From positions 62,001 through 126,000 of the forward strand of contig NZ_CP104144.1 of the NCBI RefSeq assembly GCF_025200715.1: a stretch of 64,000 nt of DNA, written 5' to 3'. The stretch's first letter is position 1. Each line of letters begins with the position of its first letter. Shown piece by piece: positions 1 to 64,000 of the stretch. A program made the translations under genes and the position numbers. This stretch comes from Rhizobium sullae. GTDB lineage: Bacteria; Pseudomonadota; Alphaproteobacteria; Rhizobiales; Rhizobiaceae. A model generated the notes under the pieces. It did not search any database, had not been told where the DNA came from, and saw only the letters and a list, made by a program, of their open reading frames with translations.

Positions 1-1366
1 TAGCCTCGTGACAATTGGAGTTAAGCGACAGGGCCTGCTCGAATGCAGAAACCGCCTCAGCGCGATTGCCGGCGACCGCCAACGCAAACCCCCTGGCCGC
101 ATGGGCCTCCGCCAGATTGGGATCGATAGCGATCGCCTTCGCCGTGTTCGCAAGAATGTCACCCACCGGAATCTGCATGCCAAACTGCGACCGCAGACGC
201 GCGTCGCAAACCGCGACGCCGGCATAAGCGCGGGCATAGCCCGGATCCAATTCGATGGCTCTGGCGAAACTCTGTCTAGCCATCAGATGGTTTGAGCTCG
301 AGGCGATGTGGTAGTACTCGCGCCCCCTCAAGTAGTGAGTATACGCTTCGACGCTGTCTGTTGGCGCCTGCTCGATTGCCTTCTTCTCCTCCGGGAGCAG
401 CTTGACCTTAAGTTGCTCGACGATCGCCTTGGCGATCTCGTCTTGCACTTCGAAAATATTGGTGAGGTCGCGGTCGTAACGCGCGGCCCAGACGTGACCG
501 TCGCTGGCTGCTTCGATCAATTCTGCATTAATCCTCACACGGTTTCCGTCCCTCCGGACGCTGCCCTCGACTATGTAGGCGACGCCGAGTTCCCCGGCGA
601 TGCGCTGCAGGTTCTCGTTCCGGCCTTTCCACGTGAAGACGGTATTGCGGCTCAGCACAAATAGGCCTGAGACATTTGATAAATCGGTGATGATGTCCTC
701 AGTGATGCCGTCGCTGAAAAACTCCTGCGCGGGATCGTTGCTGATGTTAGCGAATGGCAGGATTGCAACCGACGGCTTGTTGAAGGGTGCCTGCGTATGG
801 CCACTTGTGGCAGACGGGACCTCGCCTGAGGCTACGTTGCCCCAATCGGCAAAATAGACATGGACCGGACGGGAAATGTTCTTAACCGCCTTGGTGCCCT
901 GGTCTGCGAAATCGAGACCGAGCTTATTTCCGACTTCGTGGCGCACAGCCGCCGAGCAAGCAATGCCACCGGGCGCTGCAAGGGCTTGTAGCCGGACGGC
1001 CACATTAATGCCATCCCCGTGAAAATCGTCCGCATCGAAGACGATGTCGCCGAGATTCAGGCCTATCCGGAACGTAAAGTGCCTGTCCGCTGGAATCCCG
1101 ATGTTGCGCTCTAGCATGCCGCGCTGGATTTCGACTGCGCAGCGTGCCGCACTGAGCACGCTGCCGAACTCGACTAGGAAACCGTCGCCCATTACTTTGA
1201 TTATACGCCCGCCATGGTTTGCGACCGCGGGATCGAAGAGCTCCCGGCGATGCTGACGAAGGGCATTGAGCGTATCCTCTTCGTTGGCCTCCAGGAGACG
1301 GCTGTAGCCCACCACATCGGCAGCCAGGATAGCTGCTAATCGACGTTCAACATGCTCTGCGCACAT
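1..1366 (-). CDS. Class III adenylate cyclase with TolB-like and TPR-like regions (3' end outside window)
   Basis: The frame is open from an ATG at 1366 to the left edge, so the C-terminus is missing. A GGGGAGA ribosome site precedes the ATG. Residues about 10-190 form a class III nucleotidyl cyclase domain with both metal aspartates (D17 in ADVVGYS, D61 in MGDGF). Then comes a FlgO/TolB-like segment (SVAILPFANIS and SDGITEDIITDLS) followed by helical repeats that look like TPRs. Rhizobia carry many such cyclases; they make cAMP from ATP in the cytoplasm and the input is usually unknown. It is a lone gene here. Cyclase identity is firm; the ligand sensed by the C-terminal part cannot be read. 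Confidence 0.88.
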   Translation of the reverse strand, partial: MCAEHVERRLAAILAADVVGYSRLLEANEEDTLNALRQHRRELFDPAVANHGGRIIKVMGDGFLVEFGSVLSAARCAVEIQRGMLERNIGIPADRHFTFRIGLNLGDIVFDADDFHGDGINVAVRLQALAAPGGIACSAAVRHEVGNKLGLDFADQGTKAVKNISRPVHVYFADWGNVASGEVPSATSGHTQAPFNKPSVAILPFANISNDPAQEFFSDGITEDIITDLSNVSGLFVLSRNTVFTWKGRNENLQRIAGELGVAYIVEGSVRRDGNRVRINAELIEAASDGHVWAARYDRDLTNIFEVQDEIAKAIVEQLKVKLLPEEKKAIEQAPTDSVEAYTHYLRGREYYHIASSSNHLMARQSFARAIELDPGYARAYAGVAVCDARLRSQFGMQIPVGDILANTAKAIAIDPNLAEAHAARGFALAVAGNRAEAVSAFEQALSLNSNCHEA

Positions 1367-1545
1367 GCCCGTCTCCCCAAATCTCCCTCAAACCGATAGT
1401 CAACATCTACCTGTTTGATCATCCGTTGCGGAAGCTACCCCACGTGCTGGGGCACGAGCCTCGGGGTTCAGTGAGCGCCTTTGATCTCGGCGGCTTCGTC
1501 ACTACATTAATTCTATCAGGAAAATGCTAAAAATGCAGTGCATCC

Positions 1546-1830
1546 ATGACACAGCAGGAATACCAGCCGAAATATCGATGGCGGAAGACTTGGCCGGGAA
1601 AACACGACCAGGATTACAGCGCCTGGGACGGCAACATCGAGTTTGGGAGAATTTTCTTTGAGCGTGCGGGAGCGATGAAAGGCCGTTGGTGCTGGGCAGG
1701 CGGTTACGATCCGCGCATCAAGATGATCGTCAAGCCACGTTCGGGTTGGAGCGAGACGGCAGGCAGAGCAACCCAGAAAGTGGAAGAACACTACGAGGCA
1801 TGCCTTCGTCTGAATGGCCTGTTAGCGTGA
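1546..1830 (+). CDS. Small protein of unknown function (94 aa)
   Basis: I do not recognise a family. The protein is rich in aromatic and charged residues (YRWRKTW, WDGNIEFGR, GRWCWAGGYDPR) and has no signal peptide or membrane segment. The composition looks protein-like, whereas the frame on the opposite strand is a poor sequence. The ribosome site before the ATG is weak (AGG at 1518-1520, far upstream). It stands alone between the cyclase and nuoB. It may be a conserved rhizobial hypothetical protein, but that needs homologues. Confidence 0.5.
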   Translation: MTQQEYQPKYRWRKTWPGKHDQDYSAWDGNIEFGRIFFERAGAMKGRWCWAGGYDPRIKMIVKPRSGWSETAGRATQKVEEHYEACLRLNGLLA

Positions 1831-1916
1831 GCCATGGCTTTGCCACCACTTCGAACGCAGTAGCCGACGGCCACGCCAGGAGCGGAGCGCGCCTGCCGCC
1901 ATTTCATTCTGACCTC

Positions 1917-2441
1917 CTATCGTTCGATCGTGCCGGTCCGGCGAATCTTCTTTTGCAGAAGCATGACGCCATAGAGCAGCGCCTCTGCCGTCGGGGGACA
2001 CCCTGGGACGTAGATATCGACAGGTACGACCCTGTCGCAACCGCGAACGACTGAATAGGAATAATGATAGTAGCCGCCGCCATTGGCGCAGGATCCCATC
2101 GATATGACGTAGCGCGGTTCCGGCATCTGGTCGTAGACCTTGCGAAGAGCGGGGGCCATTTTGTTGCAGAGCGTGCCGGCGACGATCATGAGGTCGGATT
2201 GCCTCGGGCTTGCGCGCGGAGCGACGCCGAACCTTTCCATGTCATAGCGGGGCATCGCCACCTGCATCATTTCGATCGCGCAGCACGCGAGGCCGAAAGT
2301 CATCCACATGAGCGAGCCGCTGCGCGCCCAGGTGATAAGATCATCCGTTGATGTAACGAGGAAACCACGGTCCGCCAGTTCCGAGCTGAAATCCTCGAAG
2401 GAACGTCGTGGCAAGGTGGAAGCTGGGTCCGGGTTCTGCAT
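1917..2441 (-). CDS. nuoB: Solitary NADH-quinone oxidoreductase subunit B (NuoB-like)
   Basis: NuoB carries cluster N2 and passes electrons to quinone in complex I. All four cluster ligands are visible: the CC pair in GLACCAIE, the Cys in MGSCANGG and the Cys in VPGCPPTAE. The C-terminus [14 protein letters not shown] is typical of alphaproteobacterial NuoB. I chose the ATG at 2441 (MQNPDPAST) because AGGGAGG lies just upstream; an upstream start at 2501 would add 20 unlikely residues. No other nuo gene is adjacent, so it is either a spare paralog or part of another hydrogenase-like assembly. Length (174 aa) is normal and the gene appears intact. Confidence 0.92.
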
Positions 2442-2623
2442 GTCGGCCTCCCTGTCCCAATCCCAACACACAGGCCCTCGTGAAGTTCCCGCTGCGAGCA
2501 AAAGTTAGGGAAGCAAAGGACGAATTCTCCTTCGGCAAATATGAGATCTCACCTAGGCTGCTTGGGCCGGCGCGCAACAGCACCGCTAACATTTTCCTCG
2601 ACCGAACCTCATCATGCTTCCTC

Positions 2624-2679
2624 TTGACAAGAGTGTTCACGATCGTGTTTATACGTATAAACAGCTAATACGTATTAGC
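2624..2679 (+). promoter_or_regulatory. Promoter with two adjacent perfect palindromic operators upstream of the LacI-type regulator
   Basis: TTGACA at 2624-2629 is a plausible -35. It is followed by an 18-bp perfect palindrome TGTTTATACGTATAAACA at 2646-2663 and directly by a 16-bp perfect palindrome GCTAATACGTATTAGC at 2664-2679. Both centre on ATACGTAT with a CG dyad, as in LacI/GalR operators, and their centres are 17 bp apart. They lie over the expected -10/start region, so autorepression of the 2698-9490 operon is likely (inference). Confidence 0.75.
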
Positions 2680-2697
2680 AACGAGAGGGGAGAAGGA

Positions 2698-3729
2698 GTG
2701 GCAGGATCAAAGCGTCTGACGCAGCACGATATTGCGAAACTGGCTGGCGTCAGTCAGGCGACTGTCTCTCTCGTGCTGAACGGGACCGACACGGCTCTTG
2801 ACCGCATCCCTCAGGATACGCGCGAACGTGTGCAGAAGGTCATTCGCGATACCGGCTATGTGGCCGATCCGATCGCCCGGCGCATGGTAAAGGGGGTCAA
2901 TCGCATCCTTGGCGTCTTTACTTATGAGCCTGCCTTTCCGAGTGCGCAGGCAGACTTTTTTGCGCCATTCCTGCTCGGTATCGAGGAAGAGGCGCAGGCG
3001 CAAAGCTACGATCTTCTGCTTTTTACCGGTGCCGGCGTCGGCGGCAGGCGCAAAATCTTCGCGGACGGCAATCGCCTGCGGATCGCCGACGGCTGCCTGG
3101 TGCTTGGCCGCGAATTCGACCGCTCCGAACTCAAGCAACTCGTCGCCGGCGATTTTCCATTCGTTGCCGTCGGGCGGCGCGAAGATGCCGGCGGGCCGGT
3201 CCCTTATGTCGGCGGTGATTATGCTGAGGCGACGCGCGTGCTCGTCGAAAAGGCAAGGCTTTTGGGTCATCGCAAGCTCGCCTATATCGGCCCGAAAGGC
3301 TCGGCGGAATCGACTGCAGATCGCTGGAAGGGTTTCAGCGAAGCGCTCAAAGACAAGCTCGACCTTTCATTGCATATCCCGGCAGTGAACGCACCTGCCG
3401 GCGAGACCTTGGATGCCCTGCTTTCGAGCGGCGCTACGGCCGCATTCTTCATCGAGCTTGCCGACGCCATCAGACTTGAGGCTGCGGCGCACGAACGCGG
3501 ATTGTCCTTGCCCGCGGATCTCTCGGTCGTCGTGATTGGAAGCCATATCCGCCCCGAGCGCAGCCGCACGCAATTTACCTCCTTCCATATCCCCCGTGAG
3601 GAAATGGCCCGCCAGGCGACGGCGATGCTGGTGCGGCGGGTGGAAAATGCCGAACCCGTACAGCAGATCCTGCTGCCGTGTGAACCCGTCGAGGGCGAGA
3701 CCCTCGGCCCTGCAATGAGACGGAAATGA
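2698..3729 (+). CDS. LacI family transcriptional regulator
   Basis: The N-terminal helix-turn-helix (LTQHDIAKLAGVSQATVSLV, about residues 5-25) and hinge are typical LacI; the rest is a periplasmic-binding-like effector domain (about 60-340). I prefer the GTG at 2698, because the in-frame ATG at 2614 would place both palindromic operators inside the coding region and adds a non-LacI leader; AGAGGGG sits upstream of the GTG. The stop overlaps the next ATG (ATGA), so it heads the operon with the FAD enzyme and ABC transporter. The ligand is probably the imported sugar or a derivative, unknown. Confidence 0.92.
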   Translation: MAGSKRLTQHDIAKLAGVSQATVSLVLNGTDTALDRIPQDTRERVQKVIRDTGYVADPIARRMVKGVNRILGVFTYEPAFPSAQADFFAPFLLGIEEEAQAQSYDLLLFTGAGVGGRRKIFADGNRLRIADGCLVLGREFDRSELKQLVAGDFPFVAVGRREDAGGPVPYVGGDYAEATRVLVEKARLLGHRKLAYIGPKGSAESTADRWKGFSEALKDKLDLSLHIPAVNAPAGETLDALLSSGATAAFFIELADAIRLEAAAHERGLSLPADLSVVVIGSHIRPERSRTQFTSFHIPREEMARQATAMLVRRVENAEPVQQILLPCEPVEGETLGPAMRRK

Positions 3730-5345
3730 CGATCGTGAGAGAGATGCAAACAGATATCCTGGTGGTCGGCGGCGGTCTTGGCGGCGTGGCAGCAGCCCTC
3801 GGCGCGCTTCGGGCGGGCCGGAGTGTCATCATGAGCGAGGAGTATGACTGGATCGGCGGCCAGCTGACCAGTCAGGCCGTGCCGCCCGACGAGCATAGCT
3901 GGGTGGAACATTTCGGCGTCACCCGCAGCTACCGCCAGCTTCGAAACGGCATCCGCCAGTATTACCGCGATCATTTTCCGTTGACGGAGGCCAGCCGCGC
4001 CTGGGGTGATCTCAATCCTGGTGCCGGATGGGTCAGCCGTGTCTGCGCCGAGCCGCGTGTCGGTCTGGCCGTTCTCGAAGCCATGCTGATGCCCTATCGC
4101 GGCGGCGGCAAGCTGAAGGTGCTGCAGCCCTATCGTCCGGTTGCGGCCGATGTCGAAGGCGATAGCGTCCGCACGGTGACCCTTCGCCACCGCGACACGG
4201 AAGCCGAGATCACTGTCTCGGCCACCTATGTCGTCGATGCGACGGAGCTTGGCGACCTGCTGCCGTTGACCCGCACGGAATATGCCATCGGCTTCGAAAG
4301 CCGGAGCGACACCGACGAGCCGAATGCGCCAGAGCATGCGCAACCGGAAAATGTCCAGGCCGTCTCGATCTGCTTTGCGATCGACCATGTCGATGGCGAC
4401 CAGACGATCGACAAGCCGGAAAACTACGATTTCTGGCGAAGCTACGAACCCTCCTTCTGGGGCGGCCCGCTGCTTGGTTTCAAGGCCCCGCATCCGCGCA
4501 CGCTCGAAACGACAACCCGCTCCTTCACGCCCAATCCGGACGACGATCCGTTGCTCGTCGACGCCGATCAGCGAAAGGGTGGCGGCGACGAGAACCTTTG
4601 GACCTTCCGGCGCATTGCCGCTCGGCGCAATTTCGTGCCGGGCGCCTACCAGTCGGATATCTGCCTCGTGAACTGGCCGATGATCGACTACATGGAAGGC
4701 TCGATCCTCGACGTCTCCGAAGAGAAAAAGGCCCGACACCTGAGGGCGGCGGCGGAACTTTCCTATTGCGTTTTCTACTGGCTCCAGACCGAAGCGCCGA
4801 GGGTGGACGGCGGGCAGGGGTTCAAGGGACTGAGGCTGCGCGGCGACATCACCGGAACCGAGCACGGCCTTGCCATGGCGCCCTATATCCGCGAAAGCCG
4901 CCGCATCAAGCCGGTGACGCGCATTGTCGAGCAGGATCTTTCCTACGCCGTTCGCGGTGAAAAGGGAGCGGTCAACTATCGCGACAGTATCGGCGTTGGC
5001 ATGTACCGTATCGACCTCCATCCCTCGACCGGCGGTGACAATTATATCGATGTCCCGTCTTGCCCATTCGAGATTCCGTTGGGCGCGCTTCTGCCGCAGC
5101 GGGTGAAGAACCTTCTGCCGGCCGGCAAGAACATCGGCACGACGCACATCACAAACGGCTGCTATCGCCTGCATCCGGTCGAGTGGAATGTCGGCGAAGT
5201 GGCCGGCATGCTCGCCGCCCATTGCCTGAACAAGGGGCTGACGCCGCACCAGGTTCAGGAAAACGACGTTCATCTCGCCAACTTCCAGTCGCAGATTTCC
5301 CGGGAGGGGATCGAAATCCGCTGGCCGGACGTGCACGCCTACTAA
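3726..5345 (+). CDS. FAD-dependent oxidoreductase (FAD_oxidored family)
   Basis: A dinucleotide-binding motif VVGGGLGGVAAALGALRAG lies at about residues 13-31, followed by EEYDWIGGQ, a hallmark of the FAD_oxidored family that includes xanthan-lyase-like proteins. A second conserved block NIGTTHITNGCYRLHPVEWNVG lies near the C-terminus, as in FAD-linked dehydrogenases. Length 539 aa is usual. It has no signal peptide, so it is cytoplasmic. It overlaps the regulator stop by four bases and precedes the binding protein by 21 bp, which suggests it oxidises the imported compound. The substrate is not deducible; many relatives have no assigned reaction. Confidence 0.82.
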   Translation: MTIVREMQTDILVVGGGLGGVAAALGALRAGRSVIMSEEYDWIGGQLTSQAVPPDEHSWVEHFGVTRSYRQLRNGIRQYYRDHFPLTEASRAWGDLNPGAGWVSRVCAEPRVGLAVLEAMLMPYRGGGKLKVLQPYRPVAADVEGDSVRTVTLRHRDTEAEITVSATYVVDATELGDLLPLTRTEYAIGFESRSDTDEPNAPEHAQPENVQAVSICFAIDHVDGDQTIDKPENYDFWRSYEPSFWGGPLLGFKAPHPRTLETTTRSFTPNPDDDPLLVDADQRKGGGDENLWTFRRIAARRNFVPGAYQSDICLVNWPMIDYMEGSILDVSEEKKARHLRAAAELSYCVFYWLQTEAPRVDGGQGFKGLRLRGDITGTEHGLAMAPYIRESRRIKPVTRIVEQDLSYAVRGEKGAVNYRDSIGVGMYRIDLHPSTGGDNYIDVPSCPFEIPLGALLPQRVKNLLPAGKNIGTTHITNGCYRLHPVEWNVGEVAGMLAAHCLNKGLTPHQVQENDVHLANFQSQISREGIEIRWPDVHAY

Positions 5346-5366
5346 CCGACAAAAGGAGGAGGAACC

Positions 5367-6638
5367 ATGTCGAACCGTCTGAGAATGAAATATGCCGCCA
5401 TCATGGGGAGCGCCGTGCTCTCGCTGGGCCTTGCCAGCAGCGCAATGGCACAAGACGCCGTCAAGTTGCGCATGACGATCTGGAGCGCCAACGAGGCGCA
5501 TTTGAAGCTCTTCAACGACATCGCTACAGGCTTCAATAAGGCGCATCCGAACGCCACGGTGACTTTCGAATCCCTGCCGTTCGAAACCTACACGACGGCG
5601 CTGACGACGCAGATCGCCGGTGGCAACGCGCCCGATATGGCCTGGATATTCGAGACCACGGCTTACGACTTCGTCAATTCGGGCGCCCTTTATCCGTTGA
5701 CCGAAAAACTGACTGCCACCGAAGGCTACAATCTCGCAGAGGTCAGCCCGGGTGCTGTCGAACGCTGGTCGAAGGGCGGCACGCTCTATGCCTATCCCTT
5801 CTCGACTTCGCCATTTGGGATGTTCGTCAATAACGACCTCATCAAGAAAGTTGGCGCCAAGACGCCCGCTGAGCTGATCTCGGCCGGCCAATGGACCTGG
5901 GACAATGCAATCGCGACAGCCTCTGCCGTCGGCCAGACGGGCAAGGGCGGCCTGATCGTCCGCGACTTCAACTATCAGGCCTGGCAGAACCTCGCCTCAA
6001 TCTGGACCGGTTGGGGCGCGTCGCCGTGGAGCGAGGACGGCAAGACCTGCACGCTTGGGGAAAAGCCGATGACGGACGCGCTGACCTTCATCCATGACGC
6101 GGTCTTCACCAAGAAAGCGATGCCGGGGCCTGGCGAGAACGTCGACTTTTTCGCCGGAGATGCGGCCATGACCATAACCCAGATCAGCCGCGCGTCGCTG
6201 CTGCCAAAGCAGAACGGCTTCGCCTGGGATCTCGTGCCGCTGCCGAAGGGGCCGGCCGGGGAGTACGCACTTATCGGCCAGGCCGGTATCGGCGTCATGC
6301 AGTCGAGCAAGAATGCCGAGACCGCCGCCGAATTCGTAGCCTATATGACCAATCCGGAAAACTCCGCGAAACTTGCCCAGTTCTTTCCGTCGGCCCGCAA
6401 ATCTCTGCTTAACGCCGAGGTCCTGAAGAAGACCAATCCGCTGCTGTCGACCGAACAGCTGGACAAGGTCGTCATCTCCGGTATTGCGACCGGCAAGGTT
6501 ATTCCGGGCCACACCGGTTTTGCCCAGATCCAGCAGGTCGTGCGCGCCGGCCTCGACAACATCTGGACGCCGAATGCCGATATTCCGGCCTCCATGCAAT
6601 CAATCTGCGGCCAGATCGGGCCGTTTCTGCAGCGTTGA
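5367..6638 (+). CDS. Sugar ABC transporter substrate-binding protein (family 1)
   Basis: A Sec signal peptide is evident (hydrophobic stretch ending SSAMA, cleavage near residue 28), followed by a family 1 solute-binding protein, 423 aa. It would capture the substrate in the periplasm and deliver it to the permeases encoded at 6649 and 7577. AAAGGAGGAGGAACC directly precedes the ATG. Sequence features such as TIWSANEAHLKLFNDI match sugar or oligosaccharide binders (UgpB/MalE type). The actual substrate is unknown; the LacI regulator supports a carbohydrate. Confidence 0.9.
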   Translation: MSNRLRMKYAAIMGSAVLSLGLASSAMAQDAVKLRMTIWSANEAHLKLFNDIATGFNKAHPNATVTFESLPFETYTTALTTQIAGGNAPDMAWIFETTAYDFVNSGALYPLTEKLTATEGYNLAEVSPGAVERWSKGGTLYAYPFSTSPFGMFVNNDLIKKVGAKTPAELISAGQWTWDNAIATASAVGQTGKGGLIVRDFNYQAWQNLASIWTGWGASPWSEDGKTCTLGEKPMTDALTFIHDAVFTKKAMPGPGENVDFFAGDAAMTITQISRASLLPKQNGFAWDLVPLPKGPAGEYALIGQAGIGVMQSSKNAETAAEFVAYMTNPENSAKLAQFFPSARKSLLNAEVLKKTNPLLSTEQLDKVVISGIATGKVIPGHTGFAQIQQVVRAGLDNIWTPNADIPASMQSICGQIGPFLQR

Positions 6639-6648
6639 GGAGAGCCGT

Positions 6649-7587
6649 ATGGCTGCCGCAGAACCCTATGCGTCCAATCCGAGCCTGCCGGCGGCGAAGC
6701 CGTCCTTCTGGACGGTGGAGCGACGTGACAGCCTCGCCGGTTTCCTCTTCATTGCGCCGCAGCTGGTCGGCATCATCATCTTCGTGATGGTGCCGCTCGG
6801 CCTCGTCTTCTGGTATTCACTGCATGAGTGGAACGTACTGGCAAATACCTTCACTTACACCGGTGCGCAGAACTACGCTCAGCTCCTGAGCGACCCTTCC
6901 CTGCCTTCCGTTCTGGGCTCAACGGCGATCTTTTCGGCCGGGCTTGTCGTGTTCAATATGAGTCTCGCATTGCTGCTTGCCGTCCTGCTGAACCAAAAGC
7001 TTGCCGGAATCACCATTTTCCGTACGCTGTTTTTCTCGCCCGTCGTCGTCTCGCTTGTTGCATGGACGATCGTTTGGAGCTTCCTGCTGCAGAAGAACGG
7101 CGGCATCAACGGAGTGCTGATGATGTTCGGCCTCGAAGGCCCGAACTGGCTACGCCAGCCAACGACGGCAATGATTTCGGTCATCGCGGTTCAGGTTTTC
7201 AAGAATGTCGGCCTCAACATGATCCTGTTCCTGGCGGCCCTTCAAGGCGTGCCGAACGAGCTCTATGAAGCAGCCCGCATCGACGGGGCGCCGCGCTTCA
7301 AACAGTTTCGCCGGATCACTTTGCCGCTGATCAGCCCGACGGTTCTGCTGACCTCGATCATAACGATCGTCGGCTCGCTGCAGGTCTTTGCACAGATTGC
7401 GGTACTCACGCAGGGCGGCCCTGGCCTCTCGACGACGGTGCTCGTCTACTATCTCTACCAGCAGGCCTTTCAGTTCCATTTCTTCGGTTACGGTTCGACG
7501 CTTTCCATTCTGCTGTTCATGATCGTCGCCGTTCTCACCTTCGCCCAGTGGCAGTTGCGCAAGAGGGTCGTCTTTTATGAAAACTGA
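6649..7587 (+). CDS. Sugar ABC transporter permease (MalF/UgpA type)
   Basis: Inner-membrane permease with about six hydrophobic segments and the EAA loop EAARIDGAPRFKQFRRITLPL that docks on the ATPase. I chose the ATG at 6649 (MAAAEPYAS) because GAGGAGA lies just before it and the frame upstream overlaps the binding-protein gene. Length is 312 aa, normal for this class. Its 3' end overlaps the next permease gene by 11 bp, indicating translational coupling. Confidence 0.93.
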   Translation: MAAAEPYASNPSLPAAKPSFWTVERRDSLAGFLFIAPQLVGIIIFVMVPLGLVFWYSLHEWNVLANTFTYTGAQNYAQLLSDPSLPSVLGSTAIFSAGLVVFNMSLALLLAVLLNQKLAGITIFRTLFFSPVVVSLVAWTIVWSFLLQKNGGINGVLMMFGLEGPNWLRQPTTAMISVIAVQVFKNVGLNMILFLAALQGVPNELYEAARIDGAPRFKQFRRITLPLISPTVLLTSIITIVGSLQVFAQIAVLTQGGPGLSTTVLVYYLYQQAFQFHFFGYGSTLSILLFMIVAVLTFAQWQLRKRVVFYEN

Positions 7588-8419
7588 CCTGTCCCCGCGC
7601 ATGAAGGTCTTCGTCTACGGGCTGATGTGCGTGCTGCTCATTCCCTTCGTCTTTCCGACCTGGTGGATGGTGACCTCGTCTGTAAAGCCGGTCAGCGATA
7701 TCTTCGCCTTCCCGCCGAAATTCATCCCGACCTCTTACGACTGGACGACCTATTCGCAGGTATTCAAGCTGCAGCCCTTCGTCCATCAGTACTGGAACTC
7801 CGCCTACATCGCAGCGATCGTCACCATCGGCACGATGGCCGTGTCGTCGATGGCGGGCTACGCCTTCGCGCGCATACGCTTTCCTTTCGCCAACGCGATC
7901 TTCATGGTCGTGCTGCTTGGGCTGCTGATCCCTTCTGAAGTGACGATCGTGCCGCTCTTCCAGATGTTCCTGAAGATGGGCATGGTCAACACGCACTGGC
8001 CGCTGATCCTTGTTCCGATCTTCGGCGCGCCGAGCGTTTTCGCCACCTTCGTCATGCGCCAGTTCTTCATCTCGCTGCCGATCGAACTGGAGGAGGCGGC
8101 GCGGGTCGATGGCCTCGGGCGTTTCAAGATATTTCGCAAGATCGCGCTTCCCTTGGCGCGACCGGCGCTTGCCTCGGTCGCGATCTTCACCTTCCTGCAT
8201 AGTTGGAACCTCTATCTGGAACCGATCGTCTTCCTCTCCAGCGCCGAGAAATTCACGCTGCCGCAGGCGCTGACGCAATTCACCGACGCCTATGGCGGGC
8301 CGATGTGGAACATCCAGCTCGCCGCCGCGACGCTGACTGCGCTGCCGGTGCTTATCGTCTTCATCATCGCGCAGAAGCAGTTCGTCGAAGGGCTCGCGCA
8401 TACCGGCCTCAAGGGCTGA
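7577..8419 (+). CDS. Sugar ABC transporter permease (MalG/UgpE type)
   Basis: Second permease subunit, 280 aa, with six predicted membrane segments and the EAA motif EEAARVDGLGRFKIFRKIALPL. It pairs with the preceding permease in the membrane. The C-terminal Gln-Lys-Phe-Val-Glu-Gly-Leu motif is typical of the MalG class. It starts inside the previous gene and is followed 18 bp later by the ATPase gene. Confidence 0.93.
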   Translation: MKTDLSPRMKVFVYGLMCVLLIPFVFPTWWMVTSSVKPVSDIFAFPPKFIPTSYDWTTYSQVFKLQPFVHQYWNSAYIAAIVTIGTMAVSSMAGYAFARIRFPFANAIFMVVLLGLLIPSEVTIVPLFQMFLKMGMVNTHWPLILVPIFGAPSVFATFVMRQFFISLPIELEEAARVDGLGRFKIFRKIALPLARPALASVAIFTFLHSWNLYLEPIVFLSSAEKFTLPQALTQFTDAYGGPMWNIQLAAATLTALPVLIVFIIAQKQFVEGLAHTGLKG

Positions 8420-8437
8420 AGAACCGGATATCGATCT

Positions 8438-9490
8438 ATGGCTGAAGTTGCACTCTCGAACGTTCGCAAGGCTTATGGCAGCCACGCCGTCATCCACGGC
8501 GTCGATCTCGACATCGCCGACGGCGAATTCGTCGTGCTCGTCGGTCCGTCGGGCTGCGGCAAGTCCACCTTGCTGCGCATGGTAGCGGGTCTTGAGACGA
8601 TAACCGGCGGTGAGGTTTCCATCGGTTCGCGCATCGTCAACAATCTCGATCCGAAAGACCGCGACATCGCCATGGTCTTTCAGAACTACGCGCTCTATCC
8701 GCATATGACAGTCGCCGCAAACATGGGTTTTTCGCTAGAGCACCGCGGTGGCAGCAAGGCGGAAATCGCCGAGCGCGTCAAATGGGCGGCAGACATTCTC
8801 GGCCTCGCGCATCTGCTTGACCGCTATCCACGCCAGCTTTCCGGTGGCCAGCGCCAGCGCGTCGCCATGGGCCGCGCAATCGTGCGCGACCCGCAGGTCT
8901 TTCTCTTCGACGAGCCTCTTTCCAATCTCGATGCCAAGCTGCGCGTCGTCATGCGCGGCGAGATCAAGAGCCTGCATCAGAAGCTGAAGACAACGACGAT
9001 CTACGTCACCCATGACCAGGTCGAAGCCATGACCATGGCCGACAAGATCGTCGTCCTGAATGGCGGCCGCGTCGAACAAATCGGTGCGCCGCTCGACCTT
9101 TATGATCGGCCGGTCAACCAATTCGTCGCCGGCTTCATAGGGTCGCCCTCGATGAATTTCATTCCGGGAGAGATCACCTCCGAAGGTTTTGCGGCAGCCG
9201 GTGTGATACTGCCGCTGCCCGAGGCGGCGCATGATCACAACGGCAAAAAGGCGATCTACGGCGTGCGACCGGAAAACTTCCACCTGGCCGAAGGCGGCAT
9301 CTCTGTCGAGGTTGTGCTTGTCGAGCCCATGGGATCAGAGACGCAGGTGACGATGCGGATCGGACCCATAGAGCTCAACGGTATCTTTCGGGAACGCGTC
9401 TTGCCCAGGCCCGGCGAAACGATCACGGTCGAACCCGATATAAGTGCAATTCATCTCTTCGCAGCTGACGACGGCATGAGACTGAACTAG
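8438..9490 (+). CDS. Sugar ABC transporter ATP-binding protein (UgpC/MsmK type)
   Basis: Walker [10 protein letters not shown] is at about residues 36-44, the signature LSGGQRQRV and Walker [13 protein letters not shown] follow, and a TOBE-like C-terminal domain ends the protein (350 aa). It energises the transporter encoded just upstream. The last 109 bp, including the stop codon, recur as a detached copy at 18530-18638 (11 mismatches by eye). The stop codon is overlapped on the other strand by a truncated Fic gene. The gene itself is intact. Confidence 0.93.
9382..9490 (+). repeat. 3' end of the ABC ATPase gene, left copy of a direct repeat
   Basis: This 109-bp segment is repeated in the same orientation at 18530-18638 without gaps; I count 11 differences (about 90% identity), and the reading frame and stop codon are kept. 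The pair brackets the 9-kb signalling and Fic block. This is the arrangement expected if DNA was inserted at, or recombined into, the 3' end of this gene. Confidence 0.8.
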
Positions 9491-9954
9491 AGCCTCATAT
9501 CACGTTTCGAGAATCGGAGAGCGCGAACCTTGATAGGTTTGCAACTATGCCGCATTTCAAGTGCGTGGAACTCACCGGGCGATAGATGGGCGCCTCGGCC
9601 GAAACCGAGCAGAACCTTATGGGCGCTTTTGATAAGAAAGCTCGAAAGGGGACCTCCTTGCTCGATACTTCGCTGCGCAGCGCTGAGAGCCCGGCTGTAT
9701 AGGAAGACTTCGATCGCCTCATTTCGATAGTGCCCTTCCGGCTCATTGCCGCTTTCTTCTTGATCTGCCTCATATCTCAGCACGTCGTCGAGGGTGCTCA
9801 CGGTTCCTTCCATTCGAGAGGAACCCACCGCTTCCTGGTTGCGCAATGGCGCAAGCAGGATCTCGCCATTGTGCATACCCTTAAGCATCTGGTCATAGCG
9901 AGCGAGCGCCGCTGATGCAGAGGCTATCGGAATTATGAGCCGATTGGCATCCAT
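9487..9954 (-). pseudogene. Truncated Fic family protein (N-terminal part only)
   Basis: The 155-aa product begins like a Fic protein with an N-terminal inhibitory helix: the sequence EAVGSSRMEGT contains the S-x3-E-G motif of self-inhibited Fic enzymes. It continues to HLSPGEF and then runs into unrelated residues without ever reaching the HPFxxGNGR AMP-transfer motif. AAGGGA precedes the ATG at 9954. The 3' part is missing exactly where the ABC ATPase gene end begins on the other strand. It is therefore a remnant, probably cut by the event that created the 9382/18530 repeats. It cannot act as an AMP transferase. Confidence 0.75.
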
Positions 9955-10583
9955 TCCCTTGGGAGGGAAATTGATCGTAGTGGTATTCCACTGCGTTTGA
10001 CAGGTCGAGCGTGGGATGCTGAACCATATTTGGCTCCCAGAGTTCGGTATTTTTGCAAGATAAATAACCTTGGTCGCGCCATGGCCAACTCAATGACATT
10101 TGTCCACCAAAAACGAGGAATATTGGAAGACAAACTATTTTGAGTCCGAGTCGTGAGAGTCAATTTGTCTTGAGGTCCGAGATCCTGGATTTTTGAGAGT
10201 CAACGGGATTTGAGTCTCACGTGAGAGGTACAAACAACGTTCCCTGCCAAAATACCCAGAATCTGGCAATCAAAGTGGTCGATACCACCACTTACAGCTT
10301 CTGCGACGGTCGAGTGCGCGGCGACGATCAAGATCAAGGCGAGACTCGTCGGGGGCTGGGACGCTCATACGGTCCGGGCTGTCTCGCAGCGATCAAACGG
10401 CGAACTGGCGATAAGGCCATATCACTCCTCAGCGCCGCATGGTATATTTTGAGGCATGGCGACTAGGTGCCGCTGGAATAGCAGGTTGCTGATCGCGGCA
10501 GGTCGCGAGTGCCATATCATGACAGAGGCGCCCTGCTGCGCAGTTGCGGTACCGCTCTCGTGCACAAGGCGGAAGGCTGTTTC
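9955..10583. other. Gene-poor gap with short imperfect repeats
   Basis: I see no convincing gene in these 629 bases; small frames here have unlikely composition. The left half is visibly more AT-rich than its neighbours. TGAGAGTCAA occurs at 10154-10163 and 10194-10203, TGAGTCCGAG at 10141-10150 with TGAGGTCCGAG at 10171-10181, and a 12-bp palindrome TCTCACGTGAGA at 10215-10226. The right end must hold the promoter of the binding-protein gene at 10584. Confidence 0.55.
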
Positions 10584-11678
10584 ATGCACCGCATCGCCGT
10601 CGCAGTTTTCGCGCTTGCAGCCGTGGTCAGTTTTTCCGCGCACGCTGAGGTACTGATCGGCGTTTCAGCCGCGATGACCGGACGGCTCGCGTGGATCGGC
10701 GAACAGGGGCAGCGTGGCGCAGAGATGGCCGTGGCCGATATCAATGCGGCGGGCGGCGTTCTAGGCCAGCAGGTGCGGCTCATCGCGGTCGATGACTTCT
10801 GCGATCCAGAGCAAGCGGTGGCCGTCGCCAAAAAACTCGTGGCTGACGGCGTGGTTCTCGTCGTCGGGCACTACTGCTCTGGAGCCTCGATCCCGGCATC
10901 AGAGGTGTATGAGGCGGCGGGAGTTCTGCAGATTTCACCGGGGTCGACCAATCCGCTGCTGACTGAGCAAGGCCGCGCCAACGTGTTCCGCGTCATTGGT
11001 CGCGACGATGCGCAAGGCGTCGTCGCCGGCAACTATCTGGCCGATCATTGGGGCAACAAGAAAATTGCGATCCTTCACGATGGCACCACCTATGGCAGGG
11101 GCCTTGCCGATGAGACCAAAAAGCAGTTGAACAAGCGGGGTGTGATCGACACGGCCTACGAGGCGTACAGTCCTGCGAAGAACGACTATTCGGTTGAAAT
11201 CGCTGCACTAAAGGCTTCAAAAGTCGCCGTGATATATGTTGGCGGTTATCATGCTGAAGTTGCGCTGATGGTTCGCGCTGCACACGACCAAGGTTACGCG
11301 GTTCAGTTCATCTCAGGCGATGCCCTGGCGACCGAGGAATTTGCCCTGATCGCCGGTCCAGCCGCTGAGGGAACTCTCTTTACGTTCTCCGCGGACGCAC
11401 GGCGAACGCCCGAAGCGGCCCCGGTGGTGGAGCGGTTCCGTGCAGAAAACTTCGAACCTGCAGGCTATACGCTGCTGAGCTACGGCGCGGTTCAGGCCTG
11501 GGCGCAGGCGGTCAAGGAAGCCGGTTCGCTGGAGTTGCGCGAGGTGATTGCTTCATTGCGCGCCCACTTGTTTGATACTGTGCTGGGCCGTATCGACTTT
11601 GACGACAAGGGCGACCTCACGGTTCAGAGCTGGGTATGGTATATCTGGAAGGGTGGCGAGTACGTGCCATTGCAATAA
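10584..11678 (+). CDS. Periplasmic binding protein of the LivJ type (Peripla_BP_6), probable sensor partner
   Basis: A Sec signal peptide (cleavage after SFSAHA, about residue 21) leads into a branched-chain amino-acid-type binding domain (VLIGVSAAMTGRLAWIGEQG, VVGHYCSGASIPAS, ILHDGTTYGRGLAD). The ATG at 10584 is preferred because GGAAGG lies seven bases upstream and it starts the signal peptide; an in-frame upstream start at 10509 would bury the peptide. No permease or ATPase gene accompanies it. Instead the next gene, 87 bp downstream, is a hybrid kinase with a TorS-like periplasmic region. By analogy with TorT/TorS it may present a ligand to the kinase rather than to a transporter (inference). 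Confidence 0.85.
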   Translation: MHRIAVAVFALAAVVSFSAHAEVLIGVSAAMTGRLAWIGEQGQRGAEMAVADINAAGGVLGQQVRLIAVDDFCDPEQAVAVAKKLVADGVVLVVGHYCSGASIPASEVYEAAGVLQISPGSTNPLLTEQGRANVFRVIGRDDAQGVVAGNYLADHWGNKKIAILHDGTTYGRGLADETKKQLNKRGVIDTAYEAYSPAKNDYSVEIAALKASKVAVIYVGGYHAEVALMVRAAHDQGYAVQFISGDALATEEFALIAGPAAEGTLFTFSADARRTPEAAPVVERFRAENFEPAGYTLLSYGAVQAWAQAVKEAGSLELREVIASLRAHLFDTVLGRIDFDDKGDLTVQSWVWYIWKGGEYVPLQ

Positions 11679-11765
11679 CGCAACGCTGATCACTGCGGAT
11701 CGCGTTCGAGAAAAAAGCTGTGCGGGCCATGTTGACCACATCAGCCGGATGGATGGGTCGCCGCG

Positions 11766-14700
11766 ATGTTTGAACGTCTCGGCATACGTGGCCGCTTACT
11801 CTTCGCCTTCTTTGGTATCAGCACCTTCGCGGTGCTCGCAACCGCTGCAGCCGTGTATGCCTTCCTGCAAGTGGGCGAGGTCGTCGAGAGGATCACGGAG
11901 CGCCGGGTCCCGTCGGCGCTTGCATCGCTCGAGCTCTCCCGCCAAGCTGAGCGGGTCGCCGCCACTACGCCGGCCGTACTTGCAACGACCAGCACGGTTC
12001 AGCACAACGAGGTCTCGGCTGCGATCGGCGTGGAGATGTCGCGCCTGGAAGGGTTGCTCGCCGCGCTCAAAGGCACCGCGGCAAGCACGGCGGCGGTGGC
12101 TGAGATCGAAGCCGCAGTGATTGGCCTGAGGCGTAATCTCAACGCCCTCAACGATCTTGTCGCCGCTCGCCTCGGTGTGGTGGCGCGCAAAGAGGAACTG
12201 CTGGGCCGTTTGTCGGCTACGACAATCGCAAGCGAGCGTCTTGTGGCAGCCGGCATCCTCGTGATGAACTCCAAGATCCCCCAGTGGCGAGTAACCGTGG
12301 CGGATGCCGCCGTACCACCCGAAGCACGCGCGGCGGCTACGACAGAGCTTGCGCAGGCAATTTCCGCCTACATCCCGCAACAGAAGGCTCAACGGGAGAT
12401 TTCCGCGATCAACGAAGCGCTGCTCAAAACGGCGGTTGCACCGACGCCCGGCGACCTAGCGCTGATGTCGTTTCCGCTGCGCCGCTCGGTCGAGTCGCTT
12501 GCGACGGTGACATCGGAGATCGATGAGAAGCTGCGAACGCGGTTCCGCCAGCGTGTTGACGAGTTCGAGGGGCTGATCGACGGCCCGAAGAGCATTGCAC
12601 AAGCGCGTGAGGATGAGCTCGCATTACTCGCAAAGGGCGGGAAGCTATTGGTCGAGAACGCTCAGCTCTCGCGTAATTTGACCGTTGCCGTGGATCGCCT
12701 GGTAGCTGCGGCTAACCGTGACATCACCGAGGCTGGTCATGAAGCCGCTACCGTCCAGCGCTACGGTACCGGTGTTGTTCTTGGCTCAGCCGTTCTGAGC
12801 CTCCTGAGTTCAGTTCTGATCGTATGGTTGTATGTCGACCGCAATCTTCTTGCCCGCTTGTCGGGGCTGAGCCAGAGCATGCTTGCCATCGCCGGCGGCA
12901 ATCTTCGGGCACCACTGCCTGCCACGGGCCGCGACGAGATCGGCCGCATGGCCAAGGCGCTTCTGCTGTTCCGTGACACTGCGGTCGAGGTCGAAGAAAA
13001 AAACCTGCGTGAGATCGCCGAAGCGCGCCAGCGACTCGTCGATGCAATCGAGAGCATCTCCGAGGGCTTCGCCCTTTACGATGCTGAGGACCGGCTTGTT
13101 CTGTGCAACAGCCGCTATAGGGAAATCCTCTATCCCGGCATAGCCGATGCCGTCGCGCCGGGTGCGCAATTTGAGACGATTGTCCGTAAGGCAGTGGAAC
13201 AGGGCCTCGTCGAGGACGCGAAAGGTCGAGAGGAGGAATGGCTCGCCGCGCGGCTTGAGGCACACTGCAACCCTAAGCAGACGCTGGTTCAACATCGCAG
13301 CCATGACCACTGGGTTCAAGTAAATGAGCGGCGCATTACCGGCGGCGGCACCGTCGCGGTCTACACCGATATCAGCAAGCTTAAGAGGCATGAAACAGAG
13401 CTCGAGATAGCCCGCGACGCGGCCATGGCGGCGACCCAGGCCAAGAGCAAGTTCCTTGCCAGCATGAGCCACGAGTTGCGCACGCCGCTGAACGCCATCC
13501 TGGGCATTACCGAAATGCTGCAGGAGGATGCCAGCGAAGCCGGCCAGGACGAACTGATCGAACCGCTTCAGCGGGTCTCGCGCGCCGGCAAGCATCTGCT
13601 CAAGCTCATTAATGAGGTCCTCGATCTGTCAAAGATCGAGGCCGGCCGCCTGGAATTGCATATCGAGGAGTTCGATATCGCAGGAATGGTTCAAGATGCT
13701 GCCACAACCGCGCAGCCCCTTGCGCAGAAAAACCGCAACCGGATCATCATCCGCTGCCCAGATGACATTGGCAGCATGCGCGCCGATCAGCTTCGGGTGC
13801 GCCAGATCCTCCTCAACCTCTTGAGTAACGCCTGCAAGTTCACGGAGAACGGCCAAGTGACGATTGGGGCGACCTGCGCGGAGCATGATGGAGGCGGTGG
13901 CGTGATATTTACCGTCGCCGACACTGGCATCGGTATGACGCCGCAGCAGATGACGAACCTGTTCCAGGAGTTTAGTCAGGCCGACAGTTCCACCACCCGC
14001 AAGTACGGCGGCACTGGGCTAGGGCTTGCCATCAGCCAACGCCTGTGCCGCGCGATGGATGGCCAGATCACTGTGGACAGCACTCCCGGCGCCGGTACTA
14101 AGTTCACGGTGTGGTTGCCCTCGGCAATCGACGTAGGCTTCACCCTGGCAGAGCAGCCGGCCCCTGGCACCGGCGTCGCCGCTGATGATCACCTTCGCCT
14201 CGTCTCGAACGTGGTCCTCGTCGTTGATGACGATAAGGCGGTGCGGGACCAGATGCGCCGGTTTCTTGCCCGCGAGGGTTGCGATGTAGTGACGGCCAGG
14301 GACGGTGCCGAAGGCCTTAATCTGGCCCGGCAGGTGAAGCCAGCGCTCATCACCCTTGACGTGCTCATGCCGGGTTGCGACGGCTGGAGCGTCCTGCAGG
14401 AACTGAAAGCGGATCCTGAGCTCGCGAGTATCCCCGTTGTGATGCTCACCATGGCGGATAAGAGGAATCGGGGGTACGCGCTCGGTGCCGCCGATTACTT
14501 GATGAAGCCGATCGACCGCGACGCGCTCCGGAAACTGATCGCCAAATTCTGGTCGGGCGCGCCCAGCCCAGCGCTTCGTGTTCTGATCGTCGAAGATGAT
14601 GAGAACACGCGCCAGCAATGGCGTCGCATATTGAGTACCGAGGGTTGCGATGTGGACGAGGCCGAGAATGGCCGGGTCGCGCTGGAACGGCTCATCCGCG

Positions 14701-14984
14701 CGCCTCCGGATCTGATCATTCTCGACCTCATCATGCCGGAAATGGACGGCTTCGAGTTCCTTATCGAACTGCGAAAGCAGCCTGCCTTCAAGGCGATGCC
14801 GGTCGTGGTTGTGACGGCGGCGACCCTTGGCAAGGAAGACCACCGGCGTCTGAACGGTGGCGTCGAGCGCGTGCTCGCCAAAGCCGCCTTCAGCCGCAAC
14901 GAGCTTCTGGAGGAATTGCGCAAGATGGTTGCTCGATACATTGTCAAACGAAGCTCACCTGACAAGGATCGCCGTGATGGTTAG
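11766..14984 (+). CDS. TorS-like hybrid sensor histidine kinase with two receivers
   Basis: The 1072-aa membrane kinase has a first membrane helix at about 10-32, a long helical periplasmic region to about 340, a second helix near 340-362, HAMP, a PAS-like segment ([20 protein letters not shown]), and HisKA with [11 protein letters not shown] (His569). An ATPase domain (N box near 683, [15 protein letters not shown]) and two receiver domains follow (Asp865 and Asp987). There is no Hpt domain; an Hpt protein would have to come from elsewhere. It probably detects the state of the binding protein encoded upstream and passes phosphate to the receivers encoded downstream, which overlap it. Ligand unknown. 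Confidence 0.92.
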
Positions 14985-15354
14985 GATCCTCTATGTCGAG
15001 GACAATGAGGACAACGTCTACATGCTGTCCGCGCGGCTAAGACGAAAAGGCTACGAGGTAGTCGTCGCCACCGACGGCGATCAGGGCGTGGCGCGTGCAC
15101 GATCGGACGCCCCGGCGCTTATCCTGATGGACTTAAGCCTTCCCGTCCTCGACGGCTGGGAGGCGACAAGACGTCTCAAGGCATTGGCTGAGACGCGGGG
15201 TATTCCCGTGATCGCACTCTCGTCGCACGCGATGGCTGGCGACCGCGAAGCAGCACTGGCCGCCGGGTGCGATGACTTCGATACCAAGCCCGTCGACTTC
15301 GCGCGCCTGCTTGGAAAGATCAAGGCCCTGCTTCCAAAGGAGTCGATGCCATGA
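14977..15354 (+). CDS. Single-domain response regulator (CheY/DivK type)
   Basis: The 125-aa protein is one receiver domain: acidic pair EDNED, phosphorylation site Asp52 in LMDLSLP, Ser/Thr in ALSSHAM and Lys in DTKPVDF. The ATG at 14977 lies within the last codons of the kinase gene, so the two are translationally coupled; a start upstream would place most of the leader in another frame of the kinase. It lacks an output domain and could act as a phosphate shuttle or sink between the hybrid kinase and the receiver-cyclase encoded next. Confidence 0.9.
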
Positions 15355-16397
15355 GTGAGGTTGGACCTGCCCTGCTTGTCGTCGATGATAACGAGGACAA
15401 TCGCTTTACACTGACCGAACGCTTGAAGCGAGAAGGCTACCGGAACGTGGGATGCGCCAGCAATGGACGGGAGGCGCTCGAAATGCTGGCAACGAGACTG
15501 TTCGACCTTGTGCTGCTCGACATTACGATGCCGGAAATGGACGGCTACCAGGTGCTCGAGCACCTGAAGGCCGACACAACGCTGCGCAACATTCCGGTTG
15601 TCATGATATCGGCGGTCGATGAGATCGACAATGTGGCGCGCTGCATCAGCCTCGGCGCCGAGGACTATCTGGCCAAACCGTTCAACGCGGTTCTGCTGCG
15701 TGCCCGCGTGGCCGCCTGCCTGGAAAAGAAGAGGCTGCGCGACCAAGAGGCGGTATATATGCAGCAAATCGAAAACGAAAAGCGCCGAGCTGACGAGCTT
15801 CTGTACGCCATCCTACCGGCCGGCGCGGTGCGCGAGCTCAAAGCGACCAATGAGGTCCGGCCCCGCCGATACAATGAAGTCGCGGTGCTATTCTGTGATA
15901 TCGTTGGCTTCACAGCCTATTGCGATGAGAATCCGCCGGAGAAAGTGGTGGAGGATCTTCAGGCGCTGATCGGCGAATGCGAACGAATCGTCCGTCAGCA
16001 TGGAATGGAGAAGATCAAGACTATCGGCGACGCCTTTATGGCTACGGCCGGCCTGTTTGATCGCATGCCAGATCCGGTTTTTGCCAGCTTGCAATGCGGA
16101 CTCGACATGGTGACGGCATCACGCCGCATCGAGCCCAAATGGGAAGTACGAGTCGGCGTTCAATTCGGTCCAGTTGTGGCGGGGATCATCGGGCAGCGGC
16201 AATACGTGTTCGACCTGTGGGGCGACACGGTAAATATGGCCTCCCGGATCGCAGCCCATGCTAGCCCTGGGACCGTAGCGACCAGCGGGGCCACGTGGCA
16301 TCGCATTCGCGAGCGGGGTCGCGGGCGCTCACTGGGCTTCGTAGAAATCAAGGGCAAGGGTCGGATTGAACTGATCGAATGCCAGGAACTTCGTTGA
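15351..16397 (+). CDS. Response regulator with adenylate cyclase output domain
   Basis: A receiver domain (about 1-120, Asp57 in LLDITMPEMDG) is joined by a short coiled linker (residues 130-165) to a class III cyclase domain. Metal aspartates D183 (FCDIVGF) and D227 (IGDAF) are present, as are the transition-state Asn/Arg (DTVNMASR). Lys in EKIKTIGD and Asp in FDLWGDT are the pattern of ATP rather than GTP selection, so cAMP is the predicted product. The start overlaps the previous stop (ATGA). Phosphorylation by the upstream kinase probably switches cyclase activity; dimerisation through the linker is expected. Confidence 0.92.
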   Translation: MSEVGPALLVVDDNEDNRFTLTERLKREGYRNVGCASNGREALEMLATRLFDLVLLDITMPEMDGYQVLEHLKADTTLRNIPVVMISAVDEIDNVARCISLGAEDYLAKPFNAVLLRARVAACLEKKRLRDQEAVYMQQIENEKRRADELLYAILPAGAVRELKATNEVRPRRYNEVAVLFCDIVGFTAYCDENPPEKVVEDLQALIGECERIVRQHGMEKIKTIGDAFMATAGLFDRMPDPVFASLQCGLDMVTASRRIEPKWEVRVGVQFGPVVAGIIGQRQYVFDLWGDTVNMASRIAAHASPGTVATSGATWHRIRERGRGRSLGFVEIKGKGRIELIECQELR

Positions 16398-16510
16398 GGG
16401 GACCGGAACAACCCTAGCCACCCTTCGCCATGCAGTTCGTCTTGCCAGGCTGAGACGTTCCTGAGCGGCGGATGTGGCCGGCATGTGCCGGTGACATCGT
16501 GTCCGTGCAT

Positions 16511-17329
16511 TTACCGGATCGGCACATCCCTCTGCCTTGCAGCGGTCAGAAGCCGCTCATGAATACCATTGATTGCAGGAGCGATCATGTAGCCGTTCTC
16601 CAGATCGCCAATCATGACCGACTGCTCGCGCGGTGCTGCCAGCCAATGCAATCCAATGAGAGCGCATATCATAGCATCGATCTTGTCCTGGTCAGCTTTC
16701 ATCGGCGCCGCGTTTGCTGAGACGGCTGAACACCATGACTCTAGTTGCGCCAGGGCTCGAAGCTCTCCGAATTTCCGGACCGTTTCTGACACAGACTGCC
16801 AATGCGCGAACTTAAACGTCTTCCGGTTGGCTGGATTATATTTTGGAGCGCCGAGGCGGCGGCAATAGGTATTCTCGATTGCGAGTAATGCCAGGGCAGG
16901 AAAAACTTCGAGAAGAAATAATCCTTCATGCGCTGTTCTTGCAAGTTCGGGATCCTCGATTGCACCAAGTGCGCCCTTGAACCGCCAGATTGGCGCAGCA
17001 GCATCGAACATGCCAAGCTTCGATCGGTTCGCCGGTTGAACGCCGCCACCTACCCAGGAAATGAGCGATCCGGCAACCTTGTCGACGGGTCGCGAGCCGC
17101 TCAGATTTGGGACAATTGTCGGCTGATCAAGAGCGACCAGGCATTTGCCAACTTGCCCTCGCTCGCTATGGATGATCTCTACCGCCTCGTTGAAGGAGGC
17201 GAGCCGGGGCATGAAGTGCAATCGCGACCCCGCTTCGTCTTCGCGTAAGACGCAGATCCCTCCTGGCGCCCTGGGATTGTCTGTCCAGGCAGAGTCGAAC
17301 CCAATCACAGATGTGGTCGAGGTGCTCAT
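16511..17329 (-). CDS. DUF429 family protein
   Basis: The 272-aa protein starts with an RNase H-like first strand (SVIGFDSAWTDN, with the characteristic Asp) and has the conserved LVALDQPTIVPN and a C-terminal DQDKIDAMICALIGLHW segment, all typical of DUF429 predicted nuclease-like proteins. There are no signals for export. It lies on the same strand just downstream of the broken fic gene (21 bp between), so the two were probably once co-transcribed. Members are often found near mobile or defence-like loci, but the activity is not established. Confidence 0.82.
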   Translation of the reverse strand: MSTSTTSVIGFDSAWTDNPRAPGGICVLREDEAGSRLHFMPRLASFNEAVEIIHSERGQVGKCLVALDQPTIVPNLSGSRPVDKVAGSLISWVGGGVQPANRSKLGMFDAAAPIWRFKGALGAIEDPELARTAHEGLFLLEVFPALALLAIENTYCRRLGAPKYNPANRKTFKFAHWQSVSETVRKFGELRALAQLESWCSAVSANAAPMKADQDKIDAMICALIGLHWLAAPREQSVMIGDLENGYMIAPAINGIHERLLTAARQRDVPIR

Positions 17330-17350
17330 TCCATCCCTCTTCAGGCAGAC

Positions 17351-18457
17351 TCACTCCTGCAGAACATAGCTGGAGCTGCGTCCTCCAGCCGCTTCCCTTC
17401 TGAGGATACCGCGCCGCAGAAGGTCGTTTATATCCCTCAGCGCAGTGTCCGGCGAGCACCTTTCAATTGTGGCATATTTCGAGGACGTGAGCTTTCCATC
17501 GAATCCGTCGAGGAGGCGATTGGTCCTGTCACGTTGGCGGTCATTGAATGTTTCGCCCTCGTGTTGCTTCCAGAATTCGGCCTTGAAAAGCACATCTGAG
17601 AGGGTTTCCTTCGCACCTCCTAGGCGCGGTCAAGGCATTGCAGGAACCAGTCCAGCCACGGCGTCACGTCAAGGTCCCGGGCTTTGTGCGTCCTCTCCAG
17701 AATATCGTAGTAAGCTTTCCGGTCGAGAGGATTTGCGCCGGCATGCTGTAAAAGCGTTGCGGGCTATCTTCGGACCGGGCAAGCATCATATCCGCTATAG
17801 CACGAGCGATGCGGCCATTGCCGTCATCGAAGGGATGGATGGTCACAAACCACAGGTGGGCCAGGCCCGCCTTTAGGACAAGATCAATGTCCTCGCCGCT
17901 ATTAAACCAGTCGAGAAATGCGTTCATTTCGGGGTCGAGCCGTTCTGCGGCTGGCGCCTTATAGTGGACGCGGTCATTGCCGAGCGGACCTGAGACGACC
18001 TTCATCGGCCTCGACTTGTCGTCGCGCCAAGCGCCGACAACAATTCTCATCATGCCGCTGCGACCAGTCGGAAGAAGCGCCGCATGCCAGCCGAACAGGC
18101 GTTTGTCGGTCAAGGATTCGTCGAATTTCTGCGTGGCATCGAGCGTCATCTCGATGACGCCCTCAACATCGCGCGATCGGCGGGCAGCACCGCGCCAGCC
18201 TCAATGCCAAGGCGACGGGCAATCGATGACCTGACCTGCTGGCGGTCGAGGTTTTCGCCTTCGATCTCGCTGGATTTGATAACGTCTTCGGTCAGCGTCT
18301 TGAGAATGGCTTCCTGGCGTAATGGGAAGCCTAGCGCCTGCATATGGCCAAAGAGTCTGCCCTGCCGATGCCGGACGGTGACGAGCTGCTGGGACAGGTT
18401 TTCCAGCTTCCATTCGATCTTGGGCCATTCCGGCAGTTGATGAATGTACTTGGACAT
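17351..18457 (-). pseudogene. Fic family AMP transferase with DUF4172-type N-terminus, broken by three frameshifts
   Basis: Read from the ATG at 18457 the gene encodes KYIHQLPEWPKIEW..., the inhibitory motif SSEIEG (S-x3-E-G), the Fic motif HPFDDGNGRIAR (intact) and a C-terminal winged-helix-like end near 17351. Three breaks occur by my reading: two extra bases (CG) near 18172, shown by the 37.1-kb copy which reads on as ADRDVEGVVEMTL; two extra bases near 17727 (CTCTCGACC); and one missing base near 17625. Restoring them gives a continuous protein of about 365 aa. As it stands no full-length Fic protein is made. Confidence 0.8.
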
Positions 18458-18509
18458 AATCCCCGCATCTCCTGCGGAGATTATGCGTCCTATTCGCCGC
18501 ATGCCTGTC
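18141..18509. repeat. Left copy of a ~370-bp direct repeat (fic 5' half plus upstream palindrome)
   Basis: This segment recurs in the same orientation at 37119-37489, mostly identical apart from scattered substitutions, the 2-bp insertion near 18172 and a 4-bp insertion in the other copy. The pair flanks the whole hydrolase, transporter and carnitine region. Homologous recombination between them would excise about 19 kb. Confidence 0.8.
18455..18485 (-). promoter_or_regulatory. 31-bp inverted repeat overlapping the fic start codon
   Basis: Arms CATAATC (18455-18461) and GATTATG (18479-18485) enclose inner arms CCGCA (18463-18467) and TGCGG (18473-18477). The fic ATG and its GGGGA ribosome site lie in the start-proximal arm, so the element could be an operator or an RNA hairpin masking the start. 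The same structure is kept in the partial copy at 37435-37465, with substitutions only in the loop and at the unpaired base, which suggests selection on pairing. Confidence 0.6.
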
Positions 18510-18529
18510 TTGCCCATGCAGGTTGCTCG

Positions 18530-18638
18530 TATCTTTCGCGAGCGCGTCCTGCCCACGCCCGGCGAAACAATCACTGTCGAGCCTGAGATAAGAGCAATTC
18601 ATCTCTTCGCAGCTGACGACGGCGTGAGACTGAACTAG
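18530..18638 (+). pseudogene. Detached 3' end of an ABC transporter ATPase gene
   Basis: The frame reads [19 protein letters not shown]...DDGVRLN and stop, matching the last 36 residues of the ATPase encoded at 8438-9490 with 11 nucleotide changes in 109 bp, most of them synonymous or conservative. No Walker motifs or start precede it; the sequence to its left is fic upstream DNA. It is either the original gene end displaced by insertion of the 9-kb block or the relic of a second transporter. Confidence 0.8.
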
Positions 18639-18902
18639 AACCTAGGGATACCGGAACGATCCCGAATTCTTCGAGGGCAACAGCCGGCTCGGCCGTTAAG
18701 GCTGGCTTCATAATCTTGCGCGGCTGAAGAGCAAAACCGACCGGAGGCCAGTAGTGATGCCGAGAGGACGACAGAGAAGCCGTCTTACGACAAGGGTCAC
18801 TTAAGGATCGAGACCTGATGCACCAGCCATTTGATGCGCTTGCGCTCACATTCCGGCACCGTACTGTTATGACCTAGGTATTCACATTCTACAGGATGCA
18901 AC
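18639..18902. other. Intergenic stretch with no recognised gene
   Basis: Nothing definite is visible. On the minus strand a short frame ends ERKRIKWLVHQVSILK near 18790-18840, which could be the tail of a lost gene, but I cannot assign it. The right end supplies AGGA before the hydrolase ATG. Confidence 0.4.
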
Positions 18903-19814
18903 ATGACGGCCAACCGCCCGATGCCCGAAGAGACAGGTATCCTTGAATTTCTTTCCGTCTGCAGCAGCGTCTGTTCAGACGATGCGGTATCGCAATCTAC
19001 CGAAGCCCAGCGGGCCCAATATGACGCGCTGTGTGCCCGTTTCAGTCCGCCGATTCCTGCTGGCCTGACTTTCGCTGATGCTCCGATCCGTACTGTGCCG
19101 ACAAGGTGCTACAGGCCACGGCATGTGACGAGTGAGACCTCGCTTCTCTATCTACATGGCGGCGGTTTCGTCGTCGGCTCGCTTGAGAGCCACCACGCGA
19201 TCTGTGCGGAAATCGCCGACTTTGCGGGTGCCGAACTGGTCGCCGTCGACTACCGGCTGGCACCAGAACATCGCTGGCCGGCGCAGACCGACGATGGCTT
19301 CGCTGTGCTTTCCGAGCTTGCCTCACGCGGCAGCAGGATCGTCCTTATTGGTGACAGCGCCGGAGGCAATCTCGCAGCGGGGCTTGCCATGCGGGCAAAG
19401 CAGGCGGGGCTTTCCAACATCGCCGGGCAGGTTCTGATTTACCCGGCGCTGGGCGGTGATCTGACGGCGGGATCCTACGTCGAGATGAGCGAAGCGCCAG
19501 GACTGACGACGGCCGATGTGGCCTATTACCGGGAAATCCTGCAGGCGCCGCAAGACGATCCCGTAGCAGCACCGCTCAAGTCTGCCTCTGTTGATGGACT
19601 ACCACCAGCCTTTATCACCGGCGCGGCCTTCGACCCCCTACGGGACGACGCTCGACAATATGCCGCCAGGCTGGCGCAGAACGGTGTCGAAGTTTGGTTC
19701 CGCGAGGAGCCGCAGATGGTGCATGCCTGGTTGCGGGCCCGCCATATGAGCGATGGCGCGCGTGCTGGTTTCCTGACCGTCTGCGAGGCGGTGCGCCGTT
19801 TTGCAGCAGCGTGA
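18903..19814 (+). CDS. Alpha/beta hydrolase (hormone-sensitive lipase-like esterase)
   Basis: The 303-aa cytoplasmic protein shows the HSL-type oxyanion motif HGGG (85-88), the nucleophile motif GDSAGGN (Ser152), an acid in AAFDPLRDDA and a His in QMVHAW. It would cleave small acyl esters. AGGA lies before the ATG at 18903. It converges on the CocE-type hydrolase gene (3 bp apart) and sits at the edge of the carnitine region, so one possible substrate class is acylcarnitines or other choline-like esters, but nothing in the sequence proves this. Confidence 0.88.
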   Translation: MTANRPMPEETGILEFLSVCSSVCSDDAVSQSTEAQRAQYDALCARFSPPIPAGLTFADAPIRTVPTRCYRPRHVTSETSLLYLHGGGFVVGSLESHHAICAEIADFAGAELVAVDYRLAPEHRWPAQTDDGFAVLSELASRGSRIVLIGDSAGGNLAAGLAMRAKQAGLSNIAGQVLIYPALGGDLTAGSYVEMSEAPGLTTADVAYYREILQAPQDDPVAAPLKSASVDGLPPAFITGAAFDPLRDDARQYAARLAQNGVEVWFREEPQMVHAWLRARHMSDGARAGFLTVCEAVRRFAAA

Positions 19815-19817
19815 CAC

Positions 19818-21833
19818 TCACATGAGGTCGCGGGGGACGCGTTTCTCCGCGAAAACCTTTTCGAAAATCTGAACATCGGCTTCATAGGCCGTTACCAGGG
19901 CATTGATGACCCAGTCGGTCTTCGTGCAGGCGATTTTCGCCGTCGCAACAGTTCGCACGAACCAGCCAGGGCGGCGCATGTCGCAGGTCCAGGTGGAGTT
20001 GCCTGTCATCGATAGCGGATCGGCGGGTGAAATCGACCAGACCTCCTCGCGGAGTTGCCGCGTCGAAAGGCCGGTTTCAGGATGCTCGTAGAGGCCGGTA
20101 TCCTCGTGGATGAGATACTCCGTGCGATTGGCCGAAAGATCACGCATGACCTGCCGCTTCGCCGCCGCGGGTGCGTGTTCGATGTATTTGGGCAAGGGAT
20201 CGGGATTGGCCGGTTCGGGAATATCGACCCGGCGATGCTCTCCGAGCATTGGCAGCGCCAGGCCAAGCGAGGCGATATCGATCTCTACACCTTGATCGTC
20301 CGGCGGCGGCAGGATCATCGGCCAGTATGCGGTGGACAGCGACAGGCGGATGCGATGTCCCTTGCGGAAGCGGTAGCCACAGGCATCGAGGACGAGCCGG
20401 ATCGAGACTTTCTCGCTGGGCGGAAGCGGAGCGGGGTCTGCGTTGCCGTCGCGATGGGTGAGATTGATGACGCCGAAGGCGACGCGTGTCGCCGTACCAT
20501 CCGGATGGATATCGACGAGCCGGGCGCAGAGATTGCCGGTGAGGGCTTCGGAGCGCAGCGAGAGGCTGAGCACCGGGCGGCCGAGATAATCATGGTCTGC
20601 GGCAAGCGGCGTGGTATCGAAGGTGAGCGAAGCGGCGTCGTCGGAGCGTTGGTCGATCGCCATCTCCGCATCGGGCTTCAGCGTAAAATATTCGCCGGAT
20701 GCGGTGCCAGTATCTAGCGGCGAACGCAGATAAGCTGTGTGTTCCGGCGCCTGCGGGATCGGCATGCCCTCAGTCAGCTTGCCGAATTGCTCTACATAGA
20801 AGCACTGCATTTCCGGCGGCTTCCAATCATCCTTGGCAACCCAGAAGCCCGGATCGAACTCGCGCCGCGGAGCCGGGCGGATGGCGTCAAGAATATATGC
20901 TCGGGTCTGGGGCAGCATGTCGATGCCGTTGTCCTCGCCGCGCAGCCACTTGTTCCACCAGGCGATCGCTTCGCCATGAAAGTCTGTCCGCGGCTTCGGC
21001 CAGGCGAAGTGCGGATATTTGTGAACCCACGGGCCGATCAGGGCCTTCGCTTTCTCACCCAGCCCTTCGACAGCCGCCAAAGGCGTATTGCGATAGCCGT
21101 CCGCCCAGCCTGCGATCACTAGCGCGGGAATCTCGACATTCGAAAAATCCTGTGAGATCGAGCCGTGGCGCCAGAACGCGTCGCGGCGCTGATGGGTCAG
21201 CCACTCTTCCATGAAGAAGGGCTCCTGCTCGAGTCGCTCCAGCCACATCTCTTTCCAACGTTCGCCGACCAGAGTCGGATCGGGCGAACGGGATTGATAG
21301 CCAAGCATGGTTGCTGCCCACGAGAGTTGCGCGGAAAGATGGCAGCCGTTTTTATAGTGGATATCGTCATTGTAGCGGTCGACCGTGGAGGCGATCGAGA
21401 TGACGGCCTTCAGCGCTGGAGGCCGGAGCGCTGCAACCTGCAGGCTGTTAAAGCCGCCCCAGGAGATCCCCATCATGCCGACCGAACCGTTTGACCAGGG
21501 CTGAGCGGCAATCCACGCGATCAGTTCGCAGGCGTTGGCAAGTTCAAGTTCTGTGTATTCGCCATCGATCACGCCGTCGGATTCGCCGGAGCCGCGGATA
21601 TCGACGCGGACGCCGGCAATTCCTGCAACCGCGAAGACCGGATAGGTCGATTCGTCGCGAAGGCTCGTTCCGTCCCGCTTTCGATAAGGCAGAAATTCAA
21701 AGACGGCGGGCACCGGATCGTTCTCCGCACCATCCGGCATCCAGATGCGGGCGGCAAGCCGCGTGCCGTCCTTCAGCGTGATCCATTGATTTTCGATTGT
21801 GCTGAAACCGCGCGCGGTCATGTCATGTTCCAT
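19818..21833 (-). CDS. CocE/NonD family hydrolase
   Basis: The 671-aa protein has the X-Pro dipeptidyl-peptidase/CocE fold: N-terminal hydrolase domain with nucleophile motif GISWGG, an Asp in AGWADGYRNT and His in GPWVHKYPHFAWP, then a C-terminal jelly-roll domain (RLSLSTAYWP). No signal peptide is seen. Relatives hydrolyse esters or amides (cocaine, glutaryl-cephalosporin, acyl-Pro peptides). It follows the ABC ATPase on the same strand after 47 bp, so it is likely the last gene of the long carnitine/transport transcript and may process an imported ester or amide. ATG at 21821 is an alternative start. Confidence 0.88.
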   Translation of the reverse strand: MEHDMTARGFSTIENQWITLKDGTRLAARIWMPDGAENDPVPAVFEFLPYRKRDGTSLRDESTYPVFAVAGIAGVRVDIRGSGESDGVIDGEYTELELANACELIAWIAAQPWSNGSVGMMGISWGGFNSLQVAALRPPALKAVISIASTVDRYNDDIHYKNGCHLSAQLSWAATMLGYQSRSPDPTLVGERWKEMWLERLEQEPFFMEEWLTHQRRDAFWRHGSISQDFSNVEIPALVIAGWADGYRNTPLAAVEGLGEKAKALIGPWVHKYPHFAWPKPRTDFHGEAIAWWNKWLRGEDNGIDMLPQTRAYILDAIRPAPRREFDPGFWVAKDDWKPPEMQCFYVEQFGKLTEGMPIPQAPEHTAYLRSPLDTGTASGEYFTLKPDAEMAIDQRSDDAASLTFDTTPLAADHDYLGRPVLSLSLRSEALTGNLCARLVDIHPDGTATRVAFGVINLTHRDGNADPAPLPPSEKVSIRLVLDACGYRFRKGHRIRLSLSTAYWPMILPPPDDQGVEIDIASLGLALPMLGEHRRVDIPEPANPDPLPKYIEHAPAAAKRQVMRDLSANRTEYLIHEDTGLYEHPETGLSTRQLREEVWSISPADPLSMTGNSTWTCDMRRPGWFVRTVATAKIACTKTDWVINALVTAYEADVQIFEKVFAEKRVPRDLM

Positions 21834-21880
21834 GATACAATTGTCGTGAAGCGAGGCGGCAGCAAGCGCCTCGCGGGATT

Positions 21881-23512
21881 TCAGTTGCCGGCGCTTTCCA
21901 TCCGCCGTGTCGCGAAGACGCGTTCCAGCCAGCCGATTTCCATCTCTGGCACAGATTTGAGCAGCAGGTCGGTGTAGTCGTCGAAAGGCGCTGACAGCGC
22001 CTTTGACTTCGGCCCGAACCGTACGACCTTGCCGCGATGCATGACGGCGACGCTATCGGCGATCGCTCTGACGGTTGCGATGTCGTGGGTGATGAAGATG
22101 TAGGAGATCTGCTCTTTTTCCTGCAGCCGCAGGAGAAGTTTGAGAATACCCTCGGCAACCAGCGGGTCAAGCGCCGACGTAGGCTCGTCGCAAAGGATCA
22201 GTTCCGGCCTGGCGGCAAGGGCGCGGGCGATGGCGACCCGCTGTTTCTGGCCGCCGGACAGCTCGGCCGGATAGCGGCCGACGAAGCCGTTGCTCATCTC
22301 AATCTGTTCGAGCAACTCCTTGACACGTGCGGTCTTTGCCGCGCCGCGCAGGCCGAAATAGAAAGTGAGGGGACGGCCGATGATATCGCGCACGGTCTGG
22401 CGCGGGTTCATGGCGGTATCCGCCATCTGGTAGATGAGCTGAATGCGCCGCAGCTCGTCGCGCGATCGCTCCTTCAGGGCCGGCGTCAGCTTCTTGCCGT
22501 TGAAAAAAATTCCGCCTTCGCTGGGCGGTAGGAGCCCGGTGATGACGCGGGCGAGCGTCGATTTGCCGGAGCCGGATTCGCCGACGATTGCCAGCGTCTG
22601 GCCCTTCGGCACATGCAGCGAGACATCGTGGAGAACCTTAAACCCGTTTGAATATTGCGCGCTGACACGTTCGACCTTCAAAAGCGCGCCGGATTGATCG
22701 GCGGCTTCCTCGCGGGCGATCTGGCGAACGTTGACGAGAGCACGGGTGTAATCCTCCCGTGGGGCCTCGATGATCTGCTGCACAGATCCATATTCGACTT
22801 GCCTGCCGTGACGCAGAACCATGATGTCGTCCGAGACCTGCGCAACGACGGCAAGATCATGCGTGATGTAGAGTGCGGCAGTATGCGTTTCCTCAATGGC
22901 ATGCTTGATCGCCGCCAGGACGTCGATCTGCGTCGTCACATCGAGCGCGGTCGTCGGCTCATCGAAAACGATCAGCTTCGGATTGGAACAGAGCGCCATC
23001 GCCGTCATGGCACGCTGCAATTGGCCGCCCGAGACCTGGTGGGGGAAGCGGCTACCGAACGTCTCGGGGTTTGGAAGGCCGAGAACGCGAAAGAGATAGA
23101 GAGCACGCTTGCCGGCCTCGTCCTTGGTCATCAAACCGTGCTTGACCGAAGCTTCGATCACCTGCTCGCCCAGCCTGTGGGCCGGATTGAAGGCGGCAGC
23201 AGCCGATTGCGCGACATAGCAGACGCGGGCGCCGCGAATCCGGCGGATGCCCGATTTCCCCAGTGGCAGGATATCCACTCCGTCGAGCATGACCGCGCCG
23301 CCGGTGATTTCGGCGCCGCCGCGACCGTAGGCGAGCGCTGAAAGACCGATCGTGGATTTGCCGGCGCCGGATTCGCCAATCAGGCCCAGCACCTTGCCCT
23401 TCTGCAGGTCGAAGGAGACGCCGTCGACGATTGTGACGCGCTTCGGCGGCTCGCCCGGCGGATAGCTGGTTGCTTCGATCTTGAGGTCGCGAACGGAAAG
23501 AAGCTCAGGCAT
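21881..23512 (-). CDS. Oligopeptide-type ABC transporter ATPase, two fused nucleotide-binding domains (DppD-DppF)
   Basis: Two complete ATPase halves are present: the first with [17 protein letters not shown] and [10 protein letters not shown], the second with [17 protein letters not shown] and CDEPTSALD. Separate DppD and DppF proteins are common; here they form one 543-aa chain, a known rhizobial arrangement. The ATG at 23512 overlaps the permease stop by 8 bp; a GTG at 23518 is also possible. It energises the permeases encoded at 23505 and 24329. Confidence 0.92.
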
Positions 23513-24332
23513 CGCCACGCCCTCCCTTGAGGCTGGAGGTGCGCTTCAGGAGCCAGTCCACCACCAGATTGACACAGACTGCGAGCGCCGCAATCGCGGA
23601 GCCCGGAACGAGAGCGGCAGATATGCCGAAGATGATGCCGTCTTTGTTGTCTTTGACCATGCCGCCCCAATCCGCCGACGGCGGCTGGATGCCGAGACCG
23701 AGGAAGGACAACGTCGACAGAAAAAGGATCGAGAAGGCGAAGCGCAGGCCGAATTCGGCGAGCAGAGGCGAGAGCGTGTTCGGGAGGATCTCCCGGAAGA
23801 TGATCCAGATCGTGCCTTCGCCGCGCAGCCTGGCGGCCTCCACGAATTCCATGACCGCCACATCCAGCGCGACGGCGCGGCCGAGACGGTAGACGCGGGT
23901 GGAATCGAGGATCGCCATCACCAGGATGAGCACAATCAGGTTCTGCGGCAGCACCGCCAGCACGACAAGGGCGAAGATCAGGGTCGGGATTGACATCATC
24001 AAGTCGTTGAAGCGCGAGAAGATCGCGTCGATCAATCCGCGCGAAACGGCGGCGGTGAAGCTGAGGATGATCCCCAGCGAAAATGAGATGATCGTTGCTG
24101 CCAGTGCCACGAACAGCGTCGTTCGGGCGCCGTAGATCAGCCGCGAAAGAATATCGCGGCCGAGATTGTCGAGGCCGAAGAAATACTGCGCGTCACCCAC
24201 TTGCCAGACATTGCCGACAACTTCGGTCTCGCCATATGGCGCGATCCATGGTGCGAAGATCGCACAGATGAAGACCAGCAGAATGCCTATGATGCCGATC
24301 CAGGCGGTAATGGGGATGCCTCTCAATCTCAT
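23505..24332 (-). CDS. Oligopeptide-type ABC transporter permease (DppC type)
   Basis: Inner-membrane protein of 275 aa with an N-terminal helix, the typical GTDxLGRD-like segment (FFGLDNLGRDILSRLIYGARTTL) and the EAA loop EFVEAARLRGEGTIWIIFREILPN. It overlaps the DppB-type gene by four bases (ATGA) and the ATPase gene downstream. It forms the translocation pore with its partner. Confidence 0.93.
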   Translation of the reverse strand: MRLRGIPITAWIGIIGILLVFICAIFAPWIAPYGETEVVGNVWQVGDAQYFFGLDNLGRDILSRLIYGARTTLFVALAATIISFSLGIILSFTAAVSRGLIDAIFSRFNDLMMSIPTLIFALVVLAVLPQNLIVLILVMAILDSTRVYRLGRAVALDVAVMEFVEAARLRGEGTIWIIFREILPNTLSPLLAEFGLRFAFSILFLSTLSFLGLGIQPPSADWGGMVKDNKDGIIFGISAALVPGSAIAALAVCVNLVVDWLLKRTSSLKGGRGDA

Positions 24333-25336
24333 CGTGGATGCCTCAGACGCGGGTTGGCGACGATCGCCAGGGTGTCGGCAACCATGTTGAGAAGGATGTA
24401 GACCGCGGCGAAGATCAGGCCGCAGGCCTGGACGACCGGCATATCGCGGACGGTAACGGCGTCGACCATGTACTGGCCCATGCCGGGATAGACGAAGACG
24501 ACCTCGACCACGACGACGCCAACGACGAGATAGGCAAGGTTCAGCGCTACGACGTTGATGATCGGCGCCAAAGCATTGGGTGCGGCATGTTTGACGATCG
24601 AGCGGAAGGCGCCGAGGCCTTTCAGTTCTGCAGTTTCCATATAGGCCGACGACATCACAGAGAGGATTGCGGCCCGTGTCATGCGCATCATATGAGCAAG
24701 GACAACGAGTACCAAGGTGGCGGTCGGCAGGGCGATGGCCTTCAGCCGGTCGACGAAATCCATGCCGTCGTAGACGGTCGCAGGAAATGTCGCGATCCCG
24801 AATTTCACGCCGAAGAACAGGATGAGCAGATAACCGATGAAGAATTCCGGTAGTGAAATCGCCGCCAGAGAGATCACGTTGATGATCTTGTCAGGCAAAC
24901 GGTTGCGGAAATGCACCGCCAGCATGCCGAGCCCGACGGCAAGCGGCACCGAAATCAACGCCGCAAAGGCTGCAAGGAAGAGCGAATTGCCGAGCCGCTT
25001 GGCGATCTGCTCGCTCACCGAATTCTTGCTTGCCCAGGAGGTGCCGAAATCACCCTGCACGGCATTGCCGAGCCACTCGAAATAACGCGTAGTCACAGGC
25101 CGGTCGAGACCGAGTTCGGTGCGGATATTGGCAACAGCCTGCGGTGTCGCCGACTGGCCGAGATAGGTTGTCGCGAAATCGCCCGGCAGCGCTTCAAGGC
25201 CGCCGAAGATCAGGATCGAAACAGCAAGAAGCAGCAAAAGACTGAGCACGAAGCGCTCGGCGATGAGGGACAGCAGCGGGAAACGCTGCTTGAATCTTAG
25301 TCCCGGCAAGACGGTGCTGGGTGGCGGATTGGACAT
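24329..25336 (-). CDS. Oligopeptide-type ABC transporter permease (DppB type)
   Basis: The 335-aa permease has an N-terminal helix, a periplasmic loop, five further helices and the DppB-type EAA loop (YMETAELKGLGAFRSIVKHAAPNAL). It is the first membrane gene after the binding-protein gene, from which it is separated by 97 bp containing a hairpin. Given its place inside the carnitine gene series, it may carry gamma-butyrobetaine, carnitine esters or related quaternary amines, though the family usually moves peptides. Confidence 0.93.
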   Translation of the reverse strand: MSNPPPSTVLPGLRFKQRFPLLSLIAERFVLSLLLLLAVSILIFGGLEALPGDFATTYLGQSATPQAVANIRTELGLDRPVTTRYFEWLGNAVQGDFGTSWASKNSVSEQIAKRLGNSLFLAAFAALISVPLAVGLGMLAVHFRNRLPDKIINVISLAAISLPEFFIGYLLILFFGVKFGIATFPATVYDGMDFVDRLKAIALPTATLVLVVLAHMMRMTRAAILSVMSSAYMETAELKGLGAFRSIVKHAAPNALAPIINVVALNLAYLVVGVVVVEVVFVYPGMGQYMVDAVTVRDMPVVQACGLIFAAVYILLNMVADTLAIVANPRLRHPR

Positions 25337-25368
25337 GACTGATGCCTCGCGCTGAAACCTCAGGAAGA

Positions 25369-25387
25369 CCGCGGAGGTTTTCCGCGG
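25369..25387 (-). terminator. Intergenic hairpin after the binding-protein gene
   Basis: CCGCGGA (25369-25375) and TCCGCGG (25381-25387) form a 7-bp GC-rich stem with a 5-base loop. There is no clear run of U after it. Such hairpins behind binding-protein genes often stabilise the upstream mRNA or partly terminate, giving more binding protein than permease. Confidence 0.5.
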
Positions 25388-25433
25388 CCCCGGTTCCGTT
25401 AGAGATGAGGGCGTCTCCGCCCCGCTTCGAGCA

Positions 25434-27023
25434 TCAGGCGTCCAGCCAGACGCGGGTCGCGACGTAGCCGTTCGACATGTCGTTGCCGATATCGTGAACG
25501 TAGCCCTTCACCTGCTTGGTGGAAGCGTTCACGAAGTCGTTGAACATAGGCAGGATGACGCCGCCTTCATCACGGACCATCATTGCCATGCTGCGATACA
25601 TCTCCTTGCGCTTTGCTTCGTCGAGTTGCGAACGGGCTTCGAGCAGGATCTTGTCGAAGTCCGGGCGCAGGAAGCGGGTGTCGTTCCAGTCGGCCGTCGA
25701 GATATAGGCCGTGGAGTACATCTGGTCCTGCGTCGGACGGCCGCCCCAATAGGACGTCGAGAAGGGCTGCACGTTCCAGACGTTTGTCCAATAGCCGTCG
25801 CCTGGCTCACGCTTGACCTCGATATTGATCCCAGCCTTCTTGCAGCTTTCCTGATAGAGGACGGCGGCATCGACGGCACCCGGGAAGGCGACCTCGGAGG
25901 TACGCAGCAGGACTGAGCCGCTATGACCTGATTTCTTGTAGTGGAAGGCCGCCTTGTCCGGATCATAGGCGCGCTGTTCGATGCCCTCGGGGAAAAGCGC
26001 ATATGTGCTGTTGATCGGGAAGTCATTGCCGACCTTGCCGTAACCGCCAAGAATCTTCTTGACCATCGTCTCGCGGTCCATGGCGTATTTCAGCGCCATG
26101 CGCAGATCGTTGTTGTCGAAGGGCGCAGTGTTGCCATGCATGATGAAGACGTAATGGCCGCGGCCGGACGTCGACAGGATTTCGACATTCGGCGCACGCT
26201 TCAACAGGTCCACAGTCTTCGGATCGACGCGGTTGATGTAGTGCACCTGACCTGACGAAAGCGCTGCAATACGTGCCGTCGCATCGTTCATGCCGATGAT
26301 TTCGATCGAGTCGACATAACCACGATCGCTGCGCCAGTCGTCCTTGTTCTTTTCGAAGGTCGCACGTACGCCGGCTTCGAAACTCGCAAGCTTGTAGGGA
26401 CCGGTGCCGATAGAGGCGAGCGGGTCGTCATTGCCGCCGTTCGGCTGAATGACGAGGTGGTAGTCGGTCAGGAGCAACGGCATGTCGGCGTTGCCTTCGG
26501 CCAGCGTCAGGACGAGGTCGCTGCCGTCGGCCTTGATCTCCTTGATCGACTTGACAACACCAAGAGCGCCTGACTCCGATTTGCTGTCGGTATGGCGCTT
26601 CAGTGTCGCAACGACATCGTCGATCGTCAGGTCCTTACCGTTGTGGAACTTGACACCCTTGCGGATTTTGAAGGTCCACGTGACGGCATCGTTAGACGCT
26701 TCCCAGGATTCGGCTAGCGCCGGAACGGCAGCGCCGGTCAGCGGGTCGGATTCGACCAGCATGTCGCCCCAGCAACGGCCGACGCAGAACATGAATTGTG
26801 ACAGGAACTTTGCCGGGTCCTTGGAATCGGTGGCTGCGCCGCCCTCGAGACCGAGTTTCAGGTGACCGCCGCGCTTTGGTTCGGCTGCCGTTGCGCTTTC
26901 GGTGAAGAGCTGGTCTGCAAGCGCCAGCGTAACGCCCGCCGCCATTGCGCGTCCCATGAACTCGCGGCGGCTGAGACCGCCCGCACTCACGCGGCTTGCC
27001 AGATATTTCGTGTAGTCGTTCAT
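25434..27023 (-). CDS. ABC transporter substrate-binding protein, family 5, Tat-exported
   Basis: From the ATG at 27023 the protein (529 aa) begins with a twin-arginine signal (LSRREFMGRAMAAGVTLALA), then a family 5 (DppA/OppA) domain with the conserved segments SWEASNDAVTWTFKIRKGVKFHNG and YALFPEG. GGAACAGGGG precedes this ATG; starts further upstream would put 28 residues before the Tat signal. Family 5 proteins bind peptides, but some bind opines, nickel-chelates or quaternary amines. Position between caiD-like and permease genes points to a carnitine-pathway solute (inference). Confidence 0.9.
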   Translation of the reverse strand: MNDYTKYLASRVSAGGLSRREFMGRAMAAGVTLALADQLFTESATAAEPKRGGHLKLGLEGGAATDSKDPAKFLSQFMFCVGRCWGDMLVESDPLTGAAVPALAESWEASNDAVTWTFKIRKGVKFHNGKDLTIDDVVATLKRHTDSKSESGALGVVKSIKEIKADGSDLVLTLAEGNADMPLLLTDYHLVIQPNGGNDDPLASIGTGPYKLASFEAGVRATFEKNKDDWRSDRGYVDSIEIIGMNDATARIAALSSGQVHYINRVDPKTVDLLKRAPNVEILSTSGRGHYVFIMHGNTAPFDNNDLRMALKYAMDRETMVKKILGGYGKVGNDFPINSTYALFPEGIEQRAYDPDKAAFHYKKSGHSGSVLLRTSEVAFPGAVDAAVLYQESCKKAGINIEVKREPGDGYWTNVWNVQPFSTSYWGGRPTQDQMYSTAYISTADWNDTRFLRPDFDKILLEARSQLDEAKRKEMYRSMAMMVRDEGGVILPMFNDFVNASTKQVKGYVHDIGNDMSNGYVATRVWLDA

Positions 27024-27150
27024 TCCCCTGTTCCTTCTTCTTGATGTTGATAGAACTCCCGGGCAACGCTTCGGGATGCGGTTTCCTCTTCCGCCCCGAA
27101 ACCTCACTGCCCGCGATCATGCGGAAAATGATGCGGTCGCTGCCGCCTCG

Positions 27151-27933
27151 TCACCTTCCTTTCCAGATTGGGCTTCGCTTCTCCCCGAAAGCCCGTGCGC
27201 CTTCCAACTGGTCCTCGCTCGAATAAAGGGCATCGACCGTTGCAAACTGCCTTTTGGTGATCTTGTTCATGGCAGTCTGAAATGTCATTCCTTCGGCTTC
27301 GCGCACGATCTCCTTGATGGCTGCATAGACGAGCGGCGGACCGCTATCGAGAAGGCGGGCCAGTTCCCATGCCCGCTCCATCAGCCTGTCCGCAGTGACA
27401 ATTTCATTGACGAAACCCCAGCGATGCGCCTCCGTAACGTCAAGCCATCGGCCAGTCAGAAGCATGTCCATCGCGATATGGTAGGGGATGCGCTTCGGCA
27501 GCTTGATCGAAGCAGCGTCTGCGACCGTTCCCGAGCGAATTTCCGGAAGTGCAAAGGTTGCGTGCTTGGCGGCGATGATCAGATCGGCGGAAAGGGCAAT
27601 CTCCAGACCACCACCGCAACAGATGCCGTTGACAGCGCAGATGACGGGCTTGTTGAGGTCACGCAGTTCCTGCAAGCCGCCGAACCCGCCGACGCCATAA
27701 TCGCCATCGACCGCATCGCCGGCTGCCGCAGCCTTCAGATCCCATCCGGCCGAGAAGAATTTCTCGCCAGCACCCGACACGATGGCGACACGCAACTTAG
27801 GGTCGTCGCGGAAATTGCGGAAAATCAGGCCCATGTCGCGGCTGGTCGCAAGGTCGATGGCGTTCGCCTTCGGCCGGTCAATGATGACCTCGAGGATACC
27901 GCTGTCGCGTCTGGTGCGAATGGGGTCTTGCAA
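27151..27933 (-). CDS. caiD: Crotonobetainyl-CoA hydratase (CaiD-like enoyl-CoA hydratase)
   Basis: The 260-aa crotonase-fold protein has the oxyanion segments GAGEKFFSAGWDLKA and NGICCGGGLEIALSADLIIAA, and LPEIRSGTVADAASIKLPKRIP, where the catalytic Glu lies. The GWDLK and PKRIP features resemble CaiD, which adds water to crotonobetainyl-CoA to give carnitinyl-CoA. It sits between the ligase gene (6 bp away) and the binding-protein gene, and next to carnitine dehydrogenase, which supports this reaction over fatty-acid oxidation. A general enoyl-CoA hydratase remains possible. Confidence 0.82.
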   Translation of the reverse strand: MQDPIRTRRDSGILEVIIDRPKANAIDLATSRDMGLIFRNFRDDPKLRVAIVSGAGEKFFSAGWDLKAAAAGDAVDGDYGVGGFGGLQELRDLNKPVICAVNGICCGGGLEIALSADLIIAAKHATFALPEIRSGTVADAASIKLPKRIPYHIAMDMLLTGRWLDVTEAHRWGFVNEIVTADRLMERAWELARLLDSGPPLVYAAIKEIVREAEGMTFQTAMNKITKRQFATVDALYSSEDQLEGARAFGEKRSPIWKGR

Positions 27934-27939
27934 CTTCTG

Positions 27940-29997
27940 CTACCTCCTTCGCCGGATGAGAGCGTCTGCGGCAACGACACCATGGTTTTCAGGGAGAACC
28001 ATCAATGGATTAATGTCCAGTTCTTCCAGCCACACGGCATTTTTTACGACATATTCTGCTGCTGATGCGACGGCTTTGACCACTATGTCGAGGTCGCTCT
28101 TCGCCGCGCCGCGATAGCCCTCGATGAGTTTCCTGATCCTCAGGCGCGAAATCGCTTCCAAGATCTCCGCTTCTGTTACCGGAAGCGTCAAAATGACGGA
28201 ATCTTCAAGCAATTCCACCAAAATTCCGCCCGCACCGACGGTTAAAGTCAATCCAAGGACCGGATCGCGTACCGCGCCGATGATCAGCTCGGCCACGGGG
28301 CGCTCGATCATCCGTTCAACCAGGTATCCGGCGGCGACATGGGCCATTTTCTGCGCTGCGTTTCGCACCGCTTCAGCATCCTTAAGGTTGAGCGCGACAG
28401 CACCGGCCTCGGTCTTGTGCTCGACGCCAAGCGCTTTCAGAGCGATGGGAAAACCGAGACGCTGAGCCTGTTCTGCTGCCTCGTCCGAACTCGGTGCGGT
28501 TGCACCAAGCGGAACGGAGAGACCGGCGGCAGACAGTTCCGCTTTGGCTTCCGCCTCGCTCAACGTCTCGATCTCGCCTGCGGTCAACGGTACATTGAGC
28601 AGTGGCAATGGCTGTGGGTTTTGCCAGGCTTTGCCGATGTTAGCGGCAATTTCCGCGGCGGCGACGGTTTCGCTGATGCCGCAGAAAGGCACGATGCCAT
28701 CCTCCATCAACAGCAAGGCAATCTCTTCCGGCATGTTCTCCGGCAATGTCGCCACGATACCGGCGCGCGCTTCGGTTCGTTTCGCGGCCGCCGCGACGGC
28801 ACTGACCGTCGTCATCCAGTCCGCTGTGTTGCAACGATCGCTCCGCGGAAAATCAAGGACAACCAGATTGAGGGCATAAGCGCCCTCGAACATGGCTATA
28901 AAGGCCTCCGACTGGCGGGTCAGATCGCCCCAAACGAAAGTGTGGTAGTCGAGAGGGTTGGAAAGGGCGACCATTTCACCCAGGCTGCACCTGAGAGACG
29001 GAAGCTGCCGGGGTTTCAGAGAGCGGAATTCCACGCCCCGGCTGACAGCGGCGTCGGCCATTAGCGAGGCTTCGCCGCCGGAACAACTCATGGAAGAGAT
29101 CGCATTGCTTTCAAGCGGGCCTGCTACGTGGAGAAGTTTCAGCGTTTCGATCATTTCCGGGAGGGTTGCCACGCGGCCAATGCCGAGGCGAGCGAGAATG
29201 GCATCGGCAACCGCATCGCTTCCGGCAAGGGATGCGGTATGCGAAATGGCGGCGCGCTGCGCCTGTTCGGATTTGCCGACTTTCAGCGCAACGATGGGCT
29301 TTTTCAGTTCCCGGGAACGTAAGGCAAGCTTCTCAAGCGCCTGAATGTTGCCGAATCCCTCGATATGCAGGCCGATGGCCGTGACGCGCGGGTCCTCGAT
29401 CACGGCGAGGGCTAAATCCGACAATCCGGTCTGCGCCTGGTTGCCGGCCGTCATCACATAACTGATCGGCAGGCCGCGCTTTTGCATGGTGAGATTGATG
29501 GCGATGTTGGAGGATTGCGTGAGAATGGCAACACCTCTTTCGACGCGCACCATTCCGTGCTGGTCAGGCCAGAGCAGGGCGCCATCGAGGCCGTTGATCA
29601 TGCCATAACAATTCGGTCCGAGGATCGGCATATTTCCGGCCGCTTCGACGAGATGATTTTGCAGTATCGCGCCATCGGCGAGTTCCGCGACCGCCTCGCT
29701 GAAGCCGGAAGCATAACAAACGGCGCCGCCGGCGCCTATGACGGCAAGCGAGCGTACGATATCGACAGTCAACAGCCGGTTGACGCCGACGAAGGCCGCG
29801 TCGGGTGCCGCGGGCAGCTCGCCCACTGATCGATAACAACGGCGCCCCACCACCTTCTCGAGCACCGGATGGACGGGCCAGATTTCGCCGGCAAATCCCA
29901 TGCGGTCGCACTGCTCGATGACCCGGCGCGCTTCGCGGCCGCCGAAGACGGCGATCGTTTGCGGTCTGATCAGTCGATCGAGCGAGCGTTGCGTCAT
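27940..29997 (-). CDS. ADP-forming acyl-CoA synthetase, probable (gamma-)butyrobetaine/carnitine-CoA ligase
   Basis: From the ATG at 29997 the 685-aa protein has an N-terminal CoA-binding domain (TIAVFGGREARRVIEQCDRMGF), a succinyl-CoA-ligase-like domain with the phospho-His candidate in ISHTASLAGSD, and a C-terminal ATP-grasp domain (GAGGILVELLEDS, LEELDINPLMV). Such enzymes form acyl-CoA with release of ADP and phosphate. Earlier starts would overlap the acyl-CoA dehydrogenase gene, which ends 4 bp upstream. In this cluster it would activate gamma-butyrobetaine, crotonobetaine or carnitine, a job done by the AMP-forming CaiC in enterobacteria; the substrate is inferred. Confidence 0.8.
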   Translation of the reverse strand: MTQRSLDRLIRPQTIAVFGGREARRVIEQCDRMGFAGEIWPVHPVLEKVVGRRCYRSVGELPAAPDAAFVGVNRLLTVDIVRSLAVIGAGGAVCYASGFSEAVAELADGAILQNHLVEAAGNMPILGPNCYGMINGLDGALLWPDQHGMVRVERGVAILTQSSNIAINLTMQKRGLPISYVMTAGNQAQTGLSDLALAVIEDPRVTAIGLHIEGFGNIQALEKLALRSRELKKPIVALKVGKSEQAQRAAISHTASLAGSDAVADAILARLGIGRVATLPEMIETLKLLHVAGPLESNAISSMSCSGGEASLMADAAVSRGVEFRSLKPRQLPSLRCSLGEMVALSNPLDYHTFVWGDLTRQSEAFIAMFEGAYALNLVVLDFPRSDRCNTADWMTTVSAVAAAAKRTEARAGIVATLPENMPEEIALLLMEDGIVPFCGISETVAAAEIAANIGKAWQNPQPLPLLNVPLTAGEIETLSEAEAKAELSAAGLSVPLGATAPSSDEAAEQAQRLGFPIALKALGVEHKTEAGAVALNLKDAEAVRNAAQKMAHVAAGYLVERMIERPVAELIIGAVRDPVLGLTLTVGAGGILVELLEDSVILTLPVTEAEILEAISRLRIRKLIEGYRGAAKSDLDIVVKAVASAAEYVVKNAVWLEELDINPLMVLPENHGVVAADALIRRRR

Positions 29998-30001
29998 CGG
30001 G

Positions 30002-31162
30002 TCACGCTCCGAACGGCCGCAGCAGATCGCGGCTGATGATGTGCCGCTGGATCTCCGAGGTTCCGTCCCAGATGCGTTCGACCCGCGCGTCACGCCAGAA
30101 GCGGGCAAGCGGCAGGTCGTCCATCAGCCCCATGCCGCCAAAGATCTGGATCGCTTCGTCGGTGACGCGGGCAAGCATTTCGGAGGCGTAGAGTTTCGCC
30201 GAGGCGATCTCTCGGTTGGCACCAAGGCTAGCATCAAGCCGCCAAGCGGCGGATAGCGTCAGCAGGTCGGCGGCGTCGATCTCCGTGATCATGTCGGCAA
30301 GCTTGAACGACACACCTTGATTGGCGCCGATCGGCCGGCCGAACTGCTTGCGCTCCGCCGCATAGGGCAGCACCATATCAAAAACGCGGCGTGCACGCCC
30401 GACGCAGGTTGCCGCGACCGTCAGACGTGTGCCGTAAAGCCATTCATTGGCGATGTCGAAGCCGCGATGGACTTCGCCGAGCACCTGGGATTTGGGCAGG
30501 TGGCAGTCGGTGAAGTTCAGGATGAGGTTGTGGTAGCCGCGGTGCGATATCGATTGATAGCCCTTGAGGATATCGAAGCCCGGCGTGTCGCGATCGACAA
30601 GAAAAGCCGTGATCTTCTTCTTGATGCCCTTGGGCGTCTCCTCTTCTCCGGTTGCCGCAAAGACGATAACGAAATCGGCGACATCGGCATGGGAGATAAA
30701 ATGCTTGGTACCATTGAGCACGAAATCGCCACCGTCCTGCCGCGCCATGCATTTCATTCCGCGCATGTCGGAGCCGGCATCGGGTTCGGTAATCGCCAGC
30801 GCGTCAACCTTTTCGCCCCGCACCGCCGGCAGAAGATATTTCTCACGCTGCTCGCCTTCGCAGGCCATCAAAATTCCGGAAGGGCGGCCGAAGAACACTG
30901 TCAGTGCCATCGAACCGCGGCCGAGTTCGCGCTCGACAAGAGCAAAGGTAACGTGGTCGAGACCGGCGCCGCCGATCTCCTCAGGAAAATTGCAAGCATA
31001 AAAACCGAGATCGATGCATTTGCGCCTGATTTCCTCGCCGAGTTCTGATGGAACGATACCAGTGCGATCGACCTCGTTCTCATGCGGATAGATTTCCGTC
31101 TCGACGAAGTCGCGGACCGTCTGGACGATCATCTCCTGTTCTTCGTTGAGCCCGAAATTCAT
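30002..31162 (-). CDS. Acyl-CoA dehydrogenase, probable gamma-butyrobetainyl-CoA dehydrogenase
   Basis: The 386-aa protein carries acyl-CoA dehydrogenase signatures (ALAITEPDAGSD, ERKQFGRPIGANQ, QIFGGMGLMDD). It would desaturate gamma-butyrobetainyl-CoA to crotonobetainyl-CoA, passing electrons to ETF; in E. coli CaiA runs the reverse step. The usual catalytic Glu of the YEGT motif is replaced by Asp (D366 in RIWDGTSEIQR), so the base may be shifted or weaker, or a substrate with a fixed positive charge may require it. It lies between the ligase gene and carnitine dehydrogenase on one transcript. Confidence 0.83.
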   Translation of the reverse strand: MNFGLNEEQEMIVQTVRDFVETEIYPHENEVDRTGIVPSELGEEIRRKCIDLGFYACNFPEEIGGAGLDHVTFALVERELGRGSMALTVFFGRPSGILMACEGEQREKYLLPAVRGEKVDALAITEPDAGSDMRGMKCMARQDGGDFVLNGTKHFISHADVADFVIVFAATGEEETPKGIKKKITAFLVDRDTPGFDILKGYQSISHRGYHNLILNFTDCHLPKSQVLGEVHRGFDIANEWLYGTRLTVAATCVGRARRVFDMVLPYAAERKQFGRPIGANQGVSFKLADMITEIDAADLLTLSAAWRLDASLGANREIASAKLYASEMLARVTDEAIQIFGGMGLMDDLPLARFWRDARVERIWDGTSEIQRHIISRDLLRPFGA

Positions 31163-31174
31163 GACTGCTTCCTC

Positions 31175-32665
31175 CTAGCGTTTTTGCCCGACATGGCGTC
31201 CGACGCCATCCGGTATGGGCAGTTTTGCGTGGACCTCGCTGATCGGCTTTATCTTGCTCAGCACCTCCCCCGGTGCGAGAGCGGCTTTTCCCGCCTTGGC
31301 ATCGACATGCAGCAGCATCTGTTCGGCGGTCGCAATCGCCTGGCCCGTCGCTGTGTCATGAATCGTGTTGAACAGATGCAGCCGCTTCTCGTCTGCTGAC
31401 AGAAGCTGGCAGGTTGAATGAATCGCCTGACCGAGCTTGGCTTCGCCGAGGTGGCGGATATGGGTCTCGACGGTGTAATAGCTGTGACCCCGCTCGACAT
31501 AGGCGAAATCGACGCCGATAAGGCGCAGCAGTGCATCCGATGTATCCCCAAACACCTGCAGATAGCGATGCTCGGTCATGTGCCCGTTGTAATCGACCCA
31601 TGCGGGGCTGACATTGGCTTCGACAAGCCTCAATGGCCGCGCGATGTCCTCGGGATGCTTGCGGCTGCCGCTGGCAGTCCAGAGCGTATGCTCGAAATCC
31701 TTGAGCAGCTTGCCGGCACCCCAGCCCTTACCGCCATGGCCGCCCTTCAGCGCCTGCAGGATGCCGACAAGATTTTCGTCGCGGATGCGCTCGAGCTCGC
31801 GGATTGACAATCCGTCCGCTTGTTCATCCGACTGCTGGCCGATCTTCTCAACAAGCGCGTCGTCGAGGTCGACGACGTCCATCAGCTTGGTCCAGTTCCA
31901 TTGCAGAGCCGGACCGAACTGGGCTAGGAAATGCCGCATGCCTGCCTCGCCACCGGCGATTCGGTAGGTCTGGAAGAGACCCATCTGCGCCCAGCGAAGA
32001 CCGAAGGAATAACGGATGACGTCATCGAGCGTCTCAACTGTGCAGATATCGTCATGGATTAGCCACAGCGCCTCGCGCCAAAGAGCCTCCAGCAGACGGT
32101 CGCCGACAAAGGCCTCGATCTCCTTGGCGATGTGAACGCCCTTCATGCCGATCGGTGGCAGCTTCTCCATCGCCACCTTGATGGCGCCATGGCTGGTCTT
32201 TTCACCGCCGACGATCTCGACGAGCGGCAGGAGATAGACGGGGTTGTAGGGGTGCGCCACGAAGAGGCGTTCCGGAAACCGCATGTCGCGCTGCAGGTCG
32301 GTTGGCAGCAGGCCTGATGTGGAGGACCCGATCAGCGCGTCGGGGCGGCAAGCCGCATCTATCTCCGTCAACACCTTACGTTTGAGGTCCAGTCTTTCCG
32401 GTACGCTTTCCTGGATCCAGTCGGCATCAACGACGGCTTCTTCAAGGGTCTCGCAATAAGTGAGCTTGCCGCGTGGTGGCTGAGGTGCCCCGGTCAGCAT
32501 GGCGTAAGCGCGCTCGGCATTGGCGATGACTTCGCCGACAATGCGGCTTGCCTCCGGATGCGGGTCAAAGACGTCGACATCAATGCCTGCAAGCAGAAAA
32601 CGGGCGATCCATCCGCCACCGATGACGCCGCCGCCGACACATGCTGCTTTGTTGATCTTGCTCAT
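31175..32665 (-). CDS. lcdH: L-carnitine 3-dehydrogenase fused to a betainyl-CoA thioesterase
   Basis: Residues 1-320 form a 3-hydroxyacyl-CoA dehydrogenase-type NAD enzyme (GGGVIGGGWIARFLLAG Rossmann motif, SSTSGLLPTDLQ, HPYNPVYLLPLVE), which oxidises L-carnitine to 3-dehydrocarnitine. Residues about 345-496 are a hot-dog thioesterase (VDYNGHMTEHRYLQVFGD), as in rhizobial carnitine dehydrogenases, where it releases glycine betaine from betainyl-CoA. The fused order is the known rhizobial form. It is 7 bp downstream of the BKACE gene, whose product makes betainyl-CoA, so the two ends of the reaction are coupled in one polypeptide. Confidence 0.92.
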   Translation of the reverse strand: MSKINKAACVGGGVIGGGWIARFLLAGIDVDVFDPHPEASRIVGEVIANAERAYAMLTGAPQPPRGKLTYCETLEEAVVDADWIQESVPERLDLKRKVLTEIDAACRPDALIGSSTSGLLPTDLQRDMRFPERLFVAHPYNPVYLLPLVEIVGGEKTSHGAIKVAMEKLPPIGMKGVHIAKEIEAFVGDRLLEALWREALWLIHDDICTVETLDDVIRYSFGLRWAQMGLFQTYRIAGGEAGMRHFLAQFGPALQWNWTKLMDVVDLDDALVEKIGQQSDEQADGLSIRELERIRDENLVGILQALKGGHGGKGWGAGKLLKDFEHTLWTASGSRKHPEDIARPLRLVEANVSPAWVDYNGHMTEHRYLQVFGDTSDALLRLIGVDFAYVERGHSYYTVETHIRHLGEAKLGQAIHSTCQLLSADEKRLHLFNTIHDTATGQAIATAEQMLLHVDAKAGKAALAPGEVLSKIKPISEVHAKLPIPDGVGRHVGQKR

Positions 32666-32672
32666 GGGCGCC

Positions 32673-33575
32673 TCAGCGGTTCCTCAATTTCAGTTTCTTC
32701 CGGACGTCCTCAGGCCCGATGATGCGGGCGCCCATTCCTTCGACGACCTGCACCGCCTTCTCGACAAGCTGGGCATTCGTCGCGAGCGCGCCCTTTCCAG
32801 CATAGAGGTTGTCTTCAAGCCCAACGCGGACGTTGCCACCGGCAAGCACCGCCGCAGCCGGATAGGCCATGGCGTTGCGGCCGATCGAGAAGGCGGAGAA
32901 GGTCCAGCTATTGGGAACGTTGTTCACCATCGCCATGAAAGTGTTGAGATCATCGGGCGCGCCCCATGGAATGCCCATGCAAAGCTGGATCAGCACCGGA
33001 TCCTCGATCAGGCCCTCCTCGGCAAGTTGTTTGGCAAACCAGAGATGACCGGTATCGAAGGCCTCGATTTCTGGGCGTACGCCGAGATTTGTCATCTTCT
33101 TCGCCATCGCACGGAGCATCGCCGGCGTGTTCGTCATGACGTAGTCGCCGAGACTGAAGTTCATCGTACCGCAGTCCAGCGTGCAGATTTCCGGCAGGCA
33201 CTCGGCGATGTGGGAGACGCGTTCCGTTGCACCTGCGATGTCGGTGCCTTGCGGATTGAGAGGTAGAGGGCGTTCGACATCACCGAAGATCAAATCACCG
33301 CCCATACCGGCCGTCAGGTTGAGTACGACGTCGATATCGGCAGAGCGAATGCGCTCAGTAACTTCCTTGTAGAGGTCGTTGCGGCGGCTCGCGGCACCCG
33401 TTTTCGGATCGCGGACGTGACAGTGGACAACTGCCGCCCCAGCCTTGGCGGCGTCGATCGCGGAATCCGCGATCTGCTTGGGAGTGATGGGAACGTGGCT
33501 GGATTTCGAAACCGTATCGCCGGCACCGGTTACGGCACAGGTGATGAAAACATCGCGGTTCATCGCAAGAGGCAT
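32673..33575 (-). CDS. BKACE family dehydrocarnitine cleavage enzyme
   Basis: The 300-aa TIM-barrel protein has the BKACE zinc motif HCHVRDP, the strand VVLNLTAGMGG and EAFDTGHLW with a further zinc Glu. BKACE enzymes condense a beta-keto acid with acetyl-CoA; in the carnitine branch 3-dehydrocarnitine plus acetyl-CoA gives betainyl-CoA and acetoacetate. Immediate linkage to carnitine dehydrogenase supports that member. GGGAGAAAA precedes the ATG at 33575. This is the first gene of the minus-strand series, facing the regulator. Confidence 0.9.
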   Translation of the reverse strand: MPLAMNRDVFITCAVTGAGDTVSKSSHVPITPKQIADSAIDAAKAGAAVVHCHVRDPKTGAASRRNDLYKEVTERIRSADIDVVLNLTAGMGGDLIFGDVERPLPLNPQGTDIAGATERVSHIAECLPEICTLDCGTMNFSLGDYVMTNTPAMLRAMAKKMTNLGVRPEIEAFDTGHLWFAKQLAEEGLIEDPVLIQLCMGIPWGAPDDLNTFMAMVNNVPNSWTFSAFSIGRNAMAYPAAAVLAGGNVRVGLEDNLYAGKGALATNAQLVEKAVQVVEGMGARIIGPEDVRKKLKLRNR

Positions 33576-33676
33576 TTTTTTCTCCCTCGTGTTGGGCCTA
33601 TTACGGGGGAAGATGGCGCGTCATGCTTTGCATTAACGGAAGTACTTGATACGTTATCGGAAATGATGGAGGCCTA
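33576..33676. promoter_or_regulatory. Divergent promoter region of the carnitine genes
   Basis: The 101-bp spacer between the BKACE gene and the GlxA-type regulator must contain both promoters. I see no strict palindrome; AAGTACTT at about 33640-33647 is a short dyad that could be part of an AraC-type site. GGAGG before 33677 is the regulator ribosome site. Confidence 0.5.
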
Positions 33677-34669
33677 ATGCTGACGCGATCCAACGATCGG
33701 CTGGATGTTGATCTTCTTGTCATGCCGGAGACGAACCTCATTCTGCTCGCTTCGGTGATCGAGCCCATGCGTGGTGCCAACCGGATTTCCGGCAGTGAGC
33801 TTTATCGATGGCGGCTTCTAACGCCTGATGGTTCGCCTGTGCTGACGACGAGCGGCATTCCTGTACCCGCCGCCGGTGGCTTTGGGACGGGGCGGGATGA
33901 GACACCGCTCTTCGTGCTTGCAAGCTACAATTGGCGCCGCAGCTCGACACCGGCATTGAAGATGCAGCTCTCTCAGGCGGCCCGTTACCGAAGCATGATC
34001 GCAGGCATCGAATCCGGAACATGGCTGCTTGCCGAAGCCAGCCTTCTCGATCGGCTGCCGGCGACGATACACTGGGAAGATTTCGATGACTTCTCGCTTG
34101 CCTATCCGCATGTGCGGGCGGTGAAGGAGCGTTTCGTCATCACAGGCAAGCGCATTACCACGGCAGGTTCGCTCCCGACCGTCGACCTGATGCTGGAGAT
34201 CATACGGCAAAGGCAAGGATACTCGCTGGCGCTCGAGGTCAGCCGGCTCTTCAGCTACGAGCAGGACTCCGTCCACAGCGAGACCCAGCTTTCACCTTCG
34301 GGGACAGGTCTGCACATGCGCGATCCTCGGGTCGCCCAAGCTGTACGGCTGATGGAGGAGAATATCGAGCAGCCTATCGTGCTTGCGCGACTGGCTCGCA
34401 GAGTGGGCATCGGTGCGCGCCACCTGCAGGGGCTCTTTCAGCAGAGCACCGGCGCGCCCCCGCACGTCCATTATCTGGCACTGCGCCTGAACGCAGCGCG
34501 GCGGAAGGTGATCGAAACCAAGGCGCCTTTTGCCGATATCGCGGCCGCGACCGGCTTCAATTCGGCTTCAGCATTTACGAGAAGCTATCGCGCGAGCTTC
34601 TCGGAAAGCCCCTCGGACACGAGGCGTCGTCTCCGGCGGCCGGTTACAGCATCGGAGGAACGGCCATAG
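33677..34669 (+). CDS. cdhR: GlxA family AraC-type regulator of carnitine catabolism (CdhR-like)
   Basis: The 330-aa protein has an N-terminal DJ-1/PfpI-like domain (LLVMPETNLILLASVIEPMR; ESGTWLLAEASLL, where the usual Cys nucleophile is not seen) and a C-terminal AraC helix-turn-helix pair (LARRVGIGARHLQGLFQ, FADIAAATGFNSASAFTRSYR). This is the CdhR architecture that activates carnitine dehydrogenase genes in Pseudomonas, and it lies divergent to them here. It probably senses carnitine or a product. The 3' end overlaps the convergent LysR gene by 26 bp. Confidence 0.87.
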   Translation: MLTRSNDRLDVDLLVMPETNLILLASVIEPMRGANRISGSELYRWRLLTPDGSPVLTTSGIPVPAAGGFGTGRDETPLFVLASYNWRRSSTPALKMQLSQAARYRSMIAGIESGTWLLAEASLLDRLPATIHWEDFDDFSLAYPHVRAVKERFVITGKRITTAGSLPTVDLMLEIIRQRQGYSLALEVSRLFSYEQDSVHSETQLSPSGTGLHMRDPRVAQAVRLMEENIEQPIVLARLARRVGIGARHLQGLFQQSTGAPPHVHYLALRLNAARRKVIETKAPFADIAAATGFNSASAFTRSYRASFSESPSDTRRRLRRPVTASEERP

Positions 34670-35528
34670 GCTGAAATGCGTCCCGTACCATATCGGCGAG
34701 CCCGCGTACGGCCTCGCTGGAATGATAGGGGTTTCGGCGCAGGACCACTCTGGAGGCATCGACCGGTGGGAACCCTTCCTCCGCAGTCAGCTCGCGGCAG
34801 CCCGGTGGTATGTTGCTGCGGGAGAGCGTGGTGACGGCAAGGCCCGCGGACGCGGCGTTCTTGAGCCCGGAGCTAGTATCGGCAACGAAGGCCACACGGT
34901 ACCTTCGACCCTGCAATTCCAGCGATCTGAAAGCGAAATCGCGCGCCCAGGTGGAATTGCGGTAGATGGCGATCGGCAGCGGCTCGAGGTCGTGGAGCCG
35001 GTGGACCTGGGACGTGACCCATACGGTCGGATCGACACAGAGGATTTCGCCCGCCGCCTGATTGCTCCAGTCGAAGACGACGGCGAGATCCAGTTCGTCG
35101 CGCTCCAGGGCCGCGAGATTGCGCGCTGTATAATCGCAGGAAACTGTGACCTCCACGGCTGGATGGCGGACGGCGAAAGCGGCAAGTGCGGCAGGCAGCA
35201 CAGTCTGGCTATATTCTTCGGGTATCCCAATACGCACCGGGCCATCGAGCGGTTTGGTCCGAATGGTCGCTGCCGCTTCGTCTAAAAGATCAATCACACG
35301 GCGTGCATAGGGCAGCAGTTGCAGGCCAAGGCGCGTTGGGATGACACCGCGCGCGCCCCGGTCGAAAAGGGTTTCCCCGATAGTTTCCTCAAGTTTCTTA
35401 ATCTGCGCGCTCACGGCCGATTGCGTCCGACCGACGGCCTGAGCAGCGGCAGAGAAATTCGAGGTCTTGACGACCACGAGAAATGTGCGCAGCAGATCGC
35501 TTTCGATGGGTTGACGCATTTTAGCCAT
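34644..35528 (-). CDS. LysR family transcriptional regulator
   Basis: The 294-aa protein has a winged helix at the N-terminus (LLRTFLVVVKTSNFSAAAQA, QSAVSAQIKKLEE) and a LysR effector domain. It is divergent from the EamA transporter gene and probably controls it. An inverted repeat CAGAGG-N7-CCTCTG at 35591-35609 lies between them and is a candidate site. ATG at 35516 (MRQPIESD) is an alternative start; neither has a clear ribosome site. Confidence 0.88.
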   Translation of the reverse strand: MAKMRQPIESDLLRTFLVVVKTSNFSAAAQAVGRTQSAVSAQIKKLEETIGETLFDRGARGVIPTRLGLQLLPYARRVIDLLDEAAATIRTKPLDGPVRIGIPEEYSQTVLPAALAAFAVRHPAVEVTVSCDYTARNLAALERDELDLAVVFDWSNQAAGEILCVDPTVWVTSQVHRLHDLEPLPIAIYRNSTWARDFAFRSLELQGRRYRVAFVADTSSGLKNAASAGLAVTTLSRSNIPPGCRELTAEEGFPPVDASRVVLRRNPYHSSEAVRGLADMVRDAFQPMAVPPML

Positions 35529-35623
35529 AAGAAAATCCGATGGCAGTCATCTCAACTATTCGTTTGCCTGATGTCAAGAACAAGCGCAATCAGAGGCATC
35601 AGACCTCTGGTTCGGGAAAACCG

Positions 35624-36517
35624 ATGTCATCCCAAACAGGCGCCCGTCCGTTCGGCCTCAGCGAGCATGACAAGGGCGTGATTCTTGTCGCCGCCGCGAC
35701 GCTCGCTTGGAGCGCAAGCGGCGTCTACTCGCGACTGCTGACGACCGATGCTTTGACAGCGATCGCGTGGCGGTCATTGTTCGGGGGACTGTTCCTTCTC
35801 ATTCCGAGCTTCTTCCTCGAAGGAGGAATGTCCAAGCGGCAGTGGCGCTCGGTCTTGCGCCCATCAGGTCTCGCGATGATCGCCTGCCAGACCTTCAGCC
35901 AGGCATGTTTCATCGGCGCACTTTATACGACGAGCGTGGCGAATGTCGCCGTCATCTACGCGACAGCCCCGTTCATCGCGGCCCTGCTGGGCTGGCTTTT
36001 GCTGAGGGAGCGCGTGGCGAGGCGCACGATGGCCGCAGGCGCCGTCTGCCTGCTCGGCGTGATGGTCATCGTCGGTTCATCAGTCGGGGGCGGCACGGGT
36101 CTCGGCGATCTGCTGGCACTGGGTATGACGGCCTCTTTTGCGATGATCATCGTCATTCCCCGGATCAACCCGGGCGTGCCGAGTCTGCCCTCCACTATCG
36201 TCAGCGCCTTTCTCACGCTGGCGCTCTTTGCGCCCTTCGGCTCGGTCGGCTCCCTCGATTTCCACAACTGGATCGTCCTCGCTGCATTTGGCGCAACCAA
36301 TTTCTCCATCGCTCTCGTACTCTTCCTCGCCGGCGCAAGACATATGCCTCCCGCTAAAGCTGCGCTTATCGGAACATTGGAGATCGTCCTCACTCCGATG
36401 TGGGTATGGCTCTTCTTCGCGGAACGTCCGCCTGCTGCGACTTTCGCCGGTGGCGCACTGATCTTGGTCGCTGTGGTTTGGCATATCCTAGTGGAAGCCA
36501 GGCGTGGTGGGCGTTAG
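35624..36517 (+). CDS. EamA/DMT family transporter
   Basis: The 297-aa protein has ten hydrophobic segments in two EamA repeats (LAWSASGVYSRLL..., and FGATNFSIALVLFLAGARHMPPAKAALIGTLEIVLTPMWVW). These inner-membrane proteins export or import small metabolites. I prefer the ATG at 35624: the in-frame ATG at 35540 would leave only 11 bp to the divergent LysR gene, too little for promoters. Substrate unknown. Confidence 0.85.
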   Translation: MSSQTGARPFGLSEHDKGVILVAAATLAWSASGVYSRLLTTDALTAIAWRSLFGGLFLLIPSFFLEGGMSKRQWRSVLRPSGLAMIACQTFSQACFIGALYTTSVANVAVIYATAPFIAALLGWLLLRERVARRTMAAGAVCLLGVMVIVGSSVGGGTGLGDLLALGMTASFAMIIVIPRINPGVPSLPSTIVSAFLTLALFAPFGSVGSLDFHNWIVLAAFGATNFSIALVLFLAGARHMPPAKAALIGTLEIVLTPMWVWLFFAERPPAATFAGGALILVAVVWHILVEARRGGR

Positions 36518-36530
36518 CAGCGAGCGCTGG

Positions 36531-37113
36531 TCACTGGATGACAATCGCTCTGTCGCCGAATTCGGTCGCAACGGCGAGGTGCGGTTTTTTGGCGACATCT
36601 CGTCGGAGCCGGCGTCGGTGGCGTCGATGATCGCCAAGCTTTCCAAGCGCGGAGCCAAGCTTCATTTTTCTCCTGCGTCATGGCCGGGTCTATACCGGCC
36701 GCACGCCATGGACGCGCGCTCATGTCCGATGGCTGGCGCGCCAGGCCTTCGATCATCCCGCCCACCACATCCTGTTGGCGGAATATTGCCAAGCCATCGA
36801 GGATGCCGGCGTGCGTCTGGACAGGTTGACCAAGCTGGTGGTCGAGACCGCGGCATCCTGGTCGATGGCCCCGGTTGTGGCCGCCTACCAGGCGATGCGC
36901 GGCGTTGCGTTCATGACAGCGGTCACCTTTGTCGTCGAAATCGGCGATGTCCGGCGCTTTGATAATCCTCGCCAGCTGATGGCGTATCTCGGTCTCGTGC
37001 CATCGGAAAGCTCAACCGGCGAACGGGTCAAACGTGGTGGGGTCACCAAGGCAGGCAACACAAGGGCGCGTCGGGTCCTCATCGAAGGCGCCTGGACATA
37101 TCGCTTCCCGGCT
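36531..37113 (+). pseudogene. IS110/IS116 family transposase remnant
   Basis: A short N-terminal part (RNGEVRFFGDISSEPAS, to about 36670) is joined by a deletion and frame change to a C-terminal part from 36709 (WTRAHVRWLARQAFDHPAHH..., then the transposase_20 region MRGVAFMTAVTFVVEIGDVRRF and LMAYLGLVPSESS). The remaining C-terminus is lost at the junction with the fic fragment near 37115. The catalytic centre is incomplete, so it is inactive. It marks a past insertion at the right edge of the carnitine region. Confidence 0.82.
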
Positions 37114-37118
37114 CGCGT

Positions 37119-37437
37119 GAGCGTCATCTCGACGACGCCCTCAACATCGCGATCTGCGGGCAGCACCGCGCCAGCCTCAATGCCAAGGCGACGGGCAATC
37201 GATGACCTGACCTGCTGGCGGTCGAGGATTTCGCCTTCGATCTCGCTGGATTTGATAACGTCTTCGGTCAGCGTCTTGAGAATGGCTTCCTGGCGTAATG
37301 GGAAGCCTAGCGCCTGCATATGGCCAAAGAGTCTGCCCTGCCGATGCCGGACGGTGGCGAGCTGCCGGGACAAATTTTCCAGATTCCATTCGAACTGCGG
37401 CCATTCCGGCAACTGATGAATGAATGTACTTTGGCAT
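37119..37437 (-). pseudogene. fic 5' fragment, second copy
   Basis: Minus-strand reading gives LENLSRQLATVRHRQGRLFG, SSEIEGE and LPADRDVEGVVEMTL, matching the N-terminal third of the fic gene at 17351-18457. A 4-bp duplication near the start (GAATGAAT) puts the natural ATG at 37437 out of frame, and everything after the DUF4172-like part, including the Fic motif, is absent. It nevertheless keeps the frame that the other copy has lost near 18172, which dates that frameshift after the duplication. Confidence 0.8.
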
Positions 37438-37489
37438 AATCACCGCATTTCCTGCGGAGATTATGCATCTCATTCGCCGCATGACTGTT
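37119..37489. repeat. Right copy of the ~370-bp direct repeat
   Basis: Same orientation as 18141-18509. The copy includes the inverted repeat at 37435-37465 (CATAATC ... GATTATG with CCGCA/TGCGG) and about 24 bp beyond it. Left of it is the IS110 remnant; right of it, to 37690, I see only the upstream region of the next LysR gene. Confidence 0.8.
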
Positions 37490-37690
37490 GTGAATCGGCG
37501 AGGCCCCAGTGCCGGTCCCCAGATTAAATAGTTGTTTTTGCTGACGCGACGGAGGTCATTACGCGATGCCTGTTCACAATCTGCTGCACCAAAGTGTCGC
37601 CGGTACCATCGGATCGGTTTTCCCCTGTTTACGCGAGGGTCAAATCCTACGATGAGTGTTTTTTGAGATTGAAGTTCGCGGAGCAGAGGA

Positions 37691-38620
37691 ATGGACCGCA
37701 TCGACGCAATGAAGGTGTTCGTCACGGCCGTCGAAGAGGGCAGCCTTGCAGGCGCCGCGCGCCGGCTCAAGCGGTCCCCGACCGCGATCAGCCGGGCCTT
37801 AGGCCTGCTCGAGCAGCACGTCGGCGTCGAACTGCTTCACCGCACGACCAGAAGTCTGAAGCTGAGCGAAGCCGGCCAGCGATATGTAGAAGCATGCCGC
37901 AGGGTGCTTGTGGACCTCGAGGAAGCCGACATCATCGCCAGTGCACAACGCTCCTCTCCTAGGGGCATCCTCACCATCTCCGCCCCACCTATTCTCGGTG
38001 AGGAAGTTCTGCGGCCAATCCTCGACGGCTTTCTTCAGGAGCATCCGAGCGTCTCGGTTCGCCTTCTGATGCTGGATCGGTTCGTCAACCTAGTCGACGA
38101 AGGTGTCGACGTGGCCTTGCGTATCGGCAACCTGACCGACTCGACGCATATCTCGACACGTATCGGCGGAGACGTCAGACGCGTCGTGGTCGCCTCTCCA
38201 CGGTATCTTGCGAGCAATCCGGCGATCAAAGAACCTTCCGACCTCCAGAGGCATCAGATCATCGCGTTTTCCAACTTTGGCCTCGAATCCTGGAGCTTCA
38301 CCGCCAACGGATCTTCAATTCCAAGGACGGTGCATTTCAATCCTCGCTATGTCGTCAATAGCGTGAGGGCGGCCGCGGCGTCTGCCGCAGAGGGGATGGG
38401 CGTGACGAGGCTTTACTCCTACCACGTGGCGGATTTTGTTCGAGACGGTCGATTGCAGATAGTCCTCGCCGCCGATGAGCCGGCTGCGCTTCCCGTTCAC
38501 CTCCTTGCACCGCAGGGACGGACCGCTGTTCCGAAGGTGCGCGCCTTCATCGACTTTTCGGTTCCGCGGCTGAGGGCAGAGCTCGGGCGTATCGCGATGG
38601 AAGCCGGGTCTCTGCCTTGA
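37691..38620 (+). CDS. LysR family transcriptional regulator
   Basis: A 309-aa LysR protein of the CrgA/DhcR-like group: MDRIDAMKVFVTAVEEGSLAGAARRL with helix-turn-helix RSPTAISRALGLLEQHVG, then an effector domain. GGAGCAGAGGA precedes the ATG. It is transcribed towards an SDR gene 140 bp downstream and may regulate that or the nearby tautomerase/epoxide hydrolase group; no divergent partner exists because only relics lie upstream. Confidence 0.9.
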   Translation: MDRIDAMKVFVTAVEEGSLAGAARRLKRSPTAISRALGLLEQHVGVELLHRTTRSLKLSEAGQRYVEACRRVLVDLEEADIIASAQRSSPRGILTISAPPILGEEVLRPILDGFLQEHPSVSVRLLMLDRFVNLVDEGVDVALRIGNLTDSTHISTRIGGDVRRVVVASPRYLASNPAIKEPSDLQRHQIIAFSNFGLESWSFTANGSSIPRTVHFNPRYVVNSVRAAAASAAEGMGVTRLYSYHVADFVRDGRLQIVLAADEPAALPVHLLAPQGRTAVPKVRAFIDFSVPRLRAELGRIAMEAGSLP

Positions 38621-38760
38621 TTATCCCGAATATCGGTTGAGTGTCGTGCTGCGCGCGGCAATTCTCCCGATGATCGAAAGCATCTAAATCAAGATCACCG
38701 ACGCGCAACGCGTGGGGCACGGCCCGATAGCTGGCCGGTGCGCTTGAAAGGATGCATATC

Positions 38761-39474
38761 ATGAACCGTCAAAAGAAGGTTGCCATTATCACAGGTGCCT
38801 CGCAGGGCATTGGAGAAGGACTTGTAAAGGCGTTCCGGGACCGCGATTACAAGGTCGTCGCGACGTCGAGGTCGATCAAGGAAAGCTTCGACGACGGAGT
38901 GCATGCCGTGGCCGGTGACATCGCAAGGCCCGAAACCGCGGAGCGAGTTGTTCGAGAGGCGCTGGAGCGCTTTGGTCGTATCGACACCCTGGTGAACAAT
39001 GCCGGTGTGTTCACTGCAAAGCCGTTCGTTGATATCACACAGGAAGATTTTGATCACAATTTCGGGGTCAACGTCGCCGGATTTTTCCACATCACCCAGC
39101 GCGCTGCAAAAGCGATGCTGGCACAAGGTTCCGGCCACATCGTCAACATCACGACGAGCCTCGTAGACCAGCCGATCGCCGGAGTACCTGCAGCCCTCGC
39201 ATCGCTCACGAAGGGCGGCCTCAATTCCGTCACGAAGCAACTTGCGATCGAATTCGCAACGACTGGCATTCGGGTGAACGCCGTCTCTCCGGGCATCATC
39301 AAGACTCCGATGCATTCGCCGGAGACGCACGAGGCCATGTCCGCGCTCCATCCCGTCGGTCGCATCGGAGAGATCCGCGACATAGTCGACGCCGTAATTT
39401 ACCTTGAAGGCGCAAGCTTCGTCACGGGCGAGATCCTTCATGTCGACGGCGGTCAGAACGCCGGCCGTTGGTAG
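38761..39474 (+). CDS. Short-chain dehydrogenase/reductase
   Basis: The 237-aa SDR has cofactor motif TGASQGIG, NNAG, the catalytic region with Ser in ITTSLVDQPIAG, and the C-terminal GEILHVDGGQNAG. The usual Tyr-x3-Lys appears as ALASLTKGG, so the catalytic Tyr seems replaced by Leu or Ser, which is unusual. I prefer the ATG at 38761, well spaced from AAAGGA; the ATG at 38752 is too close. It resembles stress-related rhizobial SDRs; substrate unknown. Confidence 0.85.
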   Translation: MNRQKKVAIITGASQGIGEGLVKAFRDRDYKVVATSRSIKESFDDGVHAVAGDIARPETAERVVREALERFGRIDTLVNNAGVFTAKPFVDITQEDFDHNFGVNVAGFFHITQRAAKAMLAQGSGHIVNITTSLVDQPIAGVPAALASLTKGGLNSVTKQLAIEFATTGIRVNAVSPGIIKTPMHSPETHEAMSALHPVGRIGEIRDIVDAVIYLEGASFVTGEILHVDGGQNAGRW

Positions 39475-39482
39475 CCGGAAGA

Positions 39483-39511
39483 AAGCGCCGGCCCAAATCG
39501 GACCGGCGCTT
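39483..39511 (+). terminator. GC-rich hairpin after the SDR gene
   Basis: AAGCGCCGG (39483-39491) pairs perfectly with CCGGCGCTT (39503-39511) over an 11-base loop, 9 bp after the SDR stop. There is no T-run after it, so it may be a Rho-dependent end, an attenuator or an mRNA-stabilising hairpin before the tautomerase gene. Confidence 0.55.
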
Positions 39512-39598
39512 ACGCCAAGTTCCGGCGCGGGAGGCCGCCAGCGGCGCTAGCCTCAGCCCGCCCCCATAACGAAACTGGAAGCCTTGAAAGGAAAGAGC

Positions 39599-39856
39599 AT
39601 GCCAATCGTCACCGTACAGGTAACCCGCGAAGGGACGACACCCGACCGCTCATCGGTGACAGCCGAGGAGAAGGCCGCCATCATAGCAGGGGTCAGCCAG
39701 GTCATGCTGGACGTCCTGAACAAGCCCCTGGAGTCCACCTATGTCGTGATCGAGGAAGTCGACCTCGACAACTGGGGATGGGGCGGACTTCCGACCGCGG
39801 TGTACCGCAAGGCATTGTCAGAAGCTTCGAGCGACCGAGGACGCGCTGGAAAGTGA
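39599..39856 (+). CDS. 4-oxalocrotonate tautomerase family protein
   Basis: The product begins Met-Pro-Ile-Val-Thr-Val; removal of Met exposes the catalytic N-terminal Pro of this family. At 85 aa it is longer than the 62-aa classic enzyme but in range for the long subgroup. GGAAAG precedes the ATG at 39599; starting at 39584 would bury the proline. Tautomerases convert enol to keto forms of aromatic breakdown products. Position beside SDR, VOC and epoxide hydrolase genes suggests a detoxification role, unproven. Confidence 0.88.
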   Translation: MPIVTVQVTREGTTPDRSSVTAEEKAAIIAGVSQVMLDVLNKPLESTYVVIEEVDLDNWGWGGLPTAVYRKALSEASSDRGRAGK

Positions 39857-39861
39857 CCCGG

Positions 39862-40110
39862 TCAGGTCGGTAGCGCAGCCCCGGACTGCTGGGCAATCAT
39901 ATATGCCGCATACCAGTCCGGCCACGCTTCATCGTGGTTGCCGCCGGTCCGCTTCTCATGTTCTCCGTCAGCGGCCGCGGCACGCCTAAGGGCGCTGGCG
40001 AGATTGCCTGCAGACGTGGACGCCGCACCTTTCGCATCGATCCGGCCAGGCAGCCTCGTCGTCACACTTCCTGGAAGATCCAGCCGTTTCCATCTGGATC
40101 GCTGAAGGAT
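39862..40110 (-). pseudogene. C-terminal fragment of a VOC (glyoxalase/bleomycin resistance) protein
   Basis: The minus strand reads FSDPDGNGWIFQEV, then a 2-bp insertion (GT, near 40064) produces a stop, then in the next frame TTRLPGRIDAKGAAST and DGEHEKRTGGNHDEAWPDWYAAYMIAQQ. These match the C-terminal half of the intact gene at 41111-41770. The N-terminal VOC half is absent. It is a decayed paralog from a local duplication. Confidence 0.75.
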
Positions 40111-40170
40111 GATTACGTCTTAAGGACAGCCAAGCCGGCACGGCTGGCGTTGCAAGCACAGCCATGCCAG

Positions 40171-40884
40171 TCATCCGAGCGGTGGCGGATCGAGATAAAT
40201 CGGTTTTTCGCTGGAGAGGCTTCGCTTAACCTCCCTGGTGAAATCATCAGTAAGCACCTCTTCCTCGTCAGCCTCAAGGCCGATCAAGGCAGCTTCTGCA
40301 ACCTGCTGGGGGCTGGTTTTCGTCATATCGAATCCATGGGTCATGTCCGTATCCATGAAGCTGACATGCAGACCGAGAACTGCCGTCGTCTGGCCGCGCA
40401 GCTCGATACGGAGGGCGTTTGTGAAGCTCCAAGCCGCGGATTTCGAAGCCGAATATGCGGCAAGCATAGGCCGGGCATACCACGTGGCATCGGACAACAC
40501 ATTGATGATCGCTCCGCCGCCGTTCTTGGCAAGGATCGGAACGAATGCCTGGCTGACGGCGATCGTTCCAAAATAGTTTGTCTCGAAGATCTCTCGCGCG
40601 CTGTCGATCATACTCGGGTCAAGGGTGCTGCTGGTCAAACGGGCAATGCCGGCATTGTTGACCAGCAAGGTAGTATCGCCGCATCGGTTCGCCGCCTCGG
40701 CTATCGAGGCATGATCCGTTACATCCAGTCTGACTTGTATGACCCCCGGCCTAGTCGCATCAGTGAGATTCCGCACGCCTGCGTAGACCTTCTTTGCGCC
40801 GCGATTGAGAGCTTCCTCAGCAAAGGCCAAACCCAGTCCGCGATTTGCGCCTGTTATGAATAGCACTGAATCTTGAATCATCAT
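40171..40884 (-). CDS. Short-chain dehydrogenase/reductase
   Basis: The 237-aa SDR shows TGANRGLG, NNAG, a catalytic Ser region (INVLSDATWYARP) and YSASKSAAW with the Tyr-x3-Lys pair. GGAGAG lies upstream of the ATG at 40884, preferred over an upstream start that adds 20 unlikely residues. It is on the strand opposite the other SDR at 38761 and in line with the VOC and epoxide hydrolase genes. Substrate unknown. Confidence 0.87.
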   Translation of the reverse strand: MMIQDSVLFITGANRGLGLAFAEEALNRGAKKVYAGVRNLTDATRPGVIQVRLDVTDHASIAEAANRCGDTTLLVNNAGIARLTSSTLDPSMIDSAREIFETNYFGTIAVSQAFVPILAKNGGGAIINVLSDATWYARPMLAAYSASKSAAWSFTNALRIELRGQTTAVLGLHVSFMDTDMTHGFDMTKTSPQQVAEAALIGLEADEEEVLTDDFTREVKRSLSSEKPIYLDPPPLG

Positions 40885-41110
40885 TTTCGTTCTCTCCGTT
40901 GGGCGGGGCCAAACCGTCCTGAAGCGGCTCAAACCTCCCGCCAAGGTACCTTCTCCTCTTATTGTTTTTCGCCAGCGGTGGCCCCCATGAGCCGGCTAAT
41001 AACCGTCGATTTCGAGGGCAGCTTGAGCAAAGTCGCGAGTACCGCGGATGCCTCTGAGTATGATTGAAATTGGCGCGCGCGCGGGAATGGCGCACCGCGC
41101 GCCGAATTTC

Positions 41111-41770
41111 TCAAAGTGGAAGCGGCTTGCCGGTTTGCTCCGCCACCATGTACTTGGCGTACCAATCCGGCCAGTTCTCGTCGCGCTCGCCTCCATTGCG
41201 CTTTTCGTGCTCGCCATGGGCTTCCGACGCACGCCGCATCGCTGCCGCAAGATCTCCGACGGAAGCGTAGTTCGTCGTGTTGGAGTCGATCCGGCCCGAG
41301 AACCGGGTGGTGATCTCCTGCAGAAGCCATTCGTTTCCGTCCGGATCGCTGAACGTTGCGTAGGAAAAGTAACTGCGCCGCTGTGGATCGCGGCCGCTGA
41401 CCACCGGCTTGCCCGGACCGTCGCGGTGGAACACTTCGCTCACCTCTACGCCACGGCCGAAAAGCTCGGCACGCGCTGCCTCGATGTCCGACACGATGAG
41501 AAAGAGCCCTTGCGCCGATCCCGGCGCCGCCGAAGTGACACCCGTCCCGAAGTGGATTGAACTCGGTGAGCCCGGAGGTGTGAACTGCACGACTCGAAAC
41601 GTCTCACCGACACTGAAGTCGGCGTCTAGCCTCCAACCCAGGTCGGCGTAGAAGCTTTTGGCGCGCTCGACGTCGGAGACGGAAATGACGACGACCTCGA
41701 GCTTCATGTCGAGCGTCTGCTTTCCGGGTTTTTCGATCGCGTCGCTATGCGTCGGAGTAGTGCTGCTCAT
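41111..41770 (-). CDS. VOC family protein (glyoxalase/bleomycin resistance fold) with C-terminal extension
   Basis: Residues about 23-150 form a VOC domain (VVVISVSDVERAKSFYADLGW, FSDPDGNEWLLQE); about 60 extra residues follow (EAHGEHEKRNGG, WPDWYAKYMVAEQ). This extension is shared with the fragment at 39862. AAGGAGA precedes the ATG at 41770. VOC proteins bind metals and act on small reactive compounds or sequester toxins. It is followed on the same strand by the epoxide hydrolase-like genes' region in reverse order, so these may belong to one detoxification set. Confidence 0.88.
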   Translation of the reverse strand: MSSTTPTHSDAIEKPGKQTLDMKLEVVVISVSDVERAKSFYADLGWRLDADFSVGETFRVVQFTPPGSPSSIHFGTGVTSAAPGSAQGLFLIVSDIEAARAELFGRGVEVSEVFHRDGPGKPVVSGRDPQRRSYFSYATFSDPDGNEWLLQEITTRFSGRIDSNTTNYASVGDLAAAMRRASEAHGEHEKRNGGERDENWPDWYAKYMVAEQTGKPLPL

Positions 41771-41832
41771 GTCGATCTCCTTAGGTTAACCTTGAGAGTT
41801 GAACGCGGCCGGGCTGGCGCAGGGTACGCGCC

Positions 41833-43110
41833 TCAGAAATCTTGTCGGAGCGGTCGGAACGCCGCGCGCAACTCGGCGGAAAACAGTTCGGGCTGCTCCC
41901 AGGCGGCGAAGTGGCCGCCCTTGCCGGCCTCATGAAAGTAAATCAGGTTTGGATAGGCGCGCCGGGCCCACCTCTCCGGGGCCTGGTAGCTCTCTCCCGG
42001 AAACACAGTGATCGCCACGGGAAGCGATATCTCGGAGGTCATCTCCGGGCCTGCAAAGGCAGGACTGCGCCCGCCGTACTCCCAGTAAAGCCGGCCGGAC
42101 GAGGTGCCGCTGTTCGTCAGCCAGTACAGTGTGATGTCGTCAAGCACCTCGTCCGGGGACTTTTCAGGATCGTTGCTATCGTAGGTCCAATGCGAGAAGC
42201 CGGGATGCCCCAGCATCCACGCCGCAAGGCCAGCGGGCGAGTCATTGATGGCATAGCCGACCGTCTGCGGCCGAGTACCCATCATCAGAGCGTAGGATCT
42301 GTTCCCCTTTTTGGCGGCTGCGCTGAAGGCGTTGAATGCCGCGCGTTCCTTCTCGGTCAGTCCCGCCGGTGCTGGTCCGCCGGCGGCGAGCAACACGGCA
42401 ATCTCGGGCGGCACGATCGCCGGCAGGTTGATGTGGATGCCGAGCAATCCTGCTGGCGCCTGGCGCGCCATCGCACTCGAGACGGGAGAGCCCCAGTCCC
42501 CACCCTGTGCGACGTAGCGGAGGTAGCCGAGTCGCGTCACCAGTTCCGTCCAGGTTTGTGCGATGCGGTCAGGCCCCCAACCGGTGTCCGTCGGCTTGCC
42601 CGAAAAGCCGTAGCCGGGCATCGAAGGCAGGACGAGGTCGAACGCGTCTTCCGCTCGTCCACCGTGCGCCGTGGGATCCGTCAATGGACCGACCGTCTTG
42701 AGCAGCTCGAGCACCGAGCCGGGCCAGCCATGCGTCATGATTAGCGGCATGGCGTTCGGGTGACGCGAGCGGACGTGAATGAAATGAATGTTCACGTCGT
42801 CGATTGTTGTCATGAACTGTGGCAGGGCGTTCAACCTCGCCTCGGCCTTTCGCCAGTCGTAGCCGGCTCCCCAGTACTCGATGAGCGGCTTGATCTTGGC
42901 GAGCTGGATGCCTTGGGACTGGTCATTGACTGTCTCGCGATCCGGCCACCGTGTTTCCGCGATGCGCCGGCGAAGGTCATCAAGCGCCGCTTGCGGGATG
43001 CTGACGGTGAACGGCCGGATCGAGCGATCTTCGGCCGCAGTGGCGTTGGCCAGGGCGGAAAGGATGCAAAGCCCGAATGCCAGCGCGGTCGCCAACTTGT
43101 AGAGCTTCAT
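41833..43110 (-). CDS. Exported epoxide hydrolase (EHN family), Sec signal
   Basis: From the ATG at 43110 the 425-aa protein has a Sec signal peptide (LATALAFGLCILSALANATAA), the epoxide-hydrolase N-terminal domain (IRPFTVSIPQAALDDLRRRI) and an alpha/beta hydrolase domain: oxyanion HGWPGS, nucleophile Asp in QGGDWGS and a C-terminal His near KGGHFAAWEQP. It should open epoxides in the periplasm. The start overlaps the upstream DUF6130 gene by four bases, so the two are translationally coupled. Confidence 0.88.
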   Translation of the reverse strand: MKLYKLATALAFGLCILSALANATAAEDRSIRPFTVSIPQAALDDLRRRIAETRWPDRETVNDQSQGIQLAKIKPLIEYWGAGYDWRKAEARLNALPQFMTTIDDVNIHFIHVRSRHPNAMPLIMTHGWPGSVLELLKTVGPLTDPTAHGGRAEDAFDLVLPSMPGYGFSGKPTDTGWGPDRIAQTWTELVTRLGYLRYVAQGGDWGSPVSSAMARQAPAGLLGIHINLPAIVPPEIAVLLAAGGPAPAGLTEKERAAFNAFSAAAKKGNRSYALMMGTRPQTVGYAINDSPAGLAAWMLGHPGFSHWTYDSNDPEKSPDEVLDDITLYWLTNSGTSSGRLYWEYGGRSPAFAGPEMTSEISLPVAITVFPGESYQAPERWARRAYPNLIYFHEAGKGGHFAAWEQPELFSAELRAAFRPLRQDF

Positions 43111-43535
43111 GGCCGAATCTCCTTGCCCGGAGAGTGGAACGTCACGGTTTGCTTGGTGAAGACGTTGCCTTCGGCGTCTACCACCTCGATCAGGACCTTG
43201 TGCTGGCCGCGCGGCATGCCCACCAGAATAATGGTGTTGCTCTGGCCGTAATCCGCCCATGCCCAAGGCAGATCATCGACTGTGAGGTGCAGATGTCCGA
43301 CCCGCGGAGACACGTTGCGCGCGGCCGGCCCACCCACCGGCAGGATGCGCAAGTTTTCCACCCGGTACGGGAGGAACACGACGCCCCCGGCCAACGGACC
43401 GGGAAGCGGCGGCTCAACGATCAGCTTGGGCGCAGGCTCGTTGTCGACGGGAACGACCGTGCTCTGGGCGAGCGCATCCGTGGCGAACACGGTGCAAGCC
43501 GCGAGCACAGCGAGCGTCTTTATGAGGAGATTCAT
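43107..43535 (-). CDS. DUF6130 family exported protein
   Basis: The 142-aa product from the ATG at 43535 has a Sec signal peptide (LIKTLAVLAACTVFATDALAQ), a proline-rich linker and a small beta-rich domain (HLHLTVDDLPWAWADYGQ, GMPRGQHKVLIEVVDAEGNVF) that I associate with DUF6130. GGAGAGA precedes the ATG. It lies between two epoxide hydrolase genes on one strand and overlaps the next. The domain has no assigned activity; the His-rich strand could bind metal. Confidence 0.8.
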   Translation of the reverse strand: MNLLIKTLAVLAACTVFATDALAQSTVVPVDNEPAPKLIVEPPLPGPLAGGVVFLPYRVENLRILPVGGPAARNVSPRVGHLHLTVDDLPWAWADYGQSNTIILVGMPRGQHKVLIEVVDAEGNVFTKQTVTFHSPGKEIRP

Positions 43536-43623
43536 TGCATTCTCTCCTTTTGGAGATTCGCTATCGGGTAATCGCCAAGCCGAGGATGACGCGCACGTCC
43601 GGCGCGCCACCCCGCCCGACACT

Positions 43624-44979
43624 TCACGTCCGTACCGTTCTGAACGATGCGCGCAGCTCGTCGGTGAAGGACCCGGGCTGTTCCCATGCCGCGAAATGGC
43701 AGCCCTTGGGCGGGCGGCCGTAATGCAGAAGTTTCGGGAACGCGCGCTCGGTCCAACTCTTTGGCGCGGTGTAGATTTCGGACGGGTACGCGCTTACGCC
43801 GACGGGAATGGTGATGCCTTTGGCGTCGAAGAAGCCCGCCGTCGCCGTTTGCCGGTGTTCCCAATAGAGGCGGGCCGAGGAGATGGCCGTGTTTGTCAGC
43901 CAATAAAGCGTGATGTTGTCGAGGATGTCGTCGCGGGTAAGGCCCTCCGGCTCTCCATCGAAGGCGCGGGCGATCAGTGCATAGCTGTCAGCGTCGTGAT
44001 CGAGAATCCATGACGCTAAACCAGCCGGCGAATCGACGAGCCCATAGAGCGTCTGCGGACGAAGTGCCATCTCGTTGGCGTAGCCCAGGCCGAACTTATA
44101 AAAGAAGGCAGCCTGTTCGTAAGCACGCTTTTCGTCGGACCCGAGATCGGCGGGAGGCGGACTGCCGGCAGCCAGCGCCTTCACAATCTCGGGCGGAATG
44201 GTCGCTGGCATATTGGTGTGGATGGCGATCAACTCGGGAGGCGCCATCAGAGCCATCTGTTCGGTGATGAGGGCGCCCCAATCGCCGCCCTGCGCGACGA
44301 ACCGGTTGTAGCCGAGGCGCTTCATCAGCACGATCCACGCCTGTGCGATGCGCGCCGGGTCCCAGCCGGGTTGGGTCGGTTTGGCGGAAAAGCCGTAGCC
44401 TGGCATCGACGGGATTACCACGTCGAACGCATCAGCCGCAGTTCCGCCATGCGCCGTAGGGTTCGTGAGCGGATCGATGATCTTAAGCAGTTCGATGATC
44501 GAACCGGGCCAGCCATGCGTGATGATGATCGGCATCGCACCTTGATGCTTCGATTTTACGTGGATGAAGTGGATGTCCAGCCCGTCGAGCTCGGTAACGA
44601 AATGCGGCAGCGCGTTCAGGCGCGCCTCGCACTTGCTCCAACTGTATTCCGTTCCCCAGTACTGGGTGAGTTTCTGCATCGTCTCGAGTTGCACCCCTTG
44701 TGTGTCGCCTGCCGGTAAGGTTTCCCAGGTCCGCCGCGAAGCTGCAGCGGTCACCAGTTCGCGCTCGGGCCAGCGCGTGGCGGTGATGCGGCGACGCAAG
44801 TCGACAAGGTCCTCGTCGGGGAAGTTCACGGTGAAAGGGCGGATTGAACTGGCTCCAGCCGCGGCCGCCGGCTGAGCCGAAGTAAAGTTCAACGCCCCGG
44901 CTGCCGAAGTGGCGAGTAATGCAGTGGCCGAGGTGGCAAGAAACTCGCGCCGAGTTGGCGCCGGATATGCCGTGGACAT
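43624..44979 (-). CDS. Exported epoxide hydrolase (EHN family), Tat signal
   Basis: The 451-aa protein from the ATG at 44979 begins with a twin-arginine signal (PTRREFLATSATALLATSA), then the epoxide-hydrolase N-terminal domain (IRPFTVNFPDEDLVDLRRRI) and hydrolase motifs HGWPGS, QGGDWGA and a C-terminal GCHFAAWEQP. It is paralogous to the protein encoded at 41833 but uses the folded-export route. The pair with DUF6130 between forms a compact set on the minus strand. Confidence 0.88.
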   Translation of the reverse strand: MSTAYPAPTRREFLATSATALLATSAAGALNFTSAQPAAAAGASSIRPFTVNFPDEDLVDLRRRITATRWPERELVTAAASRRTWETLPAGDTQGVQLETMQKLTQYWGTEYSWSKCEARLNALPHFVTELDGLDIHFIHVKSKHQGAMPIIITHGWPGSIIELLKIIDPLTNPTAHGGTAADAFDVVIPSMPGYGFSAKPTQPGWDPARIAQAWIVLMKRLGYNRFVAQGGDWGALITEQMALMAPPELIAIHTNMPATIPPEIVKALAAGSPPPADLGSDEKRAYEQAAFFYKFGLGYANEMALRPQTLYGLVDSPAGLASWILDHDADSYALIARAFDGEPEGLTRDDILDNITLYWLTNTAISSARLYWEHRQTATAGFFDAKGITIPVGVSAYPSEIYTAPKSWTERAFPKLLHYGRPPKGCHFAAWEQPGSFTDELRASFRTVRT

Positions 44980-45220
44980 GATCAGTCTCCTTCGTTGCGC
45001 GGATGCAATTAAGCGGTTGAACACGTTTGTTGTGCTCTCACTCCCGCGCGCGATCCATCGAACGTAGGTTGGTCATGATCGCGCCTTCGTTTATGACGCT
45101 CATACTTAAGTATATCCGCATGACAGGCCCGAGCCTTCCCTCGGCTGAATTCGATGCAATTAGACGATTGGACTTTGCGCCGACTGCCGAGCCTGATCGC
45201 GCCCGGCGATGGATGACGCT

Positions 45221-45607
45221 CTAATCGCGGTCACCGCCATTGTTTTTCAAAGCAACGTCGATGCAGCGAGACAGCGTTTCACCGTCAAAGGGCTTGTTCA
45301 AAAAGCAGACGGCGCCTCGTGCAAACGCCTGAGCGCGGACCTTGTTATCCGGATAGGCCGTAACGAAGATCGTCGGTATTCTAAGCCCTCGCGCGTGCAA
45401 AACCTCTTGCAGCTGGATTCCACTCATGTTCGGCATCTGGACGTCTGAAACCAAACATGAGGTTTCTGTCAGTTGCTCCGAATGCAAGAACGAACGTGCA
45501 GATGGAAAAGCGTGAGCGACGAAGCCGAGCGACCGCACAAGGCTCGCGGTCCCGATACGACTGGATTCGTCATCATCGACGATCGAAATAACTGGTGCAT
45601 CACGCAA
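45221..45607 (-). CDS. Receiver-only response regulator (FixJ-type receiver)
   Basis: A 128-aa receiver domain: ISIVDDDESSR, phosphorylation Asp in LVSDVQMPNMSG, Thr in FVTAYPD and Lys in FLNKPFD. It has no DNA-binding part. The start appears to be TTG at 45607. It follows the FixJ-like gene after 95 bp on the same strand, so the kinase encoded at 46344 may share phosphate between the two regulators. Confidence 0.85.
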   Translation of the reverse strand: MRDAPVISIVDDDESSRIGTASLVRSLGFVAHAFPSARSFLHSEQLTETSCLVSDVQMPNMSGIQLQEVLHARGLRIPTIFVTAYPDNKVRAQAFARGAVCFLNKPFDGETLSRCIDVALKNNGGDRD

Positions 45608-45702
45608 GCGATTGGTCCATCAATGTGTACTGTACAATGCTCTGAGCCACCTGCGTGCGATAGTCATACATAGATATGAGGCTGACGAGGCTCCTTTCCC
45701 GA

Positions 45703-46347
45703 TTAAATGCCGAGCGCCTCAGCCATCTTGACCAGGTCGGCGAGCGATTTCGCGTGCATTTTCTTCATTGCATGGCCGCGATGAATTTTGACCGTAATCT
45801 CGCTGAGGCCGACGTGAGCCGCGATCTGTTTGTTCATTAAACCGGTAGCGACGAGCGCCATCACTTCCTGTTCGCGCGATGTGAGGCTGTCGAACAGGCT
45901 TCGTAAGTCGAACCGTGTGCGCTCGGCATCCAGCCTTGTCCGGTCGCGCGTGATCGCGGCGGTGACGGCATCCAACATATCCTGGTCGCGAAACGGCTTG
46001 GTGATGAAGTCAACGGCGCCCGCTTTCATGGCCCGCACGGACATGGGGATATCGCCGTGTGCCGTGATGAAAATGATGGGAATATGGACATTGGCCCTGG
46101 TCAACTCAGCATGAAGTTCGAAGCCGCTCAACCCGGGCAGGCGCACGTCGAGAACCAGGCAGCTCGGAATCGGAGGCAGCTTGCGTTGCAAGAATTCGTT
46201 CGCCGAACGGAATAGCTCGGCGCGCAAACCGACCGAGCGGAATAACAGGCCGAGCGAGTCGCGGATTCCGGCGTCATCATCGATCACATAGACAGCAGGC
46301 TCGACCTCACTCGTCGGCTGCGAACTCTTCGGTGCAACCTTGATCAC
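45703..46347 (-). CDS. FixJ/NodW-like response regulator with LuxR-type DNA-binding domain
   Basis: The 214-aa protein has a receiver (VYVIDDDAGIRDSL, Asp in LVLDVRLPG, FITKPF) and a C-terminal LuxR helix-turn-helix (SLTSREQEVMALVATGLMNKQIAAHVGLS). The preferred start is the GTG at 46347, overlapping the kinase stop (GTGA). It is the obvious partner of the kinase encoded at 46344. Target genes cannot be read from the sequence. Confidence 0.9.
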   Translation of the reverse strand: MIKVAPKSSQPTSEVEPAVYVIDDDAGIRDSLGLLFRSVGLRAELFRSANEFLQRKLPPIPSCLVLDVRLPGLSGFELHAELTRANVHIPIIFITAHGDIPMSVRAMKAGAVDFITKPFRDQDMLDAVTAAITRDRTRLDAERTRFDLRSLFDSLTSREQEVMALVATGLMNKQIAAHVGLSEITVKIHRGHAMKKMHAKSLADLVKMAEALGI

Positions 46348-47999
46348 AACGGATCCTCGCGTGCGGAGACAGAGCAAATTGAGGTAAAATGAAATATAGC
46401 TCCCTGGGGCGTGTTCGGTGCAGCCCACAACCGCCCGTCGTGGGCTTCGATGATCGACCTGCAGATCGACAGTCCCATTCCCATACCCTCAGGCTTGGTC
46501 GTAAAGAGCGGGTTGAATATTCGATCGGTGTCTTGCGGACTAATTCCTGTCCCTGTGTCTGCGACCGATACCCCTACGTGGCCATAGTCATACATCTTAG
46601 ATTCTACAGACAACACCCGCGATCCGCCGACCGCGATCATGGAATCGATAGCGTTCGTGATCAGGATTACGAGCACCTGCTGTAGCTGAGTTCGATCGCC
46701 CATTACCTCCGTGAGCTGTTCATCTATCACCGTTTCAAGCAGTATCCGGTGTTTCGCTAGATCCCCTCGCATGAGAGCGAGGGTTTCCCTGGTAAGATCA
46801 TTGAGGTTGAATGAAGCTCTCTTCCGGTCTTCTTTCTTGAAGATCGTTCTAATACCTTCAATCACCGCTGCCGCGCGATGGCCGCCGGCAACTATCTGCT
46901 TGAATGCCTGCTTCGCTTCCTCCAGATCGGGCGACGAGCGATTGAGAAAGCGCAAGCCCGCATCGGCACTCGTTATCATGCCAGACAGAGGTTGTTTGAC
47001 TTCATGAGCAACCGTGGCTGCGACGGCCTCTCCGGTTACCAGTCGCGCCTCGCGCTCTTGACGTCGGGCACGGACCGCTCCGAGAAGCCGTGCATAAAGG
47101 GTCGTTATCTCATACAGCATGACGATCAGGACGAGACTACTCGAAAAGAAACCGATGATCCGAACGGCATACCAGTCGATGCTAAAACGAACCGGAGTAG
47201 GGTAGTAGCTCAAGGGTATTTCTATCGCGTACAGGAACATAACGACCATCAACCAAAGATCGAGCATCGAGCGGCGCCTGATCCAAAGCAGGAGGAGGGC
47301 CACAATGCTTACCAGTGCGACGGGCGCTCCGACATATGGCCACAGCGGGCTAAGGCGGAGGGGATCCAGCACCACGCGGGGCAACAGCGCTTCGAGAGCT
47401 ACGCAGACATATGCCGCGGCTAACACGACTACTGCCGTTAAGGCGACACCCAGCGCGATCGCCGCACCTACCGTGCCCCGCCAGAACCGCTTCTCGGTGT
47501 CCGCGTCCTTTAGCAATGCGTATCCAATTACGAACATGGAAAACCCGGCGTGCCACGAAAAGTAGAGCCAGGACGTGCTCTGCAGGCCGCCAATAAGACC
47601 CCTACCGGGCACAAATACACCTGGAAACGCCAGGATCCACGGAATGAGGATAAGGGCCGTGAAAACATAGCCACTCGCGATCACGAGGATGGCGCGCGAG
47701 CGGAGAATGGAGAACTGGGCGAACAGGAGAATTGCAGTGATCGAGTCGTTCACGAACATCGCCGTCGTGTAGGCCGGGACGAAGGCCTCGATCCGGTGCG
47801 GCTGAACGCGCGCGAGTGCCCCGGCGGCGATGAATACGAGGACCAACAAGCCGAACACGACAGCAAGAGCGAGCCATTTCTGCGCTGAACCTGGGGACAG
47901 CTCGGAGAGGACAAAGAATTCTTCCTCTGGGGTGCTCACGGCTGCCCTCCATTGAATACTTTTCGCCGCGGCTGCAGCGCGCGGCACGAAAGTCATCAC
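46344..47999 (-). CDS. Membrane histidine kinase with MASE4-like sensor
   Basis: The first ~300 residues hold about eight hydrophobic helices (AMFVNDSITAILLFAQFSIL, LQSTSWLYFSWHAGFSMFVI) resembling MASE4 integral-membrane sensors. A coiled segment (LLGAVRARRQEREARLV), HisKA with AATVAHEVKQPLSGM and an ATPase domain (NAIDSM, DTGTGI, GMGMGLSI) follow. Start is GTG 47999 or ATG 47996. The sensor type is shared with proteins that detect membrane-permeant or redox signals; the ligand is unknown. Its gene overlaps the regulator gene downstream. Confidence 0.88.
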   Translation of the reverse strand: MMTFVPRAAAAAKSIQWRAAVSTPEEEFFVLSELSPGSAQKWLALAVVFGLLVLVFIAAGALARVQPHRIEAFVPAYTTAMFVNDSITAILLFAQFSILRSRAILVIASGYVFTALILIPWILAFPGVFVPGRGLIGGLQSTSWLYFSWHAGFSMFVIGYALLKDADTEKRFWRGTVGAAIALGVALTAVVVLAAAYVCVALEALLPRVVLDPLRLSPLWPYVGAPVALVSIVALLLLWIRRRSMLDLWLMVVMFLYAIEIPLSYYPTPVRFSIDWYAVRIIGFFSSSLVLIVMLYEITTLYARLLGAVRARRQEREARLVTGEAVAATVAHEVKQPLSGMITSADAGLRFLNRSSPDLEEAKQAFKQIVAGGHRAAAVIEGIRTIFKKEDRKRASFNLNDLTRETLALMRGDLAKHRILLETVIDEQLTEVMGDRTQLQQVLVILITNAIDSMIAVGGSRVLSVESKMYDYGHVGVSVADTGTGISPQDTDRIFNPLFTTKPEGMGMGLSICRSIIEAHDGRLWAAPNTPQGAIFHFTSICSVSAREDPL

Positions 48000-48329
48000 G
48001 TTCGGAATATCATAAAGCTATTTGCCTGATCGCGCGGTTATTCTACCACCCACGCCGAACTGCACACAAACGAGATTATCTTCCTGGGTGCCACCTACGC
48101 CTTCGATGGCACGCTCGGTGTCGTGGGCTCAAGCGCAGCAGGCGGAAACGCATGCGACAGCTCCCGTTTGTGCTGTCGTTCCCTGCCAGCGGCGCACAAA
48201 GGTGTGATGGCCCGCTTCGACAGCTGCGCGTCGGCATCAAGCGTTGCGCGATTCGATTTTTACTTTTCCTTTGCGGCGTTTCCCGGCAATGAATACGGCA
48301 AACCACGCCGCCCTGCGGAGAGTCCTCTC
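48000..48329. other. Intergenic region with a possible coding relic
   Basis: No intact gene is visible. A plus-strand stretch at about 48057-48140 reads TNEIIFLGATYAFDGTLGVVG, which looks like a strand-rich protein fragment, but lacks a start and partners. The rest should contain the promoters of the divergent kinase and LysR genes. Confidence 0.4.
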
Positions 48330-49235
48330 TTGAACCTGAAGCATCCGTTGCCGCCGCTCAACGCTCTTCGTGCCTTCGATGCGCTCGCCCGCTGCGGCAG
48401 CCTGCGCGCCGCAGCTCAGGATCTTGGGGTGGTGCCGGGAGCGGTTAGGCAGCAGCTTCAAAGCCTTGAGGAGTATTTCGGAGCGGCTCTCTTTGTCCGC
48501 AAGGGTGGCAGGGTGACGCTCAATGCCGCCGGACTGCGTTTTGCCGATGCAGTTGGAATTGCATTCGCGATCGTCTCCCGTGCGGCAGAAGAGATTCAGC
48601 AACGAGATCGCAAGACGCGCCTTCGTCTCGGCGTACCCATGCCGATGGCCCTTTCCTGGCTAATGCCACGACTGCCGCGCATTCATGCGGATCTTCCCGA
48701 CCTGGAGATCGATGTCGTTCCAGTTGCCATTACCCGCACGCTCGCAGACTCGCCCGACCTTGACGCCGTGATCGCCGGCGGCGAATATCGCCCTTTGCCC
48801 GACATCGTAGCTACCGCCTTCATGGTCGATGCGTTCGGCCCGGTTTACAGCGCCGCCGGGCCTGCTCCATCCGGCACCGATCTTGATGACTGGCTCGCAA
48901 ATGCCACGGCACTGGTGGCCCGCGATGTTCCCTATCTCTGGGACGATTGGTTTCGTGAAAGCGGAACACGCCCGTCTCGTTTTCTGAAACGGGTTGAAAT
49001 CGAGGACCTGACGCTGGCGATCGGTGCGGCGAAGGCCGGTCTGGGTGTTACGATAGCGCCGCGGGCTTCCATCGAGATGGAGCTCGCCAGCGGTGCGCTG
49101 ACAGCGCATTTTGGTTTCGCAATCCGACCGATCGGATTCAGGCTGTGCTGTCGCGCCGCAGATCGCAAGAGCCGGACGATCGGTCTCCTGGCGGATTGGC
49201 TGCGCCGGGAAGGTCAGGCGGCCGATCTGGCCTGA
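48330..49235 (+). CDS. LysR family regulator (GcvA-like)
   Basis: The protein of about 301 aa starts LNLKHPLPPLNALRAFDALARCGSLRAAAQDL, typical of the GcvA group, with effector domain behind. The TTG at 48330 is preferred because GGAGAG lies a few bases upstream and the LysR homology begins there; longer frames add about 70 unrelated residues. It is transcribed in line with the SAHH-like gene 115 bp downstream, which it may regulate. Confidence 0.85.
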   Translation: MNLKHPLPPLNALRAFDALARCGSLRAAAQDLGVVPGAVRQQLQSLEEYFGAALFVRKGGRVTLNAAGLRFADAVGIAFAIVSRAAEEIQQRDRKTRLRLGVPMPMALSWLMPRLPRIHADLPDLEIDVVPVAITRTLADSPDLDAVIAGGEYRPLPDIVATAFMVDAFGPVYSAAGPAPSGTDLDDWLANATALVARDVPYLWDDWFRESGTRPSRFLKRVEIEDLTLAIGAAKAGLGVTIAPRASIEMELASGALTAHFGFAIRPIGFRLCCRAADRKSRTIGLLADWLRREGQAADLA

Positions 49236-49350
49236 ACAGGAAATCTGCCCATTGGCGCAGTATTATGTCCCTGTTGACCGCCGGCTTCGCACGGTAGGGA
49301 ACATCCGCAGAAAAACCGGCAGCGCGCCGACGATCAGCGGAGAGAAGACC

Positions 49351-50514
49351 ATGGCACGACAACACCAACTTTCGCGAATCGAATGGGTGGCGGACAGTTG
49401 CCGGCTGCTAAACGCTATCGCCGAAGAATTCTCCCGCACAAAGCCTTTCCAGGGTCTGACGATCGGCACCGCCATTCACCTGGAACCCAAGACTGTCGCT
49501 CTTCTCATGACATTGAGAAAGGGCGGCGCCAATCTCGTGGCAACAGGCAATCTCAACAGCACCCAGCCTGCGACGGTGGAATACCTCAAACGGCATGGAA
49601 TCGCCGTGATCGGCGAGCAGAGCACAGACGCGAGGGCGCATCGCGGCTTCATCGACACTCTGCTCGACCGCCAGCCAGATTTATTGCTCGACAACGGAGC
49701 CGATCTTTTCGCCCGCGTCGCCGAGCGACCCTACAAGAACTTGCTGGGCGGTACTGAGGAAACGACGTCCGGACGACGGCGTCTCGCGCCGATGCGCGAG
49801 GCGATCGCGCTGCCGATTCTCGTCATCAATGACAGTCCGATCAAGCAGTTTGCCGAAAACCGCCACGCGGTCGGCCAGTCGCTGTTCGAGAGCTATATGC
49901 GCTTCACCAACCGTTCGACCAATGGCAAGCGCGTGAGCGTTTTCGGTTATGGTGCCTGCGGCAAGGGTGCCGCCGGATGTTTCCGCAGTGCTTTTAGCAA
50001 TGTCAGCGTGGTCGATGTCGATCCCGTCACTGCTCTTGAAGCCCATCTCGACGGCTTTTCAACGCCGCCCAGAAGCGATGCCATCGCGTCCGCCGATGTG
50101 ATCGTCACCGTCACAGGCTTTGCCAATATCATCACAGCCGCGGACCTGCCGATGTTCAAGGACGGTGTCATGCTGATCAATGGCGGACATTTTCCGACCG
50201 AAATCGATGTCGATGGCATCAAATCGGCAGCAGGGCCGAAAGCGGTCGACACCTATGCGGGTGACGGTATCGAAACCTTACTTCTGGACGATGGCCGGAA
50301 GATCCATATTCTCGGCCGTGGGCATATGGCCAATCTCGCGGGCCCCCGGCCGCTCGGAAATTCGATCGAATCGATGGATCTGGGTTTTGCCCTGCAGGCG
50401 CGCTGCCTTGAGCGGGTGGCGGGCGGAAAGCTTGATCATACCTCTTGTGTGGTTCCGGTACCAGCTGACATCGATGCGCAGGTCGCCTCCGGCTACCTCG
50501 ATCTCAATCGCTAG
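49351..50514 (+). CDS. S-adenosylhomocysteine hydrolase-like protein
   Basis: The 387-aa protein keeps several SAHH blocks: IGTAIHLEPKTVAL, GNLNSTQPAT, LLLDNGAD, GGTEETTSG, INDSPIK and NGGHFPTEID, and an NAD site GYGACGKGAAG. However, the usual Asp after GYG and the C-terminal Lys/Tyr tail that completes the neighbour's NAD site are missing, and it is shorter than the usual 430-490 aa. It is thus a divergent relative that may act on another thioether or nucleoside. GCGGAGAGAAGACC precedes the ATG. LysR lies upstream. Confidence 0.82.
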   Translation: MARQHQLSRIEWVADSCRLLNAIAEEFSRTKPFQGLTIGTAIHLEPKTVALLMTLRKGGANLVATGNLNSTQPATVEYLKRHGIAVIGEQSTDARAHRGFIDTLLDRQPDLLLDNGADLFARVAERPYKNLLGGTEETTSGRRRLAPMREAIALPILVINDSPIKQFAENRHAVGQSLFESYMRFTNRSTNGKRVSVFGYGACGKGAAGCFRSAFSNVSVVDVDPVTALEAHLDGFSTPPRSDAIASADVIVTVTGFANIITAADLPMFKDGVMLINGGHFPTEIDVDGIKSAAGPKAVDTYAGDGIETLLLDDGRKIHILGRGHMANLAGPRPLGNSIESMDLGFALQARCLERVAGGKLDHTSCVVPVPADIDAQVASGYLDLNR

Positions 50515-50602
50515 GAATGCCAAATGTTACATTGGGGAACATTCGGAACCCCAGTTGCTATGGCCGCGAGGCATTCTAGTTAGTCACAATCCACACATTT
50601 GA

Positions 50603-50860
50603 GACGCAGGACATCTGGCCGTCCTGCGCCCGGGTGGCCATGGCCGGAAGGCCGAGGCCGCTCTTGCCGACCTTGCGGCATGGGAAGTCGATAGTTCGCC
50701 TGGCATCGACCGGGAGACGCTGGTGAACAATGCTGCCGACGCCGTCTGGTCTCTCTTTGTCCAGCGGCAAATCTGCGGCCTGCATAATAACCGGGACGTG
50801 GTCTTGCGATATGGGATACCAAACGAGGTGCTCGCGCGGCTCGGCGTCGTCCGCAGATAA
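50603..50860 (+). pseudogene. C-terminal fragment of a DUF6665-like protein
   Basis: An open frame without a suitable start reads RKAEAALADLAAWEV, then LVNNAADAVWSLFVQRQICG, and ends ARLGVVRR at 50860. Codon use and composition look coding, and the segment resembles the C-terminus of small DUF6665 proteins (a His-free helical protein, about 110 aa). The N-terminal third is absent after the stop at about 50602. It is probably a remnant next to the sugar-acid regulon. Confidence 0.55.
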
Positions 50861-50883
50861 TGCGAGCTTCCAGCCTCGTCGCT

Positions 50884-52035
50884 TCAATATGCTGGTTTGA
50901 CGGGAAACCAATCCGCGCGCTGCTTATCGAGGTATGCGCCGGCAATACCGGAAACGCGATATCTCTCGAGGGATCCCTCATCGATGACAACACCGAGCCC
51001 TGGCTCCTCGGGCACCTCAAAGCGGCCGCCAGCCAGTACCGGCGGATTGGCACAGATATCGCCACCGAGATAGGCCCGTTCGGTGTCGATCGCGATGGAG
51101 AGGTTGGGGATCGAGGCGGCAAGATGGATATAGGCGGATTGCGAGAGCGCCAGTTCCGCGCCGGAGTGTAGTGTCACAGGAATGCCGACGGCCTCGCAGA
51201 TCGCGGCTGCCTTGATCGTCTGCCAGAGGCCGCCTGCCTCGTGCGGATCGAGCAGCACGACATCGGCAGCCTGCGCGCGGACGATATTGCCGATATCGGA
51301 AAGCGTGTAGGCGCTTTCGTCGAGCGCGATCGGCACGGGACTTCCCGCGACAAGTGCGGCATGGCCGGCGAGATCATCGAGTTCCAGCGGCTGCTCCACA
51401 TAGGCGGGATCGAAGGGCTTCAGCTTTTCGAGCTGCCGCTTGGCTGTCGCGATGTTCCAGGCGCCGTTGACGTCGAGGCGCAGCGGCCGGCCGCCGATGA
51501 CATTACGCGCCGTCTCAGTAAGCAGGATATCGCTCTTCTCGTCGAAGCCGATCTTCACCTTGAACGTTTCGTAGCCGGAATCGAGGAAACGCTGCAGCCG
51601 CGGCTTCAGTGCCGCCGGATCGTTGGTGAAGAGATAGGCTGCCGCTTCGACATCCTTGCGCCAGCGGCCTCCCCACAATGCGTAGAGCGGCAGTCCCGCC
51701 TGCTTGCCGAGCGCATCCCACATCGCCATTTCCAAAGCAGCGATTGCCATCACCGCGGCACGCTTGTGGTGATAGAAGCCAGCGCCGAGCACATGGCGGT
51801 GGAGCCGCTCGACATCGGTGACCGGATAGCCGATGGCAAGCGGTGCGACGACATCCGTAAAGACGGCCGGTACGTTGGCGATCAGGGAGATGGTCTCGCC
51901 CCAGCCGGTGATTCCCGCGTCCGTTTCTATCCTGCAGACGAGCCGCGTCGTGCCGATCCGGCGTCCGGAGCCCCAGAGGATATCCTCCGTAAAGGGCACG
52001 CGTATCAACCAGTGGGACACTTTCGTAATGCGCAT
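50884..52035 (-). CDS. Enolase superfamily protein (mandelate racemase/muconate lactonizing type)
   Basis: The 383-aa protein has the capping domain and barrel of the family: KxK motif TFKVKIG, metal ligands in LDVNGAW (Asp), YVEQPL (Glu) and ALDES (Asp/Glu), and HSGAELALS at the barrel end. Family members abstract a proton next to a carboxylate: cycloisomerases, racemases and sugar-acid dehydratases. It is divergent from the IclR-lactonase gene and shares its promoter region with the operator at 52091-52105, so it belongs to the sugar-acid regulon. GGAGAGA precedes the ATG. Substrate unknown. Confidence 0.88.
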   Translation of the reverse strand: MRITKVSHWLIRVPFTEDILWGSGRRIGTTRLVCRIETDAGITGWGETISLIANVPAVFTDVVAPLAIGYPVTDVERLHRHVLGAGFYHHKRAAVMAIAALEMAMWDALGKQAGLPLYALWGGRWRKDVEAAAYLFTNDPAALKPRLQRFLDSGYETFKVKIGFDEKSDILLTETARNVIGGRPLRLDVNGAWNIATAKRQLEKLKPFDPAYVEQPLELDDLAGHAALVAGSPVPIALDESAYTLSDIGNIVRAQAADVVLLDPHEAGGLWQTIKAAAICEAVGIPVTLHSGAELALSQSAYIHLAASIPNLSIAIDTERAYLGGDICANPPVLAGGRFEVPEEPGLGVVIDEGSLERYRVSGIAGAYLDKQRADWFPVKPAY

Positions 52036-52084
52036 TCTCTCTCCTCCCCGACAGAGCGAACCGGCGCATCCGTCACATTTGATG

Positions 52085-52112
52085 TTGACATGGAACTTAG
52101 TTCCAAGATATT
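52085..52112 (+). promoter_or_regulatory. Promoter with IclR-type operator in the spacer
   Basis: TTGACA (52085-52090) is followed 16 bp later by GATATT (52107-52112), a plausible sigma-70 pair. The spacer holds TGGAACTTAGTTCCA (52091-52105), a perfect 6-3-6 inverted repeat close to the consensus described for E. coli IclR (TGGAAATnATTTCCA). Binding would block both this promoter and that of the divergent enolase-superfamily gene. Operator identity is inferred from sequence match and position. Confidence 0.78.
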
Positions 52113-52154
52113 CGATCGGTCAAGGGCGGAGAGGATTTCGCCGCGGGAGACGTC

Positions 52155-53888
52155 ATGAGCAAGGTGCAACTGAGCATCGACACGGCCGAGCGCGATACGG
52201 TTGGCGGGGAGGGACATGGCGTTCCCGGCGTTCAGGCGCTGACGCGCGGCATCCAGATCGTCGAGGCCGTCTCAGCCGAGCCGCGCGGCCTGCGTTTCAC
52301 CCAACTGCTGGACGAGACACAGTTGCCGAAGGGCACGCTGCACCGCCTGCTGCAGGCTCTCGTCGACGAACGGCTGCTCGCCTTCGACAGCCGGGACCAG
52401 GTCTATCGCCTGGCGCCGCGTCTCTTCCAATGGGCGCACAAGGTCTGGGACAATTTCGACCTGCGCGGTGCCGCCGAGCCGGAGCTCGAGCGCCTGCGCG
52501 ACATGACCGGCGAGGCGATCCGGCTCGGCGTGCTCGACGGCTCGATGGTGCTCTACATCGATCAGCGCGAGGTGCCGCAGCCGCTCCGCCTCAACAACGG
52601 CGTCGGCGGGCGTGCCGCGCCGCATGCGAGCGGCATCGGCAAGGCGATCCTTGCTCATCTTTCGCTCGAAAAGCGCCGGGCGCTGCTTGCCGACATCGAA
52701 CTCGAGCGGCTGACGCCGAACACCATCATTGATGTCGAGGAGCTGCAGCGTCAGCTCGACCTCACGAAGGCGCGCGGCTATGCGGTCTCGGTTGACGAGC
52801 AGAATACCGGCATCTCCTCCGTGGCCGCGCCGGTCCTCAACCATCGCGGCGAGCCGATCGGCGCGATCGGCATCATCGGCCCGTCCTTCCGGCTTCCCGT
52901 CGATCGCCTGCACGCGTTCGGACGCGACGTGATCGAGGCCGCACGCCGGACATCCGGCAATTTCGGAGAATTCGCAATGTCGCTCGCCGTCAAGCCGCGC
53001 CCGCTCGGGCCGGATCGCTCCGATGTCCGCTGCGTGATCCCGGCAAGCACGTTTCTCGGCGAGGGGCCGCACTGGTCGGCGAGGGAAAACAAGCTCTATT
53101 TCGTCGATATTCTGGCACCTGCCGTCTATACTGGCGATACCGTCAAGGGCACCTACACGACGATGCAGGTGCCGGAGCTGATCGGCTTCGTCATTCCGCG
53201 CAAGCGCGGCGGCTTCGTCGCCGCCATGCATGGCGAGATCCGCGGCCTCGATCTTACCTCTGGCGAGATCACGACACTTTCGCGGCCCGAAGCGGACCGA
53301 CCCGGCAATCGCTTCAACGACGGCAAGTGCGATAGGGCGGGCCGCCTTTGGGCAGGCACGCTGGCGATCGACACCTCTCCCGACCAGGGCCGTCTCTGGC
53401 GTCTCGATCCGGATGGCCGCACCCATGAGATGGATCGCGGCTTTCACGTCTCGAACGGCCTCGGCTGGAGCCCCGACGACAAGACCTTCTACTTCACCGA
53501 CACGGCCAAGCAGACGATCTATGCCTATGATTTCGATCTCGAAACCGGCGCGATTGCCAACCGGCGCATCTTCGTTGCCGTGCCGGAGGCGGAGGGCAAG
53601 CCGGACGGGCTGACGGTCGATGCGCAAGGCTTCGTGTGGAGCGCCCATTGGGACGGCTGGTGCGTCACGCGCTACGACCCGGACGGCAAGGTGGAGCGGG
53701 TGATCAACCTGCCGGTGCCGCGTCCAACGAGTTGCGTCTTCGGCGGCCCGGATATGCAGACGCTTTTCGTCACTTCAGCGCGGATACGGCTTTCGGCAGC
53801 ACAGCTTGCCGACGCTCCGCTTTCCGGCAGCGTCTTTGCCATCGATACCGGCATCAGGGGTCTGCAGGACCCGATGTTCGGCGGCTGA
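52155..53888 (+). CDS. IclR family regulator fused to an SMP-30/gluconolactonase domain
   Basis: One uninterrupted frame of 577 aa. Residues about 25-95 are an IclR winged helix (LTRGIQIVEAVSAEPRGLRFTQL, KGTLHRLLQAL), about 100-275 the IclR effector domain (HASGIGKAILAHL, GISSVAAPV). From about 292 a six-bladed SMP-30 lactonase begins with metal ligands intact: Glu303 (FLGEGPHW), Asn388 (RFNDGKCD), Asn434 (VSNGLGW) and Asp484 (GKPDGL). The enzyme would open a sugar lactone while the regulator controls the operon. GGGAGA precedes the ATG. No frameshift joins the two parts. Whether both functions are active is untested. Confidence 0.93.
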   Translation: MSKVQLSIDTAERDTVGGEGHGVPGVQALTRGIQIVEAVSAEPRGLRFTQLLDETQLPKGTLHRLLQALVDERLLAFDSRDQVYRLAPRLFQWAHKVWDNFDLRGAAEPELERLRDMTGEAIRLGVLDGSMVLYIDQREVPQPLRLNNGVGGRAAPHASGIGKAILAHLSLEKRRALLADIELERLTPNTIIDVEELQRQLDLTKARGYAVSVDEQNTGISSVAAPVLNHRGEPIGAIGIIGPSFRLPVDRLHAFGRDVIEAARRTSGNFGEFAMSLAVKPRPLGPDRSDVRCVIPASTFLGEGPHWSARENKLYFVDILAPAVYTGDTVKGTYTTMQVPELIGFVIPRKRGGFVAAMHGEIRGLDLTSGEITTLSRPEADRPGNRFNDGKCDRAGRLWAGTLAIDTSPDQGRLWRLDPDGRTHEMDRGFHVSNGLGWSPDDKTFYFTDTAKQTIYAYDFDLETGAIANRRIFVAVPEAEGKPDGLTVDAQGFVWSAHWDGWCVTRYDPDGKVERVINLPVPRPTSCVFGGPDMQTLFVTSARIRLSAAQLADAPLSGSVFAIDTGIRGLQDPMFGG

Positions 53889-53917
53889 GAATGGTTGATA
53901 TTGGGGAGGAGGAATGA

Positions 53918-55012
53918 ATGGCCAAACTGGAACTCAGCGGGATCAGGAAATCCTTTGGTGCCGTGGACGTGCTGAAGGGGATCGATCTCACTGTCGAAGA
54001 TGGTGAATTCGTCGCCTTCGTTGGCCCTTCCGGCTGCGGAAAGTCGACGCTGCTGCGGCTCATCTGCGGGCTCGACGAGATCACCGCCGGCCAGATGGCG
54101 ATTGACGGGGAGATCGTCAACGACGTTCCGCCGGCCAAGCGCGGCATCGCCATGGTTTTCCAGTCCTATGCGCTCTATCCGCATATGACGGTTGCCGGCA
54201 ACATGGGCTATGCGCTGAGGCTCGCCGGAGTGCCGAAGGAGGAAATCCACAGCCGCGTGGCAGCCGCCGCCAAGGTGCTGCGCATCGAGACCTATCTCGA
54301 CCGCAAGCCACGGCAGCTTTCCGGCGGCCAACGCCAGCGCGTCGCAATCGGCCGCGCCATCGTGCGCGAACCGCGCATCTTCCTCTTCGACGAACCGCTG
54401 TCGAACCTCGATGCGGCGTTGCGCGTGGAAATGCGCATCGAGATCGCCCGCATGAAGGAAGAGCTTGGCACGACCATGGTCTACGTCACGCACGACCAGA
54501 TCGAGGCGATGACGCTTGCCGACAAGATCGTGGTGCTGAACGGCGGCACGGTCGAGCAGGTCGGCTCGCCGCTCGATCTTTACAACAAGCCGGTCAACCG
54601 CTTCGTCGCCGGCTTCATCGGCAGTCCGCGCATGAACTTCCTGACGCTCGGCGCCCGCAAGGCCGACAACGTTCATGCCGTATCCGGCGGCGAGATCCGC
54701 CTGGCGGCGAAGCTATCCGAAGCGCCGGCCGAGATCGGCATCCGGCCCGAACACATCTCCCTGACGGCCCGCGGCGCGCCGGATTCGCTTGCCGGCAAGG
54801 TAACGATGACCGAGCATCTCGGTTCCGACACTTACGCCTATGTCGCTCTCGACGGCTCGCAGGACGTGCTCGTCGTGCGCCTTTCCGGCGAAAAGGCGAT
54901 CAAGCGCAACGAGCCGATCGGCGTCCATGCCGATCCCGGCATGGCGCATGTCTTTTCCGCGGCCGGTCTGTCGCTTGCCTCCGCTCGTCCCGTCTCGCTG
55001 GAGGCTGCATGA
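53918..55012 (+). CDS. Sugar ABC transporter ATP-binding protein (UgpC/MsmK type)
   Basis: Walker [10 protein letters not shown] (about 36-44), LSGGQRQRV, Walker [13 protein letters not shown] and a TOBE-like C-terminus are all present (364 aa). It energises the permeases encoded at 57206 and 58146; the ATPase gene is placed first and separated from them by the SDR and binding-protein genes. GGGGAGGAGG precedes the ATG. It is similar to, but distinct from, the ATPase encoded at 8438. Confidence 0.94.
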
Positions 55013-55815
55013 CCACCCATCCCGAACTCGTTGCGAAAGTTCAAGTCGAGGCCGCTCGCTATCCGAGCCTCGCCGGCAAGGGCGTCATCATCACCGGCGG
55101 CGGCTCCGGCATCGGCGCTTCGCTGGTGGAGCATTTCGCCGCCCAAGGCTGCAAGGTCGGCTTCATCGAGCTCAATGGCGAACTGGCGGCAGAAAACGCC
55201 AAGGCCATCGACGACCGGACGGGCAACAAGCCGGCATTCCGTGTTGCTGATCTTCGCAACATCGAGGCGCTCCGTCGCGCTGTGGGAGAGCTTTCCGCCG
55301 AGATCGGCCCGGTCCGCATCCTTGTCAACAATGCCGGCAACGACGATCGTCTGCCGCTCGAGGAGGTAACGCCGGAATACTGGGACGACCGCTTCGCGAC
55401 CAATCTGCGCCATCAGTTTTTCGCGGCGCAGGCTTTGATCGACGGCATGGCGCAAGCCGGCGGCGGGGCGATCATCAACATGGGGTCGATCTCCTGGATG
55501 CGTGGCGCGGCAGGGCTGATCTTCTACACCACCGCCAAAGCCGCCGTCATGGGCATGACCAAGTCGCTTGCCCGCGAGGTCGGCATCCGCAACATCCGGG
55601 TCAATTCCATCGCGCCCGGCTGGGTGCTGACCGAGCGCCAGGTGGAGCGGGCCAAGCGCATCTACCAGGGCAAGTTTTCCGAGTATCTCGAGGCGCAATG
55701 CCTCAAGGAGCATGTCCTGCCGCCCGATATCGCTCGCATGGCCCTGTTCCTTGCGGCCGACGACTCGCGGCTCGTTACCGGCCAGACCTTCATCGTCGAT
55801 GGCGGCGTCGTCTGA
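55009..55815 (+). CDS. SDR family sugar dehydrogenase (probable aldose 1-dehydrogenase)
   Basis: The 268-aa SDR shows the cofactor motif [12 protein letters not shown], catalytic Ser in NMGSISW and YTTAK (Tyr-x3-Lys), and [11 protein letters not shown]. It overlaps the ATPase stop by four bases. In this set it most likely oxidises the imported aldose to the lactone that the fused SMP-30 domain hydrolyses. The exact sugar is unknown; a sugar-alcohol or hydroxy-acid dehydrogenase is the alternative. Confidence 0.88.
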
Positions 55816-55836
55816 AACATTTGTCCGATTGCAAGT

Positions 55837-55851
55837 TGAAACACAGTTCCA
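55837..55851 (+). promoter_or_regulatory. Second IclR-type operator, one mismatch
   Basis: TGAAACACAGTTCCA has the same 6-3-6 layout as the operator at 52091-52105; one arm is identical and the other differs at a single base. It lies 18 bp before the binding-protein ATG, between the SDR and binding-protein genes, so the regulator could control an internal promoter or form a loop with the upstream site. Confidence 0.6.
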
Positions 55852-55868
55852 CAATGGGAGGAGGAACA

Positions 55869-57143
55869 ATGAAAATGAGGAAACTGGTCACGGCGACGCT
55901 CGCCGTCAGCATGTTCGCGATGGGGGCCGCTCGCGCCGCCGATTTGAGCTGGATGGGCTACAGCTATGCCGAGGAATCGGCAAAGCCATCCGTTGAGAAG
56001 ATCATCGCGGGCTTCACGGCCAAAACGGGTAAGACGGTAGAGCCGATCCCGTCCGCCTTCGGCGACTTGCAGAAGAACGTGTTTCTGCGGGCCCGCTCCA
56101 AGACGCTGCCGAGCGTCGTCCAGATTTCCGAGCGCTGGTTGCCCTCGCTCAGCAAGCTGCCCGGCCTCGTCGATTACAACACGGTCTTCGGCAAGGAAAA
56201 TCTCGAAAAGATCTATGCGCCCGAGGCGCTCGCCATGGGTCAGATAGACGGCAAGCAGCTTGCCGTGCCGCTGATGTCCGGTTCGATCGGCATGGTCGCC
56301 AACCAGGCGGCACTGACCAAGGCCGGCATCACCGACCTGCCGACCACAGTCGAGGAATTCAAGGCCGACCTGGTCGCGATCCGCGACAAGGTGCCGAATT
56401 CGGTGCCCTATGCCATGGCGACCAAGAACAACAGCGACATTCTCGTCGATTTCCTGACCTGGGAATATGTCTTCGGTGCACATGTCATCGATCCTGAGGG
56501 CAAGGTGGTGGTCGACAGCGACGCCAGCCGCAAGGCGCTCGCCTTCCTCGTCGATCTCATGAAGGAGCGGCTCGTTGCACCCGAGATCGGCCGGCCGGAT
56601 GCCCGCCGTCTCGTGGGCCAAAGCGCTGCCGCCTTCTATCTCGATGCACCGCAGTCGCGCACCTTCCTGCGCAGCTTCTCCGGCCAAGGGCCAGCCTTCG
56701 ACGCCAACATCAAGCCAATGCAGGTGCCGGTCGTAAAGGCGGGTGATACGCCGGTCTCGATCCAGTGGGCGCATCTGATCATCTCCTTCGCCCAGAACAG
56801 CCCGCCGACGAAGGAGGATGCGAACATGCAGTTCATTGCTTATCTCGGCGACGATGCGGTGGAGACGCAATTTCCGGTCGAGCAGAGCGCGCTGCCCGGC
56901 ACCAAATCCGCCCGCGCCAACCCGGTCGTCGCAAGCGATGCGTATCTCAGCGCCTGGGCGAAGAACAACACCCATCCGCGGCGCAACGAAGTCGGCATCT
57001 GGAGCAATGGCGGCGAGTTGACCGACATCCTGGCCCAGGAGGTGCAGGCGGCCCTCCTCGGCCAGAAGAGCGCGGATGAGGCGATCAGCTCGATGAGCAC
57101 GCGCATGAAGGCGTCGATGACCAAGGCCGGCCACGCGCAATAG
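55869..57143 (+). CDS. Sugar ABC transporter substrate-binding protein (family 1)
   Basis: The 424-aa protein starts with a Sec signal peptide (LVTATLAVSMFAMGAARA, cleavage near residue 23) and continues as a family 1 sugar binder (MGYSYAEESAKPSVEKIIAGF, PIPSAFGDLQKN). GGGAGGAGGAACA precedes the ATG. The transporter probably imports the aldose or aldonate processed by the neighbouring enzymes. Specificity cannot be read from sequence. Confidence 0.92.
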   Translation: MKMRKLVTATLAVSMFAMGAARAADLSWMGYSYAEESAKPSVEKIIAGFTAKTGKTVEPIPSAFGDLQKNVFLRARSKTLPSVVQISERWLPSLSKLPGLVDYNTVFGKENLEKIYAPEALAMGQIDGKQLAVPLMSGSIGMVANQAALTKAGITDLPTTVEEFKADLVAIRDKVPNSVPYAMATKNNSDILVDFLTWEYVFGAHVIDPEGKVVVDSDASRKALAFLVDLMKERLVAPEIGRPDARRLVGQSAAAFYLDAPQSRTFLRSFSGQGPAFDANIKPMQVPVVKAGDTPVSIQWAHLIISFAQNSPPTKEDANMQFIAYLGDDAVETQFPVEQSALPGTKSARANPVVASDAYLSAWAKNNTHPRRNEVGIWSNGGELTDILAQEVQAALLGQKSADEAISSMSTRMKASMTKAGHAQ

Positions 57144-57205
57144 GGCCCGACGCCATGGCGGCCGCGAGCCGACTTGCGGCTGCCCTTTCATGACAGGAGG
57201 AGAAG

Positions 57206-58144
57206 ATGACCGACGTGATGCAGGCGCCTGGCCGCCTCGACTATCCCGTGTCGCCGCATGCCCGCAAAGGTGGGTTGCAGGCGGCGCAGCGCCGCATCGG
57301 CATGCTGATGCTGGCGCCGGCGGCGATCGCCTTTTCAATCATCATCCTCTATCCGTTTGTCCAGGCGCTCGGCCTGTCGTTCTTCGAAGATACGCTGCAG
57401 ACGATCGAGCCGACCTTCATCGGACTTGCGAATTTTAAGGCCATCCTCACCGATCCGGAGACCTGGCAGTCCTTCGGCATCACCGTCGTCTATGTCGGAG
57501 GTGCGACGATCGGCACGGTGGTGCTCGGCCTCGGCTGGGCGCTGATCCTCAACCAGCCGTTCAGGGGCCGCAGGGTAATCCGCGCACTGACGATCATGCC
57601 CTGGGTGGTGCCGAGTACAGTCAGCGCCTTCGTCTGGGCCTGGATCTTCAACAGCCGTTTCGGCGTCATCAACGGCGTGCTCCTCGAGCTTGAGCTTATC
57701 GACGTGCCGCAGGCTTGGCTTTCCACGCCAGAGGGCGCACTTGCCGCTGTCATCCTCACCCGCATCTGGCGATCGATCCCGCTCTTCATGGCCTTCTTCC
57801 TCGCCGGCCTGCAGAATGTCGACCAGGAGCAGATCGACGCAGCACGCGTCGACGGCGCCGGCAATTCCGCCATCCTGCGCGATCACCTGCTGCCGCATCT
57901 GAGGCCGGTGCTGATCGTCGTCGTGGTGCTCGGCGTCATCGGCGGCCTGCAGGATTTTGACACGATCTTCGCACTGACGGGTGGCGGACCGGTGCGGGCG
58001 ACCTCGGTGCTCTCCATCTCCGTCTATCGCAAGGCATTCGAGCAATGGGACATCGGCATGGCCTCGGCCATGGGCGTGCTCTGGGTAGCGACGCTACTGC
58101 CGCCCGCCTATTTCTATCTCCGCATGCTAGTGAAGGGGCGCTGA
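57206..58144 (+). CDS. Sugar ABC transporter permease (MalF/UgpA type)
   Basis: The 312-aa permease has a cytoplasmic N-terminus, six helices and the EAA-type loop (EQIDAARVDGAGNSAILRDHLLPHLRPVL). AGGAGGAGAAG precedes the ATG. The next permease gene begins one base after the stop. It works with the binding protein encoded upstream and the ATPase encoded at 53918. Confidence 0.94.
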   Translation: MTDVMQAPGRLDYPVSPHARKGGLQAAQRRIGMLMLAPAAIAFSIIILYPFVQALGLSFFEDTLQTIEPTFIGLANFKAILTDPETWQSFGITVVYVGGATIGTVVLGLGWALILNQPFRGRRVIRALTIMPWVVPSTVSAFVWAWIFNSRFGVINGVLLELELIDVPQAWLSTPEGALAAVILTRIWRSIPLFMAFFLAGLQNVDQEQIDAARVDGAGNSAILRDHLLPHLRPVLIVVVVLGVIGGLQDFDTIFALTGGGPVRATSVLSISVYRKAFEQWDIGMASAMGVLWVATLLPPAYFYLRMLVKGR

Positions 58145-58145
58145 G

Positions 58146-58982
58146 ATGTTCGATCTTTCCAGCCGCACGGCCAAGCTCGTCTTCGGCGGCACCATTCTGC
58201 TGATCGGCTTCTATCTGTTCTTTCCGATCTACTGGATGATCATCTCCTCGCTGAAGGCCAATGAGGAGCTCTACCAGGTCCTGCCGACCTTCTTTCCGAG
58301 GAACCTGACGCTTTCCCACTACTGGTCGCTGATGACCGAGAGCCAGCTCGGGCTCTATCTCTTGAACAGCCTGATCACCTCGGGCGCGAGCGCGACGATC
58401 AACACCATCCTGGCGATCTACGCTGGATACAGCTTCGCCAAGTACCGCTATCCCGGACGCCAGCCGATCATGCTCTTCATGCTCTCGGCGCAGATGTTCC
58501 CCTTCGGCCTGCTGCTCATCAGCATTTATCCGGTCATGACCGATTTCGGCCTGCTCGACACGCGGCCGGGGCTGATCCTGAGCTACATCGTCTTTGCCCT
58601 GCCGGTCGCCGTCTACATGCTCTACAGCTATTTCAGCCAGGTGCCGGACGAGCTGATCGATGCGGCGCGCGCCGATGGGGCCAGCGACTTCCGCATCTTC
58701 CACACGATCGTCATCCCGATCTCGATCCCGCCGATCGTCACCGTCTTCCTTTATTCCTTCATGTGGAGCTGGAACGATCTGCTCTATTCGATGACGCTGA
58801 TCGTCTCGGAGGACAAGCGCACCATCGGTCCCGGTCTGCTGCTTACCTATCTCAATGAAACCAATGCCGACTGGGGCGGCGCCATGGCGGCATCCCTGGT
58901 CGTCTCGGCCCCGATCGTCGCGGCCTTCATGTTCCTCCAACGCTATTTCATTCAGGGCGTCACTGCCGGAGCTGTCAAATGA
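58146..58982 (+). CDS. Sugar ABC transporter permease (MalG/UgpE type)
   Basis: Second permease, 278 aa, with six helices and the loop DELIDAARADGASDFRIFHTIVIPISIP. It ends with the class-typical FLQRYFIQGVTAGAVK. The stop overlaps the ATG of the DHDPS-family gene (ATGA). Confidence 0.94.
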   Translation: MFDLSSRTAKLVFGGTILLIGFYLFFPIYWMIISSLKANEELYQVLPTFFPRNLTLSHYWSLMTESQLGLYLLNSLITSGASATINTILAIYAGYSFAKYRYPGRQPIMLFMLSAQMFPFGLLLISIYPVMTDFGLLDTRPGLILSYIVFALPVAVYMLYSYFSQVPDELIDAARADGASDFRIFHTIVIPISIPPIVTVFLYSFMWSWNDLLYSMTLIVSEDKRTIGPGLLLTYLNETNADWGGAMAASLVVSAPIVAAFMFLQRYFIQGVTAGAVK

Positions 58983-59890
58983 CCACGAAACTTGCCGGGT
59001 CCTTCCCGGTGCTTCCCACCCCCTTTTGCAACGACGGCACGATCGACGAGCCGGATTTCCTTGCTGTCATCGATTTCGCCATCGAGAGCGGTTCCGACGG
59101 CGTCGTCTATCCGGGCGTGGCGAGCGAGGTGGATACGCTGACGCCGGAGGAGCGTCGGCGTCAGGTGGTCCTGCTCGGCGAGCGCATCGCCGGCCGGATC
59201 CCGATCGTCATCGGCGCGAGCGACCCTGACCCGAAAGCGGCCGCCCGCCATATCGCCCAGGCGGCCGCAATCGGTGCTGCGGCTGCGATGGTCATGGCGC
59301 CGCTCCATCTCGCTAACGACATCGCTGCCCAGATCGCCTATTTCAAGGAAGTCTCCGCCGGAGCCGGCGTGCCGATCATGCTGCAGAACCAGCCGAAGCC
59401 GATCGGCGCGGGACTGACGCCGGAGGAGGTGGCCGGGATCGCGAGCGCGGTGCCGGCAATCCGCTACATCAAGGAGGAGACACCTCCCTGCGGCCAGCAT
59501 CTGACCCGCATCAAGGCGGCCGCCAACGGTTCGCTCGAGGCGATCTTCGGCGGTGCCGGCGGGCGCTATATCACCGACGAGCTCGCCAGGGGCGCGGCGG
59601 GCACGATGCCGGCCAGCGAGCTTGCCGACATCCATGCCGCCCTCGTGCATGCCTGGCAGCAGGGCGATGTGAAGACGGCGAGAAAGCTCTATTCTGCCTC
59701 GCTGCCGCTTCTGAATTTCCAGGCGATCTTCCGCATGCACATGACGAAGGAGGTGTTGCGCCGGCGCGGTGTCATCAGGAATGTCTTCGTGCGCGGCAAA
59801 GGCCCGAAATTCGACGACGGCGACCGCGCCGAGCTTGCGGCGCTGATCGCGGATGCCGATCTGCCCTATAAGCATCACATACCGAGCTGA
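58979..59890 (+). CDS. Dihydrodipicolinate synthase/N-acetylneuraminate lyase family protein
   Basis: The 303-aa TIM-barrel lyase has the Schiff-base Lys in AIRYIKEETP (about residue 164), the pyruvate-binding GVASEVDTLT and a C-terminal GNxFxRG-like tail. In sugar-acid operons such proteins cleave or dehydrate 2-keto-3-deoxy acids. Here it would act on the product of one of the two enolase-superfamily dehydratases. True lysine-pathway DHDPS is unlikely given the operon context. Confidence 0.87.
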   Translation: MTTKLAGSFPVLPTPFCNDGTIDEPDFLAVIDFAIESGSDGVVYPGVASEVDTLTPEERRRQVVLLGERIAGRIPIVIGASDPDPKAAARHIAQAAAIGAAAAMVMAPLHLANDIAAQIAYFKEVSAGAGVPIMLQNQPKPIGAGLTPEEVAGIASAVPAIRYIKEETPPCGQHLTRIKAAANGSLEAIFGGAGGRYITDELARGAAGTMPASELADIHAALVHAWQQGDVKTARKLYSASLPLLNFQAIFRMHMTKEVLRRRGVIRNVFVRGKGPKFDDGDRAELAALIADADLPYKHHIPS

Positions 59891-59900
59891 GGTCGAAGAC

Positions 59901-61076
59901 ATGGGCAAGAACATCGTCGATGCGATCGTTTCAGTCGAAACCTTCATCATCTCCATTCCGCGCGAGGTGCCCTATCTCGGGCCGCTGAAGGAAGGCGAGG
60001 CGATCAACGGGCGCGGCTATCTCATCCGCAAGGGCAACCGCACGATCTATCCTTCCGCCGACATGACGCTGCTGGTGAAAGTGACCGGAGAGAGCGGCAG
60101 GGTCGGTTGGGGCGAGTGCTACGGCATCGTGGCACCGGAGGCGACCAAGGCGATCATTGACGACGTGCTCGGCCCCGTCATCATCGGCCGCGACCCGGCG
60201 GGCGCCGTCGTCATCCATGAGGACCTTTACGATCTGATGCGGGTGAGAGGCTTTTTTGGCGGCTACTATCTCGATGCGCTGGCGGGCGTCGACATCGCGC
60301 TCTGGGACCTTGCCGGCAAGGGCCTCGGCGTTCCCGTTTCGACGCTGCTTGGCGGGCGTCGCCACGACGCAATCCCCGCTTATGTGTCGGGCCTGCCGCG
60401 CGCGACGATCAAGGAGCGCTGCGACATTGCCGTCGAGTGGATCGGCAGGGGCTACAAGGGCATCAAGTTTGCCGCGGCGGTGTCAGATGAAGGCATCGTC
60501 AAGGAGATGGCAGCGCTGCGGGAGGCGGTCGGTCCGGACGTCGACGTCATGGTCGACCTGCACTGGAAATTCGAGGCGGCGGAGGCGATCCGGCTCATCC
60601 GCAGGCTGGAGCCCTACAATCTTTACTTTGCCGAGGCGCCCTGCCAGCCCGAAAATCTTGAAGGACAGGCGCGCGTCGCGCAGGGCATCGGCGTGCCGCT
60701 GGCGCTCGGCGAGGAGCTGCGCACGGCTTACGAATACCGTCCGCGCTTCGAGGCGCGGGCGATGAGCATCGTCCAGCCGGAGGTCGGCCACTCCGGCATC
60801 TCGGAATTCATCCAGATCGGCCGCATGGCGCAGGCGTTCCACATGAACGTCATTCCCCATGCCTCGATCAGCATCGGCATCTTCATGGCTGCCAGCCTTC
60901 AGGCAGCGTCAGCACTTCAGAATGTTCCCTATCACGAATACCAGCACTCCGTTTTTGACCGAAACCTCGATTTCGTTACCGGAGACATGGCATGCCAGGA
61001 GGGCTATTACACGATACCGACAGGAAGCGGACTTGGCGTCGAGCCGCATGACCGTCTTTTCGAATATATCAAGTAG
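59901..61076 (+). CDS. Enolase superfamily sugar-acid dehydratase (mandelate racemase subgroup)
   Basis: The 391-aa protein has GYKGIKFAAA (Lys), metal ligands in MVDLHWK (Asp), YFAEAP (Glu) and LGEELRT (Glu), and a His in VIPHASISIG at the end of the barrel, the pattern of acid-sugar dehydratases. It would turn an aldonate into a 2-keto-3-deoxy acid. Start at 59901 has GAGG upstream, 10 bp after the lyase gene. It is only distantly like the other enolase-superfamily protein encoded at 50884, so the two probably act on different isomers or steps. Confidence 0.88.
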   Translation: MGKNIVDAIVSVETFIISIPREVPYLGPLKEGEAINGRGYLIRKGNRTIYPSADMTLLVKVTGESGRVGWGECYGIVAPEATKAIIDDVLGPVIIGRDPAGAVVIHEDLYDLMRVRGFFGGYYLDALAGVDIALWDLAGKGLGVPVSTLLGGRRHDAIPAYVSGLPRATIKERCDIAVEWIGRGYKGIKFAAAVSDEGIVKEMAALREAVGPDVDVMVDLHWKFEAAEAIRLIRRLEPYNLYFAEAPCQPENLEGQARVAQGIGVPLALGEELRTAYEYRPRFEARAMSIVQPEVGHSGISEFIQIGRMAQAFHMNVIPHASISIGIFMAASLQAASALQNVPYHEYQHSVFDRNLDFVTGDMACQEGYYTIPTGSGLGVEPHDRLFEYIK

Positions 61077-61161
61077 AAGCACCTGGCGGGACAATATGGA
61101 CGGGGCCGCACGCTCGCGCGGAGACGAACGCCGGCATCGATCGATCGCCCGGCGCCTTGCG

Positions 61162-61893
61162 TCATGTCCGAACAGCGTCTGCGGAGAGCTCCGTCTTGTC
61201 GGCATAGTTCATTATTCGATGAAAGCTCATCGAGATATGGGCGCGGCGTATGTATCCGATTGCTTCCCAGTCGCCTATCTCGGCTGCAGAGAGAACCGCC
61301 TGCATTTCACTGCGAAAGGCGGCAAACTCTTCGGCCAAACCGAGCTTCGGCATCATCTTCAGCACGACCCGCACGACCTGATAATAAAGCCGCTCGCTGA
61401 TTTCCCTGAGCGGCAGGTTCCCCGTGAAGGCCCGGATCTCGGCGAAGAATGCCATGTTCAGCAGCAAAAAAGCCTTCTGTGTCGGGTTCTGCATCGCGGC
61501 ATCGCATCGTGCGATGAGCGACCTGATCCGTTCCAGATCCTTCGCATCACGTGGCACGGGAGAAAGCTTGCCGATGAGAAGGGCGAGTTCCATCCGAAGA
61601 TGGTAGATTTGCACCAGTTCGTTGATGTCGGGATCGGTAACGATCGTGCCCACCCCATGGACCGATTCCACGAGTCCTTCGGATTCCAGCCTCGCCAGAA
61701 CACGCCTCACGGGCGTGCGGCTGGTGGAGAATTCCTTTGCTAGCTCTTCTTCGGACAAGCGGCTGCTCGGCGCGTATTCGAGCAGGCAGATGCGGTCCCT
61801 AAGAGTGTAGTATATGCGATCGAACCTCTCGCGGGCCGACCCGGACGGAAGAGGTTCGATGCTGGCCGTGTCGCTGGGTGTTTCAGTTTGCAA
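61162..61893 (-). CDS. GntR family regulator (FCD type)
   Basis: A winged helix (DRICLLEYAPSSRLSEEELAKEFSTSRTPVRRVLARLESEG) is followed by an FCD effector domain (ELVQIYHLRMELALLI, HISMSFHRIMNYAD). The start is uncertain: TTG at 61893, 2 bp after the ATPase stop, gives about 243 aa; longer frames run into the ATPase gene. It is the last gene of the amino-acid ABC transcript and could control it. Ligand unknown. Confidence 0.84.
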   Translation of the reverse strand: MQTETPSDTASIEPLPSGSARERFDRIYYTLRDRICLLEYAPSSRLSEEELAKEFSTSRTPVRRVLARLESEGLVESVHGVGTIVTDPDINELVQIYHLRMELALLIGKLSPVPRDAKDLERIRSLIARCDAAMQNPTQKAFLLLNMAFFAEIRAFTGNLPLREISERLYYQVVRVVLKMMPKLGLAEEFAAFRSEMQAVLSAAEIGDWEAIGYIRRAHISMSFHRIMNYADKTELSADAVRT

Positions 61894-61895
61894 TA

Positions 61896-62675
61896 CTATC
61901 CCGCTTGCAAGACAGCGTTGAGAAACTGCCTCGTCCTTTCGTTCTTGGGGTTCCCGAAGATTTCCGCCGGGGGCCCCTGCTCGCAAATCTTGCCCTGATA
62001 GAAGAAACACACCCTGTCGGAGAATTCCTTGGCGAACCCCATCTGATGGGTGACCATTAGCATGGTCAGGTCATGTTCGGTGCCGACCTTCCTTATCACC
62101 TGAAGAACTTCCCCGACAAGTTCAGGGTCCAGCGCGGAGGTGACTTCGTCGAACAGCATGATCTTTGGCCGCATCGCGAGCGCGCGCGCGATTGCGACGC
62201 GCTGCTGCTGGCCCCCGGAAAGTTGCGCAGGGTAATGGTCCTTCTTTGTCGAAAGCCCCACCATGTCGAGCAGCTCGGCGGCTCGCTCTTCGGCCTCCCG
62301 GCGCTTCATTCCAAGCACGGTGATCGGAGCTTCGATGCAGTTGCCCATTGCGGTCATGTGCGGAAACAGATTGAAGGACTGGAACACCATGCCGATCTTT
62401 GCCCTGATCCGCCGTATGTGCTTGGCGGTTGCCGGCACGAGCCTTCCGTCTTTTTCCATATGGGTCATTGGCTCCCCGTCGACCCAGAGCACGCCGTCGT
62501 TGATGGATTCCAGGGTCATCAGCATACGCAGCACGGTGGTCTTGCCCGAACCGGAAGGACCGATGATCGATACTTTCTCGCCGTAGCCGACATCGAGATT
62601 GAGATTGTCGAGAACGCTGAACGTGCCGTACCGTTTTGAGACGTTTTCGAAACGAACCATTGGCATGTCGGTCAT
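61896..62675 (-). CDS. Polar amino-acid ABC transporter ATP-binding protein (GlnQ/HisP type)
   Basis: The protein of about 259 aa has Walker A GPSGSGKTT, signature [15 protein letters not shown] and Walker B IMLFDEVTSALDPEL, all with the Gln/His class features. The ATG at 62675 has GGAGATAC upstream and overlaps the permease stop region. It energises the two permeases encoded at 62678 and 63328. An insertion SMTHMEKDG-like near residue 85 lengthens the protein, as in the ectoine/octopine subgroups. Confidence 0.92.
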   Translation of the reverse strand: MTDMPMVRFENVSKRYGTFSVLDNLNLDVGYGEKVSIIGPSGSGKTTVLRMLMTLESINDGVLWVDGEPMTHMEKDGRLVPATAKHIRRIRAKIGMVFQSFNLFPHMTAMGNCIEAPITVLGMKRREAEERAAELLDMVGLSTKKDHYPAQLSGGQQQRVAIARALAMRPKIMLFDEVTSALDPELVGEVLQVIRKVGTEHDLTMLMVTHQMGFAKEFSDRVCFFYQGKICEQGPPAEIFGNPKNERTRQFLNAVLQAG

Positions 62676-62677
62676 TA

Positions 62678-63328
62678 TTAGTATCTCCACTTGAGCCACG
62701 ATTCGAGCAGTCGCACCATGCTCGCCGAAATTAGACTCATGCCCAAAAAGAAGACGCCAACGAGTGTGACGGGCTCTGTGTAGCGGAAGGTCTCCGATCC
62801 GATGATCTTTGCGGTCTGCATGAGTTCAAGAACCGCGATCGCCGAGAGCAGGGGTGTTTCCTTGAAAAGCGCGATCAGGTAGTTGCCCAGTGCTGGAACC
62901 ACGGGAGGCAGAGCCTGCGGCAGAATGATATCCCGAAACGTGCGCCAGGAAGAGAGGTTGAGGGCGATCGAGGCTTCCCACTGCCCTCTGGGCACGTTCT
63001 CGAAGCCGGCCCGGTACACTTCCGAGCAATAGGCGGCATAGTGGATGCCGATCGCCAGCACGCCCGCCGTAAACGCGTCGAGCACGATGCCGGCCTTCGG
63101 CAGCACGAAGAAGAGAAAGAAGATCTGGATGAGCAGCGGCGTCGATCGGATAAGTTCAACAAGGACCGTGACCGCCACGCCGGCGAGCGGGAAAGCGAGC
63201 CTTATCGAGGCGAGCAGAAGGCCGAGCGTTGCGGCAATGACAAAGCCGAGCACGGTTGCTTCGACGGTCACGATGGCGGCCCGGCCGAGTACCGGCAGAA
63301 TCTCGAACGTAAATGCCCAGTCCCACAT
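62678..63328 (-). CDS. Polar amino-acid ABC transporter permease
   Basis: The 216-aa His/Glu/Gln/Arg/opine-type permease has five helices and the loop YRAGFENVPRGQWEASIALNLSSWRTFRDIILPQAL. The start codon overlaps the stop of the other permease gene by one base. The binding protein must lie outside the window to the right. Confidence 0.93.
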   Translation of the reverse strand: MWDWAFTFEILPVLGRAAIVTVEATVLGFVIAATLGLLLASIRLAFPLAGVAVTVLVELIRSTPLLIQIFFLFFVLPKAGIVLDAFTAGVLAIGIHYAAYCSEVYRAGFENVPRGQWEASIALNLSSWRTFRDIILPQALPPVVPALGNYLIALFKETPLLSAIAVLELMQTAKIIGSETFRYTEPVTLVGVFFLGMSLISASMVRLLESWLKWRY

Positions 63329-63993
63329 CAGGCGGCCTTTCCGCGTGTCATTCCTTGCCCAGCGCGTTGTTCAAGAACGCGCATAGCGATTGTGACGGTC
63401 AGAGAAATGGCGAGATAGATCAGCAGGACGAGCGTGAACACCTGCACGGTCTTCAGCGTCGTCTGGTTCATCTGCTGGGCCTTGAGCGTCAGGTCCGCCA
63501 ATGTGATCAACGAAACAAGCGAAGTCGACTTGACGAGTTCAATCAACAGGTTGCCCCAAGGCGGGATCATCGCTGCGAAGGCCTGCGGCAATATGATCCG
63601 GCGGAGCATCTGTCCCCTAGACATGTTCAGCGCGACGGATGCCTCCCACTGTCCACGTGCCACCGAAATAATGGCACCTCTGACGACTTCAGCGCCATAC
63701 GCACCGATATTGAGGCCGAGCGCTAGAACGGCCACGACAAAGGCGTCGAGAGAAACGCCGAACTGGGGAAGCACGAAATAGAGCCAGAAGAGCTGCACAA
63801 GTGCCGACGTTCCGCGGAATATCTCGATGTATGCCGACGACAGCCATCGTATTGGGAGGGGAGCATAGAGTTTTGCGAGTGCCGCGACGAAGGCCATAAA
63901 AATCGCCACGATGGCTGCCAGCAACGTGATCTCGACAGTCAGGACTGCACCTTGGAGCAGACCTGGCAAGAAAAGCCAGTATTCATCGTTCAA
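63328..63993 (-). CDS. Polar amino-acid ABC transporter permease
   Basis: The 221-aa permease is a paralog of the next one, with the loop VVRGAIISVARGQWEASVALNMSRGQMLRRIILPQAF. It has five helices. It lies at the right edge; the genes before it in the transcript, probably a binding protein, are not in the window. Substrate unknown; opine, amino acid or ectoine-like compounds are candidates. Confidence 0.93.
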   Translation of the reverse strand: MNDEYWLFLPGLLQGAVLTVEITLLAAIVAIFMAFVAALAKLYAPLPIRWLSSAYIEIFRGTSALVQLFWLYFVLPQFGVSLDAFVVAVLALGLNIGAYGAEVVRGAIISVARGQWEASVALNMSRGQMLRRIILPQAFAAMIPPWGNLLIELVKSTSLVSLITLADLTLKAQQMNQTTLKTVQVFTLVLLIYLAISLTVTIAMRVLEQRAGQGMTRGKAA

Positions 63994-64000
63994 TGAAAGC

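Follow-up and report, generated by a model that had tools for sequence, protein, structure and literature searches.

Introduction

Regulators that carry an enzyme or an enzyme-like domain are already known as a kind, as exemplified by PutA and NrtR. In trigger enzymes of the PutA type, a catabolic enzyme and the repressor of its own pathway reside in one chain, and PutA switches by the redox state of its flavin. In NrtR, a domain of a hydrolase family reads a metabolite, the enzymatic activity being kept or lost in different members, and XylC of Caulobacter crescentus works as an enzyme in a non-phosphorylating sugar pathway. NrtR proteins are introduced as Nudix-related regulators in the excerpted text of PMC6800001. 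According to the excerpted part of PMC8222616, IclR-family regulators are usually about 250 aa in length, and the group 2 operators of the family follow the consensus TGRAACAN1-2TGTTYCA. In SMP30, according to the excerpt of PMC3551927, the metal is bound by Glu18, Asn154 and Asp204, Asn103 is critical, and Arg101 and Asn103 contact the sugar.

Here, we describe a gene in a 64,000-nucleotide stretch of Rhizobium sullae DNA (the window) that joins an IclR-type regulator to an SMP-30-type lactonase. The author of an initial annotation of this DNA knew of no description of such a fusion; similarly, no paper on it was found in the literature that we searched, which left most subscription journals outside its scope, nor by a search with guessed locus tags of pSymA.

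Results

The fusion gene occupies positions 52155..53888 of the forward strand and, according to its translation, is a single uninterrupted frame of 577 aa. Along this frame Pfam identifies an HTH_IclR domain (PF09339, residues 28-78, 52236..52388; 46 bits at a cut-off of 22), the recognition helix of which reads ...LPKGTLHRLL..., and an IclR_C effector/oligomerisation domain (PF01614, residues 96-267, 52440..52955; 138 bits at a cut-off of 24). These are followed by an interdomain linker at approximately residues 270-290 (52962..53024) and by an SMP-30/gluconolactonase (SGL) propeller (PF08450, residues 301-543, 53055..53783), which covers positions 1-246 of the 246 of the profile with 303 bits. 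The frame had initially been annotated as a full IclR protein joined to a full six-bladed lactonase, and the domain matches bear this out. A catalytic-type and a DNA-binding part are present in one polypeptide, as is characteristic of trigger enzymes, and both domains of the IclR family are found; with 577 aa and PF08450 the protein departs from the family norm of about 250 aa without a further domain, a norm that is descriptive rather than defining.

The four active-site residues named in the annotation are likewise all present. Glu303 (53061..53063) and Asn434 (53454..53456) are predicted metal ligands, Asp484 (53604..53606) is a predicted metal ligand and possible general base, and Asn388 (53316..53318) is a predicted catalytic or substrate residue; in the alignment, E303/N388/N434/D484 coincide with Glu18/Asn103/Asn154/Asp204 of regucalcin/SMP30. 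The fusion possesses both features that mark the SMP-30 family, a full-length SGL domain and the equivalents of the metal ligands and Asn103. Structural modeling with AlphaFold2, using 15 diverse fusions as input, yielded a mean pLDDT of 88.2 and a pTM of 0.80, though residues 1-24 were modeled with low confidence, and confidence also dipped in the linker and at two other short stretches. In Foldseek searches with the model, the propeller matched Caulobacter xylonolactonase (7plc) and human SMP30 (4gnc) with a target-normalised TM of 0.94, and the N-terminal half fitted whole IclR proteins more loosely (1mkm, TM 0.68 by target, rmsd 11.9).

The annotation had allowed that the fusion might be confined to this genome, might stem from a sequencing error or might carry a lactonase domain that is not conserved. 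Instead, 57 distinct homologous fusions with open frames were collected, the few split copies that we inspected turned out to be frameshifted or cut pieces, and all four active-site residues are retained in 52 of the 57, including every one of the 29 close and 17 mid fusions (46/46). A first genome scan had returned 57 loci, some of them with a lactonase alone, and the addition of further loci led to 63 fusion ORFs, which include six loci under two names; that the resulting number of distinct fusions equals that of the first scan is a coincidence. Among the 57, L001 is the protein of the window itself, L028 a practically identical R. sullae copy and L047 a fusion cut by a contig end, and ten loci found later (L092, L098, L099, L101, L102, L104 and L111-L114) stand outside this number. 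The best 120 of 1327 protein hits all comprised IclR_C and SGL, three of them without the HTH domain.

The fusion is infrequent and its distribution patchy across the groups sampled. In the class sample, at least 6 of 385 genomes, the own genome included, had a long co-linear match; such matches also occurred in 12 of 297 genomes of the order sample (17 of 397 with a profile search) and in 3 of 398 genomes of the phylum sample, one of them outside the class. A match was also present in 142 plasmid records, 131 of which covered at least 80% of the query, mostly from Sinorhizobium (58) and Agrobacterium (46). Plasmid pSymA of S. meliloti 1021 encodes a relative with 46% identity and all four residues intact at 389358-390968; the pSymA record that we examined has no gene annotated over this stretch. 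Genes under the listed plasmid matches are named SMP-30/gluconolactonase/LRE family protein, and many of these matches are without a gene. As the annotations encountered here often simply say SMP-30 family, the regulator half remains hidden; some JGI protein names mention both halves.

In agreement with the sugar-acid catabolic setting proposed in the initial annotation, the fusion is accompanied by genes for an ABC transporter, a short-chain dehydrogenase (SDR), two enolase-superfamily enzymes and a DHDPS-family enzyme. A divergent enolase-superfamily (MR/MLE) gene on the reverse strand (50884..52035; Pfam PF13378 and PF02746), which adjoins the fusion in many relatives, precedes it. Downstream, all on the forward strand, are genes for a MalK/UgpC-type ABC transporter ATPase (53918..55012; 473 bits with the UgpC model, cut-off 432), the SDR (55009..55815; 297 bits with the nearest NCBIfam model, D-xylose 1-dehydrogenase, short of its cut-off of 400), a sugar-type solute-binding protein (55869..57143; from Pfam, with the start codon read), ABC permeases 1 (57206..58144) and 2 (58146..58982), both assigned by Pfam, a DHDPS-family aldolase/dehydratase (58979..59890; nearest solved relative L-2-keto-3-deoxyarabonate dehydratase, 114 bits) and a second enolase-superfamily enzyme, which is galactonate-dehydratase-like (59895..61076; 190 bits, cut-off 311). 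All nine genes are found in this order in 26 of 43 loci; several of the remaining loci end inside the cluster, and L019, L020, L033, L046 and L065, among others, are without some members. Based on the nearest relatives of the SDR, the galactonate-dehydratase-like and the DHDPS-family enzymes, the cluster reads as a non-phosphorylating sugar-acid route, the lactonase step of which would be supplied by the fusion. No other lactonase-domain match was found near the fusion in its own genome or in the flanks of L028. With all of the closest curated pathway models, the SDR and both enolase-superfamily enzymes fail to reach the cut-off, and the closest models and structures for the cluster enzymes name no single sugar. 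A gene for 2-dehydro-3-deoxygalactonokinase (DGOK) near the fusion in two annotated relatives gives a hint of galactonate chemistry; the sole DGOK match of the R. sullae genome is located outside the fusion cluster.

Upstream of the fusion gene, a promoter-like TTGACA - 16 nt - GATATT is present on the forward strand at 52085..52112, the only such site in 51950-52250, where shuffled sequences average 0.0 (sd 0.2). The fusion promoter is a consensus match only. Just as initially annotated, a palindrome lies between its two elements: candidate operator 1, TGGAACTTAGTTCCA, at 52091..52105, fills the spacer and is located wholly within the 16 nt between TTGACA (52085-52090) and GATATT (52107-52112); the divergent gene has its start codon 55 nt away. 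In an alignment of 30 upstream rows representing 29 distinct loci (L079 duplicates L020), all 12 bases of the arms are conserved in 29 rows and 11 of the 12 in the remaining one. Conservation amounts to 0.91 in the six bases before the palindrome and 0.78 just after it, above the 0.49 and 0.56 of the outer flanks. A perfect site of the pattern TGRAAC-N3-GTTYCA, which allows R/Y at two positions, precedes the fusion in 29/29 close loci, the window and L028 included; after mononucleotide shuffling of the fusion upstream regions, which preserves single-base make-up only, the rate of at least 11 matches was 0.0000. The conservation of the arms in close loci and the shuffle rates rule out a chance palindrome.

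The initial annotation had also regarded this palindrome as an operator of the IclR-like type. This is correct for the outer six bases of each arm, which fit the group 2 consensus as given in the excerpt of PMC8222616, and does not extend to the seventh base, which differs. Conservation of the operator in homologous loci, which the annotation had proposed as a check, is complete in the close loci and ends there for the most part. An operator of known type close to the regulator's own gene, as is usual in the IclR family, is found in 29/29 close loci and is missing in most distant fusions, upstream of which no common palindrome was found; thus, operator 1 is not a property of the whole family. 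A universal operator is ruled out, as none of the 25 fusions with another recognition helix has a perfect site and three have an 11-of-12 site.

Among the 58 fusions with enough upstream sequence, a perfect site accompanies the KGTLHR helix in 32 of 33 and other helices in 0 of 25, the former number overstating independence since most of the 32 are close relatives and the close loci, eight of which were placed in the IclR tree and form one clade there, are not independent of each other. The helices of L112 and L114 had been left blank and counted as other, and a separate reading shows both to be other. Because the three 11-of-12 sites (L033, L034 and L040) go with other helices, the split is sharp only for perfect sites. 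Beyond the close loci, a perfect site was found only in the more distant L042, L068 and L113, all three of which have the KGTLHR helix; L072 has the helix without a perfect site. That the fused protein itself may bind the operator is best supported, among the evidence available, by this association of helix and site.

A second candidate operator, TGAAACACAGTTCCA, at 55837..55851, is new here and adds to the finding of the initial annotation. The solute-binding-protein gene has its start codon 17 nt downstream of this site, and a perfect site is present at this gene in 20/27 loci; in seven close loci (Microvirga, Faunimonas, Aminobacter) it is absent. No perfect site was found upstream of the genes for the ABC ATPase (0/28), the SDR (0/27), permease 1 (0/26), the DHDPS-family enzyme (0/24) or the second enolase-superfamily enzyme (0/24), and shuffled upstream regions of cluster genes gave at least 11 of 12 matches at rates of at most 0.0015. 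In a distant Roseibium locus the fusion is preceded by one site and the solute-binding-protein gene by two, and in L042 two sites likewise precede the latter gene.

Discussion

From these data we consider it likely that the fusion is an autoregulated bifunctional repressor-lactonase of a sugar-acid pathway and carries that pathway's own lactonase. According to this model, the IclR part would act as a dimer or tetramer and, bound to the palindrome within the spacer of the fusion's own promoter, would block RNA polymerase; the solute-binding-protein gene in the cluster would be controlled through the second site. The ABC transporter would import a sugar or sugar acid, the SDR would oxidise it to the aldonolactone, the fused propeller would open the latter to the aldonate, and the aldonate would pass on through a 2-keto-3-deoxy acid by the action of both enolase-superfamily enzymes and the DHDPS-family enzyme. 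Repression would be released by a pathway intermediate, most likely the aldonate or the 2-keto-3-deoxy acid in the IclR_C pocket, possibly assisted by occupancy of the lactonase site. Binding of DNA by the fusion, repression, lactonase activity, the sugar and the effector are all inferred, and the initial proposal that turnover of the lactone itself is the signal for DNA binding is speculative.

Coupling between the two halves might not exist at all. With a probability that we put just short of even, the fusion serves to ensure co-production of two tethered parts, IclR_C does all the sensing and the lactonase works independently at the end of a flexible linker. This is compatible with the repressor and lactonase parts of our preferred explanation and denies the coupling. 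IclR_C is intact and ordinary and could do all the sensing, the confidence of the structural model drops in the linker (mean 58 in residues 271-280, 87 in each of the flanking blocks), one split copy is broken in the linker, and the R. sullae genome also contains apparently unfused genes for an IclR protein (L003), a lactonase (L004) and DGOK at C1:445589-449652. Further, 7 stand-alone entries occur among the fusions in the lactonase tree. On the other hand, the fusion has been kept over a long divergence: in the IclR tree, a branch with an SH-aLRT of 96 separates the IclR domains of 26 fusions from 39 stand-alone IclR proteins drawn from among the nearest hits. Several fused propellers are, moreover, retained despite the loss of active-site residues, and co-production of an enzyme does not explain the retention of such degenerate propellers.

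The same trees, both of them quick trees with some long branches, bear on how the fusion arose. A single origin is favored by the IclR tree and not by the lactonase tree, in which the 26 fusions form one supported group that includes the stand-alone entries, so that 6 label changes are needed, at least 3 of them forced by the starred branches. Some of the 7 stand-alone entries may be pieces of fusions. In our reading, one old fusion was probably followed by losses or re-splittings; alternatively, there may have been several fusion events.

A further possibility, against which the balance tilts, is that the propeller itself is a sensor of a ligand (lactone, aldonate or sugar) that modulates DNA binding, and that catalysis has been lost repeatedly, giving rise to pseudoenzyme regulators. 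Five of the 11 divergent fusions among the 57 lack the full set of four residues: L068 has D484A, L073 has D484G, L070 has E303D/D484S, and L077 and L078 have several changes; L070 and L077 are distant, which renders their residue assignments less sure. The state of L070 is shared by L104, and the two proteins are 59% identical overall, 56% in the propeller and 64% in IclR_C; the propeller being nearly as conserved as IclR_C, it is still constrained in its altered form. An exception to the residue conservation is also L114 from Roseomonas, which is 54% identical to the protein of the window and has D484N. Arg386, the equivalent of Arg101 of SMP30, is R in 63/63 fusion rows, degenerate ones included, which speaks for a sensor; an invariant Arg may, however, be structural.

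An additional lactonase was detected in the flanks of 2/58 loci, L078 and L114, and both extra copies keep the four residues. Both loci have degenerate fusions, so that the extra lactonase occurs in 2/6 degenerate-fusion loci versus 0/52 others, a pattern of small numbers noticed after the fact in a survey with unequal flank lengths, in which some intact loci had short flanks and L001, L047, L104 and duplicates were left out. Four of the six degenerate loci have no second lactonase within ~8 kb, and that of L114 is on the opposite strand, beyond unrelated genes and outside the operon of the fusion. Family-wide searches around three degenerate fusions matched only the centre itself (1/28, 1/5 and 1/10 genomes), and in the lack of further close copies their spread is patchy. 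The clade of the window, in contrast, keeps a complete active site, so that catalysis seems to be selected there. Taken together, the residue changes, the constraint on the altered propeller, the extra lactonases and the invariant Arg386 favor a propeller that in some lineages is not catalytic and probably senses a ligand, and an extra intact lactonase beside a degenerate fused one suggests a series from enzyme to sensor.

Both pockets might also act together. We offer only tentatively, and regard as rather doubtful, a repressor in which a lactone in the SMP-30 site and an aldonate or 2-keto-3-deoxy acid in IclR_C would jointly sense the flux at the lactonase step. In that case, the family would form a series from an enzyme-switch (the window, S. 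meliloti) to a pseudoenzyme sensor (L070/L104, L078, L114), and the enzymatic job would have passed to a separate lactonase in some lineages.

It is very unlikely that the palindrome is the site of a different IclR-family regulator whose gene lies elsewhere in the genome; candidates for such a regulator would be found among eight other genomic matches of the IclR part (E <= 0.001). A scan of the whole genome with the site pattern returned four sites, compared with 0 for a reversed control pattern; two of them are operators 1 and 2, the other two are inside ORFs, and both sites outside ORFs fall in the cluster of the fusion. By eye, the ORFs holding the other two were read as a dehydratase and a permease. 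Together with these positions, the perfect sites that track the recognition helix of the fusion across the 58 fusions, the three distant ones included, led us to reject this explanation. That a frameshift or an assembly artefact joined two genes has practically no chance of being true, as fusions of the same length in many independent genomes and a 100% match in the separate R. sullae record (L028) refute it, and all that speaks for it are a few database entries with the halves as separate short proteins, of which those inspected are frameshifted or truncated pieces.

If our preferred explanation, the autoregulated repressor-lactonase, is true, rhizobia and other Alphaproteobacteria make a metabolic enzyme and its repressor as a single chain from a single promoter, and a relative is present in the model symbiont S. 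meliloti, too. Since the fused enzyme occurs within the family in intact as well as degenerate form, it is directly testable whether an enzyme turned into a sensor while still joined to a repressor, and the operators and target genes predicted here are specific enough to be put to a simple binding test.

Compared with described systems, the fusion resembles IclR regulators with group 2 operators, as presented in the excerpt of PMC8222616, in having HTH_IclR and IclR_C, a palindrome with TGRAAC arms and a site near its own gene and an adjacent transcript, and differs from them in the seventh arm base and in an additional enzymatic domain of ~290 aa. With XylC of C. crescentus (7plb/7plc) and SMP30/gluconolactonase it has the six-bladed propeller in common, and with SMP30 also the four active-site positions; these proteins, however, are stand-alone enzymes without a DNA-binding part. 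The unfused group in the own genome (L003, L004, L115) similarly combines an IclR protein and an SMP-30 lactonase, together with DGOK, but in separate genes, and its IclR protein is 34% and its lactonase 26-28% identical to the fused ones. Like PutA, the fusion, as predicted here, would be a single chain with a catabolic enzyme and a repressor that acts on the genes of its own pathway, whereas switching by flavin redox state belongs to PutA and coupling in the fusion is speculative. No Nudix domain was among the Pfam hits of the fusion at E <= 0.001, which places it apart from the NrtR family. Both are regulators built with a domain of a hydrolase family; the enzyme folds are unrelated, and in NrtR the Nudix domain is the sensor, whereas the fusion has a complete IclR effector domain as well.

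Second predicted operator and flanking genes

A second operator-like palindrome, TGAAACACAGTTCCA, is located at positions 55837-55851 of the window, 17 nt upstream of the gene encoding the solute-binding protein of the sugar-acid cluster, and 20 of the 27 loci compared carry an operator-like site in front of the corresponding gene. Directly beyond the cluster resides a gene for a GntR/FCD regulator (61162-62010), which among 43 loci is matched solely in the practically identical R. sullae copy L028, the fetched flanks stopping near this position. The opposite flank encodes a 467-aa protein (49111-50514) with an S-adenosylhomocysteine hydrolase NAD-binding domain (103 bits), while the remainder of that family was matched just weakly and partially (42 bits).

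IclR-SMP-30 proteins in other loci

In the fusion of locus L078 (8692-10476), all four active-site residues of the lactonase part are changed. The same gene neighborhood harbors a separate SMP-30 lactonase that is intact by its residues (16466-17377), along with an SDR and sulfatases. The fusion on a plasmid of Roseomonas haemaphysalidis (L114, 6998-8722) carries Asn instead of Asp484 in its lactonase part, and a second, unfused lactonase, likewise intact by residues, is located about 5 kb away (914-1801).

Two distinct fusions occur within a single locus of Faunimonas pinastri (L020, 8001-9731 and 15049-16797); they share 77% and 47% identity with the window fusion, are oppositely oriented and lie about 5 kb apart. 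No operator site at the 11-of-12 level was found in the 24-kb stretch of S. meliloti 1021 pSymA around the fusion of this model symbiont (389358-390968), which is 46% identical and retains the four residues. An apparently unfused counterpart of the window fusion exists in its own genome (G000:C1:445589-449652; L003, L004 and L115), where the IclR regulator, the SMP-30 lactonase and a 2-dehydro-3-deoxygalactonokinase are encoded by separate, adjoining genes.
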